Source of the DNA: Parasphingorhabdus flavimaris
GTDB lineage: Bacteria > Pseudomonadota > Alphaproteobacteria > Sphingomonadales > Sphingomonadaceae
Direction: 5' to 3'
Length of the DNA stretch: 64,000 bases
Assembly (NCBI RefSeq): GCF_013371215.1
Contig: NZ_JABWMH010000002.1
Coordinates: 248,001 to 312,000, forward strand
Shown: positions 1 through 64,000 of the stretch, one piece after another
Layout of the letters: each line of letters begins with the position of its first letter
Numbering within the stretch: the stretch's first letter is position 1
Notes under the pieces: generated by a model
What the model was told of the DNA's origin: nothing
The model's input: only the letters and a program-made list of their open reading frames with translations
The model's database searches: none
Position numbers and translations under genes: made by a program

Positions 1-20
1 ACCCTCTGCTCACGCAAGAG

Positions 21-998
21 ATGTTTCTGGCAAGCAGCGGGAGCTGGAGCACAAGTTATGTCAATTACCGGGGCTTTGAACTCATGGCTGAATATGTCGG
101 CGGCGGGGTGGCCGTGCCGCCCGGTTTTGCGCCCTGGCAGGTTCAGATCCGGTCGACGGTCAAATATACGCCGGAGCAGATTGAGAAGGACAAGGCGCTC
201 GGCAGGGCAGGCAAGTTTCTCTGGAAACAGACGGAATATCAGCGCTACCATCGCTGCGGCGGATCGCTGATCGCACCGGACATCGTGCTGACGGCCGCCC
301 ATTGCGTAGCCAAACCGCCGGTCGATGGCGACAAGGTGCTGACCGCACGCGAAGTGCTCGCGGGGACACAGAGCCTTGTTCGCGGTGGACAGCCCTACAG
401 GATTGTGTCGGTAGTCTTTCACCAGGGCTACAGGCCGGGCAACCCCCGGGATGACATCGCCATCTTGCGGATTGCGCCGAAAGGCAGGAGAGTAGCGCCG
501 ACACCGATACGGTTGGCAGATAGCCGATCCAGTCTGGCACCGGTCGATCCCGGAAGCCTGATCCAGGTCCTGGGATGGGGCTTTACCGAAGTCGTGCAAC
601 GGGGCGAACGCCATGAAATGACCCAGGCAGGACCGCAATTTGCCGAACCGGACCTCAGAATCGCCAACATGGCCGTACTCGACCCGCAAAAATGCCGTGC
701 GGTCCGCGGCTATCGCAATGTCGTCGTCGACAAGATTTGCGCGGTGACACCGACCAACCGCGGGCCGGATGGAACGACCTACAGCTGTCGGGGCGACAGC
801 GGCGGGCCGGTGATCCGGCAGGTCAACGGGAAAAAGGTGCAGGTTGGTCTCGTCGCCTGGGGCAAGGGCTGCGGAGCGGTTGAGGACGGGCAACAGAATC
901 CGTCGCTCTTTGTCGATCTGGCGAAATATTCCGGATGGATAGGCCGGGCAATGGAGCTGGCGCGCACCACCAAAAACAGATCGGTGCCGCTACGTTGA
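21..998 (+). CDS. Trypsin-like (S1 family) serine protease, possibly 5'-partial
   Basis: Chymotrypsin-fold serine endopeptidase. The triad is visible: His in TAAHC (about residue 94), Asp in RDDIAILR (about 145) and Ser in CRGDSGGPV (about 260). The CGGS motif precedes the His, and conserved cysteines suggest disulfides, so the protein probably acts outside the cytoplasm. No signal peptide is seen after the first Met, and the frame stays open to the window's left edge. The true start, with a signal peptide or upstream domain, may therefore lie outside the window. The usual mature N-terminal IVGG is replaced here by something like YVGGG at residues 25-29, so zymogen activation may differ or the residues before it may be a propeptide. 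A strong hairpin terminator follows the stop codon. Family assignment is secure; substrate and exact start are unknown. Confidence 0.85.
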   Translation: MFLASSGSWSTSYVNYRGFELMAEYVGGGVAVPPGFAPWQVQIRSTVKYTPEQIEKDKALGRAGKFLWKQTEYQRYHRCGGSLIAPDIVLTAAHCVAKPPVDGDKVLTAREVLAGTQSLVRGGQPYRIVSVVFHQGYRPGNPRDDIAILRIAPKGRRVAPTPIRLADSRSSLAPVDPGSLIQVLGWGFTEVVQRGERHEMTQAGPQFAEPDLRIANMAVLDPQKCRAVRGYRNVVVDKICAVTPTNRGPDGTTYSCRGDSGGPVIRQVNGKKVQVGLVAWGKGCGAVEDGQQNPSLFVDLAKYSGWIGRAMELARTTKNRSVPLR

Positions 999-1014
999 TT
1001 CGCAAGGCAGACAC

Positions 1015-1044
1015 AAAAAAGGCCTGAAAAGTCAGGCCTTTTTC
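1015..1044. terminator. Rho-independent terminator, bidirectional
   Basis: Stem AAGGCCTGA / TCAGGCCTT with a short AAAG loop, flanked by A-run and T-run. It sits between the convergent protease (+) and the lipoprotein gene (-), so it can end transcripts from both sides. Confidence 0.85.
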
Positions 1045-1065
1045 GATAATTATTACGACAAAATT

Positions 1066-1344
1066 CTACTGGTCGTCGGAACCCTGGTCGTCCGATCCCT
1101 GGTCATCGGAACCTTGATCGTCGGAACCCTGATCATCAGAACCCTGTTCATCCGATCCCATCTCGTCTGACATCGCATCGCCAGCCATCGCATCGCCAGC
1201 CATCGCATCGTCAGCCATCGCGTCTTCAGCCATGGCGTCTTCTGCTACAACTTCTTCCGTTGCAGCTTCATCGGCTGGCGCACCGCATGCCGTTACACCG
1301 ATCGAAAGTGCAACGACGGCTACACTTGTGAATATCTTGCGCAT
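1066..1344 (-). CDS. Small acidic lipoprotein with tandem GSDDQ and DAMA repeats
   Basis: A 92-residue protein. The N terminus MRKIFTSVAVVALSIG is followed by a lipobox-like VTAC at about residue 20, so it is probably a lipid-anchored envelope protein. The mature part is almost wholly acidic and repetitive: an AEDAM/GDAMA block followed by six GSD(D/E)Q units up to the stop. I chose the start at 1344 because it has an AGGGGG ribosome-binding site about 7 nt upstream and opens directly into the signal peptide; a longer in-frame reading would add 47 residues with no signal character. It lies 31 nt downstream of the wHTH-TPR regulator on the same strand, so the two are probably cotranscribed. 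I recognise no functional family. The repeats may bind cations or act as a spacer, which is inference. Confidence 0.7.
   Translation of the reverse strand: MRKIFTSVAVVALSIGVTACGAPADEAATEEVVAEDAMAEDAMADDAMAGDAMAGDAMSDEMGSDEQGSDDQGSDDQGSDDQGSDDQGSDDQ
1069..1158 (-). repeat. Six 15-bp tandem repeats coding for GSD(D/E)Q
   Basis: Six head-to-tail 15-nt units encode GSDDQ five times and GSDEQ once at the C terminus of the lipoprotein. Units differ only by a few base changes. A second, 12-nt periodicity (DAMA block) occurs just upstream in the gene, about 1172-1245. Units are multiples of three, so copy-number change would keep the frame. Confidence 0.85.
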
Positions 1345-1375
1345 ATTATCATCCCCCTGAAATTTGGTGTCGCAA

Positions 1376-3454
1376 TCATATAAAACCCAGTTGCAATAGC
1401 AAGGCCTTAAATTGCGGGTCCTTCCTGACCGGATCGAGCAATGGATCGTTGAGAAGATAGACCAGGCCCGAATCCCTGGCATCAAGCGCTTGCTTCAACG
1501 TGGAAAATGTCTTGTCCGCATCGCGCCATTGGGCCCAGATCTGGGCCTGCTGATACAGGCCATTGTCACCATGTTCTGCAATCAGGCGGTCAAGATATTG
1601 GCGAGCGGTTGCGTCGTCGCCGGTCCGGATACTGATAATCGCCTGAGAAGGTAGCGTGATCATGTCGTTAGACTCGCGGGCAAAGGCCTCGCTGGCCTTG
1701 TCCAATTCACCCATCGCCAGATAGGCGCGCCCGATATCGCCATTGACGCTGTTTCTCTTCGGATTTATTTTGAGTGCCTGCCGGGCAGAGCGGATCGCTT
1801 CCTCATATTGCCCGCCGGCATATTTGATGATGCCCTTGGAGCGGAACACCGATGCATTGAGCGGATCAAGCGACGCCGCCCGGTCGATGGCCTGATAGGC
1901 TTCTCCGAATCGTCCGGTTCTCGCGCAATAGATTGCGAAACGGCTGAACACATCGATATTGCTTTTTGCCAGGGCATAGGCCCGGTCGTACGGCTTGCGG
2001 GCGCCTTTCACATCAAGCCGACCGTAAAACAGAGCATAGCCCAGTGCGTTGAAGCCGGCTGCGAATTCAGGGGCAATTTCGGTGGCCTTTACCGCCTCGT
2101 CAATGGCCTCATCATAGACACGAATGCGTTCGCTGCCGGCCAAATACTGGTTGGCGATAACCGCAAGCACCCGTGACCGTGCCGCGCGTGCTGCTGCATA
2201 TTCCGGATCATGGGCAATGGCATCGTCAAATTTTGCCAGGGCCGCGCGCTCGCTGGCTTCATCAATATGCAGCTCGAACAGGTCCTGACCGCGCAGAAAG
2301 GCATCAAAGGCGGCCAGATTTTCGGTGCTGCCGATTTCCTTCTTGCTGCTGTCCTTGCCGCTATCGCTGATCGCCACGGCCAATGCGGATGCAACCGCCG
2401 TGGCTATTTCTGACTGGACGGCAAAAATATCGGCAATTGGCCGCTCGAAACTGTCAGCCCACTGGCTCAGGCCGGTTCGCCCGTCGATGAGATCGGCTGC
2501 AATCTTGAACTGGTTGGCGGATTTCTGGACATTGCCGTCGAGCAGATAGGAAACGCCCAGTTGCCGGGCGATGGTTTTTGCATCGGCCTTGTGATCGCGA
2601 AAATTGTTCGAAGAGGTCTGGCCGACAATCTGCAGAAGTGCGTTGCGTGATAGCTGCGACCGGATTTCCGAGGTCAGGCCATCGGAAAAATAGCTCTGCG
2701 CCGGATCACCGCTCAGATTTGCGAAGGGCAGGACGACCACGCTATTTTCCCCGGCACCATTCCCGAATAGACCGGTAGCCCAAGCGACCAGCCCACCGCC
2801 CATTACGCTGGTGACACCCGCTCCGATCAACATATTACGGCGACTGGATATCAGTCTTGATCCAGATGGCTGTGGCCCGGCGGTTTGCCGATGGCCGTCG
2901 ACCAGCGCCGTTTTCTGAATAGTGGCACCCGATTGTTGACCTTCCGGTTGCAAGTCCGGGTGATCATCATGAAGATTGTCGGATGCGTCATCATTTTGCG
3001 GATTTGGGAATTGTTCGGGATCGGTCAGTTGCTGTTTTGCGCCCGGCTGCTGATCGGCAGAGGCCGGTAGTGCGGCCAGATCGGCGACAAGGCGATAGCC
3101 GCGCTTGGGTATGGTCTCGATCAGGCTGCCGGAACCTTCCCCGTTCTGCAGGGCTTTGCGCAACAGCGATATCGCGCGCGTAATGCTTTCATCGGCACCA
3201 AATTCCACCTGCCAGATCCGATCGATCAAATCGCTTCGGGAGACGACCTCGCGGTTATGCTCCGCCAGACAGCACAGAACGTCCATCACCTTTGGTTCGA
3301 GATGAACGTCATCCTTGCCGTTGTTGATCATATTGCGGCTTGGATAGACACTGATTGCGCCAAAGCTGAAGCCATCGGACAGATCGAATTCCTGGCGACT
3401 CACGATCGGTTGCCTTGCGCTTGAATGGGCAGGGACATGATCGCTGCATGGCAA
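1376..3454 (-). CDS. CadC/ToxR-like transmembrane transcriptional regulator with TPR sensor domain
   Basis: A 692-residue protein. Residues 24-126 are an OmpR/PhoB-type winged helix (LEPKVMDVL, SRSDLIDRIW and IPKRGYRLV are typical). An acidic linker follows, then one transmembrane helix at about 208-230. Residues about 238-350 resemble the TolB/FlgO-like domain found in such regulators (VVVLPFANLSGD, YFSDGLTSEI). The C terminus, about 380-690, is a series of tetratricopeptide repeats (for example AYAALAKSN and AYLAMGELDKASEAF). This is the layout of one-component membrane regulators that sense an envelope signal and bind DNA directly, with no receiver domain. The lipoprotein gene follows by 31 nt and is a natural target or partner. 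The start is uncertain within the first about 22 residues. Ligand and regulon are not deducible. Confidence 0.8.
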   Translation of the reverse strand: MPCSDHVPAHSSARQPIVSRQEFDLSDGFSFGAISVYPSRNMINNGKDDVHLEPKVMDVLCCLAEHNREVVSRSDLIDRIWQVEFGADESITRAISLLRKALQNGEGSGSLIETIPKRGYRLVADLAALPASADQQPGAKQQLTDPEQFPNPQNDDASDNLHDDHPDLQPEGQQSGATIQKTALVDGHRQTAGPQPSGSRLISSRRNMLIGAGVTSVMGGGLVAWATGLFGNGAGENSVVVLPFANLSGDPAQSYFSDGLTSEIRSQLSRNALLQIVGQTSSNNFRDHKADAKTIARQLGVSYLLDGNVQKSANQFKIAADLIDGRTGLSQWADSFERPIADIFAVQSEIATAVASALAVAISDSGKDSSKKEIGSTENLAAFDAFLRGQDLFELHIDEASERAALAKFDDAIAHDPEYAAARAARSRVLAVIANQYLAGSERIRVYDEAIDEAVKATEIAPEFAAGFNALGYALFYGRLDVKGARKPYDRAYALAKSNIDVFSRFAIYCARTGRFGEAYQAIDRAASLDPLNASVFRSKGIIKYAGGQYEEAIRSARQALKINPKRNSVNGDIGRAYLAMGELDKASEAFARESNDMITLPSQAIISIRTGDDATARQYLDRLIAEHGDNGLYQQAQIWAQWRDADKTFSTLKQALDARDSGLVYLLNDPLLDPVRKDPQFKALLLQLGFI

Positions 3455-3773
3455 TCTGCCGACGCGACAACAGGAGTCAATATGTCCATTAATGTTTCTC
3501 CCCGAGGTTCCCGCAACTCACTATCTGTCGTTCGTTCCTGCATTCCGGCAATAATGCTACGGCTATATTAGCCGCGATCCGGCCTGCCGTATAGCAGCTT
3601 GGCCTGAATTTGTTGATAAAAAAATCAATAAAAACAAAGCATAAGATTTCCTTCACAACAACATCAGGTCATCATCGGAACAACATCATGAAGCCGTCAG
3701 GACATTGCCGGCCGGTTCGACGATTGAGGGGTCAGGCAGAATGACCTGCTCAACACCACCAAGGAGAACCAAC
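3455..3773. other. Intergenic region between divergent regulator and urcA-like gene
   Basis: About 320 bp with no convincing gene. It contains an AT-rich stretch around 3608-3650 that probably holds the promoters for the two divergent genes. I could not fix a clear -35/-10 pair. Confidence 0.4.
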
Positions 3774-4088
3774 ATGTTCAATACCAACAAAGCTCTTATC
3801 GCCGCTTCGCTTTTTCTTTCCGCCGGTGCATTTTCTACCGCCGCCGCTGCAGAGGATCGCACAATCGAAGTCAGCTATAGCGACCTGAATCTGGACCATG
3901 TATCTGGCCAGCGCGTCCTCGCCTCGCGGATCAGCAATGCCGCCGAGAAAGTCTGCGGTCGCACAGCTGGTCGCACATCGCTGAGAGAATCGTCCCGGCT
4001 GCGCCACTGCATCAAGGGTGCGACCAAAATTGCCATGGCCTCTATCAATGAAAGCGGCCAGGTTCAGGTTGCTGCACGAGCGGACTGA
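3774..4088 (+). CDS. UrcA family secreted protein
   Basis: A 104-residue protein with a clear signal peptide (MFNTNKALIAASLFLSAG, cleavage after an AAAA stretch), then VSYSDLNLDHVSGQRVLASRI and two cysteines in KVCGR and LRHCIK. This matches the UrcA family (usually about 100 residues), which is common in sphingomonads and caulobacters and has unknown function. The start at 3774 is set by AAGGAG about 7 nt upstream; an in-frame extension to 3705 would bury the signal peptide. It is monocistronic, with a strong terminator about 50 nt downstream. The protein is probably periplasmic, with a possible disulfide between the two cysteines. Confidence 0.8.
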   Translation: MFNTNKALIAASLFLSAGAFSTAAAAEDRTIEVSYSDLNLDHVSGQRVLASRISNAAEKVCGRTAGRTSLRESSRLRHCIKGATKIAMASINESGQVQVAARAD

Positions 4089-4140
4089 GACAGCGTAGCT
4101 CGCTGAACCACTCACCCCAATGCAGCGCCACCCTTGGAAA

Positions 4141-4169
4141 GGGCAGTCAGGAAACTGGCTGCCCTTTTT
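4141..4169 (+). terminator. Rho-independent terminator
   Basis: Hairpin GGGCAGTCAG / CTGGCTGCCC (one G-T wobble) with a GAAA loop followed by TTTTTC. It ends the urcA-like transcript. Confidence 0.8.
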
Positions 4170-4229
4170 CTATTGGGTCCGCCCCTCTTTGATGTCCAGC
4201 GAACCCAAATCCGGGTAGTTCCGATCGAT

Positions 4230-5072
4230 TCATTTCTGGAGCAAGGCGAAATAATCGTCCCAGCTCTGGTGTGGCCGTCCGGCCGCTTTTTCATAATCGC
4301 TGTCGGTGTCGAGCGCGCCCATCCGGATGCCTTCGTAGATGCCCGCGATGATCGTGCCCATGAACTCACCAAGCGTGTCGATCCGCTCGGCGCGATAATC
4401 CGCCACGCTCATCGGTTGATAATGCAATTCGGTCCCAAAGGCGCGGTTGAAATAGGCCGCCAGCTCGGCCTGGCTGATCGGTTCGCCGTGCAGCCTGTAG
4501 GTCTGGCCTTGATGCGCGGGTTCCAGCAACATTCTGGCATAAGCGAAGGCAAGCTCGTCGCGGGTGGTATAGCCGCATTTGCCATCGCCTGCGCAATTGG
4601 CGATCGCACCGCTTTTCCTGTAATGTCCGAGATAGTCGATATCCGGTTCGATATAGATGCCGTTGCGGCCGATCGCCCAGTCAAGACCGCTGGCGCGGAT
4701 ATCGGCTTCGGTCTGGCGGTTGCTTTGCACGACAGGGGAAAAGGCGGTGCCGCTCTCGACTCCCTGAATGCTGGTATAGACGATCTTTTTGACGCCGCTG
4801 CTGCGCGCCGCCTCGATGACATTTTGATGTTGCCCGACCCGCTCGTCGGGATCGGCCATGCCGGAAACCAGCAGCAATGTGTCGACGCCGGCCAGCGAAG
4901 CCGTCATTTGCTCGCGGTCGGCATAGTCGCCGGGGCGGATCTCGACGCCGAGCGCGGAGGCCTTTTCCGGGGAACGGGCCAGTCCGACAATCGGTTCATC
5001 CGTCATCTGCGACAGGGCGCGAATGATGGCGCTGCCCAATTGTCCGGATGCTGCGGTTACGGCGATGGTCAT
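4230..5072 (-). CDS. NmrA/QOR2-type NAD(P)H-dependent oxidoreductase
   Basis: A 280-residue atypical short-chain dehydrogenase. The N-terminal Rossmann motif VTAASGQLG resembles the GxxGxxG loop of NmrA and QOR2 proteins, followed by VGLARSPEKA for the NADP ribose side. It lacks the YxxxK pair expected of a classical SDR, as is normal for NmrA-like proteins. The central segment VKKIVYTSIQGVESG matches the family's conserved KKIVYTS core. By family it is probably a quinone or redox-sensing reductase. It is the last gene of a minus-strand run (LysR regulator, nitroreductase, cupin, SDR, this gene) with 42-101-nt gaps. GAGGAA lies about 9 nt upstream of the start. The substrate is unknown. Confidence 0.75.
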   Translation of the reverse strand: MTIAVTAASGQLGSAIIRALSQMTDEPIVGLARSPEKASALGVEIRPGDYADREQMTASLAGVDTLLLVSGMADPDERVGQHQNVIEAARSSGVKKIVYTSIQGVESGTAFSPVVQSNRQTEADIRASGLDWAIGRNGIYIEPDIDYLGHYRKSGAIANCAGDGKCGYTTRDELAFAYARMLLEPAHQGQTYRLHGEPISQAELAAYFNRAFGTELHYQPMSVADYRAERIDTLGEFMGTIIAGIYEGIRMGALDTDSDYEKAAGRPHQSWDDYFALLQK

Positions 5073-5115
5073 GGCGTTTTTCCTCAGCTTGGCTGAATTT
5101 GGTTGGGGCCCCAGT

Positions 5116-5940
5116 TCACGATATTTTTGTTCCGTTGCTCAGATTCTGCAGAATTGCATCGATGCTTTGCATCAGTTGCTCACATTTCTCCGGGTCGAGT
5201 GCGTCGGCGTGCGGGCGGGCAAACTGGCCGCTGTCATTGTCGAAATAAAGGCCGGATGCGTCGGCGAACTCTTCGGACAAGGCCGCGCGGACCAGAATAT
5301 CGACGCCGATGCCGACATCATTTCCGCTGGGCCCATAAGCGTCTCTGACCATTTTCGTGTTCAGGAGCGAGCCCGGATTCACCGCGACAATCACCGGGCC
5401 ATTGGGCCCCAGTTCCTGTGCCAGGCTGCGTGACCATATCGTCAGGGCGAGCTTGCTCTGCGCATAGGCAGCGCCATCGGAAAGGTTCGTCTCGCCAGTG
5501 AGCGCATCGAGTTCCACCGGTGACTGCGCCGCAGAGGACAGGTTCACCACGCGCGCGGACTGGTCCAGCAGGGGCATCAGGCGCCGCGTCAGCAGATAGG
5601 GGGCAATGGTGTTGACGGCAAATCGCACGTCGAGACCAGCCGCTGTCCTTGTGTCGGCAACGGCAAAGACCCCCGCATTGTTGATCAGCACATCGATCCG
5701 CTTGTGCCGCGCCGCAACCGCTTCGGACAGTGTTTCGACAGCAGCCATGTCGGACAGGTCGGCGACATAGGTCCCGACGGCTCCGTGATCCGGCATAGCG
5801 TCGAGTTCGGCTTTCGCGGCAGCCAGTTTGTGCTCGCTTCGCCCGTGCAGCAAAATATTGTGTCCCGCCGCGCTCAGCGCCCTGGCGGTTTCAAGACCGA
5901 TGCCGTCGGTCGACCCGGTTATCAGAATCGTTTTCGTCAT
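5116..5940 (-). CDS. Short-chain dehydrogenase/reductase (SDR) family oxidoreductase
   Basis: A 274-residue classical-type SDR. TGSTDGIG at residues 8-15 is the cofactor loop, NNAG is present at about residue 90, a Ser lies in NLSSAAQS, and the catalytic pair is YAQSK. HGRSEHKL after the second strand suggests NADP(H) preference. Overall it resembles the retinol dehydrogenase/WW-domain oxidoreductase-like subgroup that acts on carbonyls or alcohols, but the substrate cannot be read from sequence. AAGGAT is about 7 nt upstream of the start codon. It lies 43 nt before the NmrA-type gene and 48 nt after the cupin gene, so it is probably cotranscribed with them. Confidence 0.8.
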   Translation of the reverse strand: MTKTILITGSTDGIGLETARALSAAGHNILLHGRSEHKLAAAKAELDAMPDHGAVGTYVADLSDMAAVETLSEAVAARHKRIDVLINNAGVFAVADTRTAAGLDVRFAVNTIAPYLLTRRLMPLLDQSARVVNLSSAAQSPVELDALTGETNLSDGAAYAQSKLALTIWSRSLAQELGPNGPVIVAVNPGSLLNTKMVRDAYGPSGNDVGIGVDILVRAALSEEFADASGLYFDNDSGQFARPHADALDPEKCEQLMQSIDAILQNLSNGTKIS

Positions 5941-5988
5941 GGGATATCCTTGTTGCTGGCAATAGAAGCGCGGGTTCAGGTCGAATTG

Positions 5989-6867
5989 TCAACGGACGGT
6001 GAAGGCACCTCTGCTGCGTATATAGATGATGCTTTCGCCGTCGGTCCTGTTCGTGACCTTGTGAATCGTCGAGACCGTTGACCCGAAATAACTGCCGGAC
6101 GGCAAGGCTTTCACTTCGTTGCTTCCCGTCTGGCTGTGGCCGACTGCCCCTTGGATGACGACGGCGCGCAAGGGCGATCCGTTGCCGTCGATTTCCCCGG
6201 AATAGCCGGCGGGCAGTTTGAGCAAGGTCCCGCTCAACTCGCCAGGATGCGGGTTTCCCCAGAGAAAGGCCATCTGCGGGGTGCTTCCGATTTCTGCGCT
6301 GTCCGGCAGTTTCAGCCAGTCAATGTCCGAAGCATCGAGCCAGACAAAATTGGAAGGATCGACGTTGATCGGCCGTTCGCCATTGTCGAAGGCCTCGTCG
6401 GCCGGTTTGACCAGATAGGGGCCGTCCTGGATTTCGATATAGGCGAGATTGCTGGTGCCTTTGGCCGCGGTAATATGCGATTCACCGGCGGGCTGGGTCC
6501 AGAAGGAACCGGCGGGCAGCCACATATTGGCGGCGGCGGGATCGTCATTGTGGACCAGCCCCTCGATGACGAGGCCGCGGTAGGTGACATTGTGGATATG
6601 CGGTGGCGAGGCAAAGCCCTCGTCGAATTTGACGAGGAAACCGGACGCGCCCGGGGCGGTGCGATCGCCCCAGAGATTGCCGGCCCGGGGGCTGGCATCG
6701 CCACGGGCGGCGTTAAGCGGTCCCCACTGCACGTCGTCCGGAACGACGGTTTCGGCAGCGGATACCGCCACAGCCGAGGGAGCCGCGTCTCGCGCGACCG
6801 CCGGTGGACAGGCCACGACGGTCGCGGAGAGTGCGGTAGCGATCGATACCAGGGTTTTCTTTGTCAT
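5989..6867 (-). CDS. Secreted double-cupin protein (DUF4437 type)
   Basis: A 292-residue protein with a signal peptide ([19 protein letters not shown]) and two cupin-like halves. The first carries FASPPHIHN and the [15 protein letters not shown] segment; the second carries [13 protein letters not shown] and [10 protein letters not shown]. The layout fits DUF4437, a cupin family often annotated as anti-sigma-like or sugar-binding without experimental support. The His residues of the first cupin could bind a metal; the second half has fewer candidate ligands. It sits inside the redox cluster between a nitroreductase and an SDR and has AAAGGA upstream. A periplasmic small-molecule enzyme or binding protein is a guess. 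Confidence 0.7.
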
Positions 6868-6909
6868 TGTGCGGGTGTCCTTTGACTGTTGATTATCGAT
6901 CGCCCGGGC

Positions 6910-7689
6910 TCAGGCCTCGATCAATATTTCGGAGAGCGGCAGGCGCGATTTGGGCAGCTTGGCATTATAGTCGGCTTCTTCGTCGCTATAGCCCAAGGCA
7001 ACCACGACGAGGCTGTTATAGCCTTGCTCGCGCAGACCGAATTGCTCGTCCAGCACCCTGGTATCAATGCCTTCCATCGGGGTTGCGTCAATGCCGAGCG
7101 TCGATACTCCGAGCAGGAACTGGCCGATGTTGAGATAGACCTGCTTGTCCATCCAGTGCTGTGCGTCCTTCATGTCCTGCTTGTGGAGATTGACGAACAG
7201 GCTGCGGCCGCCATGCATCTGGGCGCGGAAGGTTTCCGGATCGCTGTCGAACCGGCCGTCCTGTTCTTCCTGGTCGAGGACCTTCAGCAGAAAATCTTCC
7301 TCGATCGCGAGGCGGCTGGCGAACACGACTACATGCGAGGCGTTGCGGATGCTCGGGCTGTTGAACGGATAGCGTTCGTCGGTCGATTTGGCGACCCGTT
7401 CCTTGCCTTCGTCGGTCGTGGCGAGGATGAATTTCCATGGCTGGGCATTGGTGCTCGACGGACTGAAGCGGAGCAGGCCACGAATCTTCTCGACATGTTC
7501 CGGTGCAATCTTGCGGTCGGGGGCAAAGGCCTTCACGGTGTGGCGGTGCTTGGCGAAATAGGTGATGTCCTGACCGTCGTTCAGTCTGGCCGGGTTGCGG
7601 TCGCCATCGGCGGGGATGATGCGCCGGCTGTCTGCCGCATCGTTCATATTGTCGGCGGCTGGGGTCTGGGTTGCGGATAATTGCGTCAT
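6910..7689 (-). CDS. Nitroreductase family protein (NfsB-like, FMN-dependent)
   Basis: A 259-residue flavoenzyme of the oxygen-insensitive NAD(P)H nitroreductase group. Recognisable features are the HTVKAF segment, SSTNAQPWKFI (FMN-binding loop and the conserved Pro-Trp), and the C-terminal VVVALGYSDEEADY. The family reduces nitroaromatics and quinones by two-electron steps. I chose the start at 7689 because AAGGAG lies 7-8 nt upstream; an in-frame Met 11 codons earlier has no such site. It has an unusual N-terminal extension of about 40 residues rich in Asp and Ala before the domain. It lies 101 nt downstream of the LysR gene, which probably controls it, and it leads the remaining reductase genes. 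Confidence 0.85.
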   Translation of the reverse strand: MTQLSATQTPAADNMNDAADSRRIIPADGDRNPARLNDGQDITYFAKHRHTVKAFAPDRKIAPEHVEKIRGLLRFSPSSTNAQPWKFILATTDEGKERVAKSTDERYPFNSPSIRNASHVVVFASRLAIEEDFLLKVLDQEEQDGRFDSDPETFRAQMHGGRSLFVNLHKQDMKDAQHWMDKQVYLNIGQFLLGVSTLGIDATPMEGIDTRVLDEQFGLREQGYNSLVVVALGYSDEEADYNAKLPKSRLPLSEILIEA

Positions 7690-7790
7690 GATTAGGTGCT
7701 CCTTGTTGTTGGGCACGATCATAACAATTCCAATTATTGGGGCTATCGGCTAAAAATGAAAATGATTATTTGCAAATATAAAATAATAGA

Positions 7791-8705
7791 TCAAGCCAGC
7801 CCGCCATAACGTTCGCGGTTGGTTTCGATGATCCGCCTTTGCATGAAGTCGAGAAACGCCTTGACCCGCGCCGGAATCACCCGGCCCGGCGGGCGCACCG
7901 CCCAGATATTGGTCTCCCGCGCCACTCGATATTCCGGCAGCACATGGACCAGCCGGCCCGCCCTTATATCCGGTCCGACATGCCACAGAGCAGCCATGCC
8001 GATGCCCACTCCGGCCCGGACCAGCACGCTCATCGCCTCGCCATGATTGACGTTGACCGGGCCGGAGGCGGCGATATCGTGCAGCTTGCCGTCGGGACCG
8101 CAAAGCTGCCAGTTGCGCATGGTGCCAAGCGGCAGGCAGGCGTGGCCCAACAGATCGGCGGGTTTTTGTGGCCGTCCCGCGCGTTCGAGATAGGCGGGCG
8201 AAGCCACCAGCCATTCGGGATTGGCATCGATTTTCTGCGCCAGCAGCGAGGAGGGAGCGAGATCGCCGATCCGGAAGGCCAGCTCATAGCCCTGTTCGAC
8301 AATATCGACGATCGCATCGGTCAGGTTGAGGTCGAGCGTCACATCGGGATGCTGGGCGAGAAACTCGGCCAGAAACGGCACGATATGCGCCCGCCCGAAT
8401 GTTGCCGAGGCGGTAACCCTGAGCAGCCCCGAAGCCGATTTTGTTGACCGGGTGAGAACCTGTCTGGCCTCTTCGGCGGCGTCGAGCACGCGTTTGGCAT
8501 GATCGACGAAGACCTCACCGTCGGGAGTCAGGGATATCGAGCGCGTCGTCCGGTTGAGCAGCTTGACGCCAAGATCGGTTTCGAGCGCCTGGATCCGCTG
8601 CGTAGCATTTGTCGGTGAAAGATTGAACTCGGCGCCGGCTTTGCCAATCGCGCCCAGCGCCGCCACGCGCACGAACAGATCGAGATTTTTCAGATCAAAT
8701 GCCAC
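7791..8705 (-). CDS. LysR-family transcriptional regulator
   Basis: A 304-residue regulator. The N-terminal winged helix-turn-helix is plain (LDLFVRVAALGAIGKAGAEF, then NATQRIQALETDLGVKLLNRTTR), and the C-terminal periplasmic-binding-protein-like effector domain follows. It is of the CrgA/DsdC-like subgroup common next to reductases. It is encoded on the same strand as, and immediately upstream of, the nitroreductase-cupin-SDR-NmrA genes, whereas LysR genes are most often divergent from their targets. That makes autoregulation with readthrough into the cluster likely. The inducer is unknown; an electrophile or quinone would fit the neighbours. Confidence 0.85.
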   Translation of the reverse strand: MAFDLKNLDLFVRVAALGAIGKAGAEFNLSPTNATQRIQALETDLGVKLLNRTTRSISLTPDGEVFVDHAKRVLDAAEEARQVLTRSTKSASGLLRVTASATFGRAHIVPFLAEFLAQHPDVTLDLNLTDAIVDIVEQGYELAFRIGDLAPSSLLAQKIDANPEWLVASPAYLERAGRPQKPADLLGHACLPLGTMRNWQLCGPDGKLHDIAASGPVNVNHGEAMSVLVRAGVGIGMAALWHVGPDIRAGRLVHVLPEYRVARETNIWAVRPPGRVIPARVKAFLDFMQRRIIETNRERYGGLA

Positions 8706-9071
8706 ATGTCTTCCCCGGCTTTCGCTTCATGATGGCGCTAGCATATAGTGCCATCAAATGGGCGTTAAAACAGACCTGGGCGTCAAAAGGGCAGTGGGCC
8801 TGGGGAGAATCCGGTGGAGATGCCGGGGCGGCGGCGAACAGGAACATGGAGTGCAAGCATGCTCGACGGCCCTGTTGCGGGCCACTATACCGGGGGGTAG
8901 CCCGTCAAAATATGGCGGATAACCAGCCGCGAAAACGCCCAATTTTCCGCATCGCAGCATCGCTGTTGACTTGGGCACGCTGCTTTCCTAAACGGACCGC
9001 GCCTTGGCGGGTCGGCCTGCTGTTATTCATGGCTCTTTTTGGCGCTCTTCGGGGCTTTTGAAAGGATCATT
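8706..9071. other. Intergenic region upstream of the ATP synthase F0 operon
   Basis: About 365 bp between the divergent LysR gene and atpI. Apart from the promoter-like pair at 8965-8993, I see no gene; the short frames here have no ribosome-binding site and no recognisable product. Confidence 0.4.
8965..8993 (+). promoter_or_regulatory. Candidate sigma-70 promoter for the atp F0 operon
   Basis: TTGACT, 17-nt spacer, TAAACG, ending 78 nt before the atpI start. Spacing is ideal and -35 matches 5 of 6 bases; -10 matches more weakly. Confidence 0.5.
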
Positions 9072-9422
9072 ATGGCAGCGAGCGAATCTGATCGGGATCC
9101 CCTCGAAGAGGATGTGCGGGTATCATCGCTGGAAGAGCGACTGGTATCGGCACAGACGAGAGAGCGGATCAAAGCAGGGCACCGAAACAAAGGGCCGGAC
9201 GAAAGTCAGCGGCTCGGAGCGAGGGTGCTGAGCTATTTGATCGGAGGCGTGGCTGCAGGTTTCGTACTCGGGTGGATTTTTGACACCTGGTTGGGCACAA
9301 CGCCAATGTTCCTGTTGCTATTCTTCTTCCTCGGAACGGGAGTGGCCTTCAGGAAGATATATATGATTTCGAGCCAACCGGTGGATGACATCGGGACGGC
9401 ATTGACAGATGATGATGATTGA
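9072..9422 (+). CDS. atpI: ATP synthase protein I (AtpI)
   Basis: A 116-residue protein with a charged N-terminal half and two transmembrane helices (about VLSYLIGGVAAGFVLGWIF and MFLLLFFFLGTGVAF), followed by an Asp-rich C terminus. It is the AtpI-type accessory protein that helps assemble the c-ring and possibly imports Mg2+. The start at 9072 follows AAAGGATC; the in-frame ATG 33 nt upstream would add residues with no family support. It is the first gene of atpI-atpB-atpE-atpF'-atpF, the alphaproteobacterial F0 arrangement encoded apart from the F1 genes. Identification rests on position and membrane topology, as AtpI sequences are poorly conserved. Confidence 0.85.
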   Translation: MAASESDRDPLEEDVRVSSLEERLVSAQTRERIKAGHRNKGPDESQRLGARVLSYLIGGVAAGFVLGWIFDTWLGTTPMFLLLFFFLGTGVAFRKIYMISSQPVDDIGTALTDDDD

Positions 9423-9440
9423 CGATCAGGGGTTATATTA

Positions 9441-10220
9441 GTGGCTACCGAAGGCAAAATTGATCCTATGCACCAGTTTGAAGTGCAGCCCATCTTTGAT
9501 GGCTTCACTCTTTTTGGTCAGCAGATTAGCTTCACCAATAGTGCATTGTGGATGTTCGTCGTCCTGGGGCTTCTGTATGTTTTCATGATCGGCGGAATGA
9601 AGCGCGAGCTGGTTCCCGGTCGCTGGCAGGTGATGGTTGAGGGCGTGGTCGGTTTCATCGACAATATCATTGCCAACAGCATTGGCCCCAATGGCAAGAA
9701 ATATATGCCTTGGGTCTTCACCTTGTTCATGTTCATCCTGTTTTCCAATCTTCTCGGCATGATGCCGTTCGGGATCATCCCCGGCATCCACCCGTTCACC
9801 GTGACCAGCCAGTTCACCGTAACCGGCCTGCTCGCGGCAATCAGCTTCTCGATCGTTTTGGTCGTCGGTTTCTGGAAGCACGGCTTCAAGTTCTTCAGCC
9901 TGTTCATCCCGCACGGTACGCCGCTGTGGATGATGCCGCTGATTTTCTCGGTAGAGCTTCTGTCCTTCCTCGTTCGTCCGTTCAGCCTCGCGCTGCGGCT
10001 GTTCGTGGCGATGATCGCCGGCCATATCCTGATCAAGGTGTTCGCAAGCTTCGTGGTTCAGGCCATCGATGCCGGCGGTGCCAGCTGGGGCATTGCGTTG
10101 CTCAGCATTCTCTTCATCGCATTTGTCAGCGCGCTGGAACTTCTGGTATGCGCAATTCAGGCCTATGTTTTCGCTCTTCTGACATCTCTGTACATCAGCG
10201 ATGCGGAAAATCTTCACTAA
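9441..10220 (+). CDS. atpB: F0F1 ATP synthase subunit a
   Basis: A 259-residue multi-helix membrane protein starting at GTG 9441, 18 nt after atpI. It carries the hallmark segment PFSLALRLFVAMIAGH near residue 180-195, including the essential Arg that faces the c-ring, and the FTVTSQFTVTGLLAA helix. Subunit a forms the proton half-channels of the F0 motor in the inner membrane. No alternative ATG gives the family N terminus, so GTG is favoured. Length is normal for alphaproteobacteria. Confidence 0.95.
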   Translation: MATEGKIDPMHQFEVQPIFDGFTLFGQQISFTNSALWMFVVLGLLYVFMIGGMKRELVPGRWQVMVEGVVGFIDNIIANSIGPNGKKYMPWVFTLFMFILFSNLLGMMPFGIIPGIHPFTVTSQFTVTGLLAAISFSIVLVVGFWKHGFKFFSLFIPHGTPLWMMPLIFSVELLSFLVRPFSLALRLFVAMIAGHILIKVFASFVVQAIDAGGASWGIALLSILFIAFVSALELLVCAIQAYVFALLTSLYISDAENLH

Positions 10221-10260
10221 GTCACTTTCAATCCTAGTTTCATAATACGGAGTTTACAAA

Positions 10261-10581
10261 ATGGATCTCGCTTCTGCACAAGTAATCGGCGCTGGTATCG
10301 CTGCAATTGGTATCGGTGTTGCTGCATCCGGTGTTGGTAATGTTTTCGCATCCTTCCTCGAAGGCGCACTGCGTAACCCATCGGCGGCTGACGGCCAGCA
10401 GGGACGTCTGTTCATCGGCTTTGCTGCTGCTGAATTGCTCGGCCTGATCGCCTTCGCTGTTGCGATGATGATTCTCTACGCTCCACCAGAAGCAGCTCCG
10501 GTTGAAGTCGTTGCTGCTGCTGTTGAAGCACCAGCTGTTGACACGCCGGTAGCTGAAGAAGCTCCTGCTGTAGCAGAATAA
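10261..10581 (+). CDS. atpE: F0F1 ATP synthase subunit c with C-terminal extension
   Basis: The first about 74 residues are a normal proteolipid hairpin: Gly-rich helix 1 (GAGIAAIGIGVAASGVG), the polar loop RNPSAADGQQGR, and helix 2 with the proton-binding Glu at residue 58 (AAAELLGLIA). This forms the rotating c-ring. The family normally ends a few residues after helix 2 (about 75-80 total), but this protein continues for about 32 more residues (74-106) that are rich in Ala, Pro, Val and Glu and have no transmembrane character. The base composition and codons of the tail look like the neighbouring genes. A stable hairpin follows the stop. Confidence 0.95.
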   Translation: MDLASAQVIGAGIAAIGIGVAASGVGNVFASFLEGALRNPSAADGQQGRLFIGFAAAELLGLIAFAVAMMILYAPPEAAPVEVVAAAVEAPAVDTPVAEEAPAVAE

Positions 10582-10588
10582 TCGTTTG

Positions 10589-10613
10589 GACGGGCTGGCT
10601 TTGCCAGCCCGTC
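10589..10613 (+). promoter_or_regulatory. Intercistronic hairpin between atpE and atpF'
   Basis: Perfect 11-bp stem GACGGGCTGGC / GCCAGCCCGTC with a TTT loop, beginning 8 nt after the atpE stop. There is no T-run after it, so it is more likely an mRNA-stabilising or partial-attenuation element than a full terminator. It would help produce excess subunit c over b/b' (inference). Confidence 0.7.
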
Positions 10614-10652
10614 TGACTTGCCTATTTAGCGTTTCGAACTGTCAGGTGAATA

Positions 10653-11138
10653 ATGCCTCAAATTAGTCAGCTCATGGAAGTCTATGGCAGCCAGTTTTTC
10701 TGGTTGTTGATCGTCATTGGCATCATTTATTTCGGTATCGCCAAGAATATGGTGCCGAAAATCAGCAAGACCGTTGATGATCGTCAAAAACGGATTTCCG
10801 ATGATCTTGCTGCGGCTCAGGCCGGGCAGGACAAGGCCGAGCAGATCGAAGCGGATTATCGCACCAGCATCAACGGCGCACGAAACGATGCTGCCGCTAT
10901 CGTCAACGATGCCAAGGCGAAGGTAGCGAAAAAGAACGAGGCAGCCATCAAACGTGCCGAAACCGCTCTTGCGAAAAAAGCGGACGAAGCCGATGCTGCG
11001 CTGAAGACGGCGCAGAGCGCTGCCTTGAAAGAAATTGAAGCCGTGGCTGCGGAAGCCGCTCAGGCGATCGTGAAAACGGTTTCCGGTGCCAAGGTTACCG
11101 CGACCGATGCAAAGAAGGCGGTCAAGGCCGCTTTCTAA
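10653..11138 (+). CDS. atpF': F0F1 ATP synthase subunit b'
   Basis: A 161-residue protein: one N-terminal transmembrane helix (FFWLLIVIGIIYFGIA), a short basic turn with VPKISKTVDDRQKRI, then a long Ala/Lys/Glu-rich coiled coil. It pairs with subunit b to form the peripheral stator stalk that holds F1. The order b' before b matches other alphaproteobacteria. It is separated from atpE by a 71-nt gap with a hairpin, and from atpF by 23 nt with GGAG upstream of the latter. Confidence 0.9.
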   Translation: MPQISQLMEVYGSQFFWLLIVIGIIYFGIAKNMVPKISKTVDDRQKRISDDLAAAQAGQDKAEQIEADYRTSINGARNDAAAIVNDAKAKVAKKNEAAIKRAETALAKKADEADAALKTAQSAALKEIEAVAAEAAQAIVKTVSGAKVTATDAKKAVKAAF

Positions 11139-11161
11139 GCGCCTGCTGAAGGAGATAGAAT

Positions 11162-11689
11162 ATGCTATTGACCATTTTGGCTGAAGGCGCCGGCGCTGTC
11201 GGACCGTTGCAGGACCCAACATTCTGGGTTGCTGTCGGCGTTCTGATCGTATTTGCAATCATGTTGTGGACGAAAGTCCCCAAGATCGTTGGCGGTATGC
11301 TGGACAACAAGATTGCCGAAATCAGGAAGACGCTCGACGAAGCGGCTGGTCTGCGCAAGGAAGCAGAAGCACTGAAAGCCGAATATGAAGCGAAAACCGC
11401 TGGCGCTCAGGCAGAAGTCGAAGCGCTGATGGACAGTGCCGAGAAAGAAGCGGCGCTTCTGGTAAAGCAGGCAGAGGCTGACACGAAAGCCTTGCTCGCC
11501 CGCCGCAAGAAAATGGCCGAAGAAAAAATCGGCGCGGCAGAACGTTCTGCCATTGCCGCCGTGCGCGCCAAGGCTGCTACCGCAGCGACCCAAGCAGCAC
11601 AGGCTCTGATCGCGGCGCGTCATGATGCAGCTGCGGACAAGGCTCTGATCGACAAAGCCATTGGCGATATCGGCAAAACGCTGAACTGA
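11162..11689 (+). CDS. atpF: F0F1 ATP synthase subunit b
   Basis: A 175-residue protein with an N-terminal transmembrane segment (FWVAVGVLIVFAIMLW), the conserved KVPKIVGGMLDNKIAEI turn, and an extended Ala/Glu/Lys coiled coil. It forms the second stator stalk strand with b'. It is the last gene of the F0 operon. A repeat-like hairpin about 60 nt downstream probably limits readthrough into uvrC. Confidence 0.92.
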   Translation: MLLTILAEGAGAVGPLQDPTFWVAVGVLIVFAIMLWTKVPKIVGGMLDNKIAEIRKTLDEAAGLRKEAEALKAEYEAKTAGAQAEVEALMDSAEKEAALLVKQAEADTKALLARRKKMAEEKIGAAERSAIAAVRAKAATAATQAAQALIAARHDAAADKALIDKAIGDIGKTLN

Positions 11690-11747
11690 ACCAATCCGTC
11701 TGCGCTCGGGCGGAGACCGGTTCCCACTTTCTGTTTTCCCATCATCA

Positions 11748-11780
11748 TTCCGGATTTCCGCGTTCGCGGGAATGCCGGAA
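11748..11780. repeat. Intergenic palindromic repeat (REP-like hairpin)
   Basis: About 15-bp imperfect stem TTCCGGATTTCCGCG / CGCGGGAATGCCGGAA with a two-base loop, one bulge and one G-T wobble. The CATTCCGG-type core is of a class of short palindromes common between alphaproteobacterial genes. It may act as a weak terminator for the atp operon, though there is no T-run. Confidence 0.55.
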
Positions 11781-11825
11781 CGATTGATTCTGGCATTGCG
11801 CCCGATGCCGCCCTAGATATGCTCC

Positions 11826-13763
11826 ATGTCCAAAGCCGACCGTCCTGACCAACCCAATGCCGCGTCCCGTTTCAACGAGGACAAGGCGGCCTATGCGGTG
11901 CGCGGGGAGGGCGACACGCCCGATCTAGAGGCCGGCATGGCGGCGATCCGCGAGGTATTGAATACACTGCCGACAAGGCCCGGTGTCTACCGGATGCAGG
12001 ACAAGCGCGGCGACGTCCTCTATGTCGGCAAGGCGCGCTCGCTGAAGTCCCGGGTCGGCGCTTATGTCCAGATCAACCGCTTGCCCCAGCGCCTGATGCG
12101 GATGGTCGCGCAAACCCGCTCGATGACAATCGTCACCACCGGCAGCGAAGCCGAGGCGTTGCTGCTCGAAGCGCAGCTGATCAAGAAATTCCGGCCCGCC
12201 TATAATGTGCTGTTGAGGGACGACAAGAGCTTCCCCTTCATTCTGCTCCGCGACGACCATGATTTCCCGCGGATCACCAAGCATCGCGGCGCGCAGCGGA
12301 TCAAGGGCCAATATTTCGGTCCATTCGCCAGCGCCGGTTCGGTCAACCGGACGCTCAACGCGCTGCAGAAACTGTTCCTGCTCCGCTCCTGCACCGACAG
12401 CTTTTTCAACAATCGCTCGCGTCCCTGCCTGCTCTACCAGATCAAGCGCTGCTCGGCGCCCTGTGTCGACCGGATCGGCAAGGAGGATTATGCCGAACTG
12501 GTCAAGGATGCGCGCGATTTTCTCTCCGGCAAGTCCACCGAGGTGCAGCAAAAGCTGGGCGGCGCGATGGAGAGGGCTTCGGAAGGCCTCGATTTTGAAA
12601 TGGCGGCGGTTTATCGCGACCGGCTGAAGGCCCTGACCTTCATCCAGGGCAGCCAGGCGATCAACGCACAGGGTCTGCCGGACGCCGATATTTTTGCACT
12701 GGCGGCCAGGGGCTCGACCGTCTGTATCCAGGCTTTCTTCATTCGCGGCGGCCAGAACTGGGGCCATCGCAGCTTCTTTCCTGCCCACACGACCAGCGTC
12801 GAGATCGAAGAGGTGTTTTCCAGCTTCCTGATGCAATTTTACGAACAGATGCCACCGCCGAAGCTGGTCCTGCTCGACCGGGAATTGCCGGACGCGGAGC
12901 TGCTGGCCGAGGCGCTGAGCACCAAGGCCGACTATAAGGTCAGCGTCTCGAAACCGCAGCGCGGGGATCGCCGGAAATTGCTGACGCAGGCCAGTCGCAA
13001 TGCCGAGGACGCGCTAGACCGACGTCTCGCCGAAACCTCGACCCAGGCCAAGATTATGCGCGAGATGGTCGATCTGCTCGAACTGGACGCGGTGCCGGAC
13101 CGAATAGAAATCTATGACAACAGTCATATTCAGGGAACCAATATGGTCGGCGGCATGGTCGTCGCCGGACCCGAGGGTTTCCGCAAAAACGCCTATCGCA
13201 AGTTCAATATCAAAAACCCCGACACTGCGCCGGGCGACGATTTCGCGATGATGCGCGAAGTGCTCGAACGGCGTTTTGCACGCGCGCAGAAAGAGGACCC
13301 CGATCGCGACAAGGGCGAATGGCCCGATCTGGTGTTGATCGACGGTGGCAAGGGGCAGATGAGCGCGGCGCGCGCTGCGCTGGCCGAGATTGGCGTCGAG
13401 GACGTGGTGATGATCGGCGTCTCCAAGGGACCCGACCGGAACGCAGGGCGCGAGACATTCCACCTACCCGACGGCCGCCAGATCAACCTGCCGATGAACA
13501 GTCCGGTGCTTTTCTATCTCCAGCGCCTGCGTGACGAAGCGCACCGCTTTGCGATCGGCGCGCACCGGACGCGGCGCGCCAAATCCGTCGGCCATAGTTC
13601 GCTGGACGACGTGCCGGGCATAGGTCCGGCCCGGAAAAAGGCGCTGCTGCTGCATTTCGGCACAGCGCGGGCGGTGAAAAATGCCTCGCTGGATGATCTG
13701 CAGGGCGCCCCCGGCGTGTCGGCGACCGTGGCGCAGAAGATTTACTATTATTTTCATGGGTAG
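11826..13763 (+). CDS. uvrC: Excinuclease ABC subunit C
   Basis: A 645-residue UvrC. The N-terminal GIY-YIG nuclease (PTRPGVYRM, DVLYVGKARSLKSRV) makes the 3' incision. The UVR domain that binds UvrB lies in the middle, the RNase H-like 5' nuclease domain contains EIYDNSHIQG and LVLIDGGKGQ, and the C-terminal helix-hairpin-helix pair includes DVPGIGPARKKALL. All expected domains are present, so nucleotide excision repair is intact on this subunit. The first about 40 residues before the GIY-YIG domain are a variable extension. Length is normal for sphingomonads. Confidence 0.97.
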   Translation: MSKADRPDQPNAASRFNEDKAAYAVRGEGDTPDLEAGMAAIREVLNTLPTRPGVYRMQDKRGDVLYVGKARSLKSRVGAYVQINRLPQRLMRMVAQTRSMTIVTTGSEAEALLLEAQLIKKFRPAYNVLLRDDKSFPFILLRDDHDFPRITKHRGAQRIKGQYFGPFASAGSVNRTLNALQKLFLLRSCTDSFFNNRSRPCLLYQIKRCSAPCVDRIGKEDYAELVKDARDFLSGKSTEVQQKLGGAMERASEGLDFEMAAVYRDRLKALTFIQGSQAINAQGLPDADIFALAARGSTVCIQAFFIRGGQNWGHRSFFPAHTTSVEIEEVFSSFLMQFYEQMPPPKLVLLDRELPDAELLAEALSTKADYKVSVSKPQRGDRRKLLTQASRNAEDALDRRLAETSTQAKIMREMVDLLELDAVPDRIEIYDNSHIQGTNMVGGMVVAGPEGFRKNAYRKFNIKNPDTAPGDDFAMMREVLERRFARAQKEDPDRDKGEWPDLVLIDGGKGQMSAARAALAEIGVEDVVMIGVSKGPDRNAGRETFHLPDGRQINLPMNSPVLFYLQRLRDEAHRFAIGAHRTRRAKSVGHSSLDDVPGIGPARKKALLLHFGTARAVKNASLDDLQGAPGVSATVAQKIYYYFHG

Positions 13764-13803
13764 CGAGTTTATTGCCACAGTCCGTATGCCGTGATATTCT
13801 CTG

Positions 13804-13983
13804 ATGATGAACCAGGAACCCAAAGCCGAAGCTGCAAAGGTCGCTATCACCGGTGAAAAGCCGGATGCTGGATATGAGGACTGGTTCCGGACAAAAGTCA
13901 AAAAGTCGATCGACGATACCGACAAGGGCGCTAAAATCTATCCAGCGGAAGAAGTATGGAATGCACTTGGCCTAGATGATTGA
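13804..13983 (+). CDS. Small antitoxin of a RelB/ParD-like (stability determinant) type
   Basis: A 59-residue open frame starting at a double ATG (13804/13807). Its stop overlaps the start of the RelE/ParE-like toxin by 8 nt (ATGATTGA). The segment YEDWFRTKVKKSIDD followed by IYPAEEVWNAL matches the small antitoxin family in which a WFR.KV motif and a C-terminal helix contact the toxin. Size, order (antitoxin first) and translational coupling are typical of type II toxin-antitoxin pairs. The DNA-binding mode and the exact first Met are uncertain. Confidence 0.75.
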   Translation: MMNQEPKAEAAKVAITGEKPDAGYEDWFRTKVKKSIDDTDKGAKIYPAEEVWNALGLDD

Positions 13984-14269
13984 ATTCTCATCCGGCGCAG
14001 TCAGAGACCTCACCGATATATTTGACTGGATAGCGCAAGACAGCCCTGCGGTTGCCTTGGGCATCGTCGGCCGCTTGCGACAAAATATCGAGATTCTGGC
14101 TGACTTCCCTCGGTTGGGAAAGATCGGCAGGATTGAAAACACATTTGAATTGTCGGTGTCCGGACTGCCCTATGTGGTGGTATATCGTCTTGGGGTTGGC
14201 GGTGAATCGGACAATATTCTGATTGATGCGATCTTGCACACCAGTCGAAACTATCCATCGGTAGAATGA
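13976..14269 (+). CDS. RelE/ParE-family toxin
   Basis: A 97-residue protein with the RelE/ParE fold signature: N-terminal helices (AVRDLTDIFDWIAQDSP), the FPRLGKIGRI turn, and C-terminal strands with PYVVVYRLG and AILHTSRNYP. The family either cleaves mRNA at the ribosome (RelE) or poisons gyrase (ParE). The terminal HTSRNYP resembles the HxxRxxP found in the ParE-like branch, so gyrase may be the target (inference). It is coupled to the upstream antitoxin and stops just before recO. Confidence 0.85.
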   Translation: MIEFSSGAVRDLTDIFDWIAQDSPAVALGIVGRLRQNIEILADFPRLGKIGRIENTFELSVSGLPYVVVYRLGVGGESDNILIDAILHTSRNYPSVE

Positions 14270-14270
14270 A

Positions 14271-15005
14271 TTGCCCAACCTTCGTACTTTAGCCATCATC
14301 TGCTCGGTCCGGTCCCATGGCGAACATGGCGCGGTGGTCCGTTCGCTGACCCCCGAAAACGGGCTGGTCTCCGGCTATGTTCGCGGCGCACACTCCCGGA
14401 CGATGCGTCCGGTGCTGATCCCGTCCAATATCGTGCAGGCCGATTATCGCGCCCGGACCGAGGATCAATTGGCCTCGATGACGGCGGAATTGCAGATGAG
14501 CCGCGGACCGTTTCTAGGCGAGCCCCTGGCCAGCGCGGCGCTGGACTGGGTGACCGCCTTGACCGCGGCGACCTTGCCGGAAGAACATAGCTATCCGCAA
14601 ATTCATTCCGCCCTGTCGGCCCTGCTGGACGCGATTTGCAGTGCGCCGTCCGCCAAGGGCTGGGCTGCGGCTCTTGTGCGCTATGAGTTGTTGTTGCTCT
14701 CGGAACTGGGCTTTGGCCTGGCGCTGGACCGGTGCGCGGTGACCGGTTCGGAAGACGATCTGGTCTATATCAGCCCGAAAAGTGCGACCGCCGTCAGCGC
14801 CTTTGCCGGACGGGAATATAAGGAGCGGCTCTTGCCGCTGCCGCCGTTCCTCAAACAGCCACTTTCGCCGGAATGGGATGATATTTTCGACGGCCTCAGG
14901 GTCACCGGGTTCTTCCTGAAACGCCATTTTTTCGAAGACCGCCGCAGGGATGTGATGGCGGCGCGAACCGTATTGGTCGATCGCCTGAAAAGGATGGTTG
15001 CCTAA
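14271..15005 (+). CDS. recO: DNA repair protein RecO
   Basis: A 244-residue protein: N-terminal OB fold (IICSVRSHGEHGAVVRSLT, GLVSGYVRGA) and a helical C-terminal part with the RYELLLLSELGFGLALDRC segment and a possible zinc-site remnant around Cys. It loads RecA at gaps with RecR. The frame gives the RecO N terminus only from TTG 14271; the nearby ATG at 14266 is out of frame. The stop of the toxin gene is at 14269, one base before, so translation may be coupled. Confidence 0.93.
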   Translation: MPNLRTLAIICSVRSHGEHGAVVRSLTPENGLVSGYVRGAHSRTMRPVLIPSNIVQADYRARTEDQLASMTAELQMSRGPFLGEPLASAALDWVTALTAATLPEEHSYPQIHSALSALLDAICSAPSAKGWAAALVRYELLLLSELGFGLALDRCAVTGSEDDLVYISPKSATAVSAFAGREYKERLLPLPPFLKQPLSPEWDDIFDGLRVTGFFLKRHFFEDRRRDVMAARTVLVDRLKRMVA

Positions 15006-15052
15006 GCGCGTGATTCTCGGCAGGAACGGCGCGCTTACAAGAAGGAAATCTC

Positions 15053-16105
15053 ATGCATATTGCGGTACTCGCCGGCGACGGCATTGGTCAGGAAATCATG
15101 GTCGAGGCGCTGCGCGTGCTCGGCGCTATGGACTTGCCCAACCTGTGCCTCGATCACGCGGATGTCGGCGGTGTCGCCTATCACAAGCACGGTCATCCCT
15201 TGCCACCGGAAACGCTCGAGCTGGTGCAATCGGCCGACGCTGTCCTGTTCGGCGCGGTCGGCGATCCGTCGTGCGACAATCTCGAACGCCATTTGCGCCC
15301 CGAACAGGCGGTGCTCGGCCTGCGCAAGCAAATGCAGACCTTTGCCAATTTGCGGCCCGCGAAAATGTTTCCGGGGATGGAGGATGCCTCCGGCCTGAAA
15401 CCGGAAATCGCCCGCAGCATCGATGTTGTGATCGTCCGCGAACTGAATGGGGACGTCTATTTCGGCGAAAAGGGCATGCGCAAAACCGCCGATGGCCTGC
15501 GCGAAGGCTATGATGTCATGTCCTATGACGAGAGCGAAGTCCGGCGGATCGCCCATGTCGCTTTCAAGACCGCCATGGGCCGCGACAAGCGGCTCTGCTC
15601 CGTCGACAAGGCCAATGTGCTGGAAACATCGCAATTGTGGCGCGACGTGGTGACCGAGCTGTCGAGCGAATATCCGGAAGTCGAGCTCAGCCATATGTAT
15701 GTCGACAATGCCGCGATGCAGCTGGTGCGCAACCCGGGCCAGTTTGACGTCGTCGTGACCGGCAATCTGTTCGGCGACATATTGTCCGACCAGGCGAGCA
15801 TGTGTGTCGGGTCGATTGGCCTGCTCGCCTCGGCCTCTCTTGGCGACGGCACCAAGGGCCTTTACGAGCCGATCCACGGCAGCGCGCCGGATATTGCCGG
15901 GCAGGGGATTGCCAATCCTTCGGCGATGATATTATCCGCCGCGATGATGTTGCGGCACAGTTTCGGCATGGACGCCGAGGCTGACCGGATCGAAGCCGCA
16001 GTGGCTGCCGTACTGGCACAAGGCGTTCTCGGCCACGATCTTGGCGGCACAGCGTCGACCAGTGAAATCGGCGACGCTATTGTCGCGCAACTGACGGGCG
16101 GCTAG
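15053..16105 (+). CDS. leuB: 3-isopropylmalate dehydrogenase
   Basis: A 350-residue NAD-dependent beta-decarboxylating dehydrogenase of leucine synthesis. It shows the [10 protein letters not shown] terminus, the substrate loop [12 protein letters not shown], the DKANVLETS metal/substrate region, [16 protein letters not shown] and the [14 protein letters not shown] cofactor motif. AAGGAA lies about 7 nt upstream of the ATG. No leuA, leuC or leuD is nearby in this window. It is followed after 9 nt by metZ. Confidence 0.96.
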
Positions 16106-16114
16106 GGAAGCGAT

Positions 16115-17323
16115 ATGAAAAGAAACACCGGCCAAAACCGCAATGTCACCAAGAACTGGCGTCCGGCTACCCAGGCGATTCGCAGTGGTACGATGCGCAG
16201 CGAATTTGGCGAGACATCCGAAGCGCTGTTCCTGACATCCGGTTATAGCTACGACTGCGCCGAAGACGCGGCTGCCCGCTTTGCCGGCGAACAGGACGGC
16301 ATGACCTACAGCCGCCTGCAAAACCCCACGGTGCGGATGCTGGAAGAGCGGATCGCAATCATGGAGGGCGCAGAGGCGTGCCGGGCCACCGCATCTGGCA
16401 TGGCCGCCATGACCGCTGCCTTGCTGTGCCAGTTGGAGGCGGGCGATCATGTTGTTGCCAGCCGCGCCCTGTTCGGGTCCTGCCGCTGGCTGACCGACAG
16501 TCTGCTGCCCAAATTCGGCATCGAGACCACCGTGATCGACGGCCGCGAGATCGAGAATTGGGAACAGGCGATTACGCCGAAGACCAAGGTTTTCTTTTTC
16601 GAAACCCCGGCCAACCCGACCATGGAAGTGATCGACCTGCGCAGCGTCTGTTCGCTGGCGCGGGCCAAGGGTATCGTCAGCGTTGTCGACAATGCCTTCG
16701 CCACCAACATGCTCCAGCGGCCAATGGAATATGGCGCCGACGTGGTCGCCTATAGCGCCACCAAGATGATGGACGGGCAGGGACGTGTGCTGGCCGGCGC
16801 CGTCTGTGGCACCGAGGAATTTATCGAAGGTCCGCTGCTTGCTTTCATCCGCAACACCGGCCCCACATTGAGTGCGTTTAACGCGTGGGTCGTGCTCAAG
16901 GGGCTCGAAACGCTCGACCTGCGTATCCGCCGGCAGAGCGGCAACGCGCTCGAAGTGGGCAAGTTTCTCGAGCAACGGGTCGAGAAAGTCCTGCTTCCGG
17001 GCCTGCCCAGTCATCCGCAGCACAATCTGGCAATGAGCCAGATGGAGGCCGCCGGACCGATCTTCTCGCTCTATGTCGGCGGTGGTCGGGCAAGGGCGCA
17101 TGCTCTGCTCAATGCGTTGAACCTGATCGATATTTCGAACAATATCGGGGATAGCCGTTCGCTGATGTGTCATCCCGCCTCAACCACGCATTACGGGTTG
17201 GCAGAGGATTCGAGGCTGGAAATCGGGATTACCGAGGACATGCTGCGGATCAACGTCGGCCTCGAGGATCCGATCGATTTGATCGAAGATCTGGATCAGG
17301 CCCTTTCGTCAGTGGGGCTTTGA
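16115..17323 (+). CDS. metZ: O-succinylhomoserine sulfhydrylase
   Basis: A 402-residue PLP enzyme of the Cys/Met metabolism family that makes homocysteine directly from O-succinylhomoserine and sulfide. The PLP lysine is in YSATKMMDGQGR, with FFETPANPTMEV and DNAFATNML upstream, and PASTTHYG near the C terminus. The MetZ assignment over MetB or MetC rests on overall similarity to the alphaproteobacterial enzymes and on the YSATK.MDG.GR motif. GGAAG lies just before the ATG. It lies between leuB and apaG in a tight plus-strand run. Confidence 0.92.
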   Translation: MKRNTGQNRNVTKNWRPATQAIRSGTMRSEFGETSEALFLTSGYSYDCAEDAAARFAGEQDGMTYSRLQNPTVRMLEERIAIMEGAEACRATASGMAAMTAALLCQLEAGDHVVASRALFGSCRWLTDSLLPKFGIETTVIDGREIENWEQAITPKTKVFFFETPANPTMEVIDLRSVCSLARAKGIVSVVDNAFATNMLQRPMEYGADVVAYSATKMMDGQGRVLAGAVCGTEEFIEGPLLAFIRNTGPTLSAFNAWVVLKGLETLDLRIRRQSGNALEVGKFLEQRVEKVLLPGLPSHPQHNLAMSQMEAAGPIFSLYVGGGRARAHALLNALNLIDISNNIGDSRSLMCHPASTTHYGLAEDSRLEIGITEDMLRINVGLEDPIDLIEDLDQALSSVGL

Positions 17324-17332
17324 CACTATAAC

Positions 17333-17737
17333 ATGCTGATGGAATCATTCTTTCCGTTTGCCGAAACCACCGACGGGGTCACCGTCCGCGTTTCCGTGAC
17401 CTTCCTGCCCGAGCAATCGGACATAGATAGCAAGCGCTGGTTCTGGGCCTATCATGTCCGGATCGAAAACCACCGCGACACGGCGGTGCAATTGCTGACC
17501 AGGCACTGGCGGATCAACGACGAGCGTGGCGGCCTGCAAATGGTCGACGGCGATGGCGTGGTCGGCGAGCAGCCGATTATCCAGCCGGGCAAAGCGCATG
17601 ACTATGTATCCGGTTGCCCGCTCAATACCCAGCGCGGTTCGATGGAAGGCCATTTTGTCATGGTCGGCAGCACGCCACCGGCCTTCGAAGTCCGTATCCC
17701 CCGTTTCGTTCTTGCCGAACCCACGGTCGAGCAATGA
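17333..17737 (+). CDS. apaG: ApaG domain protein
   Basis: A 134-residue single-domain protein with a fibronectin-like fold. Diagnostic segments are FWAYHVRIEN, LLTRHWRINDERG, VVGEQPIIQPGKAHDY and the C-terminal MEGHFVMVG. ApaG is tied to diadenosine-tetraphosphate and Co2+/Mg2+ phenotypes in enterobacteria, but its biochemical role is not settled. The gene sits 9 nt after metZ and overlaps the next LysR gene by 4 nt (ATGA). Confidence 0.93.
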   Translation: MLMESFFPFAETTDGVTVRVSVTFLPEQSDIDSKRWFWAYHVRIENHRDTAVQLLTRHWRINDERGGLQMVDGDGVVGEQPIIQPGKAHDYVSGCPLNTQRGSMEGHFVMVGSTPPAFEVRIPRFVLAEPTVEQ

Positions 17738-18531
17738 AGCGCACCCATTTGCCACTGAACGGGCTGCGCGTGCTCGATGCTGCGGCACGGCACCTGAGCT
17801 TCACCAAAGCCGCCGATGAACTGGCGGTAACGCCCGCTGCGGTCGGGCAGCAAATCCGTGCGCTCGAGGACATGCTCGGCGTGGTGATGTTCCGGCGCAC
17901 GCCCAAAGGTCTCGAGCTGACCGACGAAGCAGCGGCAGGTCTCGATGCGCTCCGCTCCGGTTTCCTGCAATTTGAAGAGGCTGTCCGTGCGATGCAGTCG
18001 GGCCAGTCCTCGCACAAGCTGACCATCGCGGCACCGCGTGACTTCACCCAGAAATGGCTGAACGAGAGACTGGCAAGCTTTTCCGCCGACCATCCCGATA
18101 CCAGCTTCGCGCTGGTCGCGGCGGATGACGAGATCGATTTTACCGAAGCCAATCTCGATGTCGCAATCTGGCTGGGCGACGGGCCGGGACAGCATGAAGG
18201 CAAGATGCTGGGCGATACGGTGTTCGTGAAGGTTTCGGCTCCGGGCCAGAAGGGCGGCAACAAGATTGACTGGCCGGGCTGCCCGATTTCCGAAGGCGAG
18301 GAAACCCTGATGCGCGTCGCCGATGGCGGTCTTGCGATAGAGGCGGCGGTCAATGGCTTCGGCTATGCCTGGGTTCCCAAAATGCTGGCCCAGCGCGATC
18401 TTGCCGCCGGGCGGATCGAGATCATCGGCGAAGACAGCGTTTCGTCGCGCGGCTATTGGCTGATGGCACCGCTCCCGCAATGGCGGCAGCAGAAGGTCAA
18501 GGCGCTGGTCGAGGCGCTAGCGGGCGCATAG
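17734..18531 (+). CDS. LysR-family regulator, GcvA-like
   Basis: A 265-residue regulator. The N-terminal HTH reads LRVLDAAARHLSFTKAADEL then VTPAAVGQQIRALEDMLGVVMFRRT, which is characteristic of the GcvA/AmpR-type LysR subgroup. The effector domain follows. The start at 17734 overlaps the apaG stop as ATGA; an in-frame upstream start at 17614 would add 40 residues antiparallel to nothing known and inside apaG. At 265 residues it is shorter than the usual about 300. It probably shares a transcript with metZ and apaG. The target is unknown. Confidence 0.85.
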   Translation: MKRTHLPLNGLRVLDAAARHLSFTKAADELAVTPAAVGQQIRALEDMLGVVMFRRTPKGLELTDEAAAGLDALRSGFLQFEEAVRAMQSGQSSHKLTIAAPRDFTQKWLNERLASFSADHPDTSFALVAADDEIDFTEANLDVAIWLGDGPGQHEGKMLGDTVFVKVSAPGQKGGNKIDWPGCPISEGEETLMRVADGGLAIEAAVNGFGYAWVPKMLAQRDLAAGRIEIIGEDSVSSRGYWLMAPLPQWRQQKVKALVEALAGA

Positions 18532-18548
18532 CCTGGTCTCGCATTCGC

Positions 18549-19856
18549 CTATTGCTCCGCGAGCAAATTTATCAGGCGTGTGGTCAAGGCCAGCAGCTCG
18601 CTCTCCTGCAGCGATTGTTCTTCATTATTCCAGTTGACCGAGACGGCGTATTCTTTTCCCGTCTTTGACCGCAGCAAGAAATTATAGGACAACACCCCGG
18701 GTTCCGATCCGCCCTTATAGCCGAAATAGTCCCATTTATCGGCAGCATCCTGACCAATGCCGGGATTGATTGCCAGGATCGCACGGCTTTCAGCGCTCAT
18801 GTTCCGATGCAGATAGGCGAGCAATCTGACCATGTCGGTGACACTGGCAAACCATTCCAGCTGATCGATATGGCGAGGCTTGCTGGTCAATATGCGCGGA
18901 TCGATGCTGTCGATTGTCAAAGCGCTATCATATCCCGCCAGCAGATCTTCGCGTTCGGCTGGACCGGCAGCGAGAAACGCTGCTCTCCGGCTCGCGTGTA
19001 CCGGCATTTTCAGGGCGGAGGCCTGGCGTGTCATCAGAAAGGGGCGCAGTTCTTCAGGCTCGTGATGGCCTGTCGCTTTCACAATCCCGGCCAGTCTGTC
19101 CTGGCCGATGACGCGGATCAATGTGTCGGTGGCGCTATTGTCGCTGATCGAGATCATCAGGGTTGCGAGCGTGTGCAGCGTCGCCGGTGACCCGTCGGGC
19201 CAGTTCTGGCTGATCCCCGAGGGATGTGATTTCGGGCCCAGTCGCACGACATCGGACCACTGGCGTTCACCGGCCCGCACCGCCCGGTCCAGCTCTGCCA
19301 GAATATAGAGTTTTACGCTTGAGGCGATGGCATGGCGCCCGTCGGGATCGAGCGCCGCCAACGGCGGACGGTCGCTGCCGTCCAGTTGCTGCACCAGCAC
19401 GCCCTGACGGCCCGGCAGCGCGTCGATCGCCGCCATCACCTCGTCGAGCGAATTACCTCCCGCTTCGAACCCCGTCAGGAGCAGACCGGACAAGCGGTGG
19501 GGCGGCGCATTTTCAAGATCAATATTGATCGTGCCGATCGACTTTTCGAAGCGGACCTTGATGACCGCGGAATTGGGAGAGCGAGGAGCGATGGACGCGA
19601 TTTCGAGCGGCTGCCCTTGCTGGGTCACCACTTGCCGGGTGAGCGCGCGAAATTGTTCGGGCGGCACGGCGTTGCGGAAATTCTCGTCAAATGCCTGCTC
19701 TTCGATCATCTCGCCTTGCAGCAGGCGCAGCACGTCATTGGCGCGTTGGGAAAGCTGCGGCGAGACGCTTGCCCCGGCCTGCGCGAAAGCCTGTTCCCGT
19801 GCAAAGGGGCTCGAACCGAACAGCAGGGCGAGAGCGAAAATATATAGAAGCCGCAC
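18549..19856 (-). CDS. Secreted beta-lactamase-fold serine hydrolase
   Basis: A 435-residue protein with a signal peptide (MRLLYIFALALLFGSS). The C-terminal about 280 residues carry a class A beta-lactamase-like core: SSVK with the nucleophile Ser at about 179 and Lys at 182, SDN at about 238-240, and YKGG near residue 380 in place of KTG. The N-terminal about 150 residues are a separate domain of the Cystatin/NTF2-like helper type seen on such hydrolases. It lacks a clear Glu166 omega-loop motif, so it is more likely a peptidase, esterase or PBP-related hydrolase than a true beta-lactamase. It lies 27 nt downstream of parE on the same strand. Confidence 0.8.
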   Translation of the reverse strand: MRLLYIFALALLFGSSPFAREQAFAQAGASVSPQLSQRANDVLRLLQGEMIEEQAFDENFRNAVPPEQFRALTRQVVTQQGQPLEIASIAPRSPNSAVIKVRFEKSIGTINIDLENAPPHRLSGLLLTGFEAGGNSLDEVMAAIDALPGRQGVLVQQLDGSDRPPLAALDPDGRHAIASSVKLYILAELDRAVRAGERQWSDVVRLGPKSHPSGISQNWPDGSPATLHTLATLMISISDNSATDTLIRVIGQDRLAGIVKATGHHEPEELRPFLMTRQASALKMPVHASRRAAFLAAGPAEREDLLAGYDSALTIDSIDPRILTSKPRHIDQLEWFASVTDMVRLLAYLHRNMSAESRAILAINPGIGQDAADKWDYFGYKGGSEPGVLSYNFLLRSKTGKEYAVSVNWNNEEQSLQESELLALTTRLINLLAEQ

Positions 19857-19883
19857 CGAAATCTCCCGAAAGCTGCTTCCGGT

Positions 19884-21914
<2,031 letters not shown>

Positions 21915-21968
21915 TTATGACCTCGTCTCGCAATCGTTTGAAAAATCACGATATCCCGTGCGTTTCGC

Positions 21969-22643
21969 CTATCGGACTCGCGGACCGCCAAATGGCAGCG
22001 GTGGCGGAGGGCGGCGGGTGCCGCGCGGCAATTGGGCCTGGAACGCGCGACCGCAATGTTCGACGCAATAGGGAAATCCCGGGTTCACTTCTTCGCCGCA
22101 GAAATGGAAGTCCGGTTCGCCGGGGTGATTGATCGGCCAGCGGCAGATCTTGTCGCTGAGATCAAGCAGGCTTGTCTTGTCGGCAATTTCGTCGCTCGGC
22201 TTGGCCGGAACCAGGCGGCGTGGAGGCGCTGGCGGAATCGGAGCCTGCTGGTCACCGGGACCCTGGCGCAAAAAGCCGCCGGGGCCGACAGAAACGATCT
22301 TCGGTCCATCATTCTTGGGCTGACGGGCCTGCTGGGCAGCATGGGTCCGTGCAGCCGGTGTTGGTGGCGGCATTGCACGCCGTGCGACATGTTCTTCCTT
22401 GGGCTTGGGAGTCGTCGCGGATTTCGCCGGCGGCTTTTTCGCTTTGGCTGCCGGTTTCGGATCTTTTTTGGCCTTGGGCTTTGCCTTGACCGGAGACGGG
22501 CGTGACTTCAGGCCAAGGCGATGCGCCTTGCCGATCACGGCATTACGGCTGACGCCGCCCAGTTCTTCCGCGATCTGGCTGGCAGTCAGGCCTTTTTCCC
22601 ACATATTCTTCAGCGAATCGATCCGCTCATCTGTCCAAGCCAT
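21969..22643 (-). CDS. gcrA: GcrA cell cycle regulator
   Basis: A 224-residue protein opening with MAWTDERIDSLKNMWEKGL and continuing SQIAEELGGVSRNAVIGKAHRLGL, the GcrA N-terminal DNA-binding helix set. A Pro/Lys/Ala-rich linker follows, and a C-terminal Cys-rich segment (CRWPINHP, FHFCG, YCVEHC) that binds sigma-70 region 2 in Caulobacter. GcrA activates promoters carrying methylated GANTC sites and so links transcription to replication. The start at 22643 is fixed by AGGACTTT upstream and the family N terminus; a longer frame to 22832 has no family match. It is encoded 96 nt upstream of parE on the same strand. Confidence 0.95.
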   Translation of the reverse strand: MAWTDERIDSLKNMWEKGLTASQIAEELGGVSRNAVIGKAHRLGLKSRPSPVKAKPKAKKDPKPAAKAKKPPAKSATTPKPKEEHVARRAMPPPTPAARTHAAQQARQPKNDGPKIVSVGPGGFLRQGPGDQQAPIPPAPPRRLVPAKPSDEIADKTSLLDLSDKICRWPINHPGEPDFHFCGEEVNPGFPYCVEHCGRAFQAQLPRGTRRPPPPLPFGGPRVR

Positions 22644-22786
22644 GCAAAGTCCTAATCTTCTCGAGTTCGGGGGCGATATAGGGATGCCGGGGGCATTATA
22701 CAACCACGATAATGTGGCGTTCCCGGCGCGAAGGGAGCGCGAAATGGGGTTGTGATTGGAAGAGCGAGCCGATAGGCGGAAGGAAT

Positions 22787-23644
22787 ATGCCCGACCAATC
22801 CGAAAAAGATCCGAAAATGAAACAACCGTCAAAAGCCATGCACTTCTCGGAGCCGGGCGTGCCGGTCATCCGCGGCGTCAACTGGGGCGGGTTTTCGGCG
22901 CTTTACTGGAAAGAGGTCCGGCGGTTTTTCAAGGTCCAGCTGCAGACGGTCTGGGCTCCTTCGATTACCACCCTGATGTTCCTGATCATATTCACCGTAG
23001 CCCTCGGGCGCGGTGACCGTACGATATTGGGCGCTCCGTTCGCCGACTTTATCGCGCCGGGCCTGATCTGCATGGGCATGTTGCAAAATGCCTTTGCCAA
23101 CAGTAGTTTCTCGATGCTGGTCGGCAAGATCCAGGGCACGATTGTCGACTATCTGACCCCGCCATTGTCAGTGGGCGAATTGCTCGCGGCGCTGGTCGGC
23201 GCCTCGATGACCAGAGCGGCGCTGGTCGGTTTCGCGGTCTGGCTGGCGATGTTCATCTGGCCCGGTGTCGACGTCGGCGTAACCCATTGGTGGGCGGTGC
23301 TGTGGTTCGGAATCATGGGCGCCGCGATGCTGTCCTTCCTCGGCGTGCTGACATCGATCTGGGCGGAAAAATTCGACCATGCCGCCGCGGTCACAAATTT
23401 CGTGGTCGCGCCGCTGGCTCTGCTGTCGGGAACCTTTTATTCGATCGACCGCCTGTCGCCGGCCTTTCAGGCGGTGAGCCACATCAATCCGTTCTTCTAC
23501 GCAATATCCGGGTTCCGTTATGGCTTCCTCGGACAGGCGGATTCCCCGGTCGGACAGGGCGCGCTGATATTGCTGGCGATCAACATCGGCCTGGCAACAT
23601 TATGCTATTTTCTGTTGAAATCGGGCTGGAAGATCAAGTCCTGA
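22787..23644 (+). CDS. ABC-2 type transporter permease
   Basis: A 285-residue inner-membrane protein with six predicted helices and the ABC-2 signature FVVAPLALLSGTFYSIDRLSP, then INPFFYAISGFRYGF. It is close to the YadH type (partner of the ATPase YadG), often annotated as a multidrug or polysaccharide exporter permease. GGAAGGAAT precedes the ATG at 22787. The ATPase subunit is not adjacent, so it must be encoded elsewhere. It is divergent from gcrA and convergent with hspQ. Confidence 0.85.
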   Translation: MPDQSEKDPKMKQPSKAMHFSEPGVPVIRGVNWGGFSALYWKEVRRFFKVQLQTVWAPSITTLMFLIIFTVALGRGDRTILGAPFADFIAPGLICMGMLQNAFANSSFSMLVGKIQGTIVDYLTPPLSVGELLAALVGASMTRAALVGFAVWLAMFIWPGVDVGVTHWWAVLWFGIMGAAMLSFLGVLTSIWAEKFDHAAAVTNFVVAPLALLSGTFYSIDRLSPAFQAVSHINPFFYAISGFRYGFLGQADSPVGQGALILLAINIGLATLCYFLLKSGWKIKS

Positions 23645-23663
23645 CCGCCCGAATGCAGCGGCC

Positions 23664-24050
23664 CTAGTGCCGGTGGATGCCGTGTAGCAGATATTGACCG
23701 CTCTCGGTTGCCTGAAACAGTCTGGCAACGTCGGGATGGCTGATCGGTTCGCCGCTGTCGTCGGGCAACAGATTCTGCTGGCTGACATAGGCGACATAGC
23801 TGCTGTCGGTATTTTCAGCGAACAGATGATAAAAAGGCTGGTCTTTCGGCGGCTGCAGATCCTGCGGAATCGCGTCATACCATTCGTCGCTATTGGCGAA
23901 AACCGGGTCGATATCATAGATCACGCCGCGAAAATCGAATATCCGATGGCGGACGACATCGCCAATGGCAAAGCGCGCATCGAGGATGTCGGGCGTGTTC
24001 GCCGGCAGGGGATTTCCTGACTTGAATGGGTCTAGTGGATGCATGGTCAC
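23664..24050 (-). CDS. hspQ: Heat shock protein HspQ
   Basis: A 128-residue protein of the HspQ/YccV family. It shows ARFAIGDVVRHRIFDFRGVIYDIDP, DEWYDAIP, QPFYHLFAENTDSSYVAYVSQQNL and the C-terminal YLLHGIHRH. HspQ is a small beta-barrel protein linked to Lon and DnaA turnover in enterobacteria, and binds hemimethylated DNA in some reports. It has a N-terminal extension of about 20 residues before the conserved core. It is convergent with the ABC permease, 19 nt away. Confidence 0.88.
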   Translation of the reverse strand: MTMHPLDPFKSGNPLPANTPDILDARFAIGDVVRHRIFDFRGVIYDIDPVFANSDEWYDAIPQDLQPPKDQPFYHLFAENTDSSYVAYVSQQNLLPDDSGEPISHPDVARLFQATESGQYLLHGIHRH

Positions 24051-24265
24051 AATTTAGGCGTTTTGAAATCAGATGCAAGCGTCGCAAGCGCGGCCATGTC
24101 CGATGGGACGCATTGCCGAACGGGGATATATTCGCAATCGCCTGTTATCGGTGTGACAGCGCAAGTAGCTGTCGTGATCTTTGTCGCTGCCAGCCGACCG
24201 GCTTGTGTAACCAGCCGACAATATCCTCCGAACCAGTGGGGCAGGATCGATTGGAAGAGAATAAA

Positions 24266-24439
24266 ATGGACAGAAACGCCAAAGCTCAGGAGATTGTCGA
24301 CTCTCTGGGAAAGATATTGGTCGAGTTGGACGAGATGCGCGAGGATATGGTGGCAATAAAAATCGCGGAAGCGATATCCGGTTTGTCAAGTTTCGATCCG
24401 GCAAGTCTATCCGTTCAGGAAATCCAGCGCACCGGCTAG
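24266..24439 (+). CDS. Small hypothetical protein (57 aa)
   Basis: A 57-residue frame beginning MDRNAKAQEIVDSLGKIL and continuing LDEMREDMVAIKIAEAISGL. GGAAGAG lies about 8 nt before the ATG. The peptide is predicted to be helical and amphipathic, with no signal and no Cys. I recognise no family. It runs convergently into the MarR-like gene, with 5 nt between the stops. Its ribosome-binding site and charge pattern support coding, but the size leaves doubt. Confidence 0.5.
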   Translation: MDRNAKAQEIVDSLGKILVELDEMREDMVAIKIAEAISGLSSFDPASLSVQEIQRTG

Positions 24440-24444
24440 CCGCT

Positions 24445-24948
24445 CTAGATTTTGTCGAGTTCGAGCAGCGTCTTGCGCATGATGGAATGGCCTTCGTCGG
24501 TTAGCTGCAGATGGTCGGCTCCCTGGTCTGTAGGGTGCCGTAACCGGACTATATGTCCATTGGTTTCCAGGATATTCACATATCGAACGGCGATTGTTTC
24601 GGGAAGGGATATCCGACCGGATATGTCAAGAAGCGACATGCTTTTGCCTTCTTCGGTCGCGATAACCAGCTGGACCAGAATCTTCCAGGCGGTTTCGCCC
24701 AGGCCCGCCAATCCATCACCGAGATTTTCTTCCCTGATATGTTGCAGCCGCTCTATCTTTCTGGCCACTGATACCAGTTCGGAAACAGGAATGGTTGGCG
24801 TCACATAATTGATCGCCCAGTCGGGGGTTCGCTGCCAATCATTGGCGTTTCCTGTTGAATCCGGGGACTGATATTTGCCCTCACTCTCGTCTCGGTTGGA
24901 TCCCTTGCGCTTGCGGACGCGTTTATTCTCGTTATTTTTTTTCAACAT
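24445..24948 (-). CDS. MarR-like winged-helix regulator
   Basis: A 167-residue protein. After a basic, probably disordered N terminus of about 40 residues (KKNNENKRVRKRKGSN) comes a winged-helix domain: ETAWKILVQLVIATEEGKSMS, SLLDISGRISLPETIAVRYVNILETNGHIVR, then LQLTDEGHSIM. This is the MarR layout, but it lacks the usual long N-terminal dimerisation helix at normal length. It resembles sphingomonad proteins annotated as winged-helix or MarR regulators near other regulators. It is divergent from the LysR gene that starts at 25211, across about 260 bp of AT-rich DNA. Confidence 0.65.
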   Translation of the reverse strand: MLKKNNENKRVRKRKGSNRDESEGKYQSPDSTGNANDWQRTPDWAINYVTPTIPVSELVSVARKIERLQHIREENLGDGLAGLGETAWKILVQLVIATEEGKSMSLLDISGRISLPETIAVRYVNILETNGHIVRLRHPTDQGADHLQLTDEGHSIMRKTLLELDKI

Positions 24949-25210
24949 CTATGCCCATTCATCTGTTGCGCTGATTAACACCGGGGCGGCTTGTCGTTTC
25001 ACGTTAGTCCTTCGGTTTTATTGAACTCCCGATTCAAATTGCCTAATTTTAATTTTGAATGGAGCTATTTGATTTGGTTATACTCCTGTTAAATCTATGA
25101 TAATAAGTGAGTATAATCTGATCTCTTCGATCAGAAACAAGGGGCACCTGCGATTTTGCATGCGAGCATTCAGCTTTCGGTAAAATGGGCGCCAAGGAAA
25201 ATTGGAACAT
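24949..25210. other. AT-rich divergent promoter region
   Basis: About 260 bp between the MarR-like and LysR genes, clearly richer in A and T than the surroundings. It probably carries both promoters and operators; no motif pair could be fixed with confidence. Confidence 0.4.
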
Positions 25211-26149
25211 ATGCACTTCCGTCAGTTTGATATTAGCATTCAGGATTTACAGGTGTTTTTGGCCGTTTCCGAATGCGCGAGTTTCAGCGGTGCCGCAAAA
25301 CTGGTGGGTAAATCGCAGCCATCGGTCAGCAGCCGAATCAAAAGACTCGAAGAAAGATTGCAGATTCGATTATTTGTTCGTGATGCCAAATCTGTTCGAC
25401 TGAGCGAGGAGGGAGAGAAATTTCACGGCGATGCTCTGAAACTGGTCGATGAAATGGCGATGCTGCACGACAAATTTCACCGGAAGAGCGAGAGGCGGAA
25501 GTCTGTTGTAAGAGTCTGTTCTCCGATCATGGTCGGATCAGCCCTCGTAACCATTAGCGCCGATCAATTTCAGGAACGTAATCCGGGGATCATGCTCAAG
25601 TTTGCAGACGACACACCGGACAATTGTGTTCAGCGCGTTCTTGACGGCAAAAGCGATGTTGCGATTATCCCGATTATCGAGCTGCCGCCAGAAGCCGATT
25701 TCAGGCTGGTATTTACCGACCTCTGCAAGGTCATATCATCCTCCGACCATCCGCTCACGCAAAACAAGTCCGCGGACATCGCGGAGATTTTGAAATATCC
25801 CATATTATGCCCGAATACGCATATAGAGATCCGCAAAAAACTGCAGCTTGAAGCCGACAAACGGAACATCAAGATTTCATTTGTGGCCGCAGCTTCCGAG
25901 GTGACCAATTACATGTCCCTGGTCGCGATGGCCTCGTCCAATCTGGGGGTCGCGATCACCTCGGCCAAATTCATTCCCGAGTCCTTTCAGCAAGGTATCG
26001 GCATCACCAGGATCGCCGACTGCAAACTCACGCGTGCTTTCGGACTGGTCACTGCGAAGGGCAAGAACCAGTCGGTAGCGGTGCAGCGCTTTTGCGATTA
26101 TCTGGCGAATATCGGCTCGCTGATGGAGATTGCCAGAGGTCCGATATAG
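25211..26149 (+). CDS. LysR-family regulator
   Basis: A 312-residue LysR-type protein. The HTH is LQVFLAVSECASFSGAAKLV then KSQPSVSSRIKRLEERLQIRLFVRD, followed by the effector-binding domain with SPIMVGSALVTISADQF. I chose ATG 25211 over an upstream in-frame TTG at 25202. It resembles LysR proteins that regulate aromatic or amino-acid catabolism. The divergent partner is the MarR-like gene rather than an enzyme, so the usual clue to the target is missing. The downstream gene is a tRNA on the other strand. Confidence 0.85.
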   Translation: MHFRQFDISIQDLQVFLAVSECASFSGAAKLVGKSQPSVSSRIKRLEERLQIRLFVRDAKSVRLSEEGEKFHGDALKLVDEMAMLHDKFHRKSERRKSVVRVCSPIMVGSALVTISADQFQERNPGIMLKFADDTPDNCVQRVLDGKSDVAIIPIIELPPEADFRLVFTDLCKVISSSDHPLTQNKSADIAEILKYPILCPNTHIEIRKKLQLEADKRNIKISFVAAASEVTNYMSLVAMASSNLGVAITSAKFIPESFQQGIGITRIADCKLTRAFGLVTAKGKNQSVAVQRFCDYLANIGSLMEIARGPI

Positions 26150-26517
26150 GGCGTTCTTGTCAGTCGGGGGATAGCGCGTTGTGCCTCAGGATTCTCAAGG
26201 TCGAATCTATATTGTGAGAATCCGCTGCGCCCTTGCTCTGCTCGGCCAGAGCCGAGGCCATTCGCAACAAAATTTCCTACATCGGCAATAAACCATCCAA
26301 CATCGCGGAAAACAACCCCGCCTTGGCCCAAACTTTGACAAACTTTGGCCTGTGCTGACCGCTGACCATCACAGGAGAACCCATTCGCGACACCCGCATT
26401 TGTGGGACAGAAAAGAGTCAGGAAGCGCACCGATAAAATTATCGAGATTGGCGGTAGAATGGAGCAATGTGCCGTAAATCATGCCGCGACGGGTTGCGAT
26501 TATCGCCCGTCTGTCTG
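26150..26517. other. Intergenic region between LysR gene and tRNA-Ser
   Basis: About 370 bp. A 110-codon minus-strand frame exists but has no ribosome-binding site, overlaps the LysR 3' end and matches nothing I know. I see no other element here. Confidence 0.35.
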
Positions 26518-26607
26518 TGGAGGTGCGTTAGGGATTCGAACCCTAGATACCATTGCTGGCATACCGCATTTCGAGTGCGGCGCTTTCGACCACTCAGCCA
26601 ACGCACC
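26518..26607 (-). tRNA. tRNA-Ser (anticodon CGA)
   Basis: Class II tRNA on the minus strand. Acceptor GGTGCGT / ACGCACC, D stem GCT / AGC with GTGG, anticodon stem CCGCA / TGCGG with loop CTCGAAA (anticodon CGA, codon UCG), a long variable arm (TATGCC / GGTATC) and T arm TAGGG TTCGAAT CCCTA. CCA is encoded at 26518-26520. The discriminator base reads as T, where G is usual for bacterial tRNA-Ser. Confidence 0.93.
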
Positions 26608-26918
26608 TCATAGACGGGGCAGCATCTAGCGATGATAGTCGTGGCCTGCAACCCATATCAGGGCATGAAATTCATTCGTGCCGCCATTCGGGCTTTGGAG
26701 CGGGAAAAATGGCTGGTTTTTGCCGTTTGAATTCCCTTTCCGGCAGCGGGTTTCGAAAATCGTCCGGTCATGATTTTTCGCCGGGCGGCGCGGAATCTCT
26801 CTTGAATTCCGGTCGCGTCGGGTGCAATTCGAATTCCTGCCCGTGACCGTGTGAGTGAGAGTTTTCGGATTTGTCCAATTTTGTCCTGGAGACGGCCCAT
26901 CGGGGGCATCCGCACTGG
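26608..26918. other. Intergenic region upstream of tRNA-Ser and of a small secreted protein
   Basis: About 310 bp containing the tRNA promoter (26623-26651). The rest includes a run of GAATTC-like and TTCGAAA-like short inverted sequences but no gene I can support. Confidence 0.35.
26623..26651 (-). promoter_or_regulatory. Candidate promoter for tRNA-Ser
   Basis: On the minus strand, TTGCAG, 17-nt spacer, TAGATG, with the -10 ending 16 nt before the mature tRNA 5' end. Confidence 0.5.
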
Positions 26919-27293
26919 ATGATCAGGCTGTTGATGAGCGGCCTACTGGTCATTGCGAGCTTGTCGCTCGCTGCGCAGCAGCCCGGTTCCGGCGCGCACG
27001 GCTCGGAAGCAGGCGATAGCCAGTTCCTGCTGGCAGCCACTTCAGGCTCCGCTCCAGTCGTCATCGGGAAAACTTCCCGGACCATACAGCTTGCTCGTAA
27101 GCAGGTCGGCAAGGACGGCGGTCCCGACGAGCCTTCCGAAATACCCGCAATTGGCTATTTTCCGATTTCGGCCAACGCGAGCGGACGGGCCGCCCGCTCC
27201 GCACATTCCGGCTATGAACCGGAGCATATTTTGTTCCGGAGCGGAACCCGCTCCATATCGCCACGCGCGCCGCCGACGCATGTTTCAGTCTAG
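26919..27293 (+). CDS. Hypothetical secreted protein (124 aa)
   Basis: A 124-residue frame starting MIRLLMSGLLVIASLSLAA, which looks like a signal peptide, followed by a low-complexity polar region rich in Gly, Ser, Ala and Pro with scattered Arg. There is no recognisable domain. The start at 26919 was chosen for the signal peptide; a TTG 16 codons upstream is in frame. Composition agrees with neighbouring genes, but there is no strong ribosome-binding site. Treat as probable but unproven. Confidence 0.45.
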   Translation: MIRLLMSGLLVIASLSLAAQQPGSGAHGSEAGDSQFLLAATSGSAPVVIGKTSRTIQLARKQVGKDGGPDEPSEIPAIGYFPISANASGRAARSAHSGYEPEHILFRSGTRSISPRAPPTHVSV

Positions 27294-27386
27294 AAAATAA
27301 CCGGGCTCGAACGAGCCTCCTGACAACTCACTCGACAGCCTGCTTTTGCAGAATGCTGGCGATGACTGAAATTGAAATGCACTGAC

Positions 27387-27698
27387 ATGAACGAAATGAC
27401 CAATAAGACCGCCGTGGGATCGGCGGATAGCGGGCGTCTGTATGTAGAGGACTTGCTGTCACGATATCCTGCGATAACCGATGCTGAAAAGCTGGCGATA
27501 CTCGACTTCCTGAATAAATCATCCGCCCTCGATAGCGCGCTGCTGACCTGTAACGAGGCGATCGCGGAGAATCTGAAAGCGTTCAGGCAGGACAACCGCA
27601 AACAGCTCGGCTTCACGCCGGTAAACTGGCTGATTATGGCCTCCATTCTGGTTTCTGTCGCGTTCGCGATCTATTATATGTGGGACGCCGGAACCTAG
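27387..27698 (+). CDS. Small membrane-anchored hypothetical protein
   Basis: A 103-residue protein: a soluble N-terminal part (YVEDLLSRYPAITDAEKLAILDFLNKSS) with the look of a small helical domain, then a single C-terminal transmembrane helix (WLIMASILVSVAFAIYYMW). DAEKLAILDFL resembles helical segments of anti-sigma or ECF-associated small proteins, but no family is recognised. The start was put at ATG 27387 rather than the in-frame TTG at 27372. Confidence 0.6.
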   Translation: MNEMTNKTAVGSADSGRLYVEDLLSRYPAITDAEKLAILDFLNKSSALDSALLTCNEAIAENLKAFRQDNRKQLGFTPVNWLIMASILVSVAFAIYYMWDAGT

Positions 27699-27850
27699 AG
27701 GAGGGTTGAACTGCGGTAGCCACAGGGCAGGCGGGGCCTGTCCTGTGGCTACTGGCCGCGCCAAAACGGGAAAAGAGCCAAAAATCGAATTTATCGGGAT
27801 GAAATAGCGGGGCTGAATCGTTCTCTTGCCATCAACCCAAGCAAGGAGAC

Positions 27851-28183
27851 ATGACAATGCGTATTTCATCACTGTTCTTAGGTCTGGCCGCCGTGGCCGC
27901 TACAACCGTTCCCGCGGCAGCCCATGTCGGCGAAGCAGAACATCCCGTGGTCCGGTCCGAACCGATCGCGGGTTTCTACAACCGGTTCTGGTATAATTAT
28001 CTGACCGACGTTCTGGAGGCCGACAAGGAGCTGAAAAGCGACCTGCGCCGCGCGACGGACGAGGAAGACAAGCGCGATGCCTGGGAAGAATATAGGCACG
28101 AGCTGGTCGACGCCGACAAGGATTATGTCGAGGAAATGCGGGACCGCAATTACCGCGTTGGCCGGGTCACCATCGGCAATTAG
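27851..28183 (+). CDS. Small secreted hypothetical protein
   Basis: A 110-residue protein with a signal peptide (MTMRISSLFLGLAAVAATTV, cleavage after AAA). The mature part is short and highly charged (DKELKSDLRRATDEEDKRDAWEEY), ending RVGRVTIGN, and is probably all helical. AAGGAG precedes the start. It is followed by a strong bidirectional terminator. I recognise no named family; similar short charged periplasmic proteins occur in sphingomonads. Confidence 0.65.
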   Translation: MTMRISSLFLGLAAVAATTVPAAAHVGEAEHPVVRSEPIAGFYNRFWYNYLTDVLEADKELKSDLRRATDEEDKRDAWEEYRHELVDADKDYVEEMRDRNYRVGRVTIGN

Positions 28184-28204
28184 GTAATTTCTCGGGAACG
28201 AAAG

Positions 28205-28232
28205 AAAGGCGGGATATTCTCCCGCCTTTTTT
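28205..28232. terminator. Bidirectional rho-independent terminator
   Basis: AAAGGCGGGA / TCCCGCCTTT stem with a TATTC loop and TTTT tail. It separates the small secreted protein gene from the convergent anti-sigma factor gene. Confidence 0.9.
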
Positions 28233-28267
28233 ATGTCTCCTCTATCGGTCAGTCGTGGCCCGGAACA

Positions 28268-28993
28268 CTATTTCCAGCCCGATTCCAGCAACTGGCGTTC
28301 GGTGTCGGCGTCGACTGGCTGATCCGCCATCATCTCTGCGGCGACAGCATTGATCTCGCTGCTGGATGCCTGCCGATAGTCGCCCTGAGTCCCGCCGGGC
28401 AGGGTGCTGTGCATCTTCCACTGCTGTCCCTCGCGACAGCCGATGCCCGAGACCGCTTCGCCGCTGAAGCTGCGGCAGATATTGCCGCCCTTGGCGCGGA
28501 AGGTCATGCCGATGCGATAATCGCTGTCATCACCTTGCGCCGAGGCGAGCCGGGTTTCGAGCGCGTCCTCGAGCGGTCCACTGGCGACCAGCGCGCCGCC
28601 TTGCTCGACAAAGGGAGCGTCCGATCCGCCGCCCAGTCCATATTGACCGACCACGATACCCAAAGCCAGGGTCGCTGCCATAGCGCCCCATTGAGCGATG
28701 CCCATGCTGCGGCGTCGTTGCTTGCCGAGGTCCTTGTCGGCTTTCCGCGCGCCAAAGCTGCTATCGACGCTGGACGCAGCAGAGGCGGTCAGCATCGCGG
28801 TCAGGCGGTCGGGAACCGCTTCTTCGACCACGGGATCATAATGGGCGGACAGCTTGTTGCACAGCGCTTGCGCCTGTTCGATCCGCTTGGCCAGCGCTGC
28901 GTCGGTCTCGATCGCCTTCTCTATGCGCTTGACGGTCACGGCATCGCATTCGCCATCGACATAGGCCATGATCGTTGCTTCATCAAAACTCAT
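28268..28993 (-). CDS. Anti-sigma factor
   Basis: A 241-residue protein. The N-terminal FDEATIMAYVDGECDA is the conserved opening of anti-sigma factor proteins that bind ECF sigma factors. Residues about 98-120 form one transmembrane helix, and the C terminus (RAKGGNICRSFSG) is periplasmic. The zinc HxxxCxxC motif of ZAS-type anti-sigmas is absent. Its start overlaps the sigma gene stop by 4 nt (ATGA), so the pair is translationally coupled. It presumably releases the sigma factor in response to an envelope signal. Confidence 0.85.
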   Translation of the reverse strand: MSFDEATIMAYVDGECDAVTVKRIEKAIETDAALAKRIEQAQALCNKLSAHYDPVVEEAVPDRLTAMLTASAASSVDSSFGARKADKDLGKQRRRSMGIAQWGAMAATLALGIVVGQYGLGGGSDAPFVEQGGALVASGPLEDALETRLASAQGDDSDYRIGMTFRAKGGNICRSFSGEAVSGIGCREGQQWKMHSTLPGGTQGDYRQASSSEINAVAAEMMADQPVDADTERQLLESGWK

Positions 28994-29478
28994 GCCGCTT
29001 CTCCAAGTTCGCGTTGCAGGGCTTCGCGGCCCCGCACCAGGCGGGAGGTCAATGTTCCTATCGGGATGTCGAGCAGGGCCGCTGCTTCCTTGTAGGCAAA
29101 GCCCTCGACCAGAACGAGAGACACTGCCTCGCGCTGCTCGACCGGCAGGCGATCCATCGCGCGGTCGACGTCAGTCAATTCCATTCGGCTTTCCATCCGG
29201 CGGTGATCGTCTCCGGCCACATTTTCCATCGCGTCATCATCATTGGCCACATGTTCGCGGCGGCCTGCGGCGCGTACCGTATCAATCCATATATTGCGGG
29301 TAATTCTGTACATCCAGCTATCCAGTCTTGTTCCAACCTGCCACTGGTCGCGCTTGTTGAGAGCGCGCTCAAGGGCCATCTGACACAGGTCATCTGCGTC
29401 ATTGATATCGCGCGTCAGGCTGCGGGCAAAGCGTCGCAGTCGCGGGAGTAGCTCCAGCAGATCCTGTTCAAAGGCCAT
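28990..29478 (-). CDS. ECF RNA polymerase sigma factor
   Basis: A 162-residue ECF sigma. Region 2 reads RFARSLTRDINDADDLCQMALERAL and region 4 DRLPVEQREAVSLVLVEGFAYKEAAALL, with a C-terminal IGTLTSRLVRGREALQREL. Only sigma2 and sigma4 are present, as usual for the group. It is coupled to an anti-sigma and is divergent from a secreted subtilase across about 130 nt, which suggests that the protease is a target or part of its activation path. Confidence 0.9.
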   Translation of the reverse strand: MAFEQDLLELLPRLRRFARSLTRDINDADDLCQMALERALNKRDQWQVGTRLDSWMYRITRNIWIDTVRAAGRREHVANDDDAMENVAGDDHRRMESRMELTDVDRAMDRLPVEQREAVSLVLVEGFAYKEAAALLDIPIGTLTSRLVRGREALQRELGEAA

Positions 29479-29609
29479 TCAGCGCTGATATCCTTTATTC
29501 ACTGTCTGTGGATGAAACGACGGACCTGGTGCGTTTAATCCACGAATGCGAAAATAAATGCAATCGTCTTGGGATTGCCAAACCGCAAACGGTGGATAAG
29601 GAAGCAGAT

Positions 29610-30908
29610 ATGAGAAGCACAGCCAAATGGGTCGCCGCGACATTGTTGCTGCTTACGCCCGCCGCTGCCTTGCCGCAGCTGGCCTTGCCGGGTGTCGGGC
29701 CTGCGTTGCCGGTTCCCGACCGTTCGTTGCGCGATCTCGCCGAGCCACTGATTGATCCGGTGAACGGCGTGGTGGACAGCGGAATATTCGACCGTTTGAG
29801 CAAGTCTGAACTCGGGACATTGCTTAAGCGGCTGCGGACTGGCCGGGTCAACCAGTTCCTGCGGCAGAACCGCGACTATGTAGAACGCGACCGCAACGGT
29901 GATCCTGCGGTTCGCGGTGTGCTGATCGCCACCGGCATATCCGCTGCATCTCTCGAACTTGCCCGCAATGAGGGTTTTCAGATATTGGAGCGCGCCGAAA
30001 TCGAGGGTCTCGACCTCAGCTATGTGAAATTCGCAACCCGGCCGGGCAAGCAGCTCAAGTCGGAAGAGAAACGGCTGCAAAAGCTTGCACGCGAAGCAGA
30101 GGTCAGCGCCGACAATATCTATTTCACCAGCACTGCGGTCACGATGGCGGTCAGCTCCGCAACACTGGCCAGTGGTAAGGCGGCGGCCGGAGCAATGGGG
30201 CTGATCGATGGTGGCGTCGCCCGTCATAGCGCGATTGCCATGCCCGTGGAGCAGCGCGGCTTTGCCAGAGGGGGGGCTGTGGCAAGCAGTCACGGTACCG
30301 CGATAGCCTCGCTCATCTCCGGAAGCCTCGGGTCCCGTTCCCGGGGCCTGCTCGCCGCCGATATCTATGGCAGCGATCCGGCTGGTGGCAATGCAACCGC
30401 TATTGCTCGCGCGCTGGGCTGGATGGCGCAACGGGATGTGCCGGTGGTGACGATCAGTCTGGTTGGCCCGAACAATGGCCTGCTCGGTCGCGCGGTCAAG
30501 GCGGCGCAGCAGAAAGGCATGCTGGTCGTTGCCGCAGTCGGGAATGACGGGCCCGCCGCGCCGGCCCGCTATCCGGCAGCCTATAAGGGGGTGATCGGAG
30601 TGACTGGCGTCGATCACCGCGAGCGCGCGTTACCGGAAGCCGGCAGCGCAACGCCGATCGATTTCGCCGCACCCGGTACAGGGATAAAAGGCGCATCGCC
30701 CGACGGCAATCTGGTCCCGCTGCGTGGAACCTCTTTTGCCGCGCCGCTGGTAGCCGCGCGTCTGCTCTCTCATTATCCCGCCGCGAATATCGGCAAGATC
30801 GACGCGGCGGTCAGAGGCTTGATCCGCGAAGCAAAGGACCTCGGGAAAAAGGGCGCGGATAAAGTCTATGGCCATGGCCTGGTCTGCGGAAATTGTGGGC
30901 TCCGCTAG
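29610..30908 (+). CDS. Secreted subtilisin-like (S8) serine peptidase
   Basis: A 432-residue S8 peptidase with a signal peptide (MRSTAKWVAATLLLLTP). The catalytic domain has Asp in MGLIDGGV (about 200), His in SSHGTAIASL (about 228), the oxyanion Asn in AVGNDG (about 312) and Ser in GTSFAAPLV (about 375), so the triad is complete. The N-terminal about 170 residues are probably an inhibitory propeptide. The start at 29610 is set by AAGGAA and the signal peptide; an upstream in-frame start would add 34 residues. A position divergent from an ECF sigma/anti-sigma pair suggests envelope-stress control. Confidence 0.9.
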   Translation: MRSTAKWVAATLLLLTPAAALPQLALPGVGPALPVPDRSLRDLAEPLIDPVNGVVDSGIFDRLSKSELGTLLKRLRTGRVNQFLRQNRDYVERDRNGDPAVRGVLIATGISAASLELARNEGFQILERAEIEGLDLSYVKFATRPGKQLKSEEKRLQKLAREAEVSADNIYFTSTAVTMAVSSATLASGKAAAGAMGLIDGGVARHSAIAMPVEQRGFARGGAVASSHGTAIASLISGSLGSRSRGLLAADIYGSDPAGGNATAIARALGWMAQRDVPVVTISLVGPNNGLLGRAVKAAQQKGMLVVAAVGNDGPAAPARYPAAYKGVIGVTGVDHRERALPEAGSATPIDFAAPGTGIKGASPDGNLVPLRGTSFAAPLVAARLLSHYPAANIGKIDAAVRGLIREAKDLGKKGADKVYGHGLVCGNCGLR

Positions 30909-31008
30909 TTTTATTCAAAATGATTTGCGGATCATGGATTAAATCCGGAAGCCGCATCGTTCTCCATACAGACGGCGAAAATATCATCGTCCTGCAAGGA
31001 GAAAGAAC

Positions 31009-31869
31009 ATGAAGAAACTTATTATCAGCACAATGACTCTCGCATTGATCACTGCAGCACCAGCCTCGGCACAATTGCTCGGCGGCAGCGGCGGACTGGG
31101 TGGTGGCCTCGGTGGCGGACTTGGCGGCTCCATGGGCAGCACGCTAGGTACCGATACGATCGGCCGGACGACCGGCACACTCACCGGCAATGGCGACGTC
31201 ACCAGCTCGACCCGGATCGACCGTTCGGTCGATACCCGCTCCGGTCAGGTCGCTGCCGATACCGACAGCAGCTCAAGCGCCAATGGTTCGTTGATCGGTG
31301 CTGCCGATCTACCCACCAGTGCAGTTGCTGGTTCGGCTGACGGCTCCGCTTCGGGTTCTGCCAATGGCAGCGCGAACGCCAGCCTGATCGGAACCGACGC
31401 GGTTCGCTCGACCACCGGTCAGCTGGTTGGCACCGCTCGCAACGCGGCAGGCAGCGCAAAGTCGGCCGCAGGTGGCGTCGCATCAGGCGCGGCTAACCGT
31501 GCATCGGGCCTCGGTTCGATCACCGGCAGCGCGGCTGGCAGCGGGAACGGCATGGCAATGGGCAACCTCGGTCAGCTCGCCGCTTCGGGAAGCTCGGCCG
31601 CCAATGCCGGTGGAATGTTCGCGGTAGCGCCGGGCATGCCGATTGAAGACCCCAAAGGACGGGTGGTCGGCTATGTTCAGTCGGTCAAGCAGTCGGGCGG
31701 CGGCGTCGTGCAATCCGTGATTGTCGAAAGCGGCAACCGCACCGCAGAATTGCCAGCTGCCAATTTCGCGGGATCCGGTGATGTTCTGGTCACGGGCATG
31801 ACAAAGGGCGAAGTGAAAAAAATGTCGAAAGAGCAAGCCCGCGCACCCGAGGGTGACGCAGGCCAATAA
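31009..31869 (+). CDS. Secreted Gly/Ser/Ala-rich protein with C-terminal PRC-barrel-like domain
   Basis: A 286-residue protein with a signal peptide (MKKLIISTMTLALITAAP). Residues about 25-200 are of low complexity: a Gly-rich opening (GGSGGLGGGLGGGLGGSMG) and Ser/Ala/Gly/Asn stretches such as GSASGSANGSANASL. The last about 80 residues resemble a PRC-barrel: GMPIEDPKGRVVGYVQSV, VIVESGNRTAELPAANF. CAAGGAGA precedes the start. The low-complexity part may be an exposed or disordered spacer. No enzymatic motif was seen. It is followed by a strong terminator. Confidence 0.75.
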   Translation: MKKLIISTMTLALITAAPASAQLLGGSGGLGGGLGGGLGGSMGSTLGTDTIGRTTGTLTGNGDVTSSTRIDRSVDTRSGQVAADTDSSSSANGSLIGAADLPTSAVAGSADGSASGSANGSANASLIGTDAVRSTTGQLVGTARNAAGSAKSAAGGVASGAANRASGLGSITGSAAGSGNGMAMGNLGQLAASGSSAANAGGMFAVAPGMPIEDPKGRVVGYVQSVKQSGGGVVQSVIVESGNRTAELPAANFAGSGDVLVTGMTKGEVKKMSKEQARAPEGDAGQ

Positions 31870-31937
31870 GCCACTCGTGGAACTGGCGGCGTTGATCTAG
31901 TCGCGTAACCCCCGATCATCGCCCGGTTTCACCCAAG

Positions 31938-31971
31938 AGGCGCGCTGGAACATTATCCAGCGCGCCTTTTT
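31938..31971 (+). terminator. Rho-independent terminator
   Basis: Perfect 12-bp stem AGGCGCGCTGGA / TCCAGCGCGCCT with a 6-nt loop and a T-run. It ends the PRC-barrel protein gene and isolates it from the lipid operon. Confidence 0.9.
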
Positions 31972-32078
31972 GTTTGTCCGGATCGTTCCCGCGCTGCGTG
32001 AATCAAACTTATCTCCAATATTCGCTGGGAAATTGTCCGGTTTTTTGGCACGATGGCATTTAAGCGAAGGACGTTTGA

Positions 32079-33788
32079 ATGACCGGAAACAAAATGACCG
32101 AATATCAATCCCATTTGCAAGACGTTCTAGACGCTCCGGAAGGCCCGCATATCGGGGCTCTGTTTGATTTCGACGGCACCATCATCGCCGGCTATTCGGC
32201 GACATCGATGTTGTGGGAAAAAATCAGGCGAGGGGAAATGACCGCCGAACAGCTGGTCGAAACGATCAACGTGATGGCGCAATATAGCACCGGAAATATG
32301 GGTTTTTCCGGGCTGATGACCGGTGCGGCGAAGTTCATGAAAGGCGTGACCGAGGAAAGCTATTTCGAATTTGGCGAGGAGCTTTACGAAAAATATATCG
32401 CGCGAAAGGTCTATCCCGAGGCGCGGGCCCTGATCGAGGCGCATCGTGCCAAGGGTCACACCATTGCCATCATATCTTCCGCGACGATCTACCAGATCGA
32501 ACCGACCGCTCGCGATCTCGATATCGAGCATGTTCTTTGCTCGCAATATGAAGTCAAAAATGGCGAGTTCACCGGCGATATCATCCGGCCATTATGCTTC
32601 GGCGAAGGCAAGGTTATCGCGGCAGAAAATCTGGCCGCAGATTTTGGTCTGGATCTCGACAACAGCTATTTCTATTCGGACAGCTATGATGACATCGAAC
32701 TGCTTGAACGGGTTGGCAAGCCGCGGCCATTGAACCCCAATGGCAAGTTGCGCGAGGCGGCGCAGAAAAATGGCTGGCCGCTCGAGAAATATGACAGCCG
32801 CGGGCAGGGCAAGCCGGTCGATTATGTCCGGACCATATACGCTACCGGCTCGCTGATCGGTTCTGCCATTGCTTCGTTGCCGATCTGGGCGCTGACGGGG
32901 TCGCAGCGCGAGGCGATGAACTTTTCGACCGGTCTTTTTGGTGATCTGGCAACCGCGCTGACCGGCTGCGAGCTGGAAGTGACCGGCGAAGAAAATCTGT
33001 GGACTTCGCGTCCCTGTATCTTTGTCTTCAACCATCAGAGCAAAGCGGACGTGATGATCCTCGCCAAGCTGATCCGCAAGGACATGGGCGGGGTGGCAAA
33101 AAAGGAAGTGCGCGATACGCCGGTGATCGGCAAGCTGATGGAGCTGGCCGGTACGGTCTTCGTTGACCGCGCCAATGCGGGGAGCGCGATCAAGGCGATG
33201 GCGCCACTGATCGATGCGGTAAAGATCGATGGCAAGTCGATTGTTATCGCGCCGGAAGGCACACGAACCCTGTCGCCGAAACTCGGCCCTTTCAAAAAGG
33301 GTGCTTTTCACATGGCGATCCAGGCAGGCGTGCCGATGGTACCGATCGTCATCCACAATGCTGGCGATGTTGCGCCCAAGAACGAATTTCTGATGCGCCC
33401 CGCGAAAGTCAGGGTTGATATCCTGCCTGCCGTAGATACCAGCAAATGGTCGACCCGGACGATGACCAAGCATGTTGCCGAGGTGCGCGGGATGTTTCTC
33501 GAGGCGCTCGGTCAGGCGGAGGAAGAAGAAGCCCTCGCTGCGCTGGTCGAAGAGGACGCGGAGGCGGTCAAAAAGCCGGTCGCATCGAAACGTCCCCGCA
33601 AACCATCTGCCGCCGGCAAGAAGTCGGCGCCGGTGAAAATCACGACGCCCAGCAAGACTACCGCGCGGAAAACCGGCGTTAAAAAAGCGGCGACGAAGAA
33701 ACCCGTTGCCAAAAAGCCGGCAAGTCGATCTACGAGACCGAAGAAGCCGACCGCGGAAACGCCGAAAAAAGTACAAGCGGCCGAATAG
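32079..33788 (+). CDS. Bifunctional HAD hydrolase / 1-acylglycerol-3-phosphate acyltransferase fusion with basic tail
   Basis: A 569-residue fusion. Residues about 22-240 form a HAD-IB phosphatase: FDFDGT with Asp30 and Asp32, SSAT near 133, and the metal site DSYDD at 201-205. A helical linker follows, and residues about 300-470 form a PlsC acyltransferase with NHQSKAD (His319, Asp324), FVDR at 361-364 and EGTRT at 393-397. Residues about 498-569 are a Lys/Ala/Pro/Thr-rich tail of histone H1 type. PlsC makes phosphatidic acid from lysophosphatidic acid; the HAD half might dephosphorylate a lipid or sugar phosphate, which is unproven. It is the first gene of a seven-gene lipid operon. A GAAGGA lies about 8 nt before the ATG. 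Confidence 0.88.
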   Translation: MTGNKMTEYQSHLQDVLDAPEGPHIGALFDFDGTIIAGYSATSMLWEKIRRGEMTAEQLVETINVMAQYSTGNMGFSGLMTGAAKFMKGVTEESYFEFGEELYEKYIARKVYPEARALIEAHRAKGHTIAIISSATIYQIEPTARDLDIEHVLCSQYEVKNGEFTGDIIRPLCFGEGKVIAAENLAADFGLDLDNSYFYSDSYDDIELLERVGKPRPLNPNGKLREAAQKNGWPLEKYDSRGQGKPVDYVRTIYATGSLIGSAIASLPIWALTGSQREAMNFSTGLFGDLATALTGCELEVTGEENLWTSRPCIFVFNHQSKADVMILAKLIRKDMGGVAKKEVRDTPVIGKLMELAGTVFVDRANAGSAIKAMAPLIDAVKIDGKSIVIAPEGTRTLSPKLGPFKKGAFHMAIQAGVPMVPIVIHNAGDVAPKNEFLMRPAKVRVDILPAVDTSKWSTRTMTKHVAEVRGMFLEALGQAEEEEALAALVEEDAEAVKKPVASKRPRKPSAAGKKSAPVKITTPSKTTARKTGVKKAATKKPVAKKPASRSTRPKKPTAETPKKVQAAE

Positions 33789-33808
33789 GCTAAAAGCAAG
33801 GGGCGAGG

Positions 33809-36151
33809 ATGGACGAAGCGATACAGATAGCAAATGCCGGATCGCTGTTGGCGAAAGGGCCCAAGCTATTTGTGATTGATGCACGCAATGGTGTCGAGCG
33901 GCGCTATCTGCTCGACTGGTTGCATAGTTCCATCGCCGAGGGCGGCCCGGGCGGAAAGCTGAACTGGGTAGCCTTGCCGATATCGGATGAACGTGCGAAT
34001 TTGCGCCTGGGTCCGCTGGAAGAGAAGCTCAAGGAACATCCTGATACTTTGGTCGTGCCGGTACGTATCGCCTGGCGGATCCCCAATTTCGAAAAAAGCC
34101 GCGCCGTCAAAATGCGCCACGTCATCTTCGGCGATCCGCGCAATCCGGGCAGTTTTCGCGCCCGGTCAATCCTGTGGCGCGACAAGCGCCGCGCCCATTG
34201 TCTGACCGGACAGCCCGCGACGATCGGCGAACTCAAGCAAAGATTTTCCGAACTCAGCAAGGATTACGACCAGACCGACAATACGGAACTGGCTGCCTTT
34301 GTTGTCAGACAAGCGGGCCTCGTCCTCGATATCGCCGAGCGCGGATTGCGCGGGCGGCGCTACAAGGTCCCCCGGCATGTGGCAGACGGTCTGCGCAGCG
34401 ATGCGCGTTTCCGCGCTGCGATGACCAAGCTGTCCGTCGATCTCGGCAAGAGCGAGGTGGAGCTTTACGAACAAGCTACCAAATATATGAAGGAGCTGAT
34501 CGCTCGCCCGAGCCCGATGTTTATCGACATGAAGGCCAAGCTTGACCGCTTCATGCTGTCGCAGGGTTATGAGAATGAAGTGGTCTTCGATCGCAAGGAG
34601 CTGGCCCGTTTGCGCCAGACGATGCGCGAGCATCCGACCTTGCTGCTGTTTACCCACAAAACCTATATCGACGGCGTGACCGCCACCGATCTGGCCTATC
34701 AGAACGATTTGCCCCTGATCCATCTGTTCGGCGGTATCAATCTCGATTTTTTCGGTCTCGGCTTCATGCTGCGCCGCGCCGGTACGATCTTCATCCGCCG
34801 AAGCTTCGAGAACAACCCCGTCTACAAGCTCGTTCTCCGCTATTATGTCAGCTATCTGCTGGAAAAACGATTTCCGATGACCTGGGCGTTCGAAGGCACG
34901 CGGTCGCGGCTCGGGAAACTGATGCCGCCGCGCTACGGCCTGCTCAAATATGTCATGGACAGCGCGCACGCCAATGACGTTGAAAATGTCCATATCATTC
35001 CGGTCGTGACCAGTTTCGACCTGATCCGGGATGTCGAAGAATATGCCAGCGAACAGACCGGCCGGATCAAGAAGCCGGAGTCCCTGAGCTGGTTCATCGG
35101 CTATCTCCGCAGTCTGCGCGAGCCGATGGGCAAGGTCTATGTTGATTTCGGCGAGCCGGTCATTGTCAAAAAGGCACCCGACCCGAACAACCGTCTGGCC
35201 CTGTCCAAAATGGCTTTCGAAGTCGCTGTTGAGGCCAACCGGGCAACGCCACTGACGCTGACTTCGCTGATGTGCCTCTGCCTGCTCAGCACGGCCCCGC
35301 GGGCAATGACGGAAGACGAACTGCGCGCGATAATTAACTATCTGACCGGCTGGGCGCGGGAGCGCAACATCCGGATGAGCGAGGATCTGACCGACCGGAA
35401 TCTCGAGGGTGTTCAGCGCGTCATCGAAACCTTGGTAAACAACGGGCTTCTGGTTCGCTATGACAAGGGACCGGCGCTGGTCTACGCGATCGAGCCCGAC
35501 CAGCATCCGATCGCAAGCTATTATCGCAATTCGATCATCCATCATTTTCTCGACAAGGCCATCATCGAATTGTCGATCTTGAAGGCGCGGGAAGTGAGTG
35601 ACCGGAAAGCGGAAGATGTTTTCTGGGAAGAAACCGACCGGCTTCGCGACCTGTTCAAGTTCGAGTTTTTCTACCCGGAAAAGCAGCAATATCGGGAAAA
35701 TATCGAAGCAGAATTGCAGAGGGTCGATCCGAACTGGAAGGTTAAGCTGGAAGAAGGGGGTGGTATGCTGGCCAGTCTCACCAATCGCTTCCAGCCACTG
35801 ATTGGCCACGCCGTATTCCTGCCTTTCGTCGAGGCTTATACGATCGTTCTGGATATCTTGTCGCGGCTCGAGCCCGGGCAGGCGGTTGACAAGAAAAGTT
35901 GCGTCGCCCTGGCGTTGAAAGAGGGGCGGCAGGCATACCTTCTCCGGCGGATCACGAGCGAATCCTCGATCGGCAAGATTCTGTTTGAAAATGGATTCAA
36001 AATGGCCACGGGCCTCGGCTTGACCGGTGAAACAACAGCCGAAATCATAGTCGAGCGCAAGGCTCTGCTGCGCAAGTTCAGGGCGCTTTCGAGACGGATG
36101 GAAAAATCCCGCCTCGAAGTGCTCGCGCTCGCCGACAGGATATTTGAATGA
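33809..36151 (+). CDS. plsB: Glycerol-3-phosphate 1-O-acyltransferase (PlsB family)
   Basis: A 780-residue membrane-associated acyltransferase that makes lysophosphatidic acid from glycerol-3-phosphate. The central domain has the HxxxxD motif in FTHKTYIDGV (about residue 282), GGINLDFFGLGF, IFIRRSFENNPVYK, FEGTRSR (about 362) and HIIPVVTSFD. The C-terminal half, rich in helices, matches PlsB of enterobacteria and mycobacteria. It follows the HAD-PlsC gene by 20 nt, so the two steps to phosphatidic acid are encoded side by side. Length is close to the E. coli enzyme (about 807). Confidence 0.92.
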   Translation: MDEAIQIANAGSLLAKGPKLFVIDARNGVERRYLLDWLHSSIAEGGPGGKLNWVALPISDERANLRLGPLEEKLKEHPDTLVVPVRIAWRIPNFEKSRAVKMRHVIFGDPRNPGSFRARSILWRDKRRAHCLTGQPATIGELKQRFSELSKDYDQTDNTELAAFVVRQAGLVLDIAERGLRGRRYKVPRHVADGLRSDARFRAAMTKLSVDLGKSEVELYEQATKYMKELIARPSPMFIDMKAKLDRFMLSQGYENEVVFDRKELARLRQTMREHPTLLLFTHKTYIDGVTATDLAYQNDLPLIHLFGGINLDFFGLGFMLRRAGTIFIRRSFENNPVYKLVLRYYVSYLLEKRFPMTWAFEGTRSRLGKLMPPRYGLLKYVMDSAHANDVENVHIIPVVTSFDLIRDVEEYASEQTGRIKKPESLSWFIGYLRSLREPMGKVYVDFGEPVIVKKAPDPNNRLALSKMAFEVAVEANRATPLTLTSLMCLCLLSTAPRAMTEDELRAIINYLTGWARERNIRMSEDLTDRNLEGVQRVIETLVNNGLLVRYDKGPALVYAIEPDQHPIASYYRNSIIHHFLDKAIIELSILKAREVSDRKAEDVFWEETDRLRDLFKFEFFYPEKQQYRENIEAELQRVDPNWKVKLEEGGGMLASLTNRFQPLIGHAVFLPFVEAYTIVLDILSRLEPGQAVDKKSCVALALKEGRQAYLLRRITSESSIGKILFENGFKMATGLGLTGETTAEIIVERKALLRKFRALSRRMEKSRLEVLALADRIFE

Positions 36152-36176
36152 ACCGCGCCGCCGAAAGGGCATCCAG

Positions 36177-37757
36177 ATGACCGAAGAAAAAAATATCAGT
36201 CAGTTGAGCGCTCAGGATGCCCAATTTCTCTATATCCAGTCTGCCACCAATCTGACCCATGTGATGGCGGTCTATATCTATGATCCATCGACCGCTCCCG
36301 GCGGAAAGGTGCGCTTCAAGGATATTATCGAACATATGCGCAAGCGATTGGACATCTCGCCGATGTTCAAGCGCAAATTATATCGCCTGCCGATGGATAT
36401 CGATCACCCATATTGGGTCAAGGACGAGCATTTCGATCTCGAGGCGCACATAACCCATGGCCGACTGCCCGCGCCGGGGGACTGGCGACAGTTTTGCATT
36501 CACGTGGCTCGTCATCACAGCAAGCCAATGGATATGACCCGGCCGCTCTGGGACATGTATGTGCTCGAGGGGCTTGATAATGTTCCCGGCTTTGCCAAAG
36601 GCAGCTATGCCATTTTGACCCGGATACATCATTCTACCATCGACGGGGCGTCCGGAGCCCATTTTTTTGCCGCGGTTTCGGACAAGGACGCGAAAGGAAC
36701 GCCGGCCATACCGCTGCCGAAAGGCAAACCGGCGGACAATGACTTGCCGTCAGTATCCGATATTATGAATCGCGCGATCAACAGCACGGTAACTTCTCCC
36801 GTCAAGCTGGCTCAGGCATTCATGAAATTCGCGCCTGCTCTGCTGTCATCGGCGCAACAGAATCTGGCAGGCAGCGGGGAAAAAACGGAAGCCGGTGTTC
36901 CGGAAACCAGATTCAACGGACCGGTGACGCCGCACAAGATGTTTGACGCGATCACCTTTGATCTCGACGAACTGAAGAAAATGCGTCTCAAAGTGGCAGA
37001 CGCGACGATCAATGATGTTGTGCTCGCGATCTGCAGCGGCGGATTGCGTCATTATCTGACCAAACATAAGGAACTGCCGAAAGAATCGTTAATCGCGGTG
37101 GCTCCGGTCAATGCGCGCAGCCATACGGGTGACGAGACCAAGCCTGGCAATAATATATCGGCAATGACCATCAAAATCTGGTCGAACATTGCCGATCCGG
37201 TCGAGCGTCTCGAGGCAATCAGAGATACCACCCGGGACACCAAGGCAGCAAAGTCCGGGCTTAGCGCACGGATCATGACCGATCTGACCAAACATATTCC
37301 GGGTGTCACCATGGCCGGCGTCGCGAGAATTCTGACCGACGAACGTTTTGCGCCGAAAATGAGCAATTTGATGGTTTCCAACGTTCCCGGCCCGCAAATG
37401 CAGCTGTTCATGAACGGCGCGAAGCTGACCCATCAATATGCTTTGGCGCCTCTCGCGCACGGAATGGGCCTGTTCATCGCGACCCCGAGCTATAATGGAA
37501 AGATATCCTTCAACATCATCTCGGACCGAAAAATGATGCCGGATGTTGAGTTTTTCCGTGAATGCCTGCAAAGGGCGTTCAATGAACTGCGCGATGCCAA
37601 GCCAGGTGCCGCTAAAAGTCAGGCTGTAAAAGCGGCTGAGGTATCGACAAAACCGGCGAGGTCCAGCGACGGTTCGGTTATGTATCGACGGGTTGCCAGA
37701 AAACCGAGAACGGTTGCGTCAAAAGCGACCGGCGGTGGCAGGCCGAAAGAGAAATAG
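36177..37757 (+). CDS. Wax ester synthase / diacylglycerol acyltransferase (WS/DGAT)
   Basis: A 526-residue WS/DGAT family enzyme. The active-site HHxxxDG is in RIHHSTIDGAS (about residue 150). Other conserved parts are RPLWDMYVLEG, NDVVLAICSGGLRHYL and SNVPGP. It would make triacylglycerol or wax esters from acyl-CoA and diacylglycerol or fatty alcohol. The last about 50 residues are a basic, disordered tail (RRVARKPRTVASKATGGG). The start was set at ATG 36177, with GGGCATCC before it; an in-frame TTG at 36144 overlaps plsB. It lies 25 nt downstream of plsB. Confidence 0.9.
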   Translation: MTEEKNISQLSAQDAQFLYIQSATNLTHVMAVYIYDPSTAPGGKVRFKDIIEHMRKRLDISPMFKRKLYRLPMDIDHPYWVKDEHFDLEAHITHGRLPAPGDWRQFCIHVARHHSKPMDMTRPLWDMYVLEGLDNVPGFAKGSYAILTRIHHSTIDGASGAHFFAAVSDKDAKGTPAIPLPKGKPADNDLPSVSDIMNRAINSTVTSPVKLAQAFMKFAPALLSSAQQNLAGSGEKTEAGVPETRFNGPVTPHKMFDAITFDLDELKKMRLKVADATINDVVLAICSGGLRHYLTKHKELPKESLIAVAPVNARSHTGDETKPGNNISAMTIKIWSNIADPVERLEAIRDTTRDTKAAKSGLSARIMTDLTKHIPGVTMAGVARILTDERFAPKMSNLMVSNVPGPQMQLFMNGAKLTHQYALAPLAHGMGLFIATPSYNGKISFNIISDRKMMPDVEFFRECLQRAFNELRDAKPGAAKSQAVKAAEVSTKPARSSDGSVMYRRVARKPRTVASKATGGGRPKEK

Positions 37758-37838
37758 GAGGCGGATAGATTGCACGCCGCCCGATTCCCGTGCGGCGGCC
37801 GGCATTTTGCGCAATTTTGGTGAAAGAGTGTACCGAAG

Positions 37839-39311
37839 ATGATCCTGAACACGACGTTGAAGATGGAAAAGGAAATGGCGCAAGCCAAAAGCTATTCCGA
37901 ATGGTCGAAAGCCGCGAAAGCGCACGACAAATCGACCGGAGTCGACAAGTGGAAGGCCTCTGACGAGAGCAAGCATTTCGACCACACTTCCATCCGCCGC
38001 CGTCTCAAACGTCTCTCCGGGCTGTGGAAGTCTCAGGACAACGCGGGACTTTTATACGCGCTGAATGAAGGCATTCACGGAAATATGGACGGCATGGGCC
38101 ATGCTCGCCTGCACCAGAAGGCGAAATTCGGGACCAAGCAACTTATCCAGGACTATGTAGACGCGATCGTCAACTCACTGGAATATCTGGCCAGCGACAA
38201 GGTCACCGATATCCCGTTCGAGGAAAAACTCGATTTCTTTCGCCGGGCACAGCATTGCTACGGACGTTCGGCGTTCCTGATGAGCGGTTCGGGCGCCTAT
38301 CTCTATTTCCACGTTGGTGTTGCCAAGGCATTATGGGAAGAAGGCCTGCTGCCCGATATCATGTCCGGCTCCAGCGGGGGATCGGTTGTCGGTGCTTTGA
38401 TCAGCACGCATAGCGACAAGGACATACCGCCCTTTTTCAAACCCGAAAATCTTGTCGTCGGAGCCGATGATGCGAGTGAAGAGGAGAGCGGGTTCCTGGG
38501 CGGTAGCAGGCGGTTGCGAGCCGATGAAATACGTCAGCGTCTGACAGAATTGCTCCCGGATCTGACCTTTCAGGAAGCCTATGAGCTTACCGGACGTCAT
38601 CTCAACGTTTCGATCGCGCCGGCGGAAAAGCACCAGACATCGCGGCTGCTGAACGCGATTGCTTCGCCCAACGTCTATATTCGTGAAGCGGTTCTGGCTT
38701 CTTGTGCGGTTCCGGGCATCTATCCACCGGTCACATTGGCAGCCAAGGATCATCGCGGCGAGCGCGTGCCTTATTTGCCCAATCGCAAATGGGTGGATGG
38801 TTCGGTAACCCATGACCTGCCGGTCAAACGTCTTGCCCGGCTCTACGGGGTCAACCACCATATTGTCAGTCAGGCGAATCCGCTGGTCACTCCATTTGCC
38901 ACCGATTTCAGCCAGAAGCGCAATCCGCTTTCCTCCATCCGCAACGCGTCGACGGCAACCATGAAAGCGTGGTTCAACGCCAATGTCGAAATGATGCAGA
39001 AGCCCTTGTCCTATTTCCCGCGTCTGAACAGCATGGCCAATATGGCGCTTTCGGTGATCAATCAGGACTATACCGGTGATATCAACATCATCCGCCCGAC
39101 GATGTTCTGGGGACCGTCCAAGATATTGAGCAACTTGCCGGTTGAAGATGTTGCCGAACTGATCGCGCTCGGCGAGCGTACAGCATGGCCGAAAATCGAG
39201 ATGGTTCGCACCCAGACCAAGATCAGCCAGACGCTGGACCGGATTCTGTTTAGATTCGAAAATGAACTGGCGCATGACCACGAACTGGTCGTCAAAAGGA
39301 AAATCGCTTGA
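37839..39311 (+). CDS. Patatin-like phospholipase/lipase with DUF3336 domain
   Basis: A 490-residue protein. Residues about 1-140 match DUF3336 (ALNEGIHGNMDGMGHARLH, LIQDYVDAIVNSLEYLA), the domain found in front of the patatin fold in eukaryotic TGL-type and some bacterial lipases. The patatin core follows: GSGAYLYFHVG, GSSGGSVVGAL with the Ser at about 177, and DGS in KWVDGSVTHD (about 319), in place of the usual DGG. The Ser-Asp dyad is complete. It probably hydrolyses neutral lipids or phospholipids, so it can mobilise what the acyltransferases store. It lies 81 nt after the WS/DGAT gene. Confidence 0.88.
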   Translation: MILNTTLKMEKEMAQAKSYSEWSKAAKAHDKSTGVDKWKASDESKHFDHTSIRRRLKRLSGLWKSQDNAGLLYALNEGIHGNMDGMGHARLHQKAKFGTKQLIQDYVDAIVNSLEYLASDKVTDIPFEEKLDFFRRAQHCYGRSAFLMSGSGAYLYFHVGVAKALWEEGLLPDIMSGSSGGSVVGALISTHSDKDIPPFFKPENLVVGADDASEEESGFLGGSRRLRADEIRQRLTELLPDLTFQEAYELTGRHLNVSIAPAEKHQTSRLLNAIASPNVYIREAVLASCAVPGIYPPVTLAAKDHRGERVPYLPNRKWVDGSVTHDLPVKRLARLYGVNHHIVSQANPLVTPFATDFSQKRNPLSSIRNASTATMKAWFNANVEMMQKPLSYFPRLNSMANMALSVINQDYTGDINIIRPTMFWGPSKILSNLPVEDVAELIALGERTAWPKIEMVRTQTKISQTLDRILFRFENELAHDHELVVKRKIA

Positions 39312-40171
39312 AGCACCAAGAAGCAACTCTCTTGCTTCCGCCGGGATCAAAAGCGGCGGGTGCGAAATTATTCTGGCAGAGATGGTCGCCCGATGGAGAC
39401 CCCAAGGCCGTGATATTGTTGGTTCATGGCTATGCCGAACATTCTGGCCGATACCATTATTTCGCCGAACATTGTCTGAGCAAGGACTACGCGGTCTATG
39501 CGATGGACCATTGGGGACATGGTCAATCGGATGGCACGCCGGGGTTCGTCCCGGACTTTTCGGTATTCCACGATGGCGTTGACCAGCTGCTCGCCCGCGC
39601 GAAGCAGGATTTTCCCGATCTGCCGGTGATCCTCGTCGGGCATAGTATGGGCGGGTTGATCAGCGCCACCTATCTGATCGGGAATCAGGACCGGTTCGCC
39701 GCCTGCGTACTCTCGGGCCCGGCGGTAAAAGCGGCGGAGGAACCCTCGGCTTTCCTGAAGATGATCAGCGGCTTCCTGTCGCGATTCTTCCCCAAACTGG
39801 GGGTGCTGGAGCTTGATCCGAACGGCGTTAGCCGCGATCCCGAGGTGGTTTCGGATTATCTTGCCGATCCGCTGGTCTATAATGGCAAGATGGGCGCAAG
39901 GCTTGCTGCCGAAATGCTGGGCAACATGTCGAGCGTCCAGCAAAATGCCGGACGGATTTCGCTGCCATTGATGATGCTCCACGGCGGGAAAGACAGCCTT
40001 GCCGCCGCAGAAGGTTCGAGATTTCTGGATGACCATGTGTCGTCGACCACCAGGATGTTGAAGATCTATCCGGAACTCTACCACGAAATTTTCAACGAAC
40101 CGGAGAGAGACCAGGTATTGAACGACATGACCGACTGGTTGGACGACCGGCTGACGGCAGGAAGAGGATAG
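39308..40171 (+). CDS. Alpha/beta hydrolase, monoacylglycerol lipase-like
   Basis: A 287-residue protein. It shows LVHGYAEHSGRYHYFAEHCL, AMDHWGHGQSDG, the nucleophile elbow GHSMGG (about residue 111-116) and a late LPLMMLHGGKDSL and YHEIFNEPERD, which supply the Asp and His. This is the monoacylglycerol lipase/lysophospholipase layout (Ser-Asp-His). Translation starts at TTG 39308, overlapping the patatin stop by 4 nt, so the two are coupled. It probably removes the last acyl chain from monoacylglycerol. Confidence 0.87.
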   Translation: MKHQEATLLLPPGSKAAGAKLFWQRWSPDGDPKAVILLVHGYAEHSGRYHYFAEHCLSKDYAVYAMDHWGHGQSDGTPGFVPDFSVFHDGVDQLLARAKQDFPDLPVILVGHSMGGLISATYLIGNQDRFAACVLSGPAVKAAEEPSAFLKMISGFLSRFFPKLGVLELDPNGVSRDPEVVSDYLADPLVYNGKMGARLAAEMLGNMSSVQQNAGRISLPLMMLHGGKDSLAAAEGSRFLDDHVSSTTRMLKIYPELYHEIFNEPERDQVLNDMTDWLDDRLTAGRG

Positions 40172-40179
40172 CGCGAGCC

Positions 40180-41109
40180 ATGGAGATATTCATTACGGTC
40201 CTGGGGATTATCATGGTGGGGCTGATTGCCCTCTATGTTCTGTTCCCGCGGACCCTTTTCGGGTTTTTTCGCGATACTCTGCGCAAGAGGGGCAAGTTGA
40301 CGGTTAAGTCGATCCGTGTTGGAGATATGATCTGGCCCTATCTTGAAGGCGGTTCACCCGATGCGGAGCCTCTGGTTCTGCTGCACGGTTTTGGCGGCGA
40401 CAAGGATAATTGGGCGGCCTATGCGCCCGAGATCGTGGGCAAGTATCGACTGATTTCGCCCGACCTTCCAGGGTTCGGCGAAAATGTCAGGGATATTGAC
40501 CGCGACTATGACATGGCCACACAAGCAGCACGCGTCCGCGACTTTCTCGATGCCATGGGCATCGAGAAATGTCATATCGGGGGCAACAGCATGGGCGGGT
40601 TTGTATCGCTTCGCTTTGCGCTGGACTTTCCGGAGCGGTTGATCTCGATGACCCTGTTCAACAACGCCGGGGTTGTCGGAGCCAATGAAAGCAAGCTGCA
40701 GCAGGAAGCGCAGGGCGGGAAAAATCCGCTGGAGATACACAGCCCTGACGATGTGAAGCGGATGCTTGCCTTCGTCGCCCATAAGCCCATGAAAGTTCCG
40801 GGACAGTTTCGGAAGATTTTCTACGAGGATTTTGCGGTGCACCGCGACTTGCTCGACAAGATATTCTGGACGCTGGTCGAAGATGGTACGGTGAAACCGT
40901 TGAATGACCAGCTTGGTCAGGTGAAGACGCCGACTCTCATTATATGGGGACGCCACGACCAGTTGATTGATGTCAGCTGTGTCGATGTCCTGAAGAACGG
41001 GATCGCCAACGCAGAATCGGTGGTATTTGAAGACGTTGGCCATATTCCGATGATCGAAAACCCCAAAGGAACTGCCAGGCATCATCTCGAGTTCCTTGCC
41101 AAACACTGA
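40180..41109 (+). CDS. Membrane-anchored alpha/beta hydrolase
   Basis: A 309-residue protein with an N-terminal transmembrane helix (FITVLGIIMVGLIALYVLF) and an alpha/beta hydrolase domain: LHGFGGDKDNWAAYAPEIV, SPDLPGFGE, GGNSMGGFVSL with the Ser at about 135, then IIWGRHDQLIDVS and VGHIPMIENP for Asp and His. It resembles the lipase/esterase members of the family. It follows the monoacylglycerol lipase-like gene by 8 nt. Membrane anchoring would place it at the lipid interface. The substrate is inferred only from the operon. Confidence 0.82.
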   Translation: MEIFITVLGIIMVGLIALYVLFPRTLFGFFRDTLRKRGKLTVKSIRVGDMIWPYLEGGSPDAEPLVLLHGFGGDKDNWAAYAPEIVGKYRLISPDLPGFGENVRDIDRDYDMATQAARVRDFLDAMGIEKCHIGGNSMGGFVSLRFALDFPERLISMTLFNNAGVVGANESKLQQEAQGGKNPLEIHSPDDVKRMLAFVAHKPMKVPGQFRKIFYEDFAVHRDLLDKIFWTLVEDGTVKPLNDQLGQVKTPTLIIWGRHDQLIDVSCVDVLKNGIANAESVVFEDVGHIPMIENPKGTARHHLEFLAKH

Positions 41110-41171
41110 GAATCTCTCCAGTTTGCTCAGGACCGGCTTCCGCCAGAGGAGTCGCTTTAAAAGGGGTGTTT

Positions 41172-42173
41172 ATGGAGTTGAAAGTTGGATTGCTCGGCGG
41201 CGGGTCATGGGGAACCACGGTGGCCTCTTTGGTGTCCCGGAACGCCCCGATAAAGCTCTGGGCGCGGGATCCGGAAACCGTCATCGACATCAATGATAAT
41301 CACTGCAACAGCAAATATCTACCCGACATAAAATTACCACCGGCTCTGACCGCGACATCGGAAATAGGCGAGGCTGTATCCGGTGCAGACGTGCTGGTCA
41401 TGGCCATTCCTTCCAGCAATTTCCGCAACGTGCTGGAGCAAGCCAAGCCGCATCTGCGGCCGTGGGTTCCAGTGATCAGCCTGACGAAAGGGTTGGAGCT
41501 GGCGACCAGCAAACGGATGACGGAAGTGATCGAGGAAGTCCTCCCCGGCCATCCCGTAGGCGTCTTGACCGGCCCTAATCTGGCGCGCGAAATCATGGCA
41601 GGGCAGGCCGCTGCGAGCGTGATCTCGATGGAAGACGAGATTATCGTGAAGCAGCTCCAGCAGCTTTTCCACTCGGGCCTGTTTCGGGTTTATACCAATA
41701 CCGATTTGCTTGGGTGCGAGCTGGGCGGCGTTCTCAAAAATATCATCGCGATCGCGGTTGGCATGGGTGACGGGCTTGGCGCGGGAGACAATACCCGATC
41801 GGCATTGATCACCCGGGGGCTCGCCGAAATCACCCGTCTCGGTGTCGCGATGGGTGGCAAGCCGGAAACATTCTCCGGCCTGACCGGTATGGGCGATATG
41901 ATAGCCACTTGTACCAGTCCGCTGAGCCGCAATCGTCACGTCGGTGTCGAGCTAGGCAAGGGGCGTCATATCGACGAAATCATAGACGAGATGCTGATGG
42001 TCGCGGAGGGCGTAAAAAGCGCACCCACGGTGATGGCGCTGGCCAAAAAATACGGGGTGGAAATGCCGATTGCCGAGGATGTTTTTGAAGTCACGAAGGG
42101 CAATCGTTCTGCCGTCCGGGCATTCCGTGGATTGGTAAATCAATCGGCAGGAGCGGAGTCCGACGCAGGATGA
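41172..42173 (+). CDS. gpsA: Glycerol-3-phosphate dehydrogenase [NAD(P)+]
   Basis: A 333-residue GpsA. It opens with GLLGGGSWGTTVASLV (Rossmann GxGxxG-like), continues with KGLELATSKRMTEVI, GPNLAREI, the conserved Lys in GVLKNIIAIAVGMGDGLG and GLTGMGDMIATCTSPLSRN. It reduces dihydroxyacetone phosphate to glycerol-3-phosphate, the substrate of PlsB. ATG 41172 is preferred over an in-frame GTG at 41166 because the AAAAGGGG site lies 6 nt before it. It closes the operon and supplies its backbone. Confidence 0.95.
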   Translation: MELKVGLLGGGSWGTTVASLVSRNAPIKLWARDPETVIDINDNHCNSKYLPDIKLPPALTATSEIGEAVSGADVLVMAIPSSNFRNVLEQAKPHLRPWVPVISLTKGLELATSKRMTEVIEEVLPGHPVGVLTGPNLAREIMAGQAAASVISMEDEIIVKQLQQLFHSGLFRVYTNTDLLGCELGGVLKNIIAIAVGMGDGLGAGDNTRSALITRGLAEITRLGVAMGGKPETFSGLTGMGDMIATCTSPLSRNRHVGVELGKGRHIDEIIDEMLMVAEGVKSAPTVMALAKKYGVEMPIAEDVFEVTKGNRSAVRAFRGLVNQSAGAESDAG

Positions 42174-42457
42174 TGACGCGCGTTTTCAGGCGCCTCAACT
42201 ACCCGCAACCCGTTTATGGTTAAACAAACAATGTGAAAAAACTGTGACATTTTGTGGCATTACGGATGAATTTTGTTGAACTGTTTGGACCCAAGGGATT
42301 CAAATATCAGCAGATTTCCGAGTCAATTAAGCATGTTAGGAAAACTTCTTTGTTTTACTTGCTTTGAAATGGGGCATATCATAAAACTCGATACCTTAGG
42401 CGAGGGAATTTGTTAGATTGAGTTTTGTCAAAACCTTTGCCAGCCAGGGAGTAGAGT
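42174..42457. other. AT-rich region upstream of the DSF synthase gene
   Basis: About 280 bp of low GC DNA between gpsA and the rpfF-like gene, likely a regulatory region. It contains the promoter-like pair at 42359-42387. Confidence 0.5.
42359..42387 (+). promoter_or_regulatory. Candidate promoter of the rpfF-like gene
   Basis: TTGCTT, 17-nt spacer, TAAAAC, ending 70 nt before the ATG at 42458. The spacing is ideal; base matches are moderate. Confidence 0.4.
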
Positions 42458-43411
42458 ATGGATTTTCGCAGCCGAGCGGCCAATGATCCGAAAGAGAGCT
42501 TGCGGATCGAGGAAAGTGATCTGCTAGCCGAGGCTGCGTCCATTCCCGATCCTGATATTTTCCAGAAGCAGTTCCGAGAAATCGATCTCCGTTTTGACCG
42601 TTCTGACGAGATTTTCTGGTGCTACATGAACCAGAAGTCGCGCCCGAGCTACACCTATGAACTGGGAGACGAAATCCAGCAGGTCCAGGACTGGATTCAT
42701 TCCAACTATGCCATGGACGGGTCAAAGGCGGCGGATCCCTTGCGTTATTTTGTCTGCGGATCGCGTACTCCCGGCATTTATAATCTTGGTGGGGATCTGA
42801 AGCATTTCGCGGCTTGTATCCGGCGCCGTGATCTCGGAGCGTTGAAGAAATACGCGCGTACTTGCGTTCACATGCAGTATGAAAACAGTACCGGTTTTGG
42901 CGCACCCATTATAACCATGGCTCTGGTGCAGGGAGACGCGCTGGGTGGTGGTTTCGAACATGCACTGGCTTTTGACATTCTGGTCGCCGAAAAAAGCGCG
43001 CGACTGGGGCTGCCTGAAATATTGTTCAATCTCTTCCCGGGCATGGGAGCCTATAGCTTCCTGCGGCAGCGTCTGGGACGGAAAGATACCGAGCGCTTCA
43101 TTCTCGACGGCAAGCTTTTCACCGCTAGCGAGCTGTATGACATGGGTGTGGTCGACATTCTCGCTGAAGATGGCATGGGCGAGGCTGCGATTATCGAATA
43201 TACCAAGGAAAACCGCAAACGGTTCCACGCCGAACGTGCCGTCTATCGTGCCAGGAAAATCGCTAGCCCGGTCAGTCTTGAAGAGTTGCTGGAGATTACC
43301 GATACATGGGCGGAGACCGCACTGTATCTGGAAGAAGCAGATGTCCGGAAGATGGAGCGGCTGGCAACAGCGCAGGATCGCCGCATTCAGCGGTCGTTGC
43401 GAGCAGTCTGA
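42458..43411 (+). CDS. rpfF: RpfF-type DSF synthase (crotonase family)
   Basis: A 317-residue crotonase-fold enzyme. It has the segments particular to RpfF: IYNLGGDLKHFAACIRRRD, ALVQGDALGGGFEHALAFD, LGLPEILFNLFPGMGAYSFL and the C-terminal EITDTWAETALYLEE. The two glutamates described as catalytic in Xanthomonas RpfF are both present, Glu167 in GGGFE and Glu187 in GLPE, with the same 20-residue spacing. RpfF acts on 3-hydroxyacyl-ACP, dehydrating it and freeing the fatty acid to make cis-2-unsaturated DSF signals. The protein is about 28 residues longer than Xanthomonas RpfF, mainly at the N terminus. AGGGAG precedes the ATG. It is convergent with a kinase gene and overlaps it by 25 nt. A generic enoyl-CoA hydratase is the alternative, less likely given the motifs and neighbours. 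Confidence 0.88.
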   Translation: MDFRSRAANDPKESLRIEESDLLAEAASIPDPDIFQKQFREIDLRFDRSDEIFWCYMNQKSRPSYTYELGDEIQQVQDWIHSNYAMDGSKAADPLRYFVCGSRTPGIYNLGGDLKHFAACIRRRDLGALKKYARTCVHMQYENSTGFGAPIITMALVQGDALGGGFEHALAFDILVAEKSARLGLPEILFNLFPGMGAYSFLRQRLGRKDTERFILDGKLFTASELYDMGVVDILAEDGMGEAAIIEYTKENRKRFHAERAVYRARKIASPVSLEELLEITDTWAETALYLEEADVRKMERLATAQDRRIQRSLRAV

Positions 43412-45972
43412 CGGTCAAGCGGCTCAACGGTCGTCTCGTCCTGATTTTCTGTTGAAGAACGATCGAGGCAATTGCGTATGTCGGCAACCAGTTGTTCAAC
43501 TTTCGCCAGATAGGCAAACCGGCGGCTTTTGAACTCTGGTTCGCTAATGACTTCCAGCTTTGCACAAGTCTCGACGAGGTAGGTTGCGCCGACATTTGCG
43601 GCCCCGCTCTTGAACGCGTGAGCGTGGAAGCGGAAATCTTCGACCGATTCCTCATCGACTGATTTTTTGAACGCGATCAGGATTGCGCTGGCATCTTCGA
43701 GATAGGTTTCGATAATCGATTGGACGAAAGCCTCGTCTCCGATCGAGAGAAGATAATCGAGCTGGGTCTGGTCAATCGCGGGTAATTCCAGCAGGTGCTT
43801 TTTGCCGTCGAGATTGCTGACCACGCCCAGCGGATCGGATGCGACAGTCTCGTCTGGCTGTCCGTCGAGATTGGCCGTTTGGGACGCTATGACCTCGATA
43901 AGCTCTTGCGCCTCGATCGGTTTTGTCATCCGAAGGTCCATGCCGGCATCAAGGCATTTTTTCTCGGTTTCCTCGGTGGAGTCAGCGGTCAATCCGATGA
44001 TCGGAATATGTTGTCTGGGACCTTCAATCTGACGCCATAGCTGGCAACACTCGACGCCTCCCATGATCGGCATGTTGACGTCCAGAAATACGATATCAAA
44101 GGATTTTTGCTCGAGTTCTGCGAGCGCTCTCTCGCCGTCCGCGACCACGGTGACTTCGTGGCCGGCATTGGCCAGGATCGTTTCCAGTACCATCTGGTTT
44201 GTGCGATTGTCGTCAGCGATCAGTACGCGGACCGGCGACATTTGCACCGACGGGCTTTCATCTATCGGATTCTGTTTCGGTTGTGAGCCTGCGTCCGCAA
44301 AGGAACAGCCAATCTGGACGGCGCTACGAATGGTGCCAAAGTCCGAACCTGCCGGGAGAAGCGTGGCGAAGGCGGCCCGAAGTTGCAGGTCGTTAAGGTT
44401 TTTCTCCTTGCCCTGGGCTAACAGAACGGGCGGAAGTTTGGCTTCCCGGAATGCGGACCATAACGGAGATGCGTCATCATGATCATCCGCGATCGCCTCA
44501 TCCAGCAGCGCAATATCATAATCTCGACAATTGCGTTGCGAGAGTATCTTCTCGATATTGTCGGATGGACGGCATTGAATATGGTCGATTACAATTGACT
44601 GATTGTCGTCGTTGCAAATGACTGGTGCATCTTCGTCCCGTGTCAGCGACAATATTCTTACGGCGTCGACCTCCGCATCATGGTCATCGACGTCCGGAAG
44701 TCCGGTCGGGAATGAAAGGGTGAACGTGCTGCCCGCGCCAAGTTCGCTTTCCACCGCAATATCCCCACCCATCTGAATGGCGAGCTTTTGGCAAATCGCC
44801 AGTCCCAGTCCGGTGCCACCGAACTCGTTGGCGATCGTGTCATCCGCCTGATGGAAAACATCAAAAATTTTCTGGTGTGCTTCCTCTGCAATTCCAGGAC
44901 CCGTGTCGGTGACCGACATCCACATCCAGTCACGGTCAGGGTCGTTCTCCGCGCCCAATCCGCACCGCAAGGTGATTGATCCGGATTTGGTGAATTTTAC
45001 TGCGTTGCTGGTCAGATTGATGAGAATATTGCGGACAAAATCCAGCTGGCCGGAGATGATCCGGTCGCTGTGCGGATCCGCCTGGAGGACGATCTTGAGA
45101 TCTTTCTCGTCAGCTGCAATCTGCATGATCTCGCGGACTTCGGAAAGTACATTGACTAGAGAAAAGTCTTTCGGTGCAGGTAGTTCATCGCGGGAATCGG
45201 ATTGCGCGAAACTCAACAGCTGGTTGATCAGATGAAGCAAATGGCGACCCGCAGATACGCTGGTCGCGATCATCTGATGCTGCTTGTCCGGCATTTTCAT
45301 TTCCAGAAGGTGCGTGCCATAGCCGATGATCGCGTTCAACGGCGTGCGCAATTCATGGCTGATGCTCGCGAGAAAGAGGCTTTTGGCCTTGTTCGCTTCC
45401 TCTGCTTGTTCCTTGGCCTGCGAGATTTTTGTTATCAGCGTCGAGCAATATGCCGGGATCACCAGCAGCCCTACAAGAAGGCCGATCGACAGTGAGGGGC
45501 TGTCGCGCCAGAAGTCGACGGTATAGATGGTCCATCCAAATGCGATCGCGGCCATGGCCGAAGCCAGAAAGAGCCAGGTCACTCCAAATCGGAAACCATT
45601 GCCGAGAATGACCCAGAGCATTAGTGGATAGAGGGCGGCGACGCTTGCCCCGCCGATATGGAATATAAAAGCCGCAGCACCAAAATCGGTACAAAGGCCT
45701 ATGAAACGCCTCAAATTCGAAGCTTTGTGATCCACATGATATGCGATTGCAATGGTGATGCCGACGACGAAGTAGACGCTGAAGCCGATAATCAGATCGG
45801 ACGGTGCATCCAGAATTGCGCAGGCTGACCAGGCAAGAATGATTAAAATGATCCGGTTCTTGATCATTTCATGTTCGCGATCGCGATCGCGCGGTTGGCC
45901 ATCCATGCCATAGGGTGTGTTTATGTGATGGTCATGCGGCTTTGGCGAAGCACGGGACGGTCGAGGCGACAT
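43387..45972 (-). CDS. RpfC-like hybrid sensor histidine kinase (TM-HisKA-HATPase-REC-HPt)
   Basis: An 861-residue membrane kinase. Residues about 36-185 carry five or six helices, with the RpfC-type loop LYPLMLWVILGNGFRFG. Then come HisKA with His206 in SISHELRTPLNAI, HATPase (NILINLTSNAVKFT, VTDTGPGI, FGGTGLGLAICQKL), a region at about 440-560 that looks like a degenerate receiver, a receiver (VRVLIADDNRTNQ, Asp631 in FLDVNMP, Lys in MTKP), and an HPt domain with His785 in AHAFKSGAANVG. This is the RpfC layout, used for DSF sensing in Xanthomonas. GAAGG lies about 9 nt before ATG 45972. It begins 5 nt after the response-regulator gene, so they form an operon. Ligand identity is inferred from the adjacent rpfF. 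Confidence 0.85.
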   Translation of the reverse strand: MSPRPSRASPKPHDHHINTPYGMDGQPRDRDREHEMIKNRIILIILAWSACAILDAPSDLIIGFSVYFVVGITIAIAYHVDHKASNLRRFIGLCTDFGAAAFIFHIGGASVAALYPLMLWVILGNGFRFGVTWLFLASAMAAIAFGWTIYTVDFWRDSPSLSIGLLVGLLVIPAYCSTLITKISQAKEQAEEANKAKSLFLASISHELRTPLNAIIGYGTHLLEMKMPDKQHQMIATSVSAGRHLLHLINQLLSFAQSDSRDELPAPKDFSLVNVLSEVREIMQIAADEKDLKIVLQADPHSDRIISGQLDFVRNILINLTSNAVKFTKSGSITLRCGLGAENDPDRDWMWMSVTDTGPGIAEEAHQKIFDVFHQADDTIANEFGGTGLGLAICQKLAIQMGGDIAVESELGAGSTFTLSFPTGLPDVDDHDAEVDAVRILSLTRDEDAPVICNDDNQSIVIDHIQCRPSDNIEKILSQRNCRDYDIALLDEAIADDHDDASPLWSAFREAKLPPVLLAQGKEKNLNDLQLRAAFATLLPAGSDFGTIRSAVQIGCSFADAGSQPKQNPIDESPSVQMSPVRVLIADDNRTNQMVLETILANAGHEVTVVADGERALAELEQKSFDIVFLDVNMPIMGGVECCQLWRQIEGPRQHIPIIGLTADSTEETEKKCLDAGMDLRMTKPIEAQELIEVIASQTANLDGQPDETVASDPLGVVSNLDGKKHLLELPAIDQTQLDYLLSIGDEAFVQSIIETYLEDASAILIAFKKSVDEESVEDFRFHAHAFKSGAANVGATYLVETCAKLEVISEPEFKSRRFAYLAKVEQLVADIRNCLDRSSTENQDETTVEPLDRQTARNDR

Positions 45973-45977
45973 GATGT

Positions 45978-48149
45978 TTAGCCTTCAGCCGAACGGCTGG
46001 GTTGATCAACCTTTCGCCCATCAAATAATTTGCGAAGATTTTCGGCGCGTTGGGGGCGGGCGATCTGGAACCCCTGAATCTCGTCGCAACCGGAAATCCG
46101 CAACAGATCCAGCTGCGCATCATTTTCGACGCCTTCTGCGACGACACGCATGCCCAGAGCATGGGCCAAATGCGCGATAGTGCCGATGATGGCACGGTCC
46201 GCGGCGCTATGTTCGATCCGGGAGATGAATGTGCGATCGATTTTGAGGCAATTGGCTGGCAGGTCCCGCAAATATTGCAGCGATGAATAGCCGGTGCCAA
46301 AATCGTCAATCGAGATGCCGACTCCATGGCTGCGGATTCGATCGAGCGTGGCTCTTACTTCATCGTTATTGTCGATCAGCAATTCTTCGGTAATCTCGAT
46401 GGTGATCTTGGACGGATCAATCCCGTTGGCTTCGATGCTGGCCAACAGTTCGTCACAAAGATTGTGATTCTGGAATTGTCGCGGCGAAACGTTGATAGCG
46501 ACGCGGGGCAGATCAATGCCCTCGTCGGCATGGGCCTTGATCTCGCGGCAGACCTCGCCAATCACCCAATTGCCCAACAGGTCCATAAGTCCGCTGTCAT
46601 CGGCAACCCGGATGAACTGGATCGGCAGCAGCCGTCCCCTGATGGGGTGATCCCATCGGATGAGAGCCTCAAGGCCAACATATTCGAGTGTCTGGGCATC
46701 AACAATGGGCTGATATTCCAGCGAGAATTGATTTTCGCTCAGCGCGTCGCGCAATTCATTTTCAAGAGCGGCGTCGGCTTGCGCGATGTCATTCATGTCT
46801 TCGGAGAAGAACCGGTGACAATTCCGGCCATTGGCCTTGGCGTCATACATGGCAAGGTCTGCCATGCGCAGAACTTCCTCATATTCATCCCCGTCGTCAG
46901 GTATAAGGCTGACACCAATAGATGCACTGATAACCTGACCCACGCCACTGATTGCGTAAGGCTCATTGATCGCATTGAGTATTTTGGTGCAGCGAGAGTT
47001 GAGGGAATCGACGCTGTCAAATTTGTTCAGGATAATGGCAAACTCGTCACCGCCGATGCGCGCCGCGAAATCCTCGGAACCGATGACCCTTGAAATGCGG
47101 TCGGCAACCTCTCGCAATAGTGCATCGCCGCTGTGATGGCCGCGCGTATCGTTGATGATTTTGAAACGATCAAGGTCGAGCAGCAAAAGGGCTGCTTTGC
47201 CATTCGATTTCTTGCAATGATCAATGGTGGATTTGACATTCTCGGCAAGCAGCACACGGTTGGGCAAGCCTGTCAACATGTCATGCAGGGCCAGATGTGT
47301 TCTGTGTTCTTCTGCAAATTTCCGGGCAGTGATATCAACTGCCGTCGTGAGAACCCCAATGGCTTCACCCTTGTGGTTGAGCAGAGGCGATTTGTTGCAG
47401 TGGAAAATCAGGTCGACCCCATCGCTGGTGATCTTTTCTTCATAATGCGGAATCGCAAGCCCGGATTTGAGTACTAGCTCATTCCTGCGCCGCGAATTGG
47501 CGGCCAGAGCGGGCTCGAAAAAGCTCGCAAAATCCGCGCCCACCATCTCGTCGGGGTCTTTGTCGAACAAGGCCGATTGGTAAGCATTTGTAAAAAGGCA
47601 GTTTCCGGAACGATCGGTGGCGTTGATCATGATCGGGATCGTGTCGATTATCTGTTCGAGCATGCTTTTGCCCGAAGGACCCTCGATAGATGTCGTTTCA
47701 CCGATCTTTGCATGTTTGCGTTCGGTTTCCGATGCACGTTGGCGCAGCGTCACGCTTTTCTTGCTTTTTGTCAGCAACGACAGCGCGCGACTACAGAATT
47801 CAACATGCGAAACAGGGCTCTGCAGGAAATCTGTGGCACCGGCATCAAGGGCAGCAAGCCGGCATTCACGGTCTTGATGCGCGGTGATGACGATTGCCGG
47901 CACCTCGCTTGTACCGGGCATCATCCGGACTTTTCGGATAAATTCCGCGCCGTTCATTTGCGGCATCCGATAATCTACCACCATCAAATCGACCTGGTTG
48001 TCGCGCAGCCAATGCAGAGCCTCTACCGGGTCAGCGTATGTGACAGCGGAATATCGTTCCCCCATTAGGGTCACAAACTGAGCATAGATTCTCAGATTAG
48101 TTGGTCGGTCATCGACTATCAAAACGCACGTGGTCATGTTGTTATGCAC
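45978..48149 (-). CDS. Response regulator with REC-PAS-GGDEF-EAL domains
   Basis: A 723-residue protein. REC (about 5-125) has the acidic pair at 13-14 and the phosphoacceptor Asp59 in VVDYRMP; the sequence, including VDYRMPQMNGAEFIRK and ALDAGATDFL, resembles the RpfG receiver. The invariant Lys of the KP motif is replaced (LQSP, Ser111). PAS is at about 165-280. GGDEF is intact (GGDEF at 366-370), but the Arg of the RxxD inhibitory site is absent. EAL is complete: EAL at 494-496, EITEE, DDFGTGYSS, KIDRTF, AEGVEN. So it may both make and break cyclic di-GMP, with EAL the more complete. Xanthomonas RpfG carries HD-GYP instead. It is the first gene of the operon with the RpfC-like kinase. Confidence 0.87.
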   Translation of the reverse strand: MHNNMTTCVLIVDDRPTNLRIYAQFVTLMGERYSAVTYADPVEALHWLRDNQVDLMVVDYRMPQMNGAEFIRKVRMMPGTSEVPAIVITAHQDRECRLAALDAGATDFLQSPVSHVEFCSRALSLLTKSKKSVTLRQRASETERKHAKIGETTSIEGPSGKSMLEQIIDTIPIMINATDRSGNCLFTNAYQSALFDKDPDEMVGADFASFFEPALAANSRRRNELVLKSGLAIPHYEEKITSDGVDLIFHCNKSPLLNHKGEAIGVLTTAVDITARKFAEEHRTHLALHDMLTGLPNRVLLAENVKSTIDHCKKSNGKAALLLLDLDRFKIINDTRGHHSGDALLREVADRISRVIGSEDFAARIGGDEFAIILNKFDSVDSLNSRCTKILNAINEPYAISGVGQVISASIGVSLIPDDGDEYEEVLRMADLAMYDAKANGRNCHRFFSEDMNDIAQADAALENELRDALSENQFSLEYQPIVDAQTLEYVGLEALIRWDHPIRGRLLPIQFIRVADDSGLMDLLGNWVIGEVCREIKAHADEGIDLPRVAINVSPRQFQNHNLCDELLASIEANGIDPSKITIEITEELLIDNNDEVRATLDRIRSHGVGISIDDFGTGYSSLQYLRDLPANCLKIDRTFISRIEHSAADRAIIGTIAHLAHALGMRVVAEGVENDAQLDLLRISGCDEIQGFQIARPQRAENLRKLFDGRKVDQPSRSAEG

Positions 48150-48561
48150 TACAGGTCGATGTTCAAGATAAGGTTAACGCCCAATTACGAATTTATAACG
48201 ATAGATAACAGTATGTTACAAAGTTTACATCGGCTTCGAAATCTGCCTGAGACGCCAGATCTGGATGCATGCCGATGCGTTGTGGCGATTTTCGATATTT
48301 TGGCGGGCTCCAAACGAATCGCAAGCCTGATTCCCGGTCGTCAGCATTTGATTGAACAGCCTCGCTTTCGTGACCCGGCATCGCGTTCCTCGTTTACAAT
48401 CGTGATCAGCGTTGCCGGCCCCGGATCACGAGCAACAAGGGCCAGCCCGTTCTCGGTCATGGACGTTGCATTATTTTGTGATCTTTGGTTAAAGCGGTGT
48501 AGCAATTGCGGAGGAGGGGAGCAGCCTTCGCACTGGCCTTTCATCGTCGCGCCTTGGGCGA
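48150..48561. other. Divergent region between the REC-PAS-GGDEF-EAL gene and the caspase-like gene
   Basis: About 410 bp. The side next to the regulator is AT-rich and holds the promoter at 48193-48221. A plus-strand frame crosses the region into the caspase-like gene but has no ribosome-binding site and no recognisable product. Confidence 0.45.
48193..48221 (-). promoter_or_regulatory. Candidate promoter for the regulator-kinase operon
   Basis: On the minus strand, TTGTAA, 17-nt spacer, TTATAA, with the -10 ending 43 nt before the start codon at 48149. Surroundings are AT-rich. Confidence 0.45.
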
Positions 48562-50502
48562 ATGCCCGTTTGTTTGTTACGTTGGAACCACAGGGGGTAT
48601 TCGATCATCCGACTTGGAATATTGATAGTCATATTTGCGGCATTGCTTTTCCCGGCAACGGTTCAAGCCAAACGGGTTGCGCTGGTCATCGGCAATTCGG
48701 CCTATGTCAACACCCGCTCCTTGGCCACTCCCGTCAATGACGCCAATATTATTGCTGATTCAGCACGAGAAGCCGGCTTTGATGATGTGACAGTCGCGCT
48801 TGATCTGACGATGAGCAGCTTCCAGCGCGAGCTTCTTGCATTTCGGGAGAAGGCGGACGGTGCAGAAGTTGCCATGATCTATTATGCCGGTCACGGCCTG
48901 GAGGCCGAGGGGAAGAACTGGCTTCTTCCGATCGATGCCGAACTTGTCGCACTGGCCGATCTCGCCGCTGAATCGGTCAGTCTTGGCGGATTGATCGAGT
49001 CGGCTTCCGGCGCCACGATCACCATGGTCATAGTTGATGCCTCGCGGACAAACCAGTTTGGCCAGGGGTGGGCTCCGAACAGCCGCTCTGTTCCACAAGG
49101 CTTGGCGAAATTTGATGCCAATGATGTCCTGCTCATCTACGCGGCCGGCCCGGGTCAAGTATCAACCGACGGTAGCGGGTTTAATTCTCCGTTTGCGTCA
49201 TCGCTGGCCAAGCGGTTGCAACAATCCGACCTGCCCCTTCAGATGTTGGGGGGAATAGTCCGTGATGATGTCGAGGCGTTCACTGGCGGAGTCCAGCGCC
49301 CATTCGCGAGCGTTGGTATCACGGGTACGCCGGTCTATCTTGTTCGGGCGACGCCCAAGGAACCCAAGCCGCCGGCGGTAATAGCGGCGGCTGGTCCTTC
49401 CGACTCTGCTGAACCCTCTTACCCGGAGCCGGATTCTCCCCGCCTGAGCGAGCCGGAAGCTTCAACGCCGTCAACCGCTCCTGTCGAGAGGACGGAGGCC
49501 GAGCTGGCTTACGTGCCACCGTCAACGGCAGAGCCGGATTTGCCAAGCCTGCCTGCGACACCGGAACTGCCCAAAGAGGGCTATCCGGACTGCCGTGAGA
49601 GCCACGAAGTGTTCCAAATGCCGTTCGACAGAGCGGAGGACATCAACCAGTGCACCGTCAAGCTCGATCAATATTATAGCGAAACCCTCACTCCGTTTCG
49701 CGAACGGATGATCGAGCATCAGAAAGCCATCTCCCAGCTCTATGTCGATAAAGTCGGCGGTAATATGCAATATTCGCCCAAGAGCCAGGACGGCTTTTAT
49801 GCGATGATGATGCAGGAACATGCCGACTCCGACCCGGAAGGGATCAATCTGGCAGACTATCGGGCAGCCGAGGCGCGATATCAAAAGGATCGCGAATATC
49901 TGCAAGATCGCTTCTGTTTCAATACCGGGTGCGGTGGCTATCCTGTGCCGGAATTCGACGTCGAACTGGCACTCGCTCGGCCCAAGCTGAGGATGGACCG
50001 ATCTGCCGGAGAAATGGAAAATGGAACGGTATTGGCCAGTGAGGCCGCCAACTCCGGCAAGACCACGAAAAAGAAGAAAAAAACCGGTTCAAAAGAATGC
50101 AAGGGCGCAAGAAGCGGTGGCGGCCTGATCGGCGGACTGCTTGGCGGTGCGCTGGGAAATGCAGCTGGTCTGGGCAAGGTCGGAACATTGATCGCCGGTG
50201 GCCTTGGCGGCGTTATCGGCGCAGAAATTGCCTGCCAGCTTGACGAAAAAGAACAGGAAAAGGCAGCCGAAGCGACATTGGCGATCGTTGAAAAAGAAGA
50301 GGTCGGCGCCGTCGCGACATGGCAGAGTCCGACCCGTGCCGATGTTTCCGGTTCGTCGACAATCACCGCATTGACCGCCGAACCCGATGGTCGGAAATGC
50401 CTGAATATAACGGATGTGGCGATTATCGACGGCGAGGAAACAAGAATAGCCAAGCAGATGTGCCGCGGTGCTGGCGAGAAAAATTACACGCTGATGGCCT
50501 AG
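48562..50502 (+). CDS. Caspase-fold (C14-like) protein with Cys-to-Ser active site, fused to glycine-zipper/17-kDa-antigen-like region
   Basis: A 646-residue protein with a signal peptide or anchor (IIRLGILIVIFAALLFP). Residues about 38-260 are a caspase-hemoglobinase fold: RVALVIGNSAYVN, the His in YYAGHGLE (His111), and the loop VIVDASRTNQ where peptidases have DAC; the codon is TCG, so Ser161 replaces the nucleophile Cys. A Pro/Glu-rich linker (about 270-350), a charged helical part, then a glycine-zipper (GGGLIGGLLGGALGNAAGLG) and a C-terminal segment like the 17-kDa surface antigen (QSPTRADVSGSSTITAL, KCLNITDVAIIDGEE, QMCRGAGE) follow. It is probably a non-peptidase envelope or outer-membrane protein. 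The start is uncertain: no good ribosome-binding site was seen at 48562. Confidence 0.8.
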   Translation: MPVCLLRWNHRGYSIIRLGILIVIFAALLFPATVQAKRVALVIGNSAYVNTRSLATPVNDANIIADSAREAGFDDVTVALDLTMSSFQRELLAFREKADGAEVAMIYYAGHGLEAEGKNWLLPIDAELVALADLAAESVSLGGLIESASGATITMVIVDASRTNQFGQGWAPNSRSVPQGLAKFDANDVLLIYAAGPGQVSTDGSGFNSPFASSLAKRLQQSDLPLQMLGGIVRDDVEAFTGGVQRPFASVGITGTPVYLVRATPKEPKPPAVIAAAGPSDSAEPSYPEPDSPRLSEPEASTPSTAPVERTEAELAYVPPSTAEPDLPSLPATPELPKEGYPDCRESHEVFQMPFDRAEDINQCTVKLDQYYSETLTPFRERMIEHQKAISQLYVDKVGGNMQYSPKSQDGFYAMMMQEHADSDPEGINLADYRAAEARYQKDREYLQDRFCFNTGCGGYPVPEFDVELALARPKLRMDRSAGEMENGTVLASEAANSGKTTKKKKKTGSKECKGARSGGGLIGGLLGGALGNAAGLGKVGTLIAGGLGGVIGAEIACQLDEKEQEKAAEATLAIVEKEEVGAVATWQSPTRADVSGSSTITALTAEPDGRKCLNITDVAIIDGEETRIAKQMCRGAGEKNYTLMA

Positions 50503-50534
50503 TTGTAGTCCGGATTGCCTTTTCGAAAAAGCGG

Positions 50535-50611
50535 TGGTCGGGAAGAGAGGATTTGAACCTCCGGCCCTTGCGTCCCGAACGCAATACTCTACCAGACTGA
50601 GCTACTTCCCG
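50535..50611 (-). tRNA. tRNA-Pro (anticodon CGG)
   Basis: Minus-strand cloverleaf. Acceptor CGGGAAG / CTTCCCG, discriminator A, CCA encoded at 50535-50537. Anticodon stem TTGCG / CGCAA with loop TTCGGGA gives anticodon CGG (codon CCG). C1-G72 is the signature of bacterial tRNA-Pro. Confidence 0.95.
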
Positions 50612-50652
50612 ATCCGTTGTCCTGTTTCCGCTCGAACGGCTGCGACCAGCCG

Positions 50653-50681
50653 ATAATATTCGAAACCCGATTCCGGTTCAA
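50653..50681 (-). promoter_or_regulatory. Promoter for tRNA-Pro
   Basis: On the minus strand TTGAAC, 17-nt spacer, TATTAT, about 42 nt before the tRNA 5' end. Confidence 0.55.
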
Positions 50682-50767
50682 GCCATCACCATTGCCCGAG
50701 AAGATTCTCGATCTTGATCTTGGTTCAACCGGATTTGGTTGAGGATATGGCCAGAGCGGTCTAGCGT

Positions 50768-51730
50768 TTGCCGGACAACTGGTTGGAGATTGATGGTTTG
50801 ATTCCCGGGCAACATTATGAGCAGCAATATCTCGACCTGATGCGGCAAATTTGGGCGCAGGGGGATGAACGTGTCGACCGGACCGGTATCGGCACGCGTG
50901 CGACATTCGGCGTCACAATGCGCTTTGACCTCGCCGACGACGCTATACCGCTGCTGACGACCAAGCGGGTATTCTGGAAAACTGCGGCGCGGGAAATGCT
51001 CTGGTTCCTCACCGGGAACACGAATATTCGCGAGCTGGTGAAGCAGAAAGTGCATATCTGGACAGACTGGCCGCTCGACAAATATCGCAAGGAAAGCGGC
51101 GAGCAAATTGACCGGGATGCTTTCGAACAGCGGATCATCGAGGATGATATGTTCGCGGCAAAATGGGGCGACCTGGGGCCGGTCTATGGCAAACAATGGG
51201 TCGACTGGCCGCGTTATACGCCAGCAGGTGAGGGGCTGTTTCGTCGGGAAGAGAAGGGTATCAACCAGATCGAGCTGCTGATTGACGGGATCAAGAATAA
51301 CCCTGGCTCCCGGCGTCATATTTTTACCGGCTGGAATGTCGCGGAACTGGACCAGATGGCGTTGCCGCCCTGCCACAAGACCTACCAGTTTTACGTTGCC
51401 GGCGGAAAATTGTCCGCGATCCTCTATCAGCGGAGCTGCGACCTGGGTCTCGGCTTTGCGTTCAACGTGTTTTCCGCGGCGCTGCTGATCCGGATGATCG
51501 CGCAGCAATGTGATCTGGAACCCGGAGAGCTGGTGTGGAACGGTGGTGATGTGCATCTTTACCTCAATCATGCCGATCTGGTAGAAGAACAGATCGCGCG
51601 CGAGCCTTCCGGGGCCCCGAAATTGAAAATATTGCGCAAGCCCGATTCGATTTTTGACTATGAGATCGGTGATTTCGAGGTGCAGGACTATGCGCCCCAA
51701 TCGCATATTTCCGCGCCGGTAGCTGTTTAA
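50768..51730 (+). CDS. thyA: Thymidylate synthase
   Basis: A 320-residue ThyA that methylates dUMP with methylenetetrahydrofolate. It shows DRTGIGTRATFGV, LLTTKRVFWKTAAREMLWFL, DLGPVYGKQW, the nucleophile Cys in ALPPCHKTYQF (about 201), YQRSCDLGLGFAFNVFS and GGDVHLYLNH. The start is TTG (50768, or TTG 50783); no ATG lies near the family N terminus. The insertion of about 40 residues between WPLDKYRKES and DLGPVYG, with RDAFEQRIIEDD, is found in several ThyA enzymes. It is divergent from tRNA-Pro. Confidence 0.95.
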   Translation: MPDNWLEIDGLIPGQHYEQQYLDLMRQIWAQGDERVDRTGIGTRATFGVTMRFDLADDAIPLLTTKRVFWKTAAREMLWFLTGNTNIRELVKQKVHIWTDWPLDKYRKESGEQIDRDAFEQRIIEDDMFAAKWGDLGPVYGKQWVDWPRYTPAGEGLFRREEKGINQIELLIDGIKNNPGSRRHIFTGWNVAELDQMALPPCHKTYQFYVAGGKLSAILYQRSCDLGLGFAFNVFSAALLIRMIAQQCDLEPGELVWNGGDVHLYLNHADLVEEQIAREPSGAPKLKILRKPDSIFDYEIGDFEVQDYAPQSHISAPVAV

Positions 51731-51841
51731 TCCATTAAAAGGGCAGGGAGATTGACCTAAATTGGGTTTTGTAATATTATAACAGCTTGTTGAATTAATA
51801 TTGCAGCGCAACAAATGCGCGACTCTTGCTGGAGAGGCTCG

Positions 51842-53116
51842 ATGGCTGACGAAAAACCCAAAAGCAATTTGCCCCCCCTGTCTCTGCACGTGCCAGAGCC
51901 GAATTTTCGCCCGGGCGACACGGTCGACTATAGCGGTCTCGAGATTCCTGCGGCGGGCGCGCAGGCGCGGCCGGATATAAACACCAAGCCCAAAGACATG
52001 CGGGACATGGTCGATGACATGATCCGTGTGCTCGATGACGATCATGCTGCCGTTGGTCCCTGGGATCCGAAGCTGGACGACGAGACGCTGCTCAAGATGC
52101 TCCGCACGATGGTTCAGGTGCGCACATTTGATGACCGGTTGCATCGACAGCAACGTCAGGGAAAGACCAGCTTTTACATGAAATGTACCGGCGAGGAAGC
52201 GACGTCGGTTGCCGCTGCCATGGCATTGCACGCGGATGACATGTGCTTTCCGAGCTATCGTCAACAAGGCATATTGTTTGTTCGTGGCTATCCATTGACC
52301 GAGATGGTCAACCAGATTTTCTCGAACAAGGCGGACAAGCTCAAGGGGCGCCAGCTGCCGATCATGTATAGTTCGCGCGAGCTCAACTTCTTCACCGTGT
52401 CGGGCAATCTGACCACCCAATATCCGCAGGCCGTGGGCTGGGCGATGGCCAGTGCCAGCAAGGGCGACAGCCGGATTGCCGCGGTCTGGTGCGGCGAGGG
52501 CTCGACCGCCGAGGGCGACTTTCACGCAGCGATGACATTTGCCGCAGTCTATAATGCGCCGGTGATCATGAATATCGTCAACAACCAGTGGGCAATATCG
52601 TCCTTCTCCGGGTTCGCCGGTGCCGAACGGGCGACATTTGCCGCCCGCGGCGCTGGCTATGGCATCGCCGCCTTGCGGGTCGATGGCAATGACCCGCTGG
52701 CGGTCTATGCCGCAACCCGCTGGGCCGCAGAACGGGCACGGACCAATCAGGGGCCGACCCTGATCGAGCATTTCACCTATCGCGCGGAAGCACACAGCAC
52801 TTCCGATGATCCCACCGCCTATCGCAGCGCGCAGGAGCGCGAGGAATGGCCACTCGGTGATCCGATCAATCGGCTTAACAAGCATCTGATCCAGCGCGGC
52901 GTGTGGAGCGATGAACAACAGGAAGCGCTGGACGCCGAATGTCTCGAAGCGGTCAAGGAAGCGGTCAAGGAGGCGGCCAAGAACGGCATATTGGGCCACG
53001 GTCTGCACCAGCCGTTTGAAACCATGTTTCAGGATGTGTTTGAAGAAATGCCCTGGCATCTCAAGGAACAGGCTGCACAGGCCAACAAAGAGCGGGAAAT
53101 CAAATGGCCGTCATGA
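51842..53116 (+). CDS. bkdA1: Branched-chain 2-oxoacid dehydrogenase E1 alpha subunit
   Basis: A 424-residue thiamine diphosphate enzyme subunit. It shows YRQQGILFVRGYP, GEGSTAEGDFHAAMTFAAVYNAPVI (ThDP GDG-type motif), NNQWAISS, ARGAGYGIAALRVDGNDP and the phosphorylation-loop-like YRAEAHSTSDDPTAYR. It decarboxylates 2-oxoisovalerate and related acids from Val, Leu and Ile. ATG 51842 follows GGAGAGG; an upstream ATG at 51815 lacks one. It overlaps bkdA2 by 13 nt. Its branched acyl-CoA products can prime branched fatty acids. Confidence 0.93.
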   Translation: MADEKPKSNLPPLSLHVPEPNFRPGDTVDYSGLEIPAAGAQARPDINTKPKDMRDMVDDMIRVLDDDHAAVGPWDPKLDDETLLKMLRTMVQVRTFDDRLHRQQRQGKTSFYMKCTGEEATSVAAAMALHADDMCFPSYRQQGILFVRGYPLTEMVNQIFSNKADKLKGRQLPIMYSSRELNFFTVSGNLTTQYPQAVGWAMASASKGDSRIAAVWCGEGSTAEGDFHAAMTFAAVYNAPVIMNIVNNQWAISSFSGFAGAERATFAARGAGYGIAALRVDGNDPLAVYAATRWAAERARTNQGPTLIEHFTYRAEAHSTSDDPTAYRSAQEREEWPLGDPINRLNKHLIQRGVWSDEQQEALDAECLEAVKEAVKEAAKNGILGHGLHQPFETMFQDVFEEMPWHLKEQAAQANKEREIKWPS

Positions 53117-54126
53117 ACATGATAGAGGCCATCAACAGCGGCCTCGAGACGATGATGGAACGCGACGACAATGTCGTGATCATGGGCGAGGATGTCGGCT
53201 ATTTCGGTGGCGTGTTCCGCGCGACTGCCGGGCTTCAGGAGAAATTCGGCAAGACCCGCTGCTTTGACACGCCGATATCCGAATGCGGGATCATCGGCGC
53301 TGCGGTCGGCATGTGTGCTTATGGTCTGCGACCGGTGCCGGAAATCCAGTTTGCCGACTACATTTATCCCGGCATGGACCAGCTGATTTCCGAAGCTGCC
53401 CGGCTGCGCTATCGCTCGGCAGGCGAATACACGGCGCCGATGACCGTCCGGTCTCCTGTTGGTGGCGGTATCTTTGGCGGGCAGACGCACAGCCAGTCGC
53501 CGGAAGCGATGTTTACCCATGTTTCGGGTCTGAAAACTGTCATTCCGTCAACGCCTTATGACGCAAAGGGACTGTTGATCGCCTCGATCGAGGATAATGA
53601 CCCGGTACTCTTCCTCGAGCCCAAGCGGATCTATAACGGTCCGTTCACCGGCTATTATGACAACCCGGTTTCGCCCTGGTCCAAATTTGCCGAGTCAGAA
53701 GTGCCGGAGGGTCATTATACGGTTCCGCTGGGCAAGGCGAAGATCGTGCGCGAAGGCGATGCGGTGACGGTCCTTGCTTACGGCACGATGGTCCATGTCG
53801 CCAAGGCGGTGGTCGAGGAACATGGTATCGACGCCGAGGTCATCGATCTGCGGACCCTGGTTCCGGTCGACATCGAGACAATCGAAGCTTCGGTCAGGAA
53901 AACCGGACGCTGCCTGATTGTGCACGAAGCGACGCGGACCAGCGGCTTTGGCGCCGAGCTGTCGGCTCTGGTACAGGAACGCTGCTTCTATCACCTCGAA
54001 GCACCGATTGAACGGGTGACGGGATTTGACACGCCCTATCCGCACAGTCTGGAATGGGCCTATTTCCCCGGACCGGTCCGGATCGGCGAAGCGCTGGAAA
54101 AAATTGTCAGGGACTTGAAATCATGA
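53104..54126 (+). CDS. bkdA2: Branched-chain 2-oxoacid dehydrogenase E1 beta subunit
   Basis: A 340-residue transketolase-like beta subunit. It has MGEDVGYFGGVFRAT, DTPISECGIIGAAVGM, QFADYIYPGMDQLISEAA, SPVGGGIFGGQTHSQSPEA and the C-terminal DTPYPHSLEWAYFPGP. It forms the alpha2beta2 E1 heterotetramer with the upstream product. It overlaps the E1 alpha gene at its start (13 nt) and the E2 gene at its end (ATGA), so all three are translationally coupled. Confidence 0.94.
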   Translation: MAVMNMIEAINSGLETMMERDDNVVIMGEDVGYFGGVFRATAGLQEKFGKTRCFDTPISECGIIGAAVGMCAYGLRPVPEIQFADYIYPGMDQLISEAARLRYRSAGEYTAPMTVRSPVGGGIFGGQTHSQSPEAMFTHVSGLKTVIPSTPYDAKGLLIASIEDNDPVLFLEPKRIYNGPFTGYYDNPVSPWSKFAESEVPEGHYTVPLGKAKIVREGDAVTVLAYGTMVHVAKAVVEEHGIDAEVIDLRTLVPVDIETIEASVRKTGRCLIVHEATRTSGFGAELSALVQERCFYHLEAPIERVTGFDTPYPHSLEWAYFPGPVRIGEALEKIVRDLKS

Positions 54127-55433
54127 GCAAATATATATTCAATCTGCCTGATATTGGCGAAGGTATTGCCGAAGCGGAAATCGTCAAATGGCATGTCGGG
54201 GTCGGCGATGTCGTGGCCGAGGATGACCAGATTGCCGATGTCATGACCGACAAGGCGACGGTCGAGATGGAAGCCCCGGTTTCGGGCAAGATCGTTGGTC
54301 TCGCCGGTGAGGAAGGCGACATTGTCGCGATCGGTTCGATGCTGGTCGAGATCGAAGTCGACGGTGATGTTGACGTCGAGGAAATGGAAGAGTTGGAAGC
54401 ATCCAGCACGGATGCCGACACGGCCGCGGATGATGTCTTGCCGCCAGAGGAAGTTATTGAAAACAAAGAGGATAGTGCGGATACTTCGACGGACTCATCT
54501 CTTATGAAAGAGTCTGAAGTTTCGTCTGTAAAGGCACCCGAAACTGACGTCACTGCCGCACCAACCAATCAGCCAAAGCCACTCGCGACACCCGCCGTTC
54601 GCAAGCGGGCGGCCGATCTCGGGGTCGACCTCAGCCAGGTAAAGGCGCAGGGCGAGCATATCCGTCACAGCGACCTCGACGCCTATCTGAACTATGGTTC
54701 GGGGCAGGGATATCGCCCGGCAGGAACCGTGCAAAAACGTGACGATGAAGTGATAAAAGTTATCGGAATGCGCCGCAAAATTGCACAGAATATGGCAGAA
54801 TCGAAGCGGAATATTCCGCATTTTTCCTATGTCGACGAAATCGACATGACCGAGTTGGAAGATATGCGAGCCGATCTGAACGCCAATCGCGGTGACCGTC
54901 CGAAGCTGACGATGCTGCCTTTGATGATCGTGGCGATCTGCAAATCGCTGCCGCAATTTCCGATGCTCAACGCGACCTATGATGATGAAGCCGGCTTTGT
55001 CACGCGGCATGGATCGGTGCATCTGGGCATGGCAACGCAAACCGACCAGGGACTCATGGTGCCGGTGCTGCGCGATGCGCAGGATCTCAATGTCTGGCAA
55101 CTGGCTTCGGAGATCGCCCGCCTCGCCGCCGCAGCGCGCGATGGCAGTGCGACTGCAAAGGAGTTGTCGGGTTCTACACTGACCCTAACGTCGCTCGGTC
55201 CGTTGGGCGGTATCGCCACAACGCCGGTGATCAACCGTCCCGAAGTCGCGATTATCGGACCGAACAAGATTGTCGAACGCCCGATGATCATCGACGGCGA
55301 GATCGAGGCGCGCAAGCTGATGAACCTGTCGATTTCCTGCGATCACCGTGTGGTCGATGGTTATGACGCCGCCAGCTATGTGCAGGCGCTCAAGCATTTT
55401 CTGGAAACGCCGGTGCTGCTGTTCGCTGATTGA
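54123..55433 (+). CDS. bkdB: Branched-chain 2-oxoacid dehydrogenase E2 (lipoamide acyltransferase)
   Basis: A 436-residue dihydrolipoamide acyltransferase. The lipoyl domain (residues about 3-78) has the modified Lys44 in MTDKATVEME. An acidic Asp/Glu/Ser linker follows, then the E1/E3-binding domain at about 157-191 (ATPAVRKRAADLGVDLSQV) and the catalytic domain ending SCDHRVVDGYDAASYV with His and Asp. The start at 54123 overlaps the E1 beta stop. No E3 (lpd) lies in the window; E3 is usually shared with other complexes. An inverted-repeat element follows about 13 nt after the stop. Confidence 0.93.
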   Translation: MSKYIFNLPDIGEGIAEAEIVKWHVGVGDVVAEDDQIADVMTDKATVEMEAPVSGKIVGLAGEEGDIVAIGSMLVEIEVDGDVDVEEMEELEASSTDADTAADDVLPPEEVIENKEDSADTSTDSSLMKESEVSSVKAPETDVTAAPTNQPKPLATPAVRKRAADLGVDLSQVKAQGEHIRHSDLDAYLNYGSGQGYRPAGTVQKRDDEVIKVIGMRRKIAQNMAESKRNIPHFSYVDEIDMTELEDMRADLNANRGDRPKLTMLPLMIVAICKSLPQFPMLNATYDDEAGFVTRHGSVHLGMATQTDQGLMVPVLRDAQDLNVWQLASEIARLAAAARDGSATAKELSGSTLTLTSLGPLGGIATTPVINRPEVAIIGPNKIVERPMIIDGEIEARKLMNLSISCDHRVVDGYDAASYVQALKHFLETPVLLFAD

Positions 55434-55445
55434 GGCGGGCAATAT

Positions 55446-55605
55446 TTCTCCCGTGAGGGAGAAGGATGCAGAGCCTTATGAGCGAAGCGAATTAGGCGGC
55501 GTTGGATGAGGGTGCTCTGCCCTCTGAAGCGCAGAACGCCCTCATCCAGCTGCGACTAGGCAAACAAGCTGCCAAGTCTTCGCATCCTTCTCCCTCACGG
55601 GAGAA
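55446..55605. repeat. 160-bp inverted-repeat element (MITE/REP-like)
   Basis: Perfect 24-bp terminal inverted repeats: 55446-55469 and 55582-55605. A second, inner inverted repeat (TGGATGAGGG at 55503-55512 against CCCTCATCCA at 55539-55548) makes a nested cruciform. The element holds no gene and lies in the gap between the convergent bkdB and the large outer-membrane gene. Size and structure suggest a short palindromic mobile element or repeat; the hairpin may also work as a terminator. Confidence 0.75.
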
Positions 55606-55628
55606 GGGGGGCGGAACACCTTAGGCCC

Positions 55629-58600
55629 TTATAGCCCCAGACTTCCGAGCGTTTCCTGATCGAATTTCAGGCGGAAGGTGATGAACGGCCCGTCTCTTGT
55701 ATAGCGGCTTTCTTCAAAGTCGCGATCGGCAAAGCCGACGACATTATAGCCGACCGAGATATAGCCGTTCTTGAACGGGGTGATCCCGACGCTCGGTCCG
55801 CCGGAATAGGCGATGCTGTCAAAGTCATTGCCGATCCGCGCGGTGGCCTGGCCGCCGACATCGATCGTGTCGGAAAGGTCGAACTTGATATCGGCACCGA
55901 CGACATTGCTCCAGCCTTCGACATCATCCGGTCCGAAGCGATCGAAAACATAGCGGCTGCCCCAGAAGAAACCATATTCGCCCGCTTCGGTGAAGATACC
56001 GTCATCGGCATCAATAGGCGTGTAATTTACGCTCAAGCTATTGATAATACGACGGGAAGTGACATTGCCATCGACCAGCAGAGGCGCTCCGCCGATCGGG
56101 GCGGATGCACCGGCGACGGCGTTGCGGACGCGATCCTCGCGGAATTCCAGCTTTTCGAGCCACGACCACTGGCTGTCGGCCGGACGATGCGCCCAGCTGG
56201 CTTCGGCTTCGAGGACCCGTGTGCTGATTCCCGTGTTGTCTTTGGCAACAAAGACACTCGCCAGCGCGCCCACGGCGCTGCCTTCGCCAATCTGCTTGAG
56301 AGCCGCGGTGGTAAATCCATAACGTTCGGTGACGTCGCCGTCGCGATATTCGGCGCGGCCATTCCAGCTCCAGTCATCGGTGCGATAGGTGAAGCCCGCA
56401 GTCAGTGCCAAAAAGTCTTCGGTCAGTGTCGTATCATTGCCCAGAAAGCCGCCCGAAGCGACCGGCTGCTGTTCGTTGATGACATCGCCGCGATCAAATC
56501 CGCCGAGGGTTTCATTGCCGTCGAGCGAGAAATCGATCGTCCACTTGTCGTCCAGCGGAATGCTCTGGGTCAGGCCGTAAGCGGCAAAGGTGCGAGGGCC
56601 AAATTCGGTGATTTCCTGCTGGTTCATGCTGCTGACGATGCGTGCGCCATCCCACGGTGACACGTCGACGCCGATCCGGGCGGTCCGGGCATCGACATTC
56701 TCGCCGTCGGCAATCTCGTAGGTGCCGATGACCTTGATGTCCTTGGTAACCGCATAGCGCGCCGAGAAGCTGTGCCGGGCAGGGAAGTCGATGCTTTCAT
56801 CCTGGCCACCCAGGGCAAATTCGGTCTGGGCATCCAGTTCCAGCTTGCCGTCGAACAGCCGCTGGGTCGCGCCCAGCCGGACGAGCCTGGACTCGTTGAC
56901 CGTGCCGTCGGACAGCCGGTCATTGGCATAGACGATACCGGCGCGGAACGAGGTGTCCTTGGCGCGATATTCGAGCTCGGCAGTCCCGGCCCGGCGGCGA
57001 GCGCCCGATGTCAGGAAATTTTCCTGATAGCTGGTGACTGCCAGGGACAGATTCTCGCGAACCCTTAGCCGTGCGTCGATACCGAATTTCCGGGTGCCGG
57101 TCTCGGCCGCATTGAGCTGGCCCAGACCATAGCCGGTCGCCTGACGACGGACATAGGCGAGAATGTCAAATTTCGAACCGTGATGCTCTGCTTCGACCAG
57201 CCACGCGGTTGCCGCACGTCCATTTCCGTTTGCCGCGGCGGTTTTTGCTTCATTGTCGGTCACCGCGAGTTCCGCGCGGATTTCGGTTTTGAGGTCGGGG
57301 CGATAGCGGACATCGACGCCGAGCAAGTCGGTCTTGACGCTTTCATTCTCGTCATGAACCGCCGTCGCGCCGATTTTAAGCTTCTCGTCGCTGGTCTGAT
57401 AGGTGGCACGGCCGCCGACGTTGATATTGCGGTCGCCAATGCCGAGCACTTCATATTCGGCGATGATGAATTGCGGGTCGAGGCCACTGCTGCGGCTCAG
57501 GATCGGTTCGCGGAAGCGCAACGTGCCGGCCAGATAATCGATATCATAATCGATATGCCGGGTCAGCTCGCGCTGTTCGACGATCCGGTCGGAGCGGAAG
57601 CGGTCGCGGGTTTCCAGCGTGATCCGTTCGCTGTTGGCGAGGATGTCGCGGGTGGCGAGGGCATAGGGACCCGAAAGGCCATTGCCCTGGATTTCCTCGC
57701 GGCGGAAACGGTTGGGCGAATCCGCGCCAAAGGCGTTGAGATGCACCTGGTCATTTTTATATTCCGCCTTGATGCCGTTGAAGGCGCGCTGGTAACGGGC
57801 CAGTTCTGGTTCGTTGATGCCCGTTTCATAGTCGCCGAAAAGCGCGTAAAACTGCGGACGTTCCAGCTTGAGATAGAGGCGGCGTACCGAGGCTGCATCA
57901 TAGCGCTGCTCGCTACGGTCTGCGTAAACCGTATAATAGCGGCGCGGATCGATCACGCCCTGGAAGCGGGTTTCATCTTCTTCCTTGTCGCTGTCATAGG
58001 CGAGGGTCATCAGCCATTTTCCGGTCACGCGGCCCTTGGCGTAAAGCGCGATGCGCCCGTCGACGTTGAGATTGTCATCATCTTCGACGAGGTCTTCCAG
58101 CCGTTCGTCCAGCGTGTTGAAGCCGAGCGTACCGGCGGCAAAGCCGACCACGGTCCACGGGCGGTCGCCCGGATCAAGCCAGGTTTCAACGCGCTGCGAA
58201 CGTTCTACTTCGCCATCGCGGAAGGGAAAGGATATGCTCAGCGATCCGGAAGCGGTTGTCGGTGCCAGCTCGATATAGGCAATGCCATCCTCGCCCTCGA
58301 CCCGCCATACCGGCGCGCCCCGTTCGAGGCCGGCGAGCTGGTTGGCTTGCTGGGCATCGATTTCAATCGCCGGTGCATAAGGGGCCGGGACGCTGAAGTC
58401 GCCGACCATGCCGTTGCGGGCAGGCTTGCCAGCACGGTCCGTGAGCCGCACTGCGATCACCGGACGGGTTACGCCGTCGGCGATCAGGATCGAACGGTCC
58501 TTGAGCAATTCCGCGTGTAGCGGGCTGCCGGCATAGTGCACTTTCCGTTCGAGTTCCTGCACCAGCTTGCCGCTGCGATCGACAACCCGTGCGACGAAGA

Positions 58601-60791
58601 CATTGGTCCGGTCGTCGATTTCGATACCGCGCCACGTGCTGACCCGTATTTTGCCATTGGCGCTTTTCTTGGTCCCGTCAAAGGCCAGCGGGTTGACCGC
58701 TTTGCCGTTGATCGTCAATTCGACGCTCTGCCCGGCGTGATGCTTGATCGCGACGCGCAGCGCTTTGACGCGCGGGTTATGGTCCTCTTCGGGGAACAGC
58801 CATGCGATGCCGGGTTCCTGATTCGATACCCAGTCGCGGCCCGCTCCGGCGGCTTCCGGATCCGACAGGACGTCGGGTTTCTGGTAGATATTCTGCTCGC
58901 GCAACTCTCTCGGAGCAACCTTGTGGGCCCGGAAATCCGCGCGTTTCAGCGCGCCGCCGCGGCCTTCGACGAAGCGGGAAATATTGCTGCCGGCGGTCCG
59001 TGTATTTTGTCCACAATCTACCGGCGCGAGATCGGCGGGGAAGGTCGAAGGGTCGATCTGGACCACGTGCAGACCGGGGCGCCGGCCCTCGAAATGATAG
59101 CGGCCGTCGCGATCGGTGACCGTGTAGGTGCCGTCCTGCAGCATCACGCGAACACCCGCGATTCCTGCGGCTTCCCGCGGGTCGACATTGCAGCCGCCGT
59201 CGGTAATCCGGCCGATAATCGTGAATCGTTCGGAAATCCCGTCGCGTTCGATGGTCACCAGAGCGTCGATGGTCGCGCTGGATGCGCCGCGATCATCGCG
59301 GGCCGAAGCGAGGTTGAGCGCGTCTCCGGGCTGCGCATCCTGGCGCACTTCCGCGATATAGGTCAGCAATCCGCTTCCGCCAGCAAGCAGGGGCGGGACC
59401 TCGACGCTGAAATCCTGGCCATTGGGCTCGATATTGGGCGTGACCAGGTTACCATTGTAGCGGACGGTGCCGGTTTTCAGGCGCATCGCGCCGGGTAATT
59501 GATCCGAAACCGTAATCTGGCCGGTGTTTCGAAGCGGATCGGTGTTCTGCACCGTGATCCGATATTGAATGGCGTCTCCCGGAGCGGCTAGCGCAACCGA
59601 AGCCGCCTTGGTGAGCACCAGAGGCGTCCCGGGCCGGTCGAGCGGCACATCCACGCGCACCGGGGCCGGATTCTCCAGGACGATAATTCCGCCATAGGAC
59701 CCGTCGACAATGGTGAACGGAAGGCCGTCTGTCCGCCGGAAGTCGGCCAGTTGCGCGGGCGTCGCCGCTGACGGCGCGCTATAGGGCTGTGGCGGCTCGA
59801 TGAGCAGGCGGTAACGCCCCTGTCTGGCGAACGGGAAACGATAAAAGCCGTCGGTGAAGTCATAAACGTTGCCACCGCTATCGGTAACGGTTCCGCCCGA
59901 GATCACCGTGCTTGGATAGCTTGAAACGCCATCATCACCGAACACTTCTGCCGGCAGGCCGGTCGCGTCGTCGATCAGGGTCACGCGTGTACCGGAAACC
60001 GGGGCGCCGTCGCCGCTGTCGAAGGTCTCGCCGAACGGGTCCACGAGGATCCCGACATTCGCGGTACCGAGAGGGGCTCCGCCGACTTCATAGATCGTGA
60101 TGTCGACAGTGTCGCCGCGTCTGACCGACAATATGCAATCGCCCTGCACAGGGGCGGGCGGCACAGCCGCAGTATTGATCATGCCGACAAACCGCCCGCT
60201 ATCGGGCGCGGTTTCGACGATGTTGATCTGCTCCCGGTCACCGCTGGGCATCGTCAGGACGATGTCGAAATTGTCGATCGCCAGCGGATTCCGGTTCCTG
60301 CCGGGAGCAAGAATCGACATGATCAGCGGCTCGCCGGCCCTGATGCTGTCGGTCGGCATGACCGGAGCGGGATTGGGCGTGCCGGAGAATACGCCGCCGA
60401 GCTCGACCATGACATTGCCGCCTGAACCACGGCACGTCGTGCCCAGGATGGGAAGCTTTTCGGCCCCTGGCGGGTCGGATAGGTGAAAAATCGTGATTTC
60501 GGGCGGTATATCGGGCGGCGGAACAACCTGGATATCGATCCGGTTGGACGGTTTCCGCAGCCTCTGGCCACCAATATCCCATTCTGCCTGGGCAATATTG
60601 GTGATCAGCGGAAGATTATGGGTTTGCGGCTGTTCCTCGGCAAACTCGGGTTGCGCGAGTGCCATAGAGGCAGGCGCGGTTAATGCGCTTGCAGCAAATG
60701 CCAGGCCGATTGGCCTAAGAAAGTTGGGGAGCAGACCCACAGAAAATGACAAAAAGCGGCGGCAAACCGGCAAATATCGCCGGTTTGCCAA
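55629..60791 (-). CDS. Very large DUF11-type protein with probable C-terminal outer-membrane beta-barrel
   Basis: A 1720-residue protein with a signal peptide (PIGLAFAASALTAPA). The N-terminal half has immunoglobulin-like repeats of the DUF11/conserved repeat domain kind (AAPGDAIQYRITVQNTDPL, NTGQITVSDQLPGAM) and an SdrD B-like segment (IIGRITDGG..., GVRVMLQDGTYTVTDRDGRYHF). A long middle part follows, and from about residue 870 to the end there is an alternating aromatic/charged pattern typical of outer-membrane beta-strands (FKLEL, RFRLKFDQET). It ends in Leu rather than Phe, which is atypical for a BAM-inserted barrel. It is the fourth gene of an operon with three smaller DUF11-type genes. 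It may anchor or export them; this is inference. No enzyme motif was seen. Confidence 0.7.
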   Translation of the reverse strand: MANRRYLPVCRRFLSFSVGLLPNFLRPIGLAFAASALTAPASMALAQPEFAEEQPQTHNLPLITNIAQAEWDIGGQRLRKPSNRIDIQVVPPPDIPPEITIFHLSDPPGAEKLPILGTTCRGSGGNVMVELGGVFSGTPNPAPVMPTDSIRAGEPLIMSILAPGRNRNPLAIDNFDIVLTMPSGDREQINIVETAPDSGRFVGMINTAAVPPAPVQGDCILSVRRGDTVDITIYEVGGAPLGTANVGILVDPFGETFDSGDGAPVSGTRVTLIDDATGLPAEVFGDDGVSSYPSTVISGGTVTDSGGNVYDFTDGFYRFPFARQGRYRLLIEPPQPYSAPSAATPAQLADFRRTDGLPFTIVDGSYGGIIVLENPAPVRVDVPLDRPGTPLVLTKAASVALAAPGDAIQYRITVQNTDPLRNTGQITVSDQLPGAMRLKTGTVRYNGNLVTPNIEPNGQDFSVEVPPLLAGGSGLLTYIAEVRQDAQPGDALNLASARDDRGASSATIDALVTIERDGISERFTIIGRITDGGCNVDPREAAGIAGVRVMLQDGTYTVTDRDGRYHFEGRRPGLHVVQIDPSTFPADLAPVDCGQNTRTAGSNISRFVEGRGGALKRADFRAHKVAPRELREQNIYQKPDVLSDPEAAGAGRDWVSNQEPGIAWLFPEEDHNPRVKALRVAIKHHAGQSVELTINGKAVNPLAFDGTKKSANGKIRVSTWRGIEIDDRTNVFVARVVDRSGKLVQELERKVHYAGSPLHAELLKDRSILIADGVTRPVIAVRLTDRAGKPARNGMVGDFSVPAPYAPAIEIDAQQANQLAGLERGAPVWRVEGEDGIAYIELAPTTASGSLSISFPFRDGEVERSQRVETWLDPGDRPWTVVGFAAGTLGFNTLDERLEDLVEDDDNLNVDGRIALYAKGRVTGKWLMTLAYDSDKEEDETRFQGVIDPRRYYTVYADRSEQRYDAASVRRLYLKLERPQFYALFGDYETGINEPELARYQRAFNGIKAEYKNDQVHLNAFGADSPNRFRREEIQGNGLSGPYALATRDILANSERITLETRDRFRSDRIVEQRELTRHIDYDIDYLAGTLRFREPILSRSSGLDPQFIIAEYEVLGIGDRNINVGGRATYQTSDEKLKIGATAVHDENESVKTDLLGVDVRYRPDLKTEIRAELAVTDNEAKTAAANGNGRAATAWLVEAEHHGSKFDILAYVRRQATGYGLGQLNAAETGTRKFGIDARLRVRENLSLAVTSYQENFLTSGARRRAGTAELEYRAKDTSFRAGIVYANDRLSDGTVNESRLVRLGATQRLFDGKLELDAQTEFALGGQDESIDFPARHSFSARYAVTKDIKVIGTYEIADGENVDARTARIGVDVSPWDGARIVSSMNQQEITEFGPRTFAAYGLTQSIPLDDKWTIDFSLDGNETLGGFDRGDVINEQQPVASGGFLGNDTTLTEDFLALTAGFTYRTDDWSWNGRAEYRDGDVTERYGFTTAALKQIGEGSAVGALASVFVAKDNTGISTRVLEAEASWAHRPADSQWSWLEKLEFREDRVRNAVAGASAPIGGAPLLVDGNVTSRRIINSLSVNYTPIDADDGIFTEAGEYGFFWGSRYVFDRFGPDDVEGWSNVVGADIKFDLSDTIDVGGQATARIGNDFDSIAYSGGPSVGITPFKNGYISVGYNVVGFADRDFEESRYTRDGPFITFRLKFDQETLGSLGL

Positions 60792-60806
60792 CAGCTTTCA
60801 AGTCCT

Positions 60807-61877
60807 CTAGTCGACCGTGACGCGGAAGATCAGGGTCTCTGTGTCGCCCGAAGCCACTGTGCCGAGATTGCCGGACACGGCTCCGCCCGATTCCGTACCG
60901 GTGCCACCGCCATCAAGATTGCAGACGGCTCCGGTTACGGTACCTTCGGTTACGACGCCAATGACCGCCGGAACAGTGGCAGGTCCTGTGACCAGCGAGC
61001 TGTAATAGGTCAGATTGGCAGGGATCGTATCCGAAATGGCAACGCTGGTTGCTGCGGCACCGCCGGAAGCGTTGGCTACGGCGATACAATATTCCACAAC
61101 CGCGCCAGGAATGGCTTTCGGATTGGTGCTTCCGTTGATCGGATCCCACAGCACGTTGCTGGTCTTGGTAACCGTAATGTCAGCGGCAGCCACTTCATAA
61201 GTGTCTGTATCACTGTGATAACCGTCGCCTGCGACATCACCGGTTGCTGTACCAGCGCCGTCGGCAAAGACGTTTTGGACAACGGCGGCATCATCCGCAT
61301 CGCCCGCGTTGTTGACAAAGGCCACGCCGGTTGTCGAATCAGCGGCCTGACCGATCAGTACAAGATCGGCAACATCGCCGGTTACAACCGTAGCCGGGAT
61401 ATTGGCGACCGCGTGAACGGTCACCGTTTCGTCTTCTGCAAGATCGTTGACGAATGTTATCAGCGTATCGCCGGCGTCATAGACCCCGTCGCCATCGTCG
61501 AGATAGTAAGTGACAGCGCCGGTGACGTTGAAATCGTCTCCGCCGAGCTGCTCGGAAGTCAGCAACACGTCGATCGTGTCATTGGTCTGGTTGCTAACCG
61601 TGTAGGTCACGGCTTGTTGTGTTGAACCCGGGGCAACGGAGGTGTTCACCGCGTCGCTTTTGGTCACAACAAGATTTACTTCCCTGTCGACGACAAATGT
61701 GTCGCTGTCGGTTTCTGCGGTCTGCGCGGTCCCCCCCACATTGAAGGCTACGCTAACGTTGTTGGTAATACTCGTGCCGGCATCGGTACCCAAATCTGCG
61801 GCAAACGCCGGGTTTACACCCAGCGCCGTCACAGAAAGGGCACTTGTAGCAACGAGAAGTTTCAGTTTACTGGTCAT
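60807..61877 (-). CDS. Secreted DUF11-type protein
   Basis: A 356-residue protein with a signal peptide (MTSKLKLLVATSALSVTALG). The mature part has two beta-rich DUF11-like units: an opening with SITNNVSVAFNVGG and VVTKSDAVNTSVAPGSTQQAVTYTVSNQTND, and a late unit VTKTSNVLWDPING, AIPGAVVEYCIAVANASG, SDTIPANLTYYSS. The late Asp-rich segment YYLDDGDGVYDAGDT looks like a calcium-binding turn. AGGAGACAG precedes the ATG. It lies 15 nt upstream of the large barrel protein gene. It is probably an extracellular structural protein. Confidence 0.75.
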   Translation of the reverse strand: MTSKLKLLVATSALSVTALGVNPAFAADLGTDAGTSITNNVSVAFNVGGTAQTAETDSDTFVVDREVNLVVTKSDAVNTSVAPGSTQQAVTYTVSNQTNDTIDVLLTSEQLGGDDFNVTGAVTYYLDDGDGVYDAGDTLITFVNDLAEDETVTVHAVANIPATVVTGDVADLVLIGQAADSTTGVAFVNNAGDADDAAVVQNVFADGAGTATGDVAGDGYHSDTDTYEVAAADITVTKTSNVLWDPINGSTNPKAIPGAVVEYCIAVANASGGAAATSVAISDTIPANLTYYSSLVTGPATVPAVIGVVTEGTVTGAVCNLDGGGTGTESGGAVSGNLGTVASGDTETLIFRVTVD

Positions 61878-61902
61878 AACTGTCTCCTGTTTACTCTTTT
61901 TT

Positions 61903-61927
61903 GGATCGCCTAACCCCGCGGCGATCC
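61903..61927 (-). promoter_or_regulatory. Intercistronic hairpin
   Basis: Perfect 8-bp stem GGATCGCC / GGCGATCC with a 9-nt loop in the 64-nt gap between the second and third DUF11-type genes. No T-run follows in the direction of transcription, so processing or stability control is more likely than termination. Confidence 0.55.
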
Positions 61928-61941
61928 GGTACGGTTTTTGG

Positions 61942-62406
61942 TCACTTCACAGTGCCACGAAAAACCAATTTCCCCTCCGATCCTGCCGAAAGGGAGCGAC
62001 TGAATTTCCATTTTACATGAGTCACATCGGTCATGAGCGCGGGGCGGACTTCGCCATTCGCGCTCGGGTAGGTAAGGACCGATAGCGGCCCCCATGTTTT
62101 GCCTCCGTCAACGGAGACAATTTCGGTGCCATCGGACGTTCCATTGAACGCCACCGCCTTTGGAAGCGGGTTGGTGACAGAGAAATCCGATGCCGGCGCG
62201 CTGCCGACATTCTTATATTTGACGACGAATACGAGATTGTCGCCGGGAATGACTGTTTTTGGCTGCTCGAGAACCACAGCGGTGGTGCCGTTGGGCTTTG
62301 CCACCTTGCGTTCGATGAACACGTCACTCGACAGGCTGACATTATTGGCCGCCATGGCGGTGCCCGGCAGCAGAAGCGTCATTGCGACAAAAAGTCTTTT
62401 CAACAT
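61942..62406 (-). CDS. Small secreted DUF11-like protein
   Basis: A 154-residue protein with a signal peptide (MLKRLFVAMTLLLPGTAMA). A single beta-sandwich-like unit follows: SLSSDVFIERKVAKPNGTT, VIPGDNLVFVVKYKNVGSAPASDFSVTNPLPKAVAF, and a C-terminal VKWKFSRSLSAGSEGKLVFRGTVK. The VTNPLP and NVGSAPA segments are the usual DUF11 signature. It is the second gene of the operon, 22 nt after the first. It could be a pilot or subunit of the larger assembly (inference). Confidence 0.72.
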   Translation of the reverse strand: MLKRLFVAMTLLLPGTAMAANNVSLSSDVFIERKVAKPNGTTAVVLEQPKTVIPGDNLVFVVKYKNVGSAPASDFSVTNPLPKAVAFNGTSDGTEIVSVDGGKTWGPLSVLTYPSANGEVRPALMTDVTHVKWKFSRSLSAGSEGKLVFRGTVK

Positions 62407-62428
62407 GGTCTGGTCCCCCCGTTAATGT

Positions 62429-63469
62429 TCAGTCGATGATTACTTGAAATGTGATGGTGCGCGTCTGTCCGCCCGGAACCGTGCCCAGGGCCACGGCGAT
62501 CGCGCTGCCATCGAAAGAGCCGGCGTCGGCGTCGCCCGCATTATCGGTCTGCGCGGCGCCCTCGAGGGTGATGCTCTCGGCAATATATGTGGTGTCGGCC
62601 GGGATATCGTCGGAGATCGCCAGATTGGTCATGCTGCCGCTGCCGGCAACGGTTGTGACGAGCTGGTATGAAATGACCGAACCCGGTACCGCGGTCGTTC
62701 CGCCGAACGGATCGAGGATGGTTGCGCTTTTTACCAGGGTGACTTCTGCGGACTGTATCACGAAGAAACCGCTGTCTTCATCGCTGGCCCCGGTTGAACC
62801 GACCACCGCATCGCCGCCGCCGTCGCCTTGCCCTGCGAATATGTCGCCGGGGGTGCCGCTGCCGGTATTGGCTACCGCAGAAAGTTCGATTTCGGCGCGA
62901 TCACCGTCGCTGGCGGCGGCCGGAATAGTGGAAAGGATGAAGACGGTGACGCTTTCATCAGGTGCCAGCACCGGATCATTGGTGCCCGGCGTATATATCG
63001 TGTCGACGCCCGGATCGTAAATGCCGTTGCCATTGGTATCGAGAATGATCTGTTCGAATGTCGTATCAAATTCGTCGCCGGGCTTTGTCGTATCCGCAGA
63101 CAGGGTGAAAGCCTCGGAACCGTTGCCGGTGTTGGTGACCTGATAGGTTGTGACCTGTGCGGTGGCTCCCGGTGACGTCGCGACGTCGCCAGGATCGCTG
63201 GACACGACCGTGACATCGAGCAATTCGTCGACCTTGATCGTGACGGTGTTCGAATCGATCGTGACTGGAGGGTCGCCGGGAGGCCCGTCATACGTGGCTT
63301 GCGCGACGTTGATGATATCCGTGCCGGCAACCGTGCCCGCCGCAAGGGCAGATGTTGACGTCATGAAGAGAGCTGCAGCGCCTAGCGCCATCGACCAGCG
63401 TCGGCCGATGGAGATGGCCGCAAGTGGACGCGGTGCATGTTCGCAAGTCTGTGTTTCTGGACTGTTCAT
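62429..63469 (-). CDS. Secreted DUF11-type protein, first gene of the operon
   Basis: A 346-residue protein. A long N region precedes a signal-type hydrophobic stretch (MALGAAALFMTSTSALAAG), so translation may start at Met27 (63391) instead of 63469; neither start has a clear ribosome-binding site. The mature part opens with TDIINVAQATYDGPPGDPP, a unit shared with the other operon products, and ends with a second unit (VTLVKSATILDPFGG, VPGSVISYQLVTTVAGSG, SDDIPADTTYIAES). DTNGNGIYDPGVD is a possible calcium-binding turn. Confidence 0.75.
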   Translation of the reverse strand: MNSPETQTCEHAPRPLAAISIGRRWSMALGAAALFMTSTSALAAGTVAGTDIINVAQATYDGPPGDPPVTIDSNTVTIKVDELLDVTVVSSDPGDVATSPGATAQVTTYQVTNTGNGSEAFTLSADTTKPGDEFDTTFEQIILDTNGNGIYDPGVDTIYTPGTNDPVLAPDESVTVFILSTIPAAASDGDRAEIELSAVANTGSGTPGDIFAGQGDGGGDAVVGSTGASDEDSGFFVIQSAEVTLVKSATILDPFGGTTAVPGSVISYQLVTTVAGSGSMTNLAISDDIPADTTYIAESITLEGAAQTDNAGDADAGSFDGSAIAVALGTVPGGQTRTITFQVIID

Positions 63470-63826
63470 GCGATGTATATGACGAATAAAGGAAAATATT
63501 TCGTAAACGGGCGCACAATGACGTCATGCCTTTTTCACCGTCAAAAACCGCACATATCAGCCAAAAATTTTGGTTAATTAAGAAGTCGTTTCGTGGGATT
63601 AAACCACTTGTTAAGCGTAATATCGTGTAACAAGCTGCTATCGTCGGCAGATCGGTCGTGGCTTGCCAACGGGCCGGCCGGCTGCAGGCGTCATGGCAGA
63701 AGTGCGTCAAAAGCGATGGCAAATCGTGCGATGATGATAATAATCTGAATTATTCGAAAGAGTGTTGTTGACAGGGATGCAGCGCTCTTATACTTGCGCT
63801 GCTCCACCGCCTATAGAGGCACATAA
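63470..63826. other. Divergent intergenic region between the DUF11 operon and tRNA-Asp
   Basis: About 355 bp. It should hold the operon promoter (minus strand, AT-rich near 63540-63640) and holds the tRNA promoter at 63768-63794. A minus-strand frame that runs into the first operon gene is in another frame and has no support. Confidence 0.4.
63768..63794 (+). promoter_or_regulatory. Promoter for tRNA-Asp
   Basis: TTGACA (perfect -35) and TATACT with a short 15-nt spacer; using the overlapping TTGTTG as -35 gives 18 nt. It ends 32 nt before the tRNA. Confidence 0.55.
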
Positions 63827-63897
<71 letters not shown>

Positions 63898-63903
<6 letters not shown>

Positions 63904-63930
63904 TTTCCCTTGTTTCGAGGGAAATGGCGC
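63898..63930 (+). repeat. Perfect 13-bp inverted repeat overlapping the tRNA-Asp 3' end
   Basis: GCGCCATTTCCCT / AGGGAAATGGCGC with a 7-nt loop. The left arm includes the tRNA's last acceptor bases and CCA. A T-run is lacking, so it is not a typical terminator; it may be one in part, or a processing or duplication scar. Confidence 0.65.
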
Positions 63931-64000
63931 AAAGCCCCCCAAGCCTCGTTCTGACGGATCAGCGACTCATCCAGGTCAGCAAGGGACGGATCGGAAAAAT

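Follow-up and report, generated by a model that had tools for sequence, protein, structure and literature searches.

In passages of a review, DSF perception is described as following two core designs, RpfC-RpfG and RpfR (PMC4504480). In the first, represented by the Xanthomonas RpfF/RpfC/RpfG system, rpfF lies convergent with an operon encoding an RpfC-type kinase and an RpfG-type receiver, as the same passages portray it (PMC4504480), and the output is an HD-GYP domain. In the second, represented by RpfF/RpfR of Burkholderia and Cronobacter, RpfF is convergent with a protein ending in PAS-GGDEF-EAL; in the sections cited, RpfR begins with an FI domain ahead of the PAS domain and has no receiver (PMC6361424). 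RpfR is described without RpfC. RpfF and RpfC are also found together outside the xanthomonads, in Leptospirillum and other rpfF-rpfC-rpfG clusters, which the excerpts cited describe with RpfG and, for Leptospirillum, with the genes all in one direction (PMC8357829; PMC4504480).

The locus of Parasphingorhabdus flavimaris considered here resembles the Xanthomonas system in gene arrangement and in its homologous synthase, sensor, and receiver, but PAS-GGDEF-EAL occurs where Xanthomonas has HD-GYP, and two residues of the RpfC sensor peptide are replaced. It resembles the RpfR system in the C-terminal domains of the regulator, which, unlike RpfR, starts with a REC domain. We consider it probable that the locus constitutes fatty-acid signaling of the RpfF/RpfC/RpfG type, with PAS-GGDEF-EAL replacing HD-GYP as the output attached to the RpfG-type receiver. 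Among the open PMC literature matches listed, the text available contained no description of a REC-PAS-GGDEF-EAL/RpfC/RpfF architecture or of DSF signaling in sphingomonads.

Architecture and conservation of the locus

The window, to which all coordinates refer, is the whole stretch of 64,000 nt that was analyzed (GCF_013371215.1, NZ_JABWMH010000002.1, positions 248,001–312,000, forward strand). An RpfF-type crotonase of 317 aa, a putative DSF-family synthase recognized by NCBIfam and PDB matches and by its place in a tree, is encoded on the plus strand (42458..43411) and is faced convergently by an operon on the minus strand. The first gene of the operon encodes a REC-PAS-GGDEF-EAL response regulator of 723 aa (45978..48149), identified by Pfam domains and a receiver tree, and is followed by that for an RpfC-type hybrid histidine kinase of 861 aa (43387..45972), identified by Pfam domains and N-terminal homology to RpfC-type kinases. 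The regulator ORF ends 5 nt ahead of the kinase ORF, and the 3' ends of the convergent rpfF and kinase ORFs overlap by 25 nt. All three ORFs were thus found as outlined in the preliminary description, which had reported a crotonase gene converging on a kinase/regulator operon. Promoter and terminator scans returned counts near those of shuffled controls (7 vs. a mean of 4.6; 9 vs. 6.3).

A survey of related loci, gathered by crotonase similarity, showed the three-gene order to be kept in 34 of 38, while in the remaining four (L041, L043, L046, and L067) the contig stops before the regulator is completed. Locus L057, of Parasphingorhabdus marina DSM 22363, has the entire triad. Gene order in relatives was one of three refuting conditions named in the preliminary description, beside the grouping of the crotonase and the kinase N terminus, and each check agreed with that description. 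Residue conservation, including that of the HPt His and the receiver Asp, is given below as alignment column counts over 42 triad rows, one of which, L077, appears to duplicate the contig of L069, with identical length and hit, and was omitted from the trees, the identity table, and the PAS counts.

The synthase and the sensor kinase

Glu167 and Glu187 of the crotonase align with the catalytic glutamates of Xanthomonas RpfF, designated E141 and E161 in Xanthomonas numbering in the portion cited (PMC9040811). Both glutamates and two conserved glycines are present in 42/42 triad rows. The crotonase matched NCBIfam PRK08788 at 348 bits (cut-off 177) and solved structures 7zq7 at 193 bits, RpfF 3m6m at 178, and RpfF 6dgn at 165, vs. 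58 for the best generic hydratase; its score against the RpfF equivalog NF053515, about 217 bits (216.7), fell below the cut-off of 550, which counts against the preferred reading. In a quick tree search, with support by SH-aLRT alone as in the receiver and GGDEF-EAL trees below, a branch of 100% support set 67 RpfF-like rows apart from 10 rows of generic hydratases. This split rules out a generic hydratase identity and upholds the original assignment to RpfF by its catalytic glutamates. The tree contained reference loci linked to solved RpfF chains (L125, L141, and L142); near-duplicates were thinned, and a short outgroup row (L129x) and a weak match from the same genome (L008) were omitted.

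The minus-strand kinase has a sensor-peptide motif, DREHEM (45865..45882), placed by alignment to RpfC, with residue roles as given in the part cited of PMC5391125, and a membrane input region (45403..45864) in which a simple hydropathy scan indicated five to six hydrophobic segments ahead of HisKA. Pfam assigned the HisKA (aa 196–260; 45193..45387), HATPase (aa 311–423; 44704..45042), REC (aa 583–695; 43888..44226), and HPt (aa 753–834; 43471..43716) domains, and the phosphorelay His is present in 42/42 triad rows for HisKA and in all 41 having the domain for HPt. The RpfC-type N-terminal profile had this kinase as its sole match in the genome. Annotation profiles contained some rpfG-linked sequences, and the unbiased kinase test was pairwise BLAST. 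By that measure, the N terminus is 34–40% identical to the homologous N termini of kinases of rpfG loci L124–L127, which sit between rpfF and an HD-GYP regulator. The description of an RpfC-like kinase, from N terminus to HPt, was therefore sound. Its REC domain matched 3m6m_D, the RpfC REC, at 72 bits, third after 7qz2 and 8phn (82), and REC identity exceeds kinase-core identity in 19/19 divergent loci. In Xanthomonas RpfC, the equivalent REC domain binds RpfF.

The positions of RpfC D17, S18, E19, and Q22 read D, R, E, and M in the window kinase, so that two of the four checked residues differ (Ser18→Arg and Gln22→Met), a finding against the preferred reading. According to the part of the study cited, Ser18 and Gln22 are required for DSF in Xanthomonas (PMC5391125). 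Among triad kinases, Ser18 occurs in 2/42 and Gln22 in 1/42, vs. 6/8 and 8/8 for kinases paired with RpfG and 14/15 for each residue in those paired with REC-PAS-HK proteins. The locus had been called a complete DSF-type locus; all three genes are indeed in place, but these two sensor residues are absent from nearly all of its class of kinases. The ligand may therefore differ from DSF. In the strongest rival account, the lipid produced by the RpfF-like enzyme and perceived by the kinase lies outside the classical DSF family, leaving the locus DSF-like in layout only. This account, with which the near loss of Ser18 and Gln22 and the subthreshold equivalog score are consistent, seems to us somewhat unlikely, since the crotonases retain the catalytic Glu pair and the two glycines, and Glu19 is present in 41/42 triad kinases, the other row being a gap.

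The receiver, its lineage, and its output

The receiver domain of the regulator (REC, aa 9–119; 47793..48125, minus strand), assigned by Pfam and by tree, has its Asp in 42/42 triad rows. In a tree of 124 columns, triad, REC-PAS-HK, and RpfG receivers form one clade of 36 rows (99% SH-aLRT), which leaves out 40 kinase receivers and 28 receiver rows from the same genome (26 different; 30 of 36 own-genome matches, minus the two of the locus). This tree, like the concatenated and GGDEF-EAL trees, used a thinned set with six of the crotonase-fetched loci and without L077. As some rpfG-linked sequences had entered the annotation profiles, the receiver was tested without that bias by a profile restricted to sphingomonad triad receivers, which scored eight RpfG receivers at 99–121 bits, with a genome background of at most 62. 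The receiver is therefore RpfG kin, as proposed at the outset. By Pfam, PAS-GGDEF-EAL takes the place of HD-GYP and does so in relatives as well, again as first described; lacking an HD-GYP output, the regulator is not filed as RpfG.

In 15 loci of other alphaproteobacterial families, a receiver of this kind occurs joined to a histidine-kinase core. The earlier proposal of a DSF-type locus in a sphingomonad stands as regards conservation in relatives, but the locus is not peculiar to sphingomonads, since the receiver kind is shared with these differently equipped alphaproteobacterial loci. One receiver lineage seems to be joined to outputs of three kinds: with HD-GYP in xanthomonad-like and other genomes, with PAS-GGDEF-EAL in sphingomonads and some other alphaproteobacteria, and with PAS and a histidine-kinase core in many alphaproteobacteria. 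HD-GYP, PAS-GGDEF-EAL, and the histidine-kinase core on one kind of receiver argue for one relay with three outputs. The concatenated tree needs 4 output changes on 35 rows, with forks open.

Behind the receiver, on the same strand, lie a PAS_4 domain (aa 169–277; 47319..47645), a GGDEF domain with intact motif (aa 287–443; 46821..47291), and an EAL domain (aa 464–699; 46053..46760), all assigned by Pfam. The GGDEF motif is found in 41/42 triad rows, and phosphorelay and EAL residues are intact, the latter judged by a set that we take to be catalytic. The 14 residues ahead of the GGDEF motif of the window regulator contain no RxxD, which we take to be the I-site motif. With both GGDEF and EAL intact, c-di-GMP could change in either direction, which also weighs against the preferred reading.

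The PAS domain might itself bind the fatty acid sensed by the kinase, or have taken over sensing, whatever its descent. The RpfR residues contacting BDSF are Ser168, Asn171, Arg186, and Asn201 (B. cenocepacia numbering). Asn201 is present in 36/41 triad PAS rows vs. 0/14 REC-PAS-HK rows and Ser168 in 17/41 triad rows, the window having both; these counts omit rows with a PAS match below 40 bits (L196). Asn171 and Arg186 are missing from the aligned column in 41/41 triad rows, although one column further Asn occurs in 29/41 and Lys in 27/41, and alignment of such divergent PAS domains is uncertain. Loss of Ser18 and Gln22 from nearly all kinase peptides of these loci would also be in keeping with such a role. 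The DSF-binding PAS of RpfS is also labeled PAS_4 in the passages cited (PMC4504480), but PAS_4 is a broad family. We regard ligand reading by this PAS domain as unlikely. An AlphaFold REC-PAS model (mean pLDDT 80, pTM 0.48) used in a fold search returned mainly receivers among the top 50 listed and gave no information on a PAS ligand, and a search of solved structures with a 132-residue PAS stretch gave one match (E 0.066).

That the locus is a hybrid by descent, joining an RpfC sensor to an RpfR-derived output, as the preliminary description had implied, appears very improbable. The order PAS-GGDEF-EAL is identical, and in hhalign comparisons the triad PAS profile scored 50 with RpfR PAS vs. 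at most 36 with 11 regions preceding GGDEF in the same genome (10 different). However, its score with REC-PAS-HK PAS was 247, the GGDEF-EAL tree unites 13 triad rows in a clade (95% SH-aLRT) that leaves both of its RpfR rows outside, and the N terminus is an RpfG-kin REC where RpfR has FI. The trees and domain order largely refute RpfR descent of the output.

Co-occurrence, proposed circuit, and meaning

Among 385 Alphaproteobacteria, RpfF was found in 24 and REC-PAS in 27, with both in 22 (Fisher p 6e-29), although some of the surveyed genomes had contributed to the REC-PAS profile, which was made from rpfF-linked proteins and so favors linked cases. When the ten genomes that gave rows were removed, REC-PAS accompanied RpfF in 12/14 genomes vs. 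5/361 without it (p 4e-17). REC-PAS without RpfF in 5 of the 27 genomes speaks against the preferred reading, two of the five being less than 90% complete. In a family sample, the 5/5 result is largely circular, as most of the five positives supplied profile rows or are themselves near-copies. Eight further crotonase matches in the genome, all weak, might speak for a chance neighborhood, in which a metabolic enoyl-CoA hydratase lies next to a hybrid kinase and a c-di-GMP regulator unrelated to it. This account has almost no likelihood, being refuted by the conserved linkage of the triad and opposed by the crotonase tree and this co-occurrence.

Under the favored RpfF/RpfC/RpfG-type reading, RpfF would convert 3-hydroxyacyl-ACP into a cis-2-unsaturated fatty acid, and the membrane kinase, by analogy with RpfC, would use its N-terminal peptide and membrane region to sense this acid, or a lipid related to it, and would autophosphorylate. 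Phosphate would pass from His to Asp to His inside the kinase before reaching the Asp of the regulator's receiver, the residues for these steps being present, and regulator phosphorylation would set the c-di-GMP turnover of GGDEF-EAL. The most likely effect would be increased EAL phosphodiesterase activity, as for DSF signals acting via RpfG and RpfR. The kinase REC, homologous to 3m6m_D, may also restrain RpfF as in Xanthomonas.

The loss of DSF residues from the kinase peptide and the RpfR-like Asn of the PAS domain suggest that signal reading may be shared or moved. We suggest, tentatively, that the RpfF-RpfC relay may be a platform with exchangeable outputs, and that the branch represented in the window may share signal reading with, or shift it to, the PAS domain. 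If this is true, the three-output receiver lineage would show how cell-cell signaling can be rewired while the synthase and sensor families remain unchanged, and it offers a natural set for testing the sensor-peptide and PAS residues behind ligand choice. DSF-type signaling would then extend to sphingomonads and other alphaproteobacteria.

The rpfF locus and its synthase

Three genes lie within 42458–48149 of the window, with their nearest named relatives in Sphingorhabdus and Parasphingorhabdus. An rpfF-like crotonase ORF (42458–43411, plus strand) is convergent on a two-gene minus-strand operon, in which a REC-PAS-GGDEF-EAL regulator (48149–45978) is followed after 5 nt by a hybrid kinase (45972–43387), and the tails of the converging genes overlap by 25 nt. 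Pfam matched the domains that the preliminary description had listed for these proteins. Its coordinates, grouping of the crotonase with RpfF, RpfC-like kinase N terminus and conserved triad of genes were likewise confirmed. The next gene past the operon (48562–50502) presumably encodes, from its translation, a caspase-family-like protein with a glycine-rich C terminus.

Among the best 60 of 122 PDB matches, the crotonase scored 193 bits against 7zq7, 178 against RpfF 3m6m and 165 against both RpfF 6dgn and 5fus, vs. at most 58 for generic hydratases, and the catalytic glutamates of RpfF align with its Glu167 and Glu187. Reference sequences were anchored to solved RpfF chains (L125 to 7zq7 and 3m6m at 645 and 506 bits; L141 and L142 to 6dgn at 408 and 497). 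A 77-protein tree sets 67 RpfF-like rows apart from 10 generic hydratases, of which six belong to the window's own genome, across a branch with 100% SH-aLRT support, and places the crotonase with RpfF rather than with generic enoyl-CoA hydratases. The crotonase missed the NCBI RpfF equivalog cut-off (217 vs. 550 bits) and passed that of the broader PRK08788 (348 vs. 177). Eight other crotonase matches in the genome each scored below 46 bits.

The RpfC-type kinase

The kinase N terminus is 34–40% identical (BLAST) to kinases of L124–L127, loci of genomes that we take to be xanthomonads, in which the kinase gene is placed between rpfF and one for an HD-GYP regulator. In an alignment of 23 rows that covers the sensor peptide and continues across the membrane region, some columns, of Glu, Arg, Trp and Gly, do not vary. 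The hydropathy pattern of the input region is similar to that of the compared RpfC-type kinases, and a profile of this region matches only this kinase gene within the genome, relating its N terminus to RpfC. The membrane input profile matches the RpfC-type kinases of L125 and L127 twice, in tandem; Stenotrophomonas RpfC variants are reported to vary in transmembrane helix number (PMC4504480). In L062 the kinase gene occupies two overlapping ORFs (9804–10472 and 7927–9825; 222 and 633 aa), owing either to a broken reading frame or to an error in the assembly.

Residues D17, S18, E19 and Q22 of the Xanthomonas RpfC sensor peptide are reported to matter for DSF (PMC5391125); the window kinase has D, R, E and M at these positions. 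Ser18 is kept in 2 of 42 triad kinases and Gln22 in one, the latter position being Met in 26, Ile in 14 and Val in 1. RpfC-RpfG loci keep Ser18 in 6/8 and Gln22 in 8/8, and loci with an RpfG-type receiver and PAS joined to a histidine-kinase core (REC-PAS-HK) keep each in 14/15. The loss in triad kinases argues against simply presuming the same ligand as for Xanthomonas RpfC, and represents few events, not 42, since most of the 42 rows form one clade. Identity of the kinase REC to the window exceeds that of the kinase core in 19/19 divergent triads (mean 56.0 vs. 49.4%), and this domain matches 3m6m_D, the RpfC REC solved with RpfF, which was not the top match. Xanthomonas RpfC is described as binding RpfF through its REC domain (PMC4504480), and this conservation and match fit such docking rather than prove it.

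The regulator

A profile built from sphingomonad triad receivers alone scored three held-out triad receivers at 131–159 bits, 15 REC-PAS-HK receivers at 126–154 and eight RpfG receivers at 99–121, over a background of 31–55 for 72 kinase receivers and 20–62 for other receivers of the same genome (28 rows, 26 different). Triad, REC-PAS-HK and RpfG receivers and that of L183 form one clade (36 rows, 124 columns; 99% SH-aLRT). Together, clade and scores bear out the noted resemblance: the receiver is related to that of RpfG, with a different output. Unlike Xanthomonas-type RpfG, the regulator ends in PAS-GGDEF-EAL and HD-GYP is absent, so it is not RpfG as defined. The 13 triad GGDEF-EAL regions in the tree, among them those of L131, L132 and L203 from other families, form one clade (95%), separate from two RpfR rows. 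Identity with RpfR was rejected because of this separation and the RpfG-type receiver; of the preliminary interpretation, an RpfF, RpfC, RpfG-type relay with GGDEF-EAL output was supported, and an RpfR-like output by descent was not. All 42 triad rows retain EAL, DDFGTG and the further residues checked in the EAL domain; GGDEF is intact in all but L203 (41/42).

The triad PAS aligned with that of REC-PAS-HK at an hhalign score of 247 and distantly with that of RpfR at 50; 11 regions of the window's own genome (10 different) reached at most 36. At BDSF contacts of the RpfR PAS taken from PMC6361424, Asn201 is kept in 36/41 and Ser168 in 17/41 triad rows (aligned columns), the window having both. 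Asn171 and Arg186 occur in 0/41 rows in the aligned column, with Asn in 29/41 and Lys in 27/41 one column on, and Asn201 occurs in 0/14 REC-PAS-HK rows. The PAS_4 label, given also to the DSF-binding PAS of RpfS (PMC4504480), is a lead only toward fatty-acid reading. On these residue counts, the PAS domain may or may not be a second reader of the fatty acid.

Distribution, possibly exchangeable outputs and the proposed relay

Gene order is conserved in relatives: 34 of 38 loci from genome contigs hold the full triad, and the other four end at contig edges. RpfF (E 1e-30 or better) occurs in 43/119 family genomes, as part of the triad in 5, convergent with a receiver-less GGDEF-EAL protein in 7 and with neither in 31. 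Across 385 class genomes, 24 have RpfF, 27 REC-PAS and 22 both (Fisher p 6e-29, or 4e-17 without ten genomes supplying profile rows; related genomes are non-independent), and five have REC-PAS without RpfF. The near-complete genomes G787, G454 and G276 carry REC-PAS (receiver part only in G276) and only weak, generic crotonase matches, so they may eavesdrop on the signal or be relics. At class level, flanks were read for 22 loci from 21 of the 24 RpfF genomes (the remaining three being the window's, G041 and G145): 15 combine RpfC with a receiver fused to a kinase core, one (L203) has RpfC with REC-PAS-GGDEF-EAL, and six have neither, three of these running to contig ends. RpfF was found in 63/398 phylum-sample genomes, of which 24 survey flanks, six picked as RpfR-like and four family members were examined. 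The 24 comprise RpfC-RpfG (8), RpfC without RpfG (6), receiver-less GGDEF-EAL (6), triads (2) and none of these (2); in all six picks a gene for a GGDEF-EAL protein lies no further than about 1.5 kb from rpfF.

The concatenated tree, of 35 loci, recovers the RpfG loci as a clade (100/100) and requires four changes of the output label; triad loci are not monophyletic, with L203 among REC-PAS-HK loci and L190 beside L131 and L132. In the 15 class-level loci whose receiver is fused to a histidine-kinase core (L182, L184–L187, L189–L197, L199), and which carry both RpfF and RpfC, the relay may thus pass to another kinase, this one soluble. Thirteen of them have PAS matches of 69–137 bits; L199 scores 43 and L196 16. 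Pfam, run on three of the 15, found REC, PAS_4, HisKA and HATPase in L182 and L187 and no HATPase in L190, where the gene is also in opposite orientation.

Other rpfF contexts were also observed. In 26 of 31 family genomes without triad or GGDEF-EAL neighbor (L084, L087, L089–L091, L094, L148–L156, L158, L159, L161–L163, L204–L209), a gene homologous to that for the XrtA/PEP-CTERM amidotransferase of L158 immediately precedes rpfF in the same orientation, at gaps of −54 to 215 nt, with an exosortase A homologue in the same flank in 25/26. Names came from NCBIfam on L158 proteins and homologues from BLAST; rpfF here looks like the end of a predicted exosortase/exopolysaccharide cluster. In L080–L083, L085, L086, L088 and L130, rpfF is convergent with a receiver-less GGDEF-EAL protein, possibly a one-piece membrane receptor: the N terminus appeared hydrophobic by eye in 3/3 inspected (L081, L082, L130), and the RpfC input profile matched 0/8. 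In family f38, RpfF adjoins RpfC with an RpfG-type gene absent from the flank examined in 6/7 loci (L134, L135, L143–L146), and Asp replaces the second catalytic Glu in RpfF of L134, L143, L144 and L146.

Homology, gene order, residues and receiver ancestry are established for the window locus, which would by analogy work like an RpfF-RpfC-RpfG relay. The crotonase would synthesize a signal, the kinase would sense it, and phosphate would pass His-Asp-His-Asp to end at the regulator, with a change in c-di-GMP as the outcome. The intact GGDEF makes either direction conceivable; since DSF signalling is described as lowering c-di-GMP by way of RpfG (PMC8357829) and RpfR (PMC4504480), EAL activity of the regulator would be expected to rise on signal.
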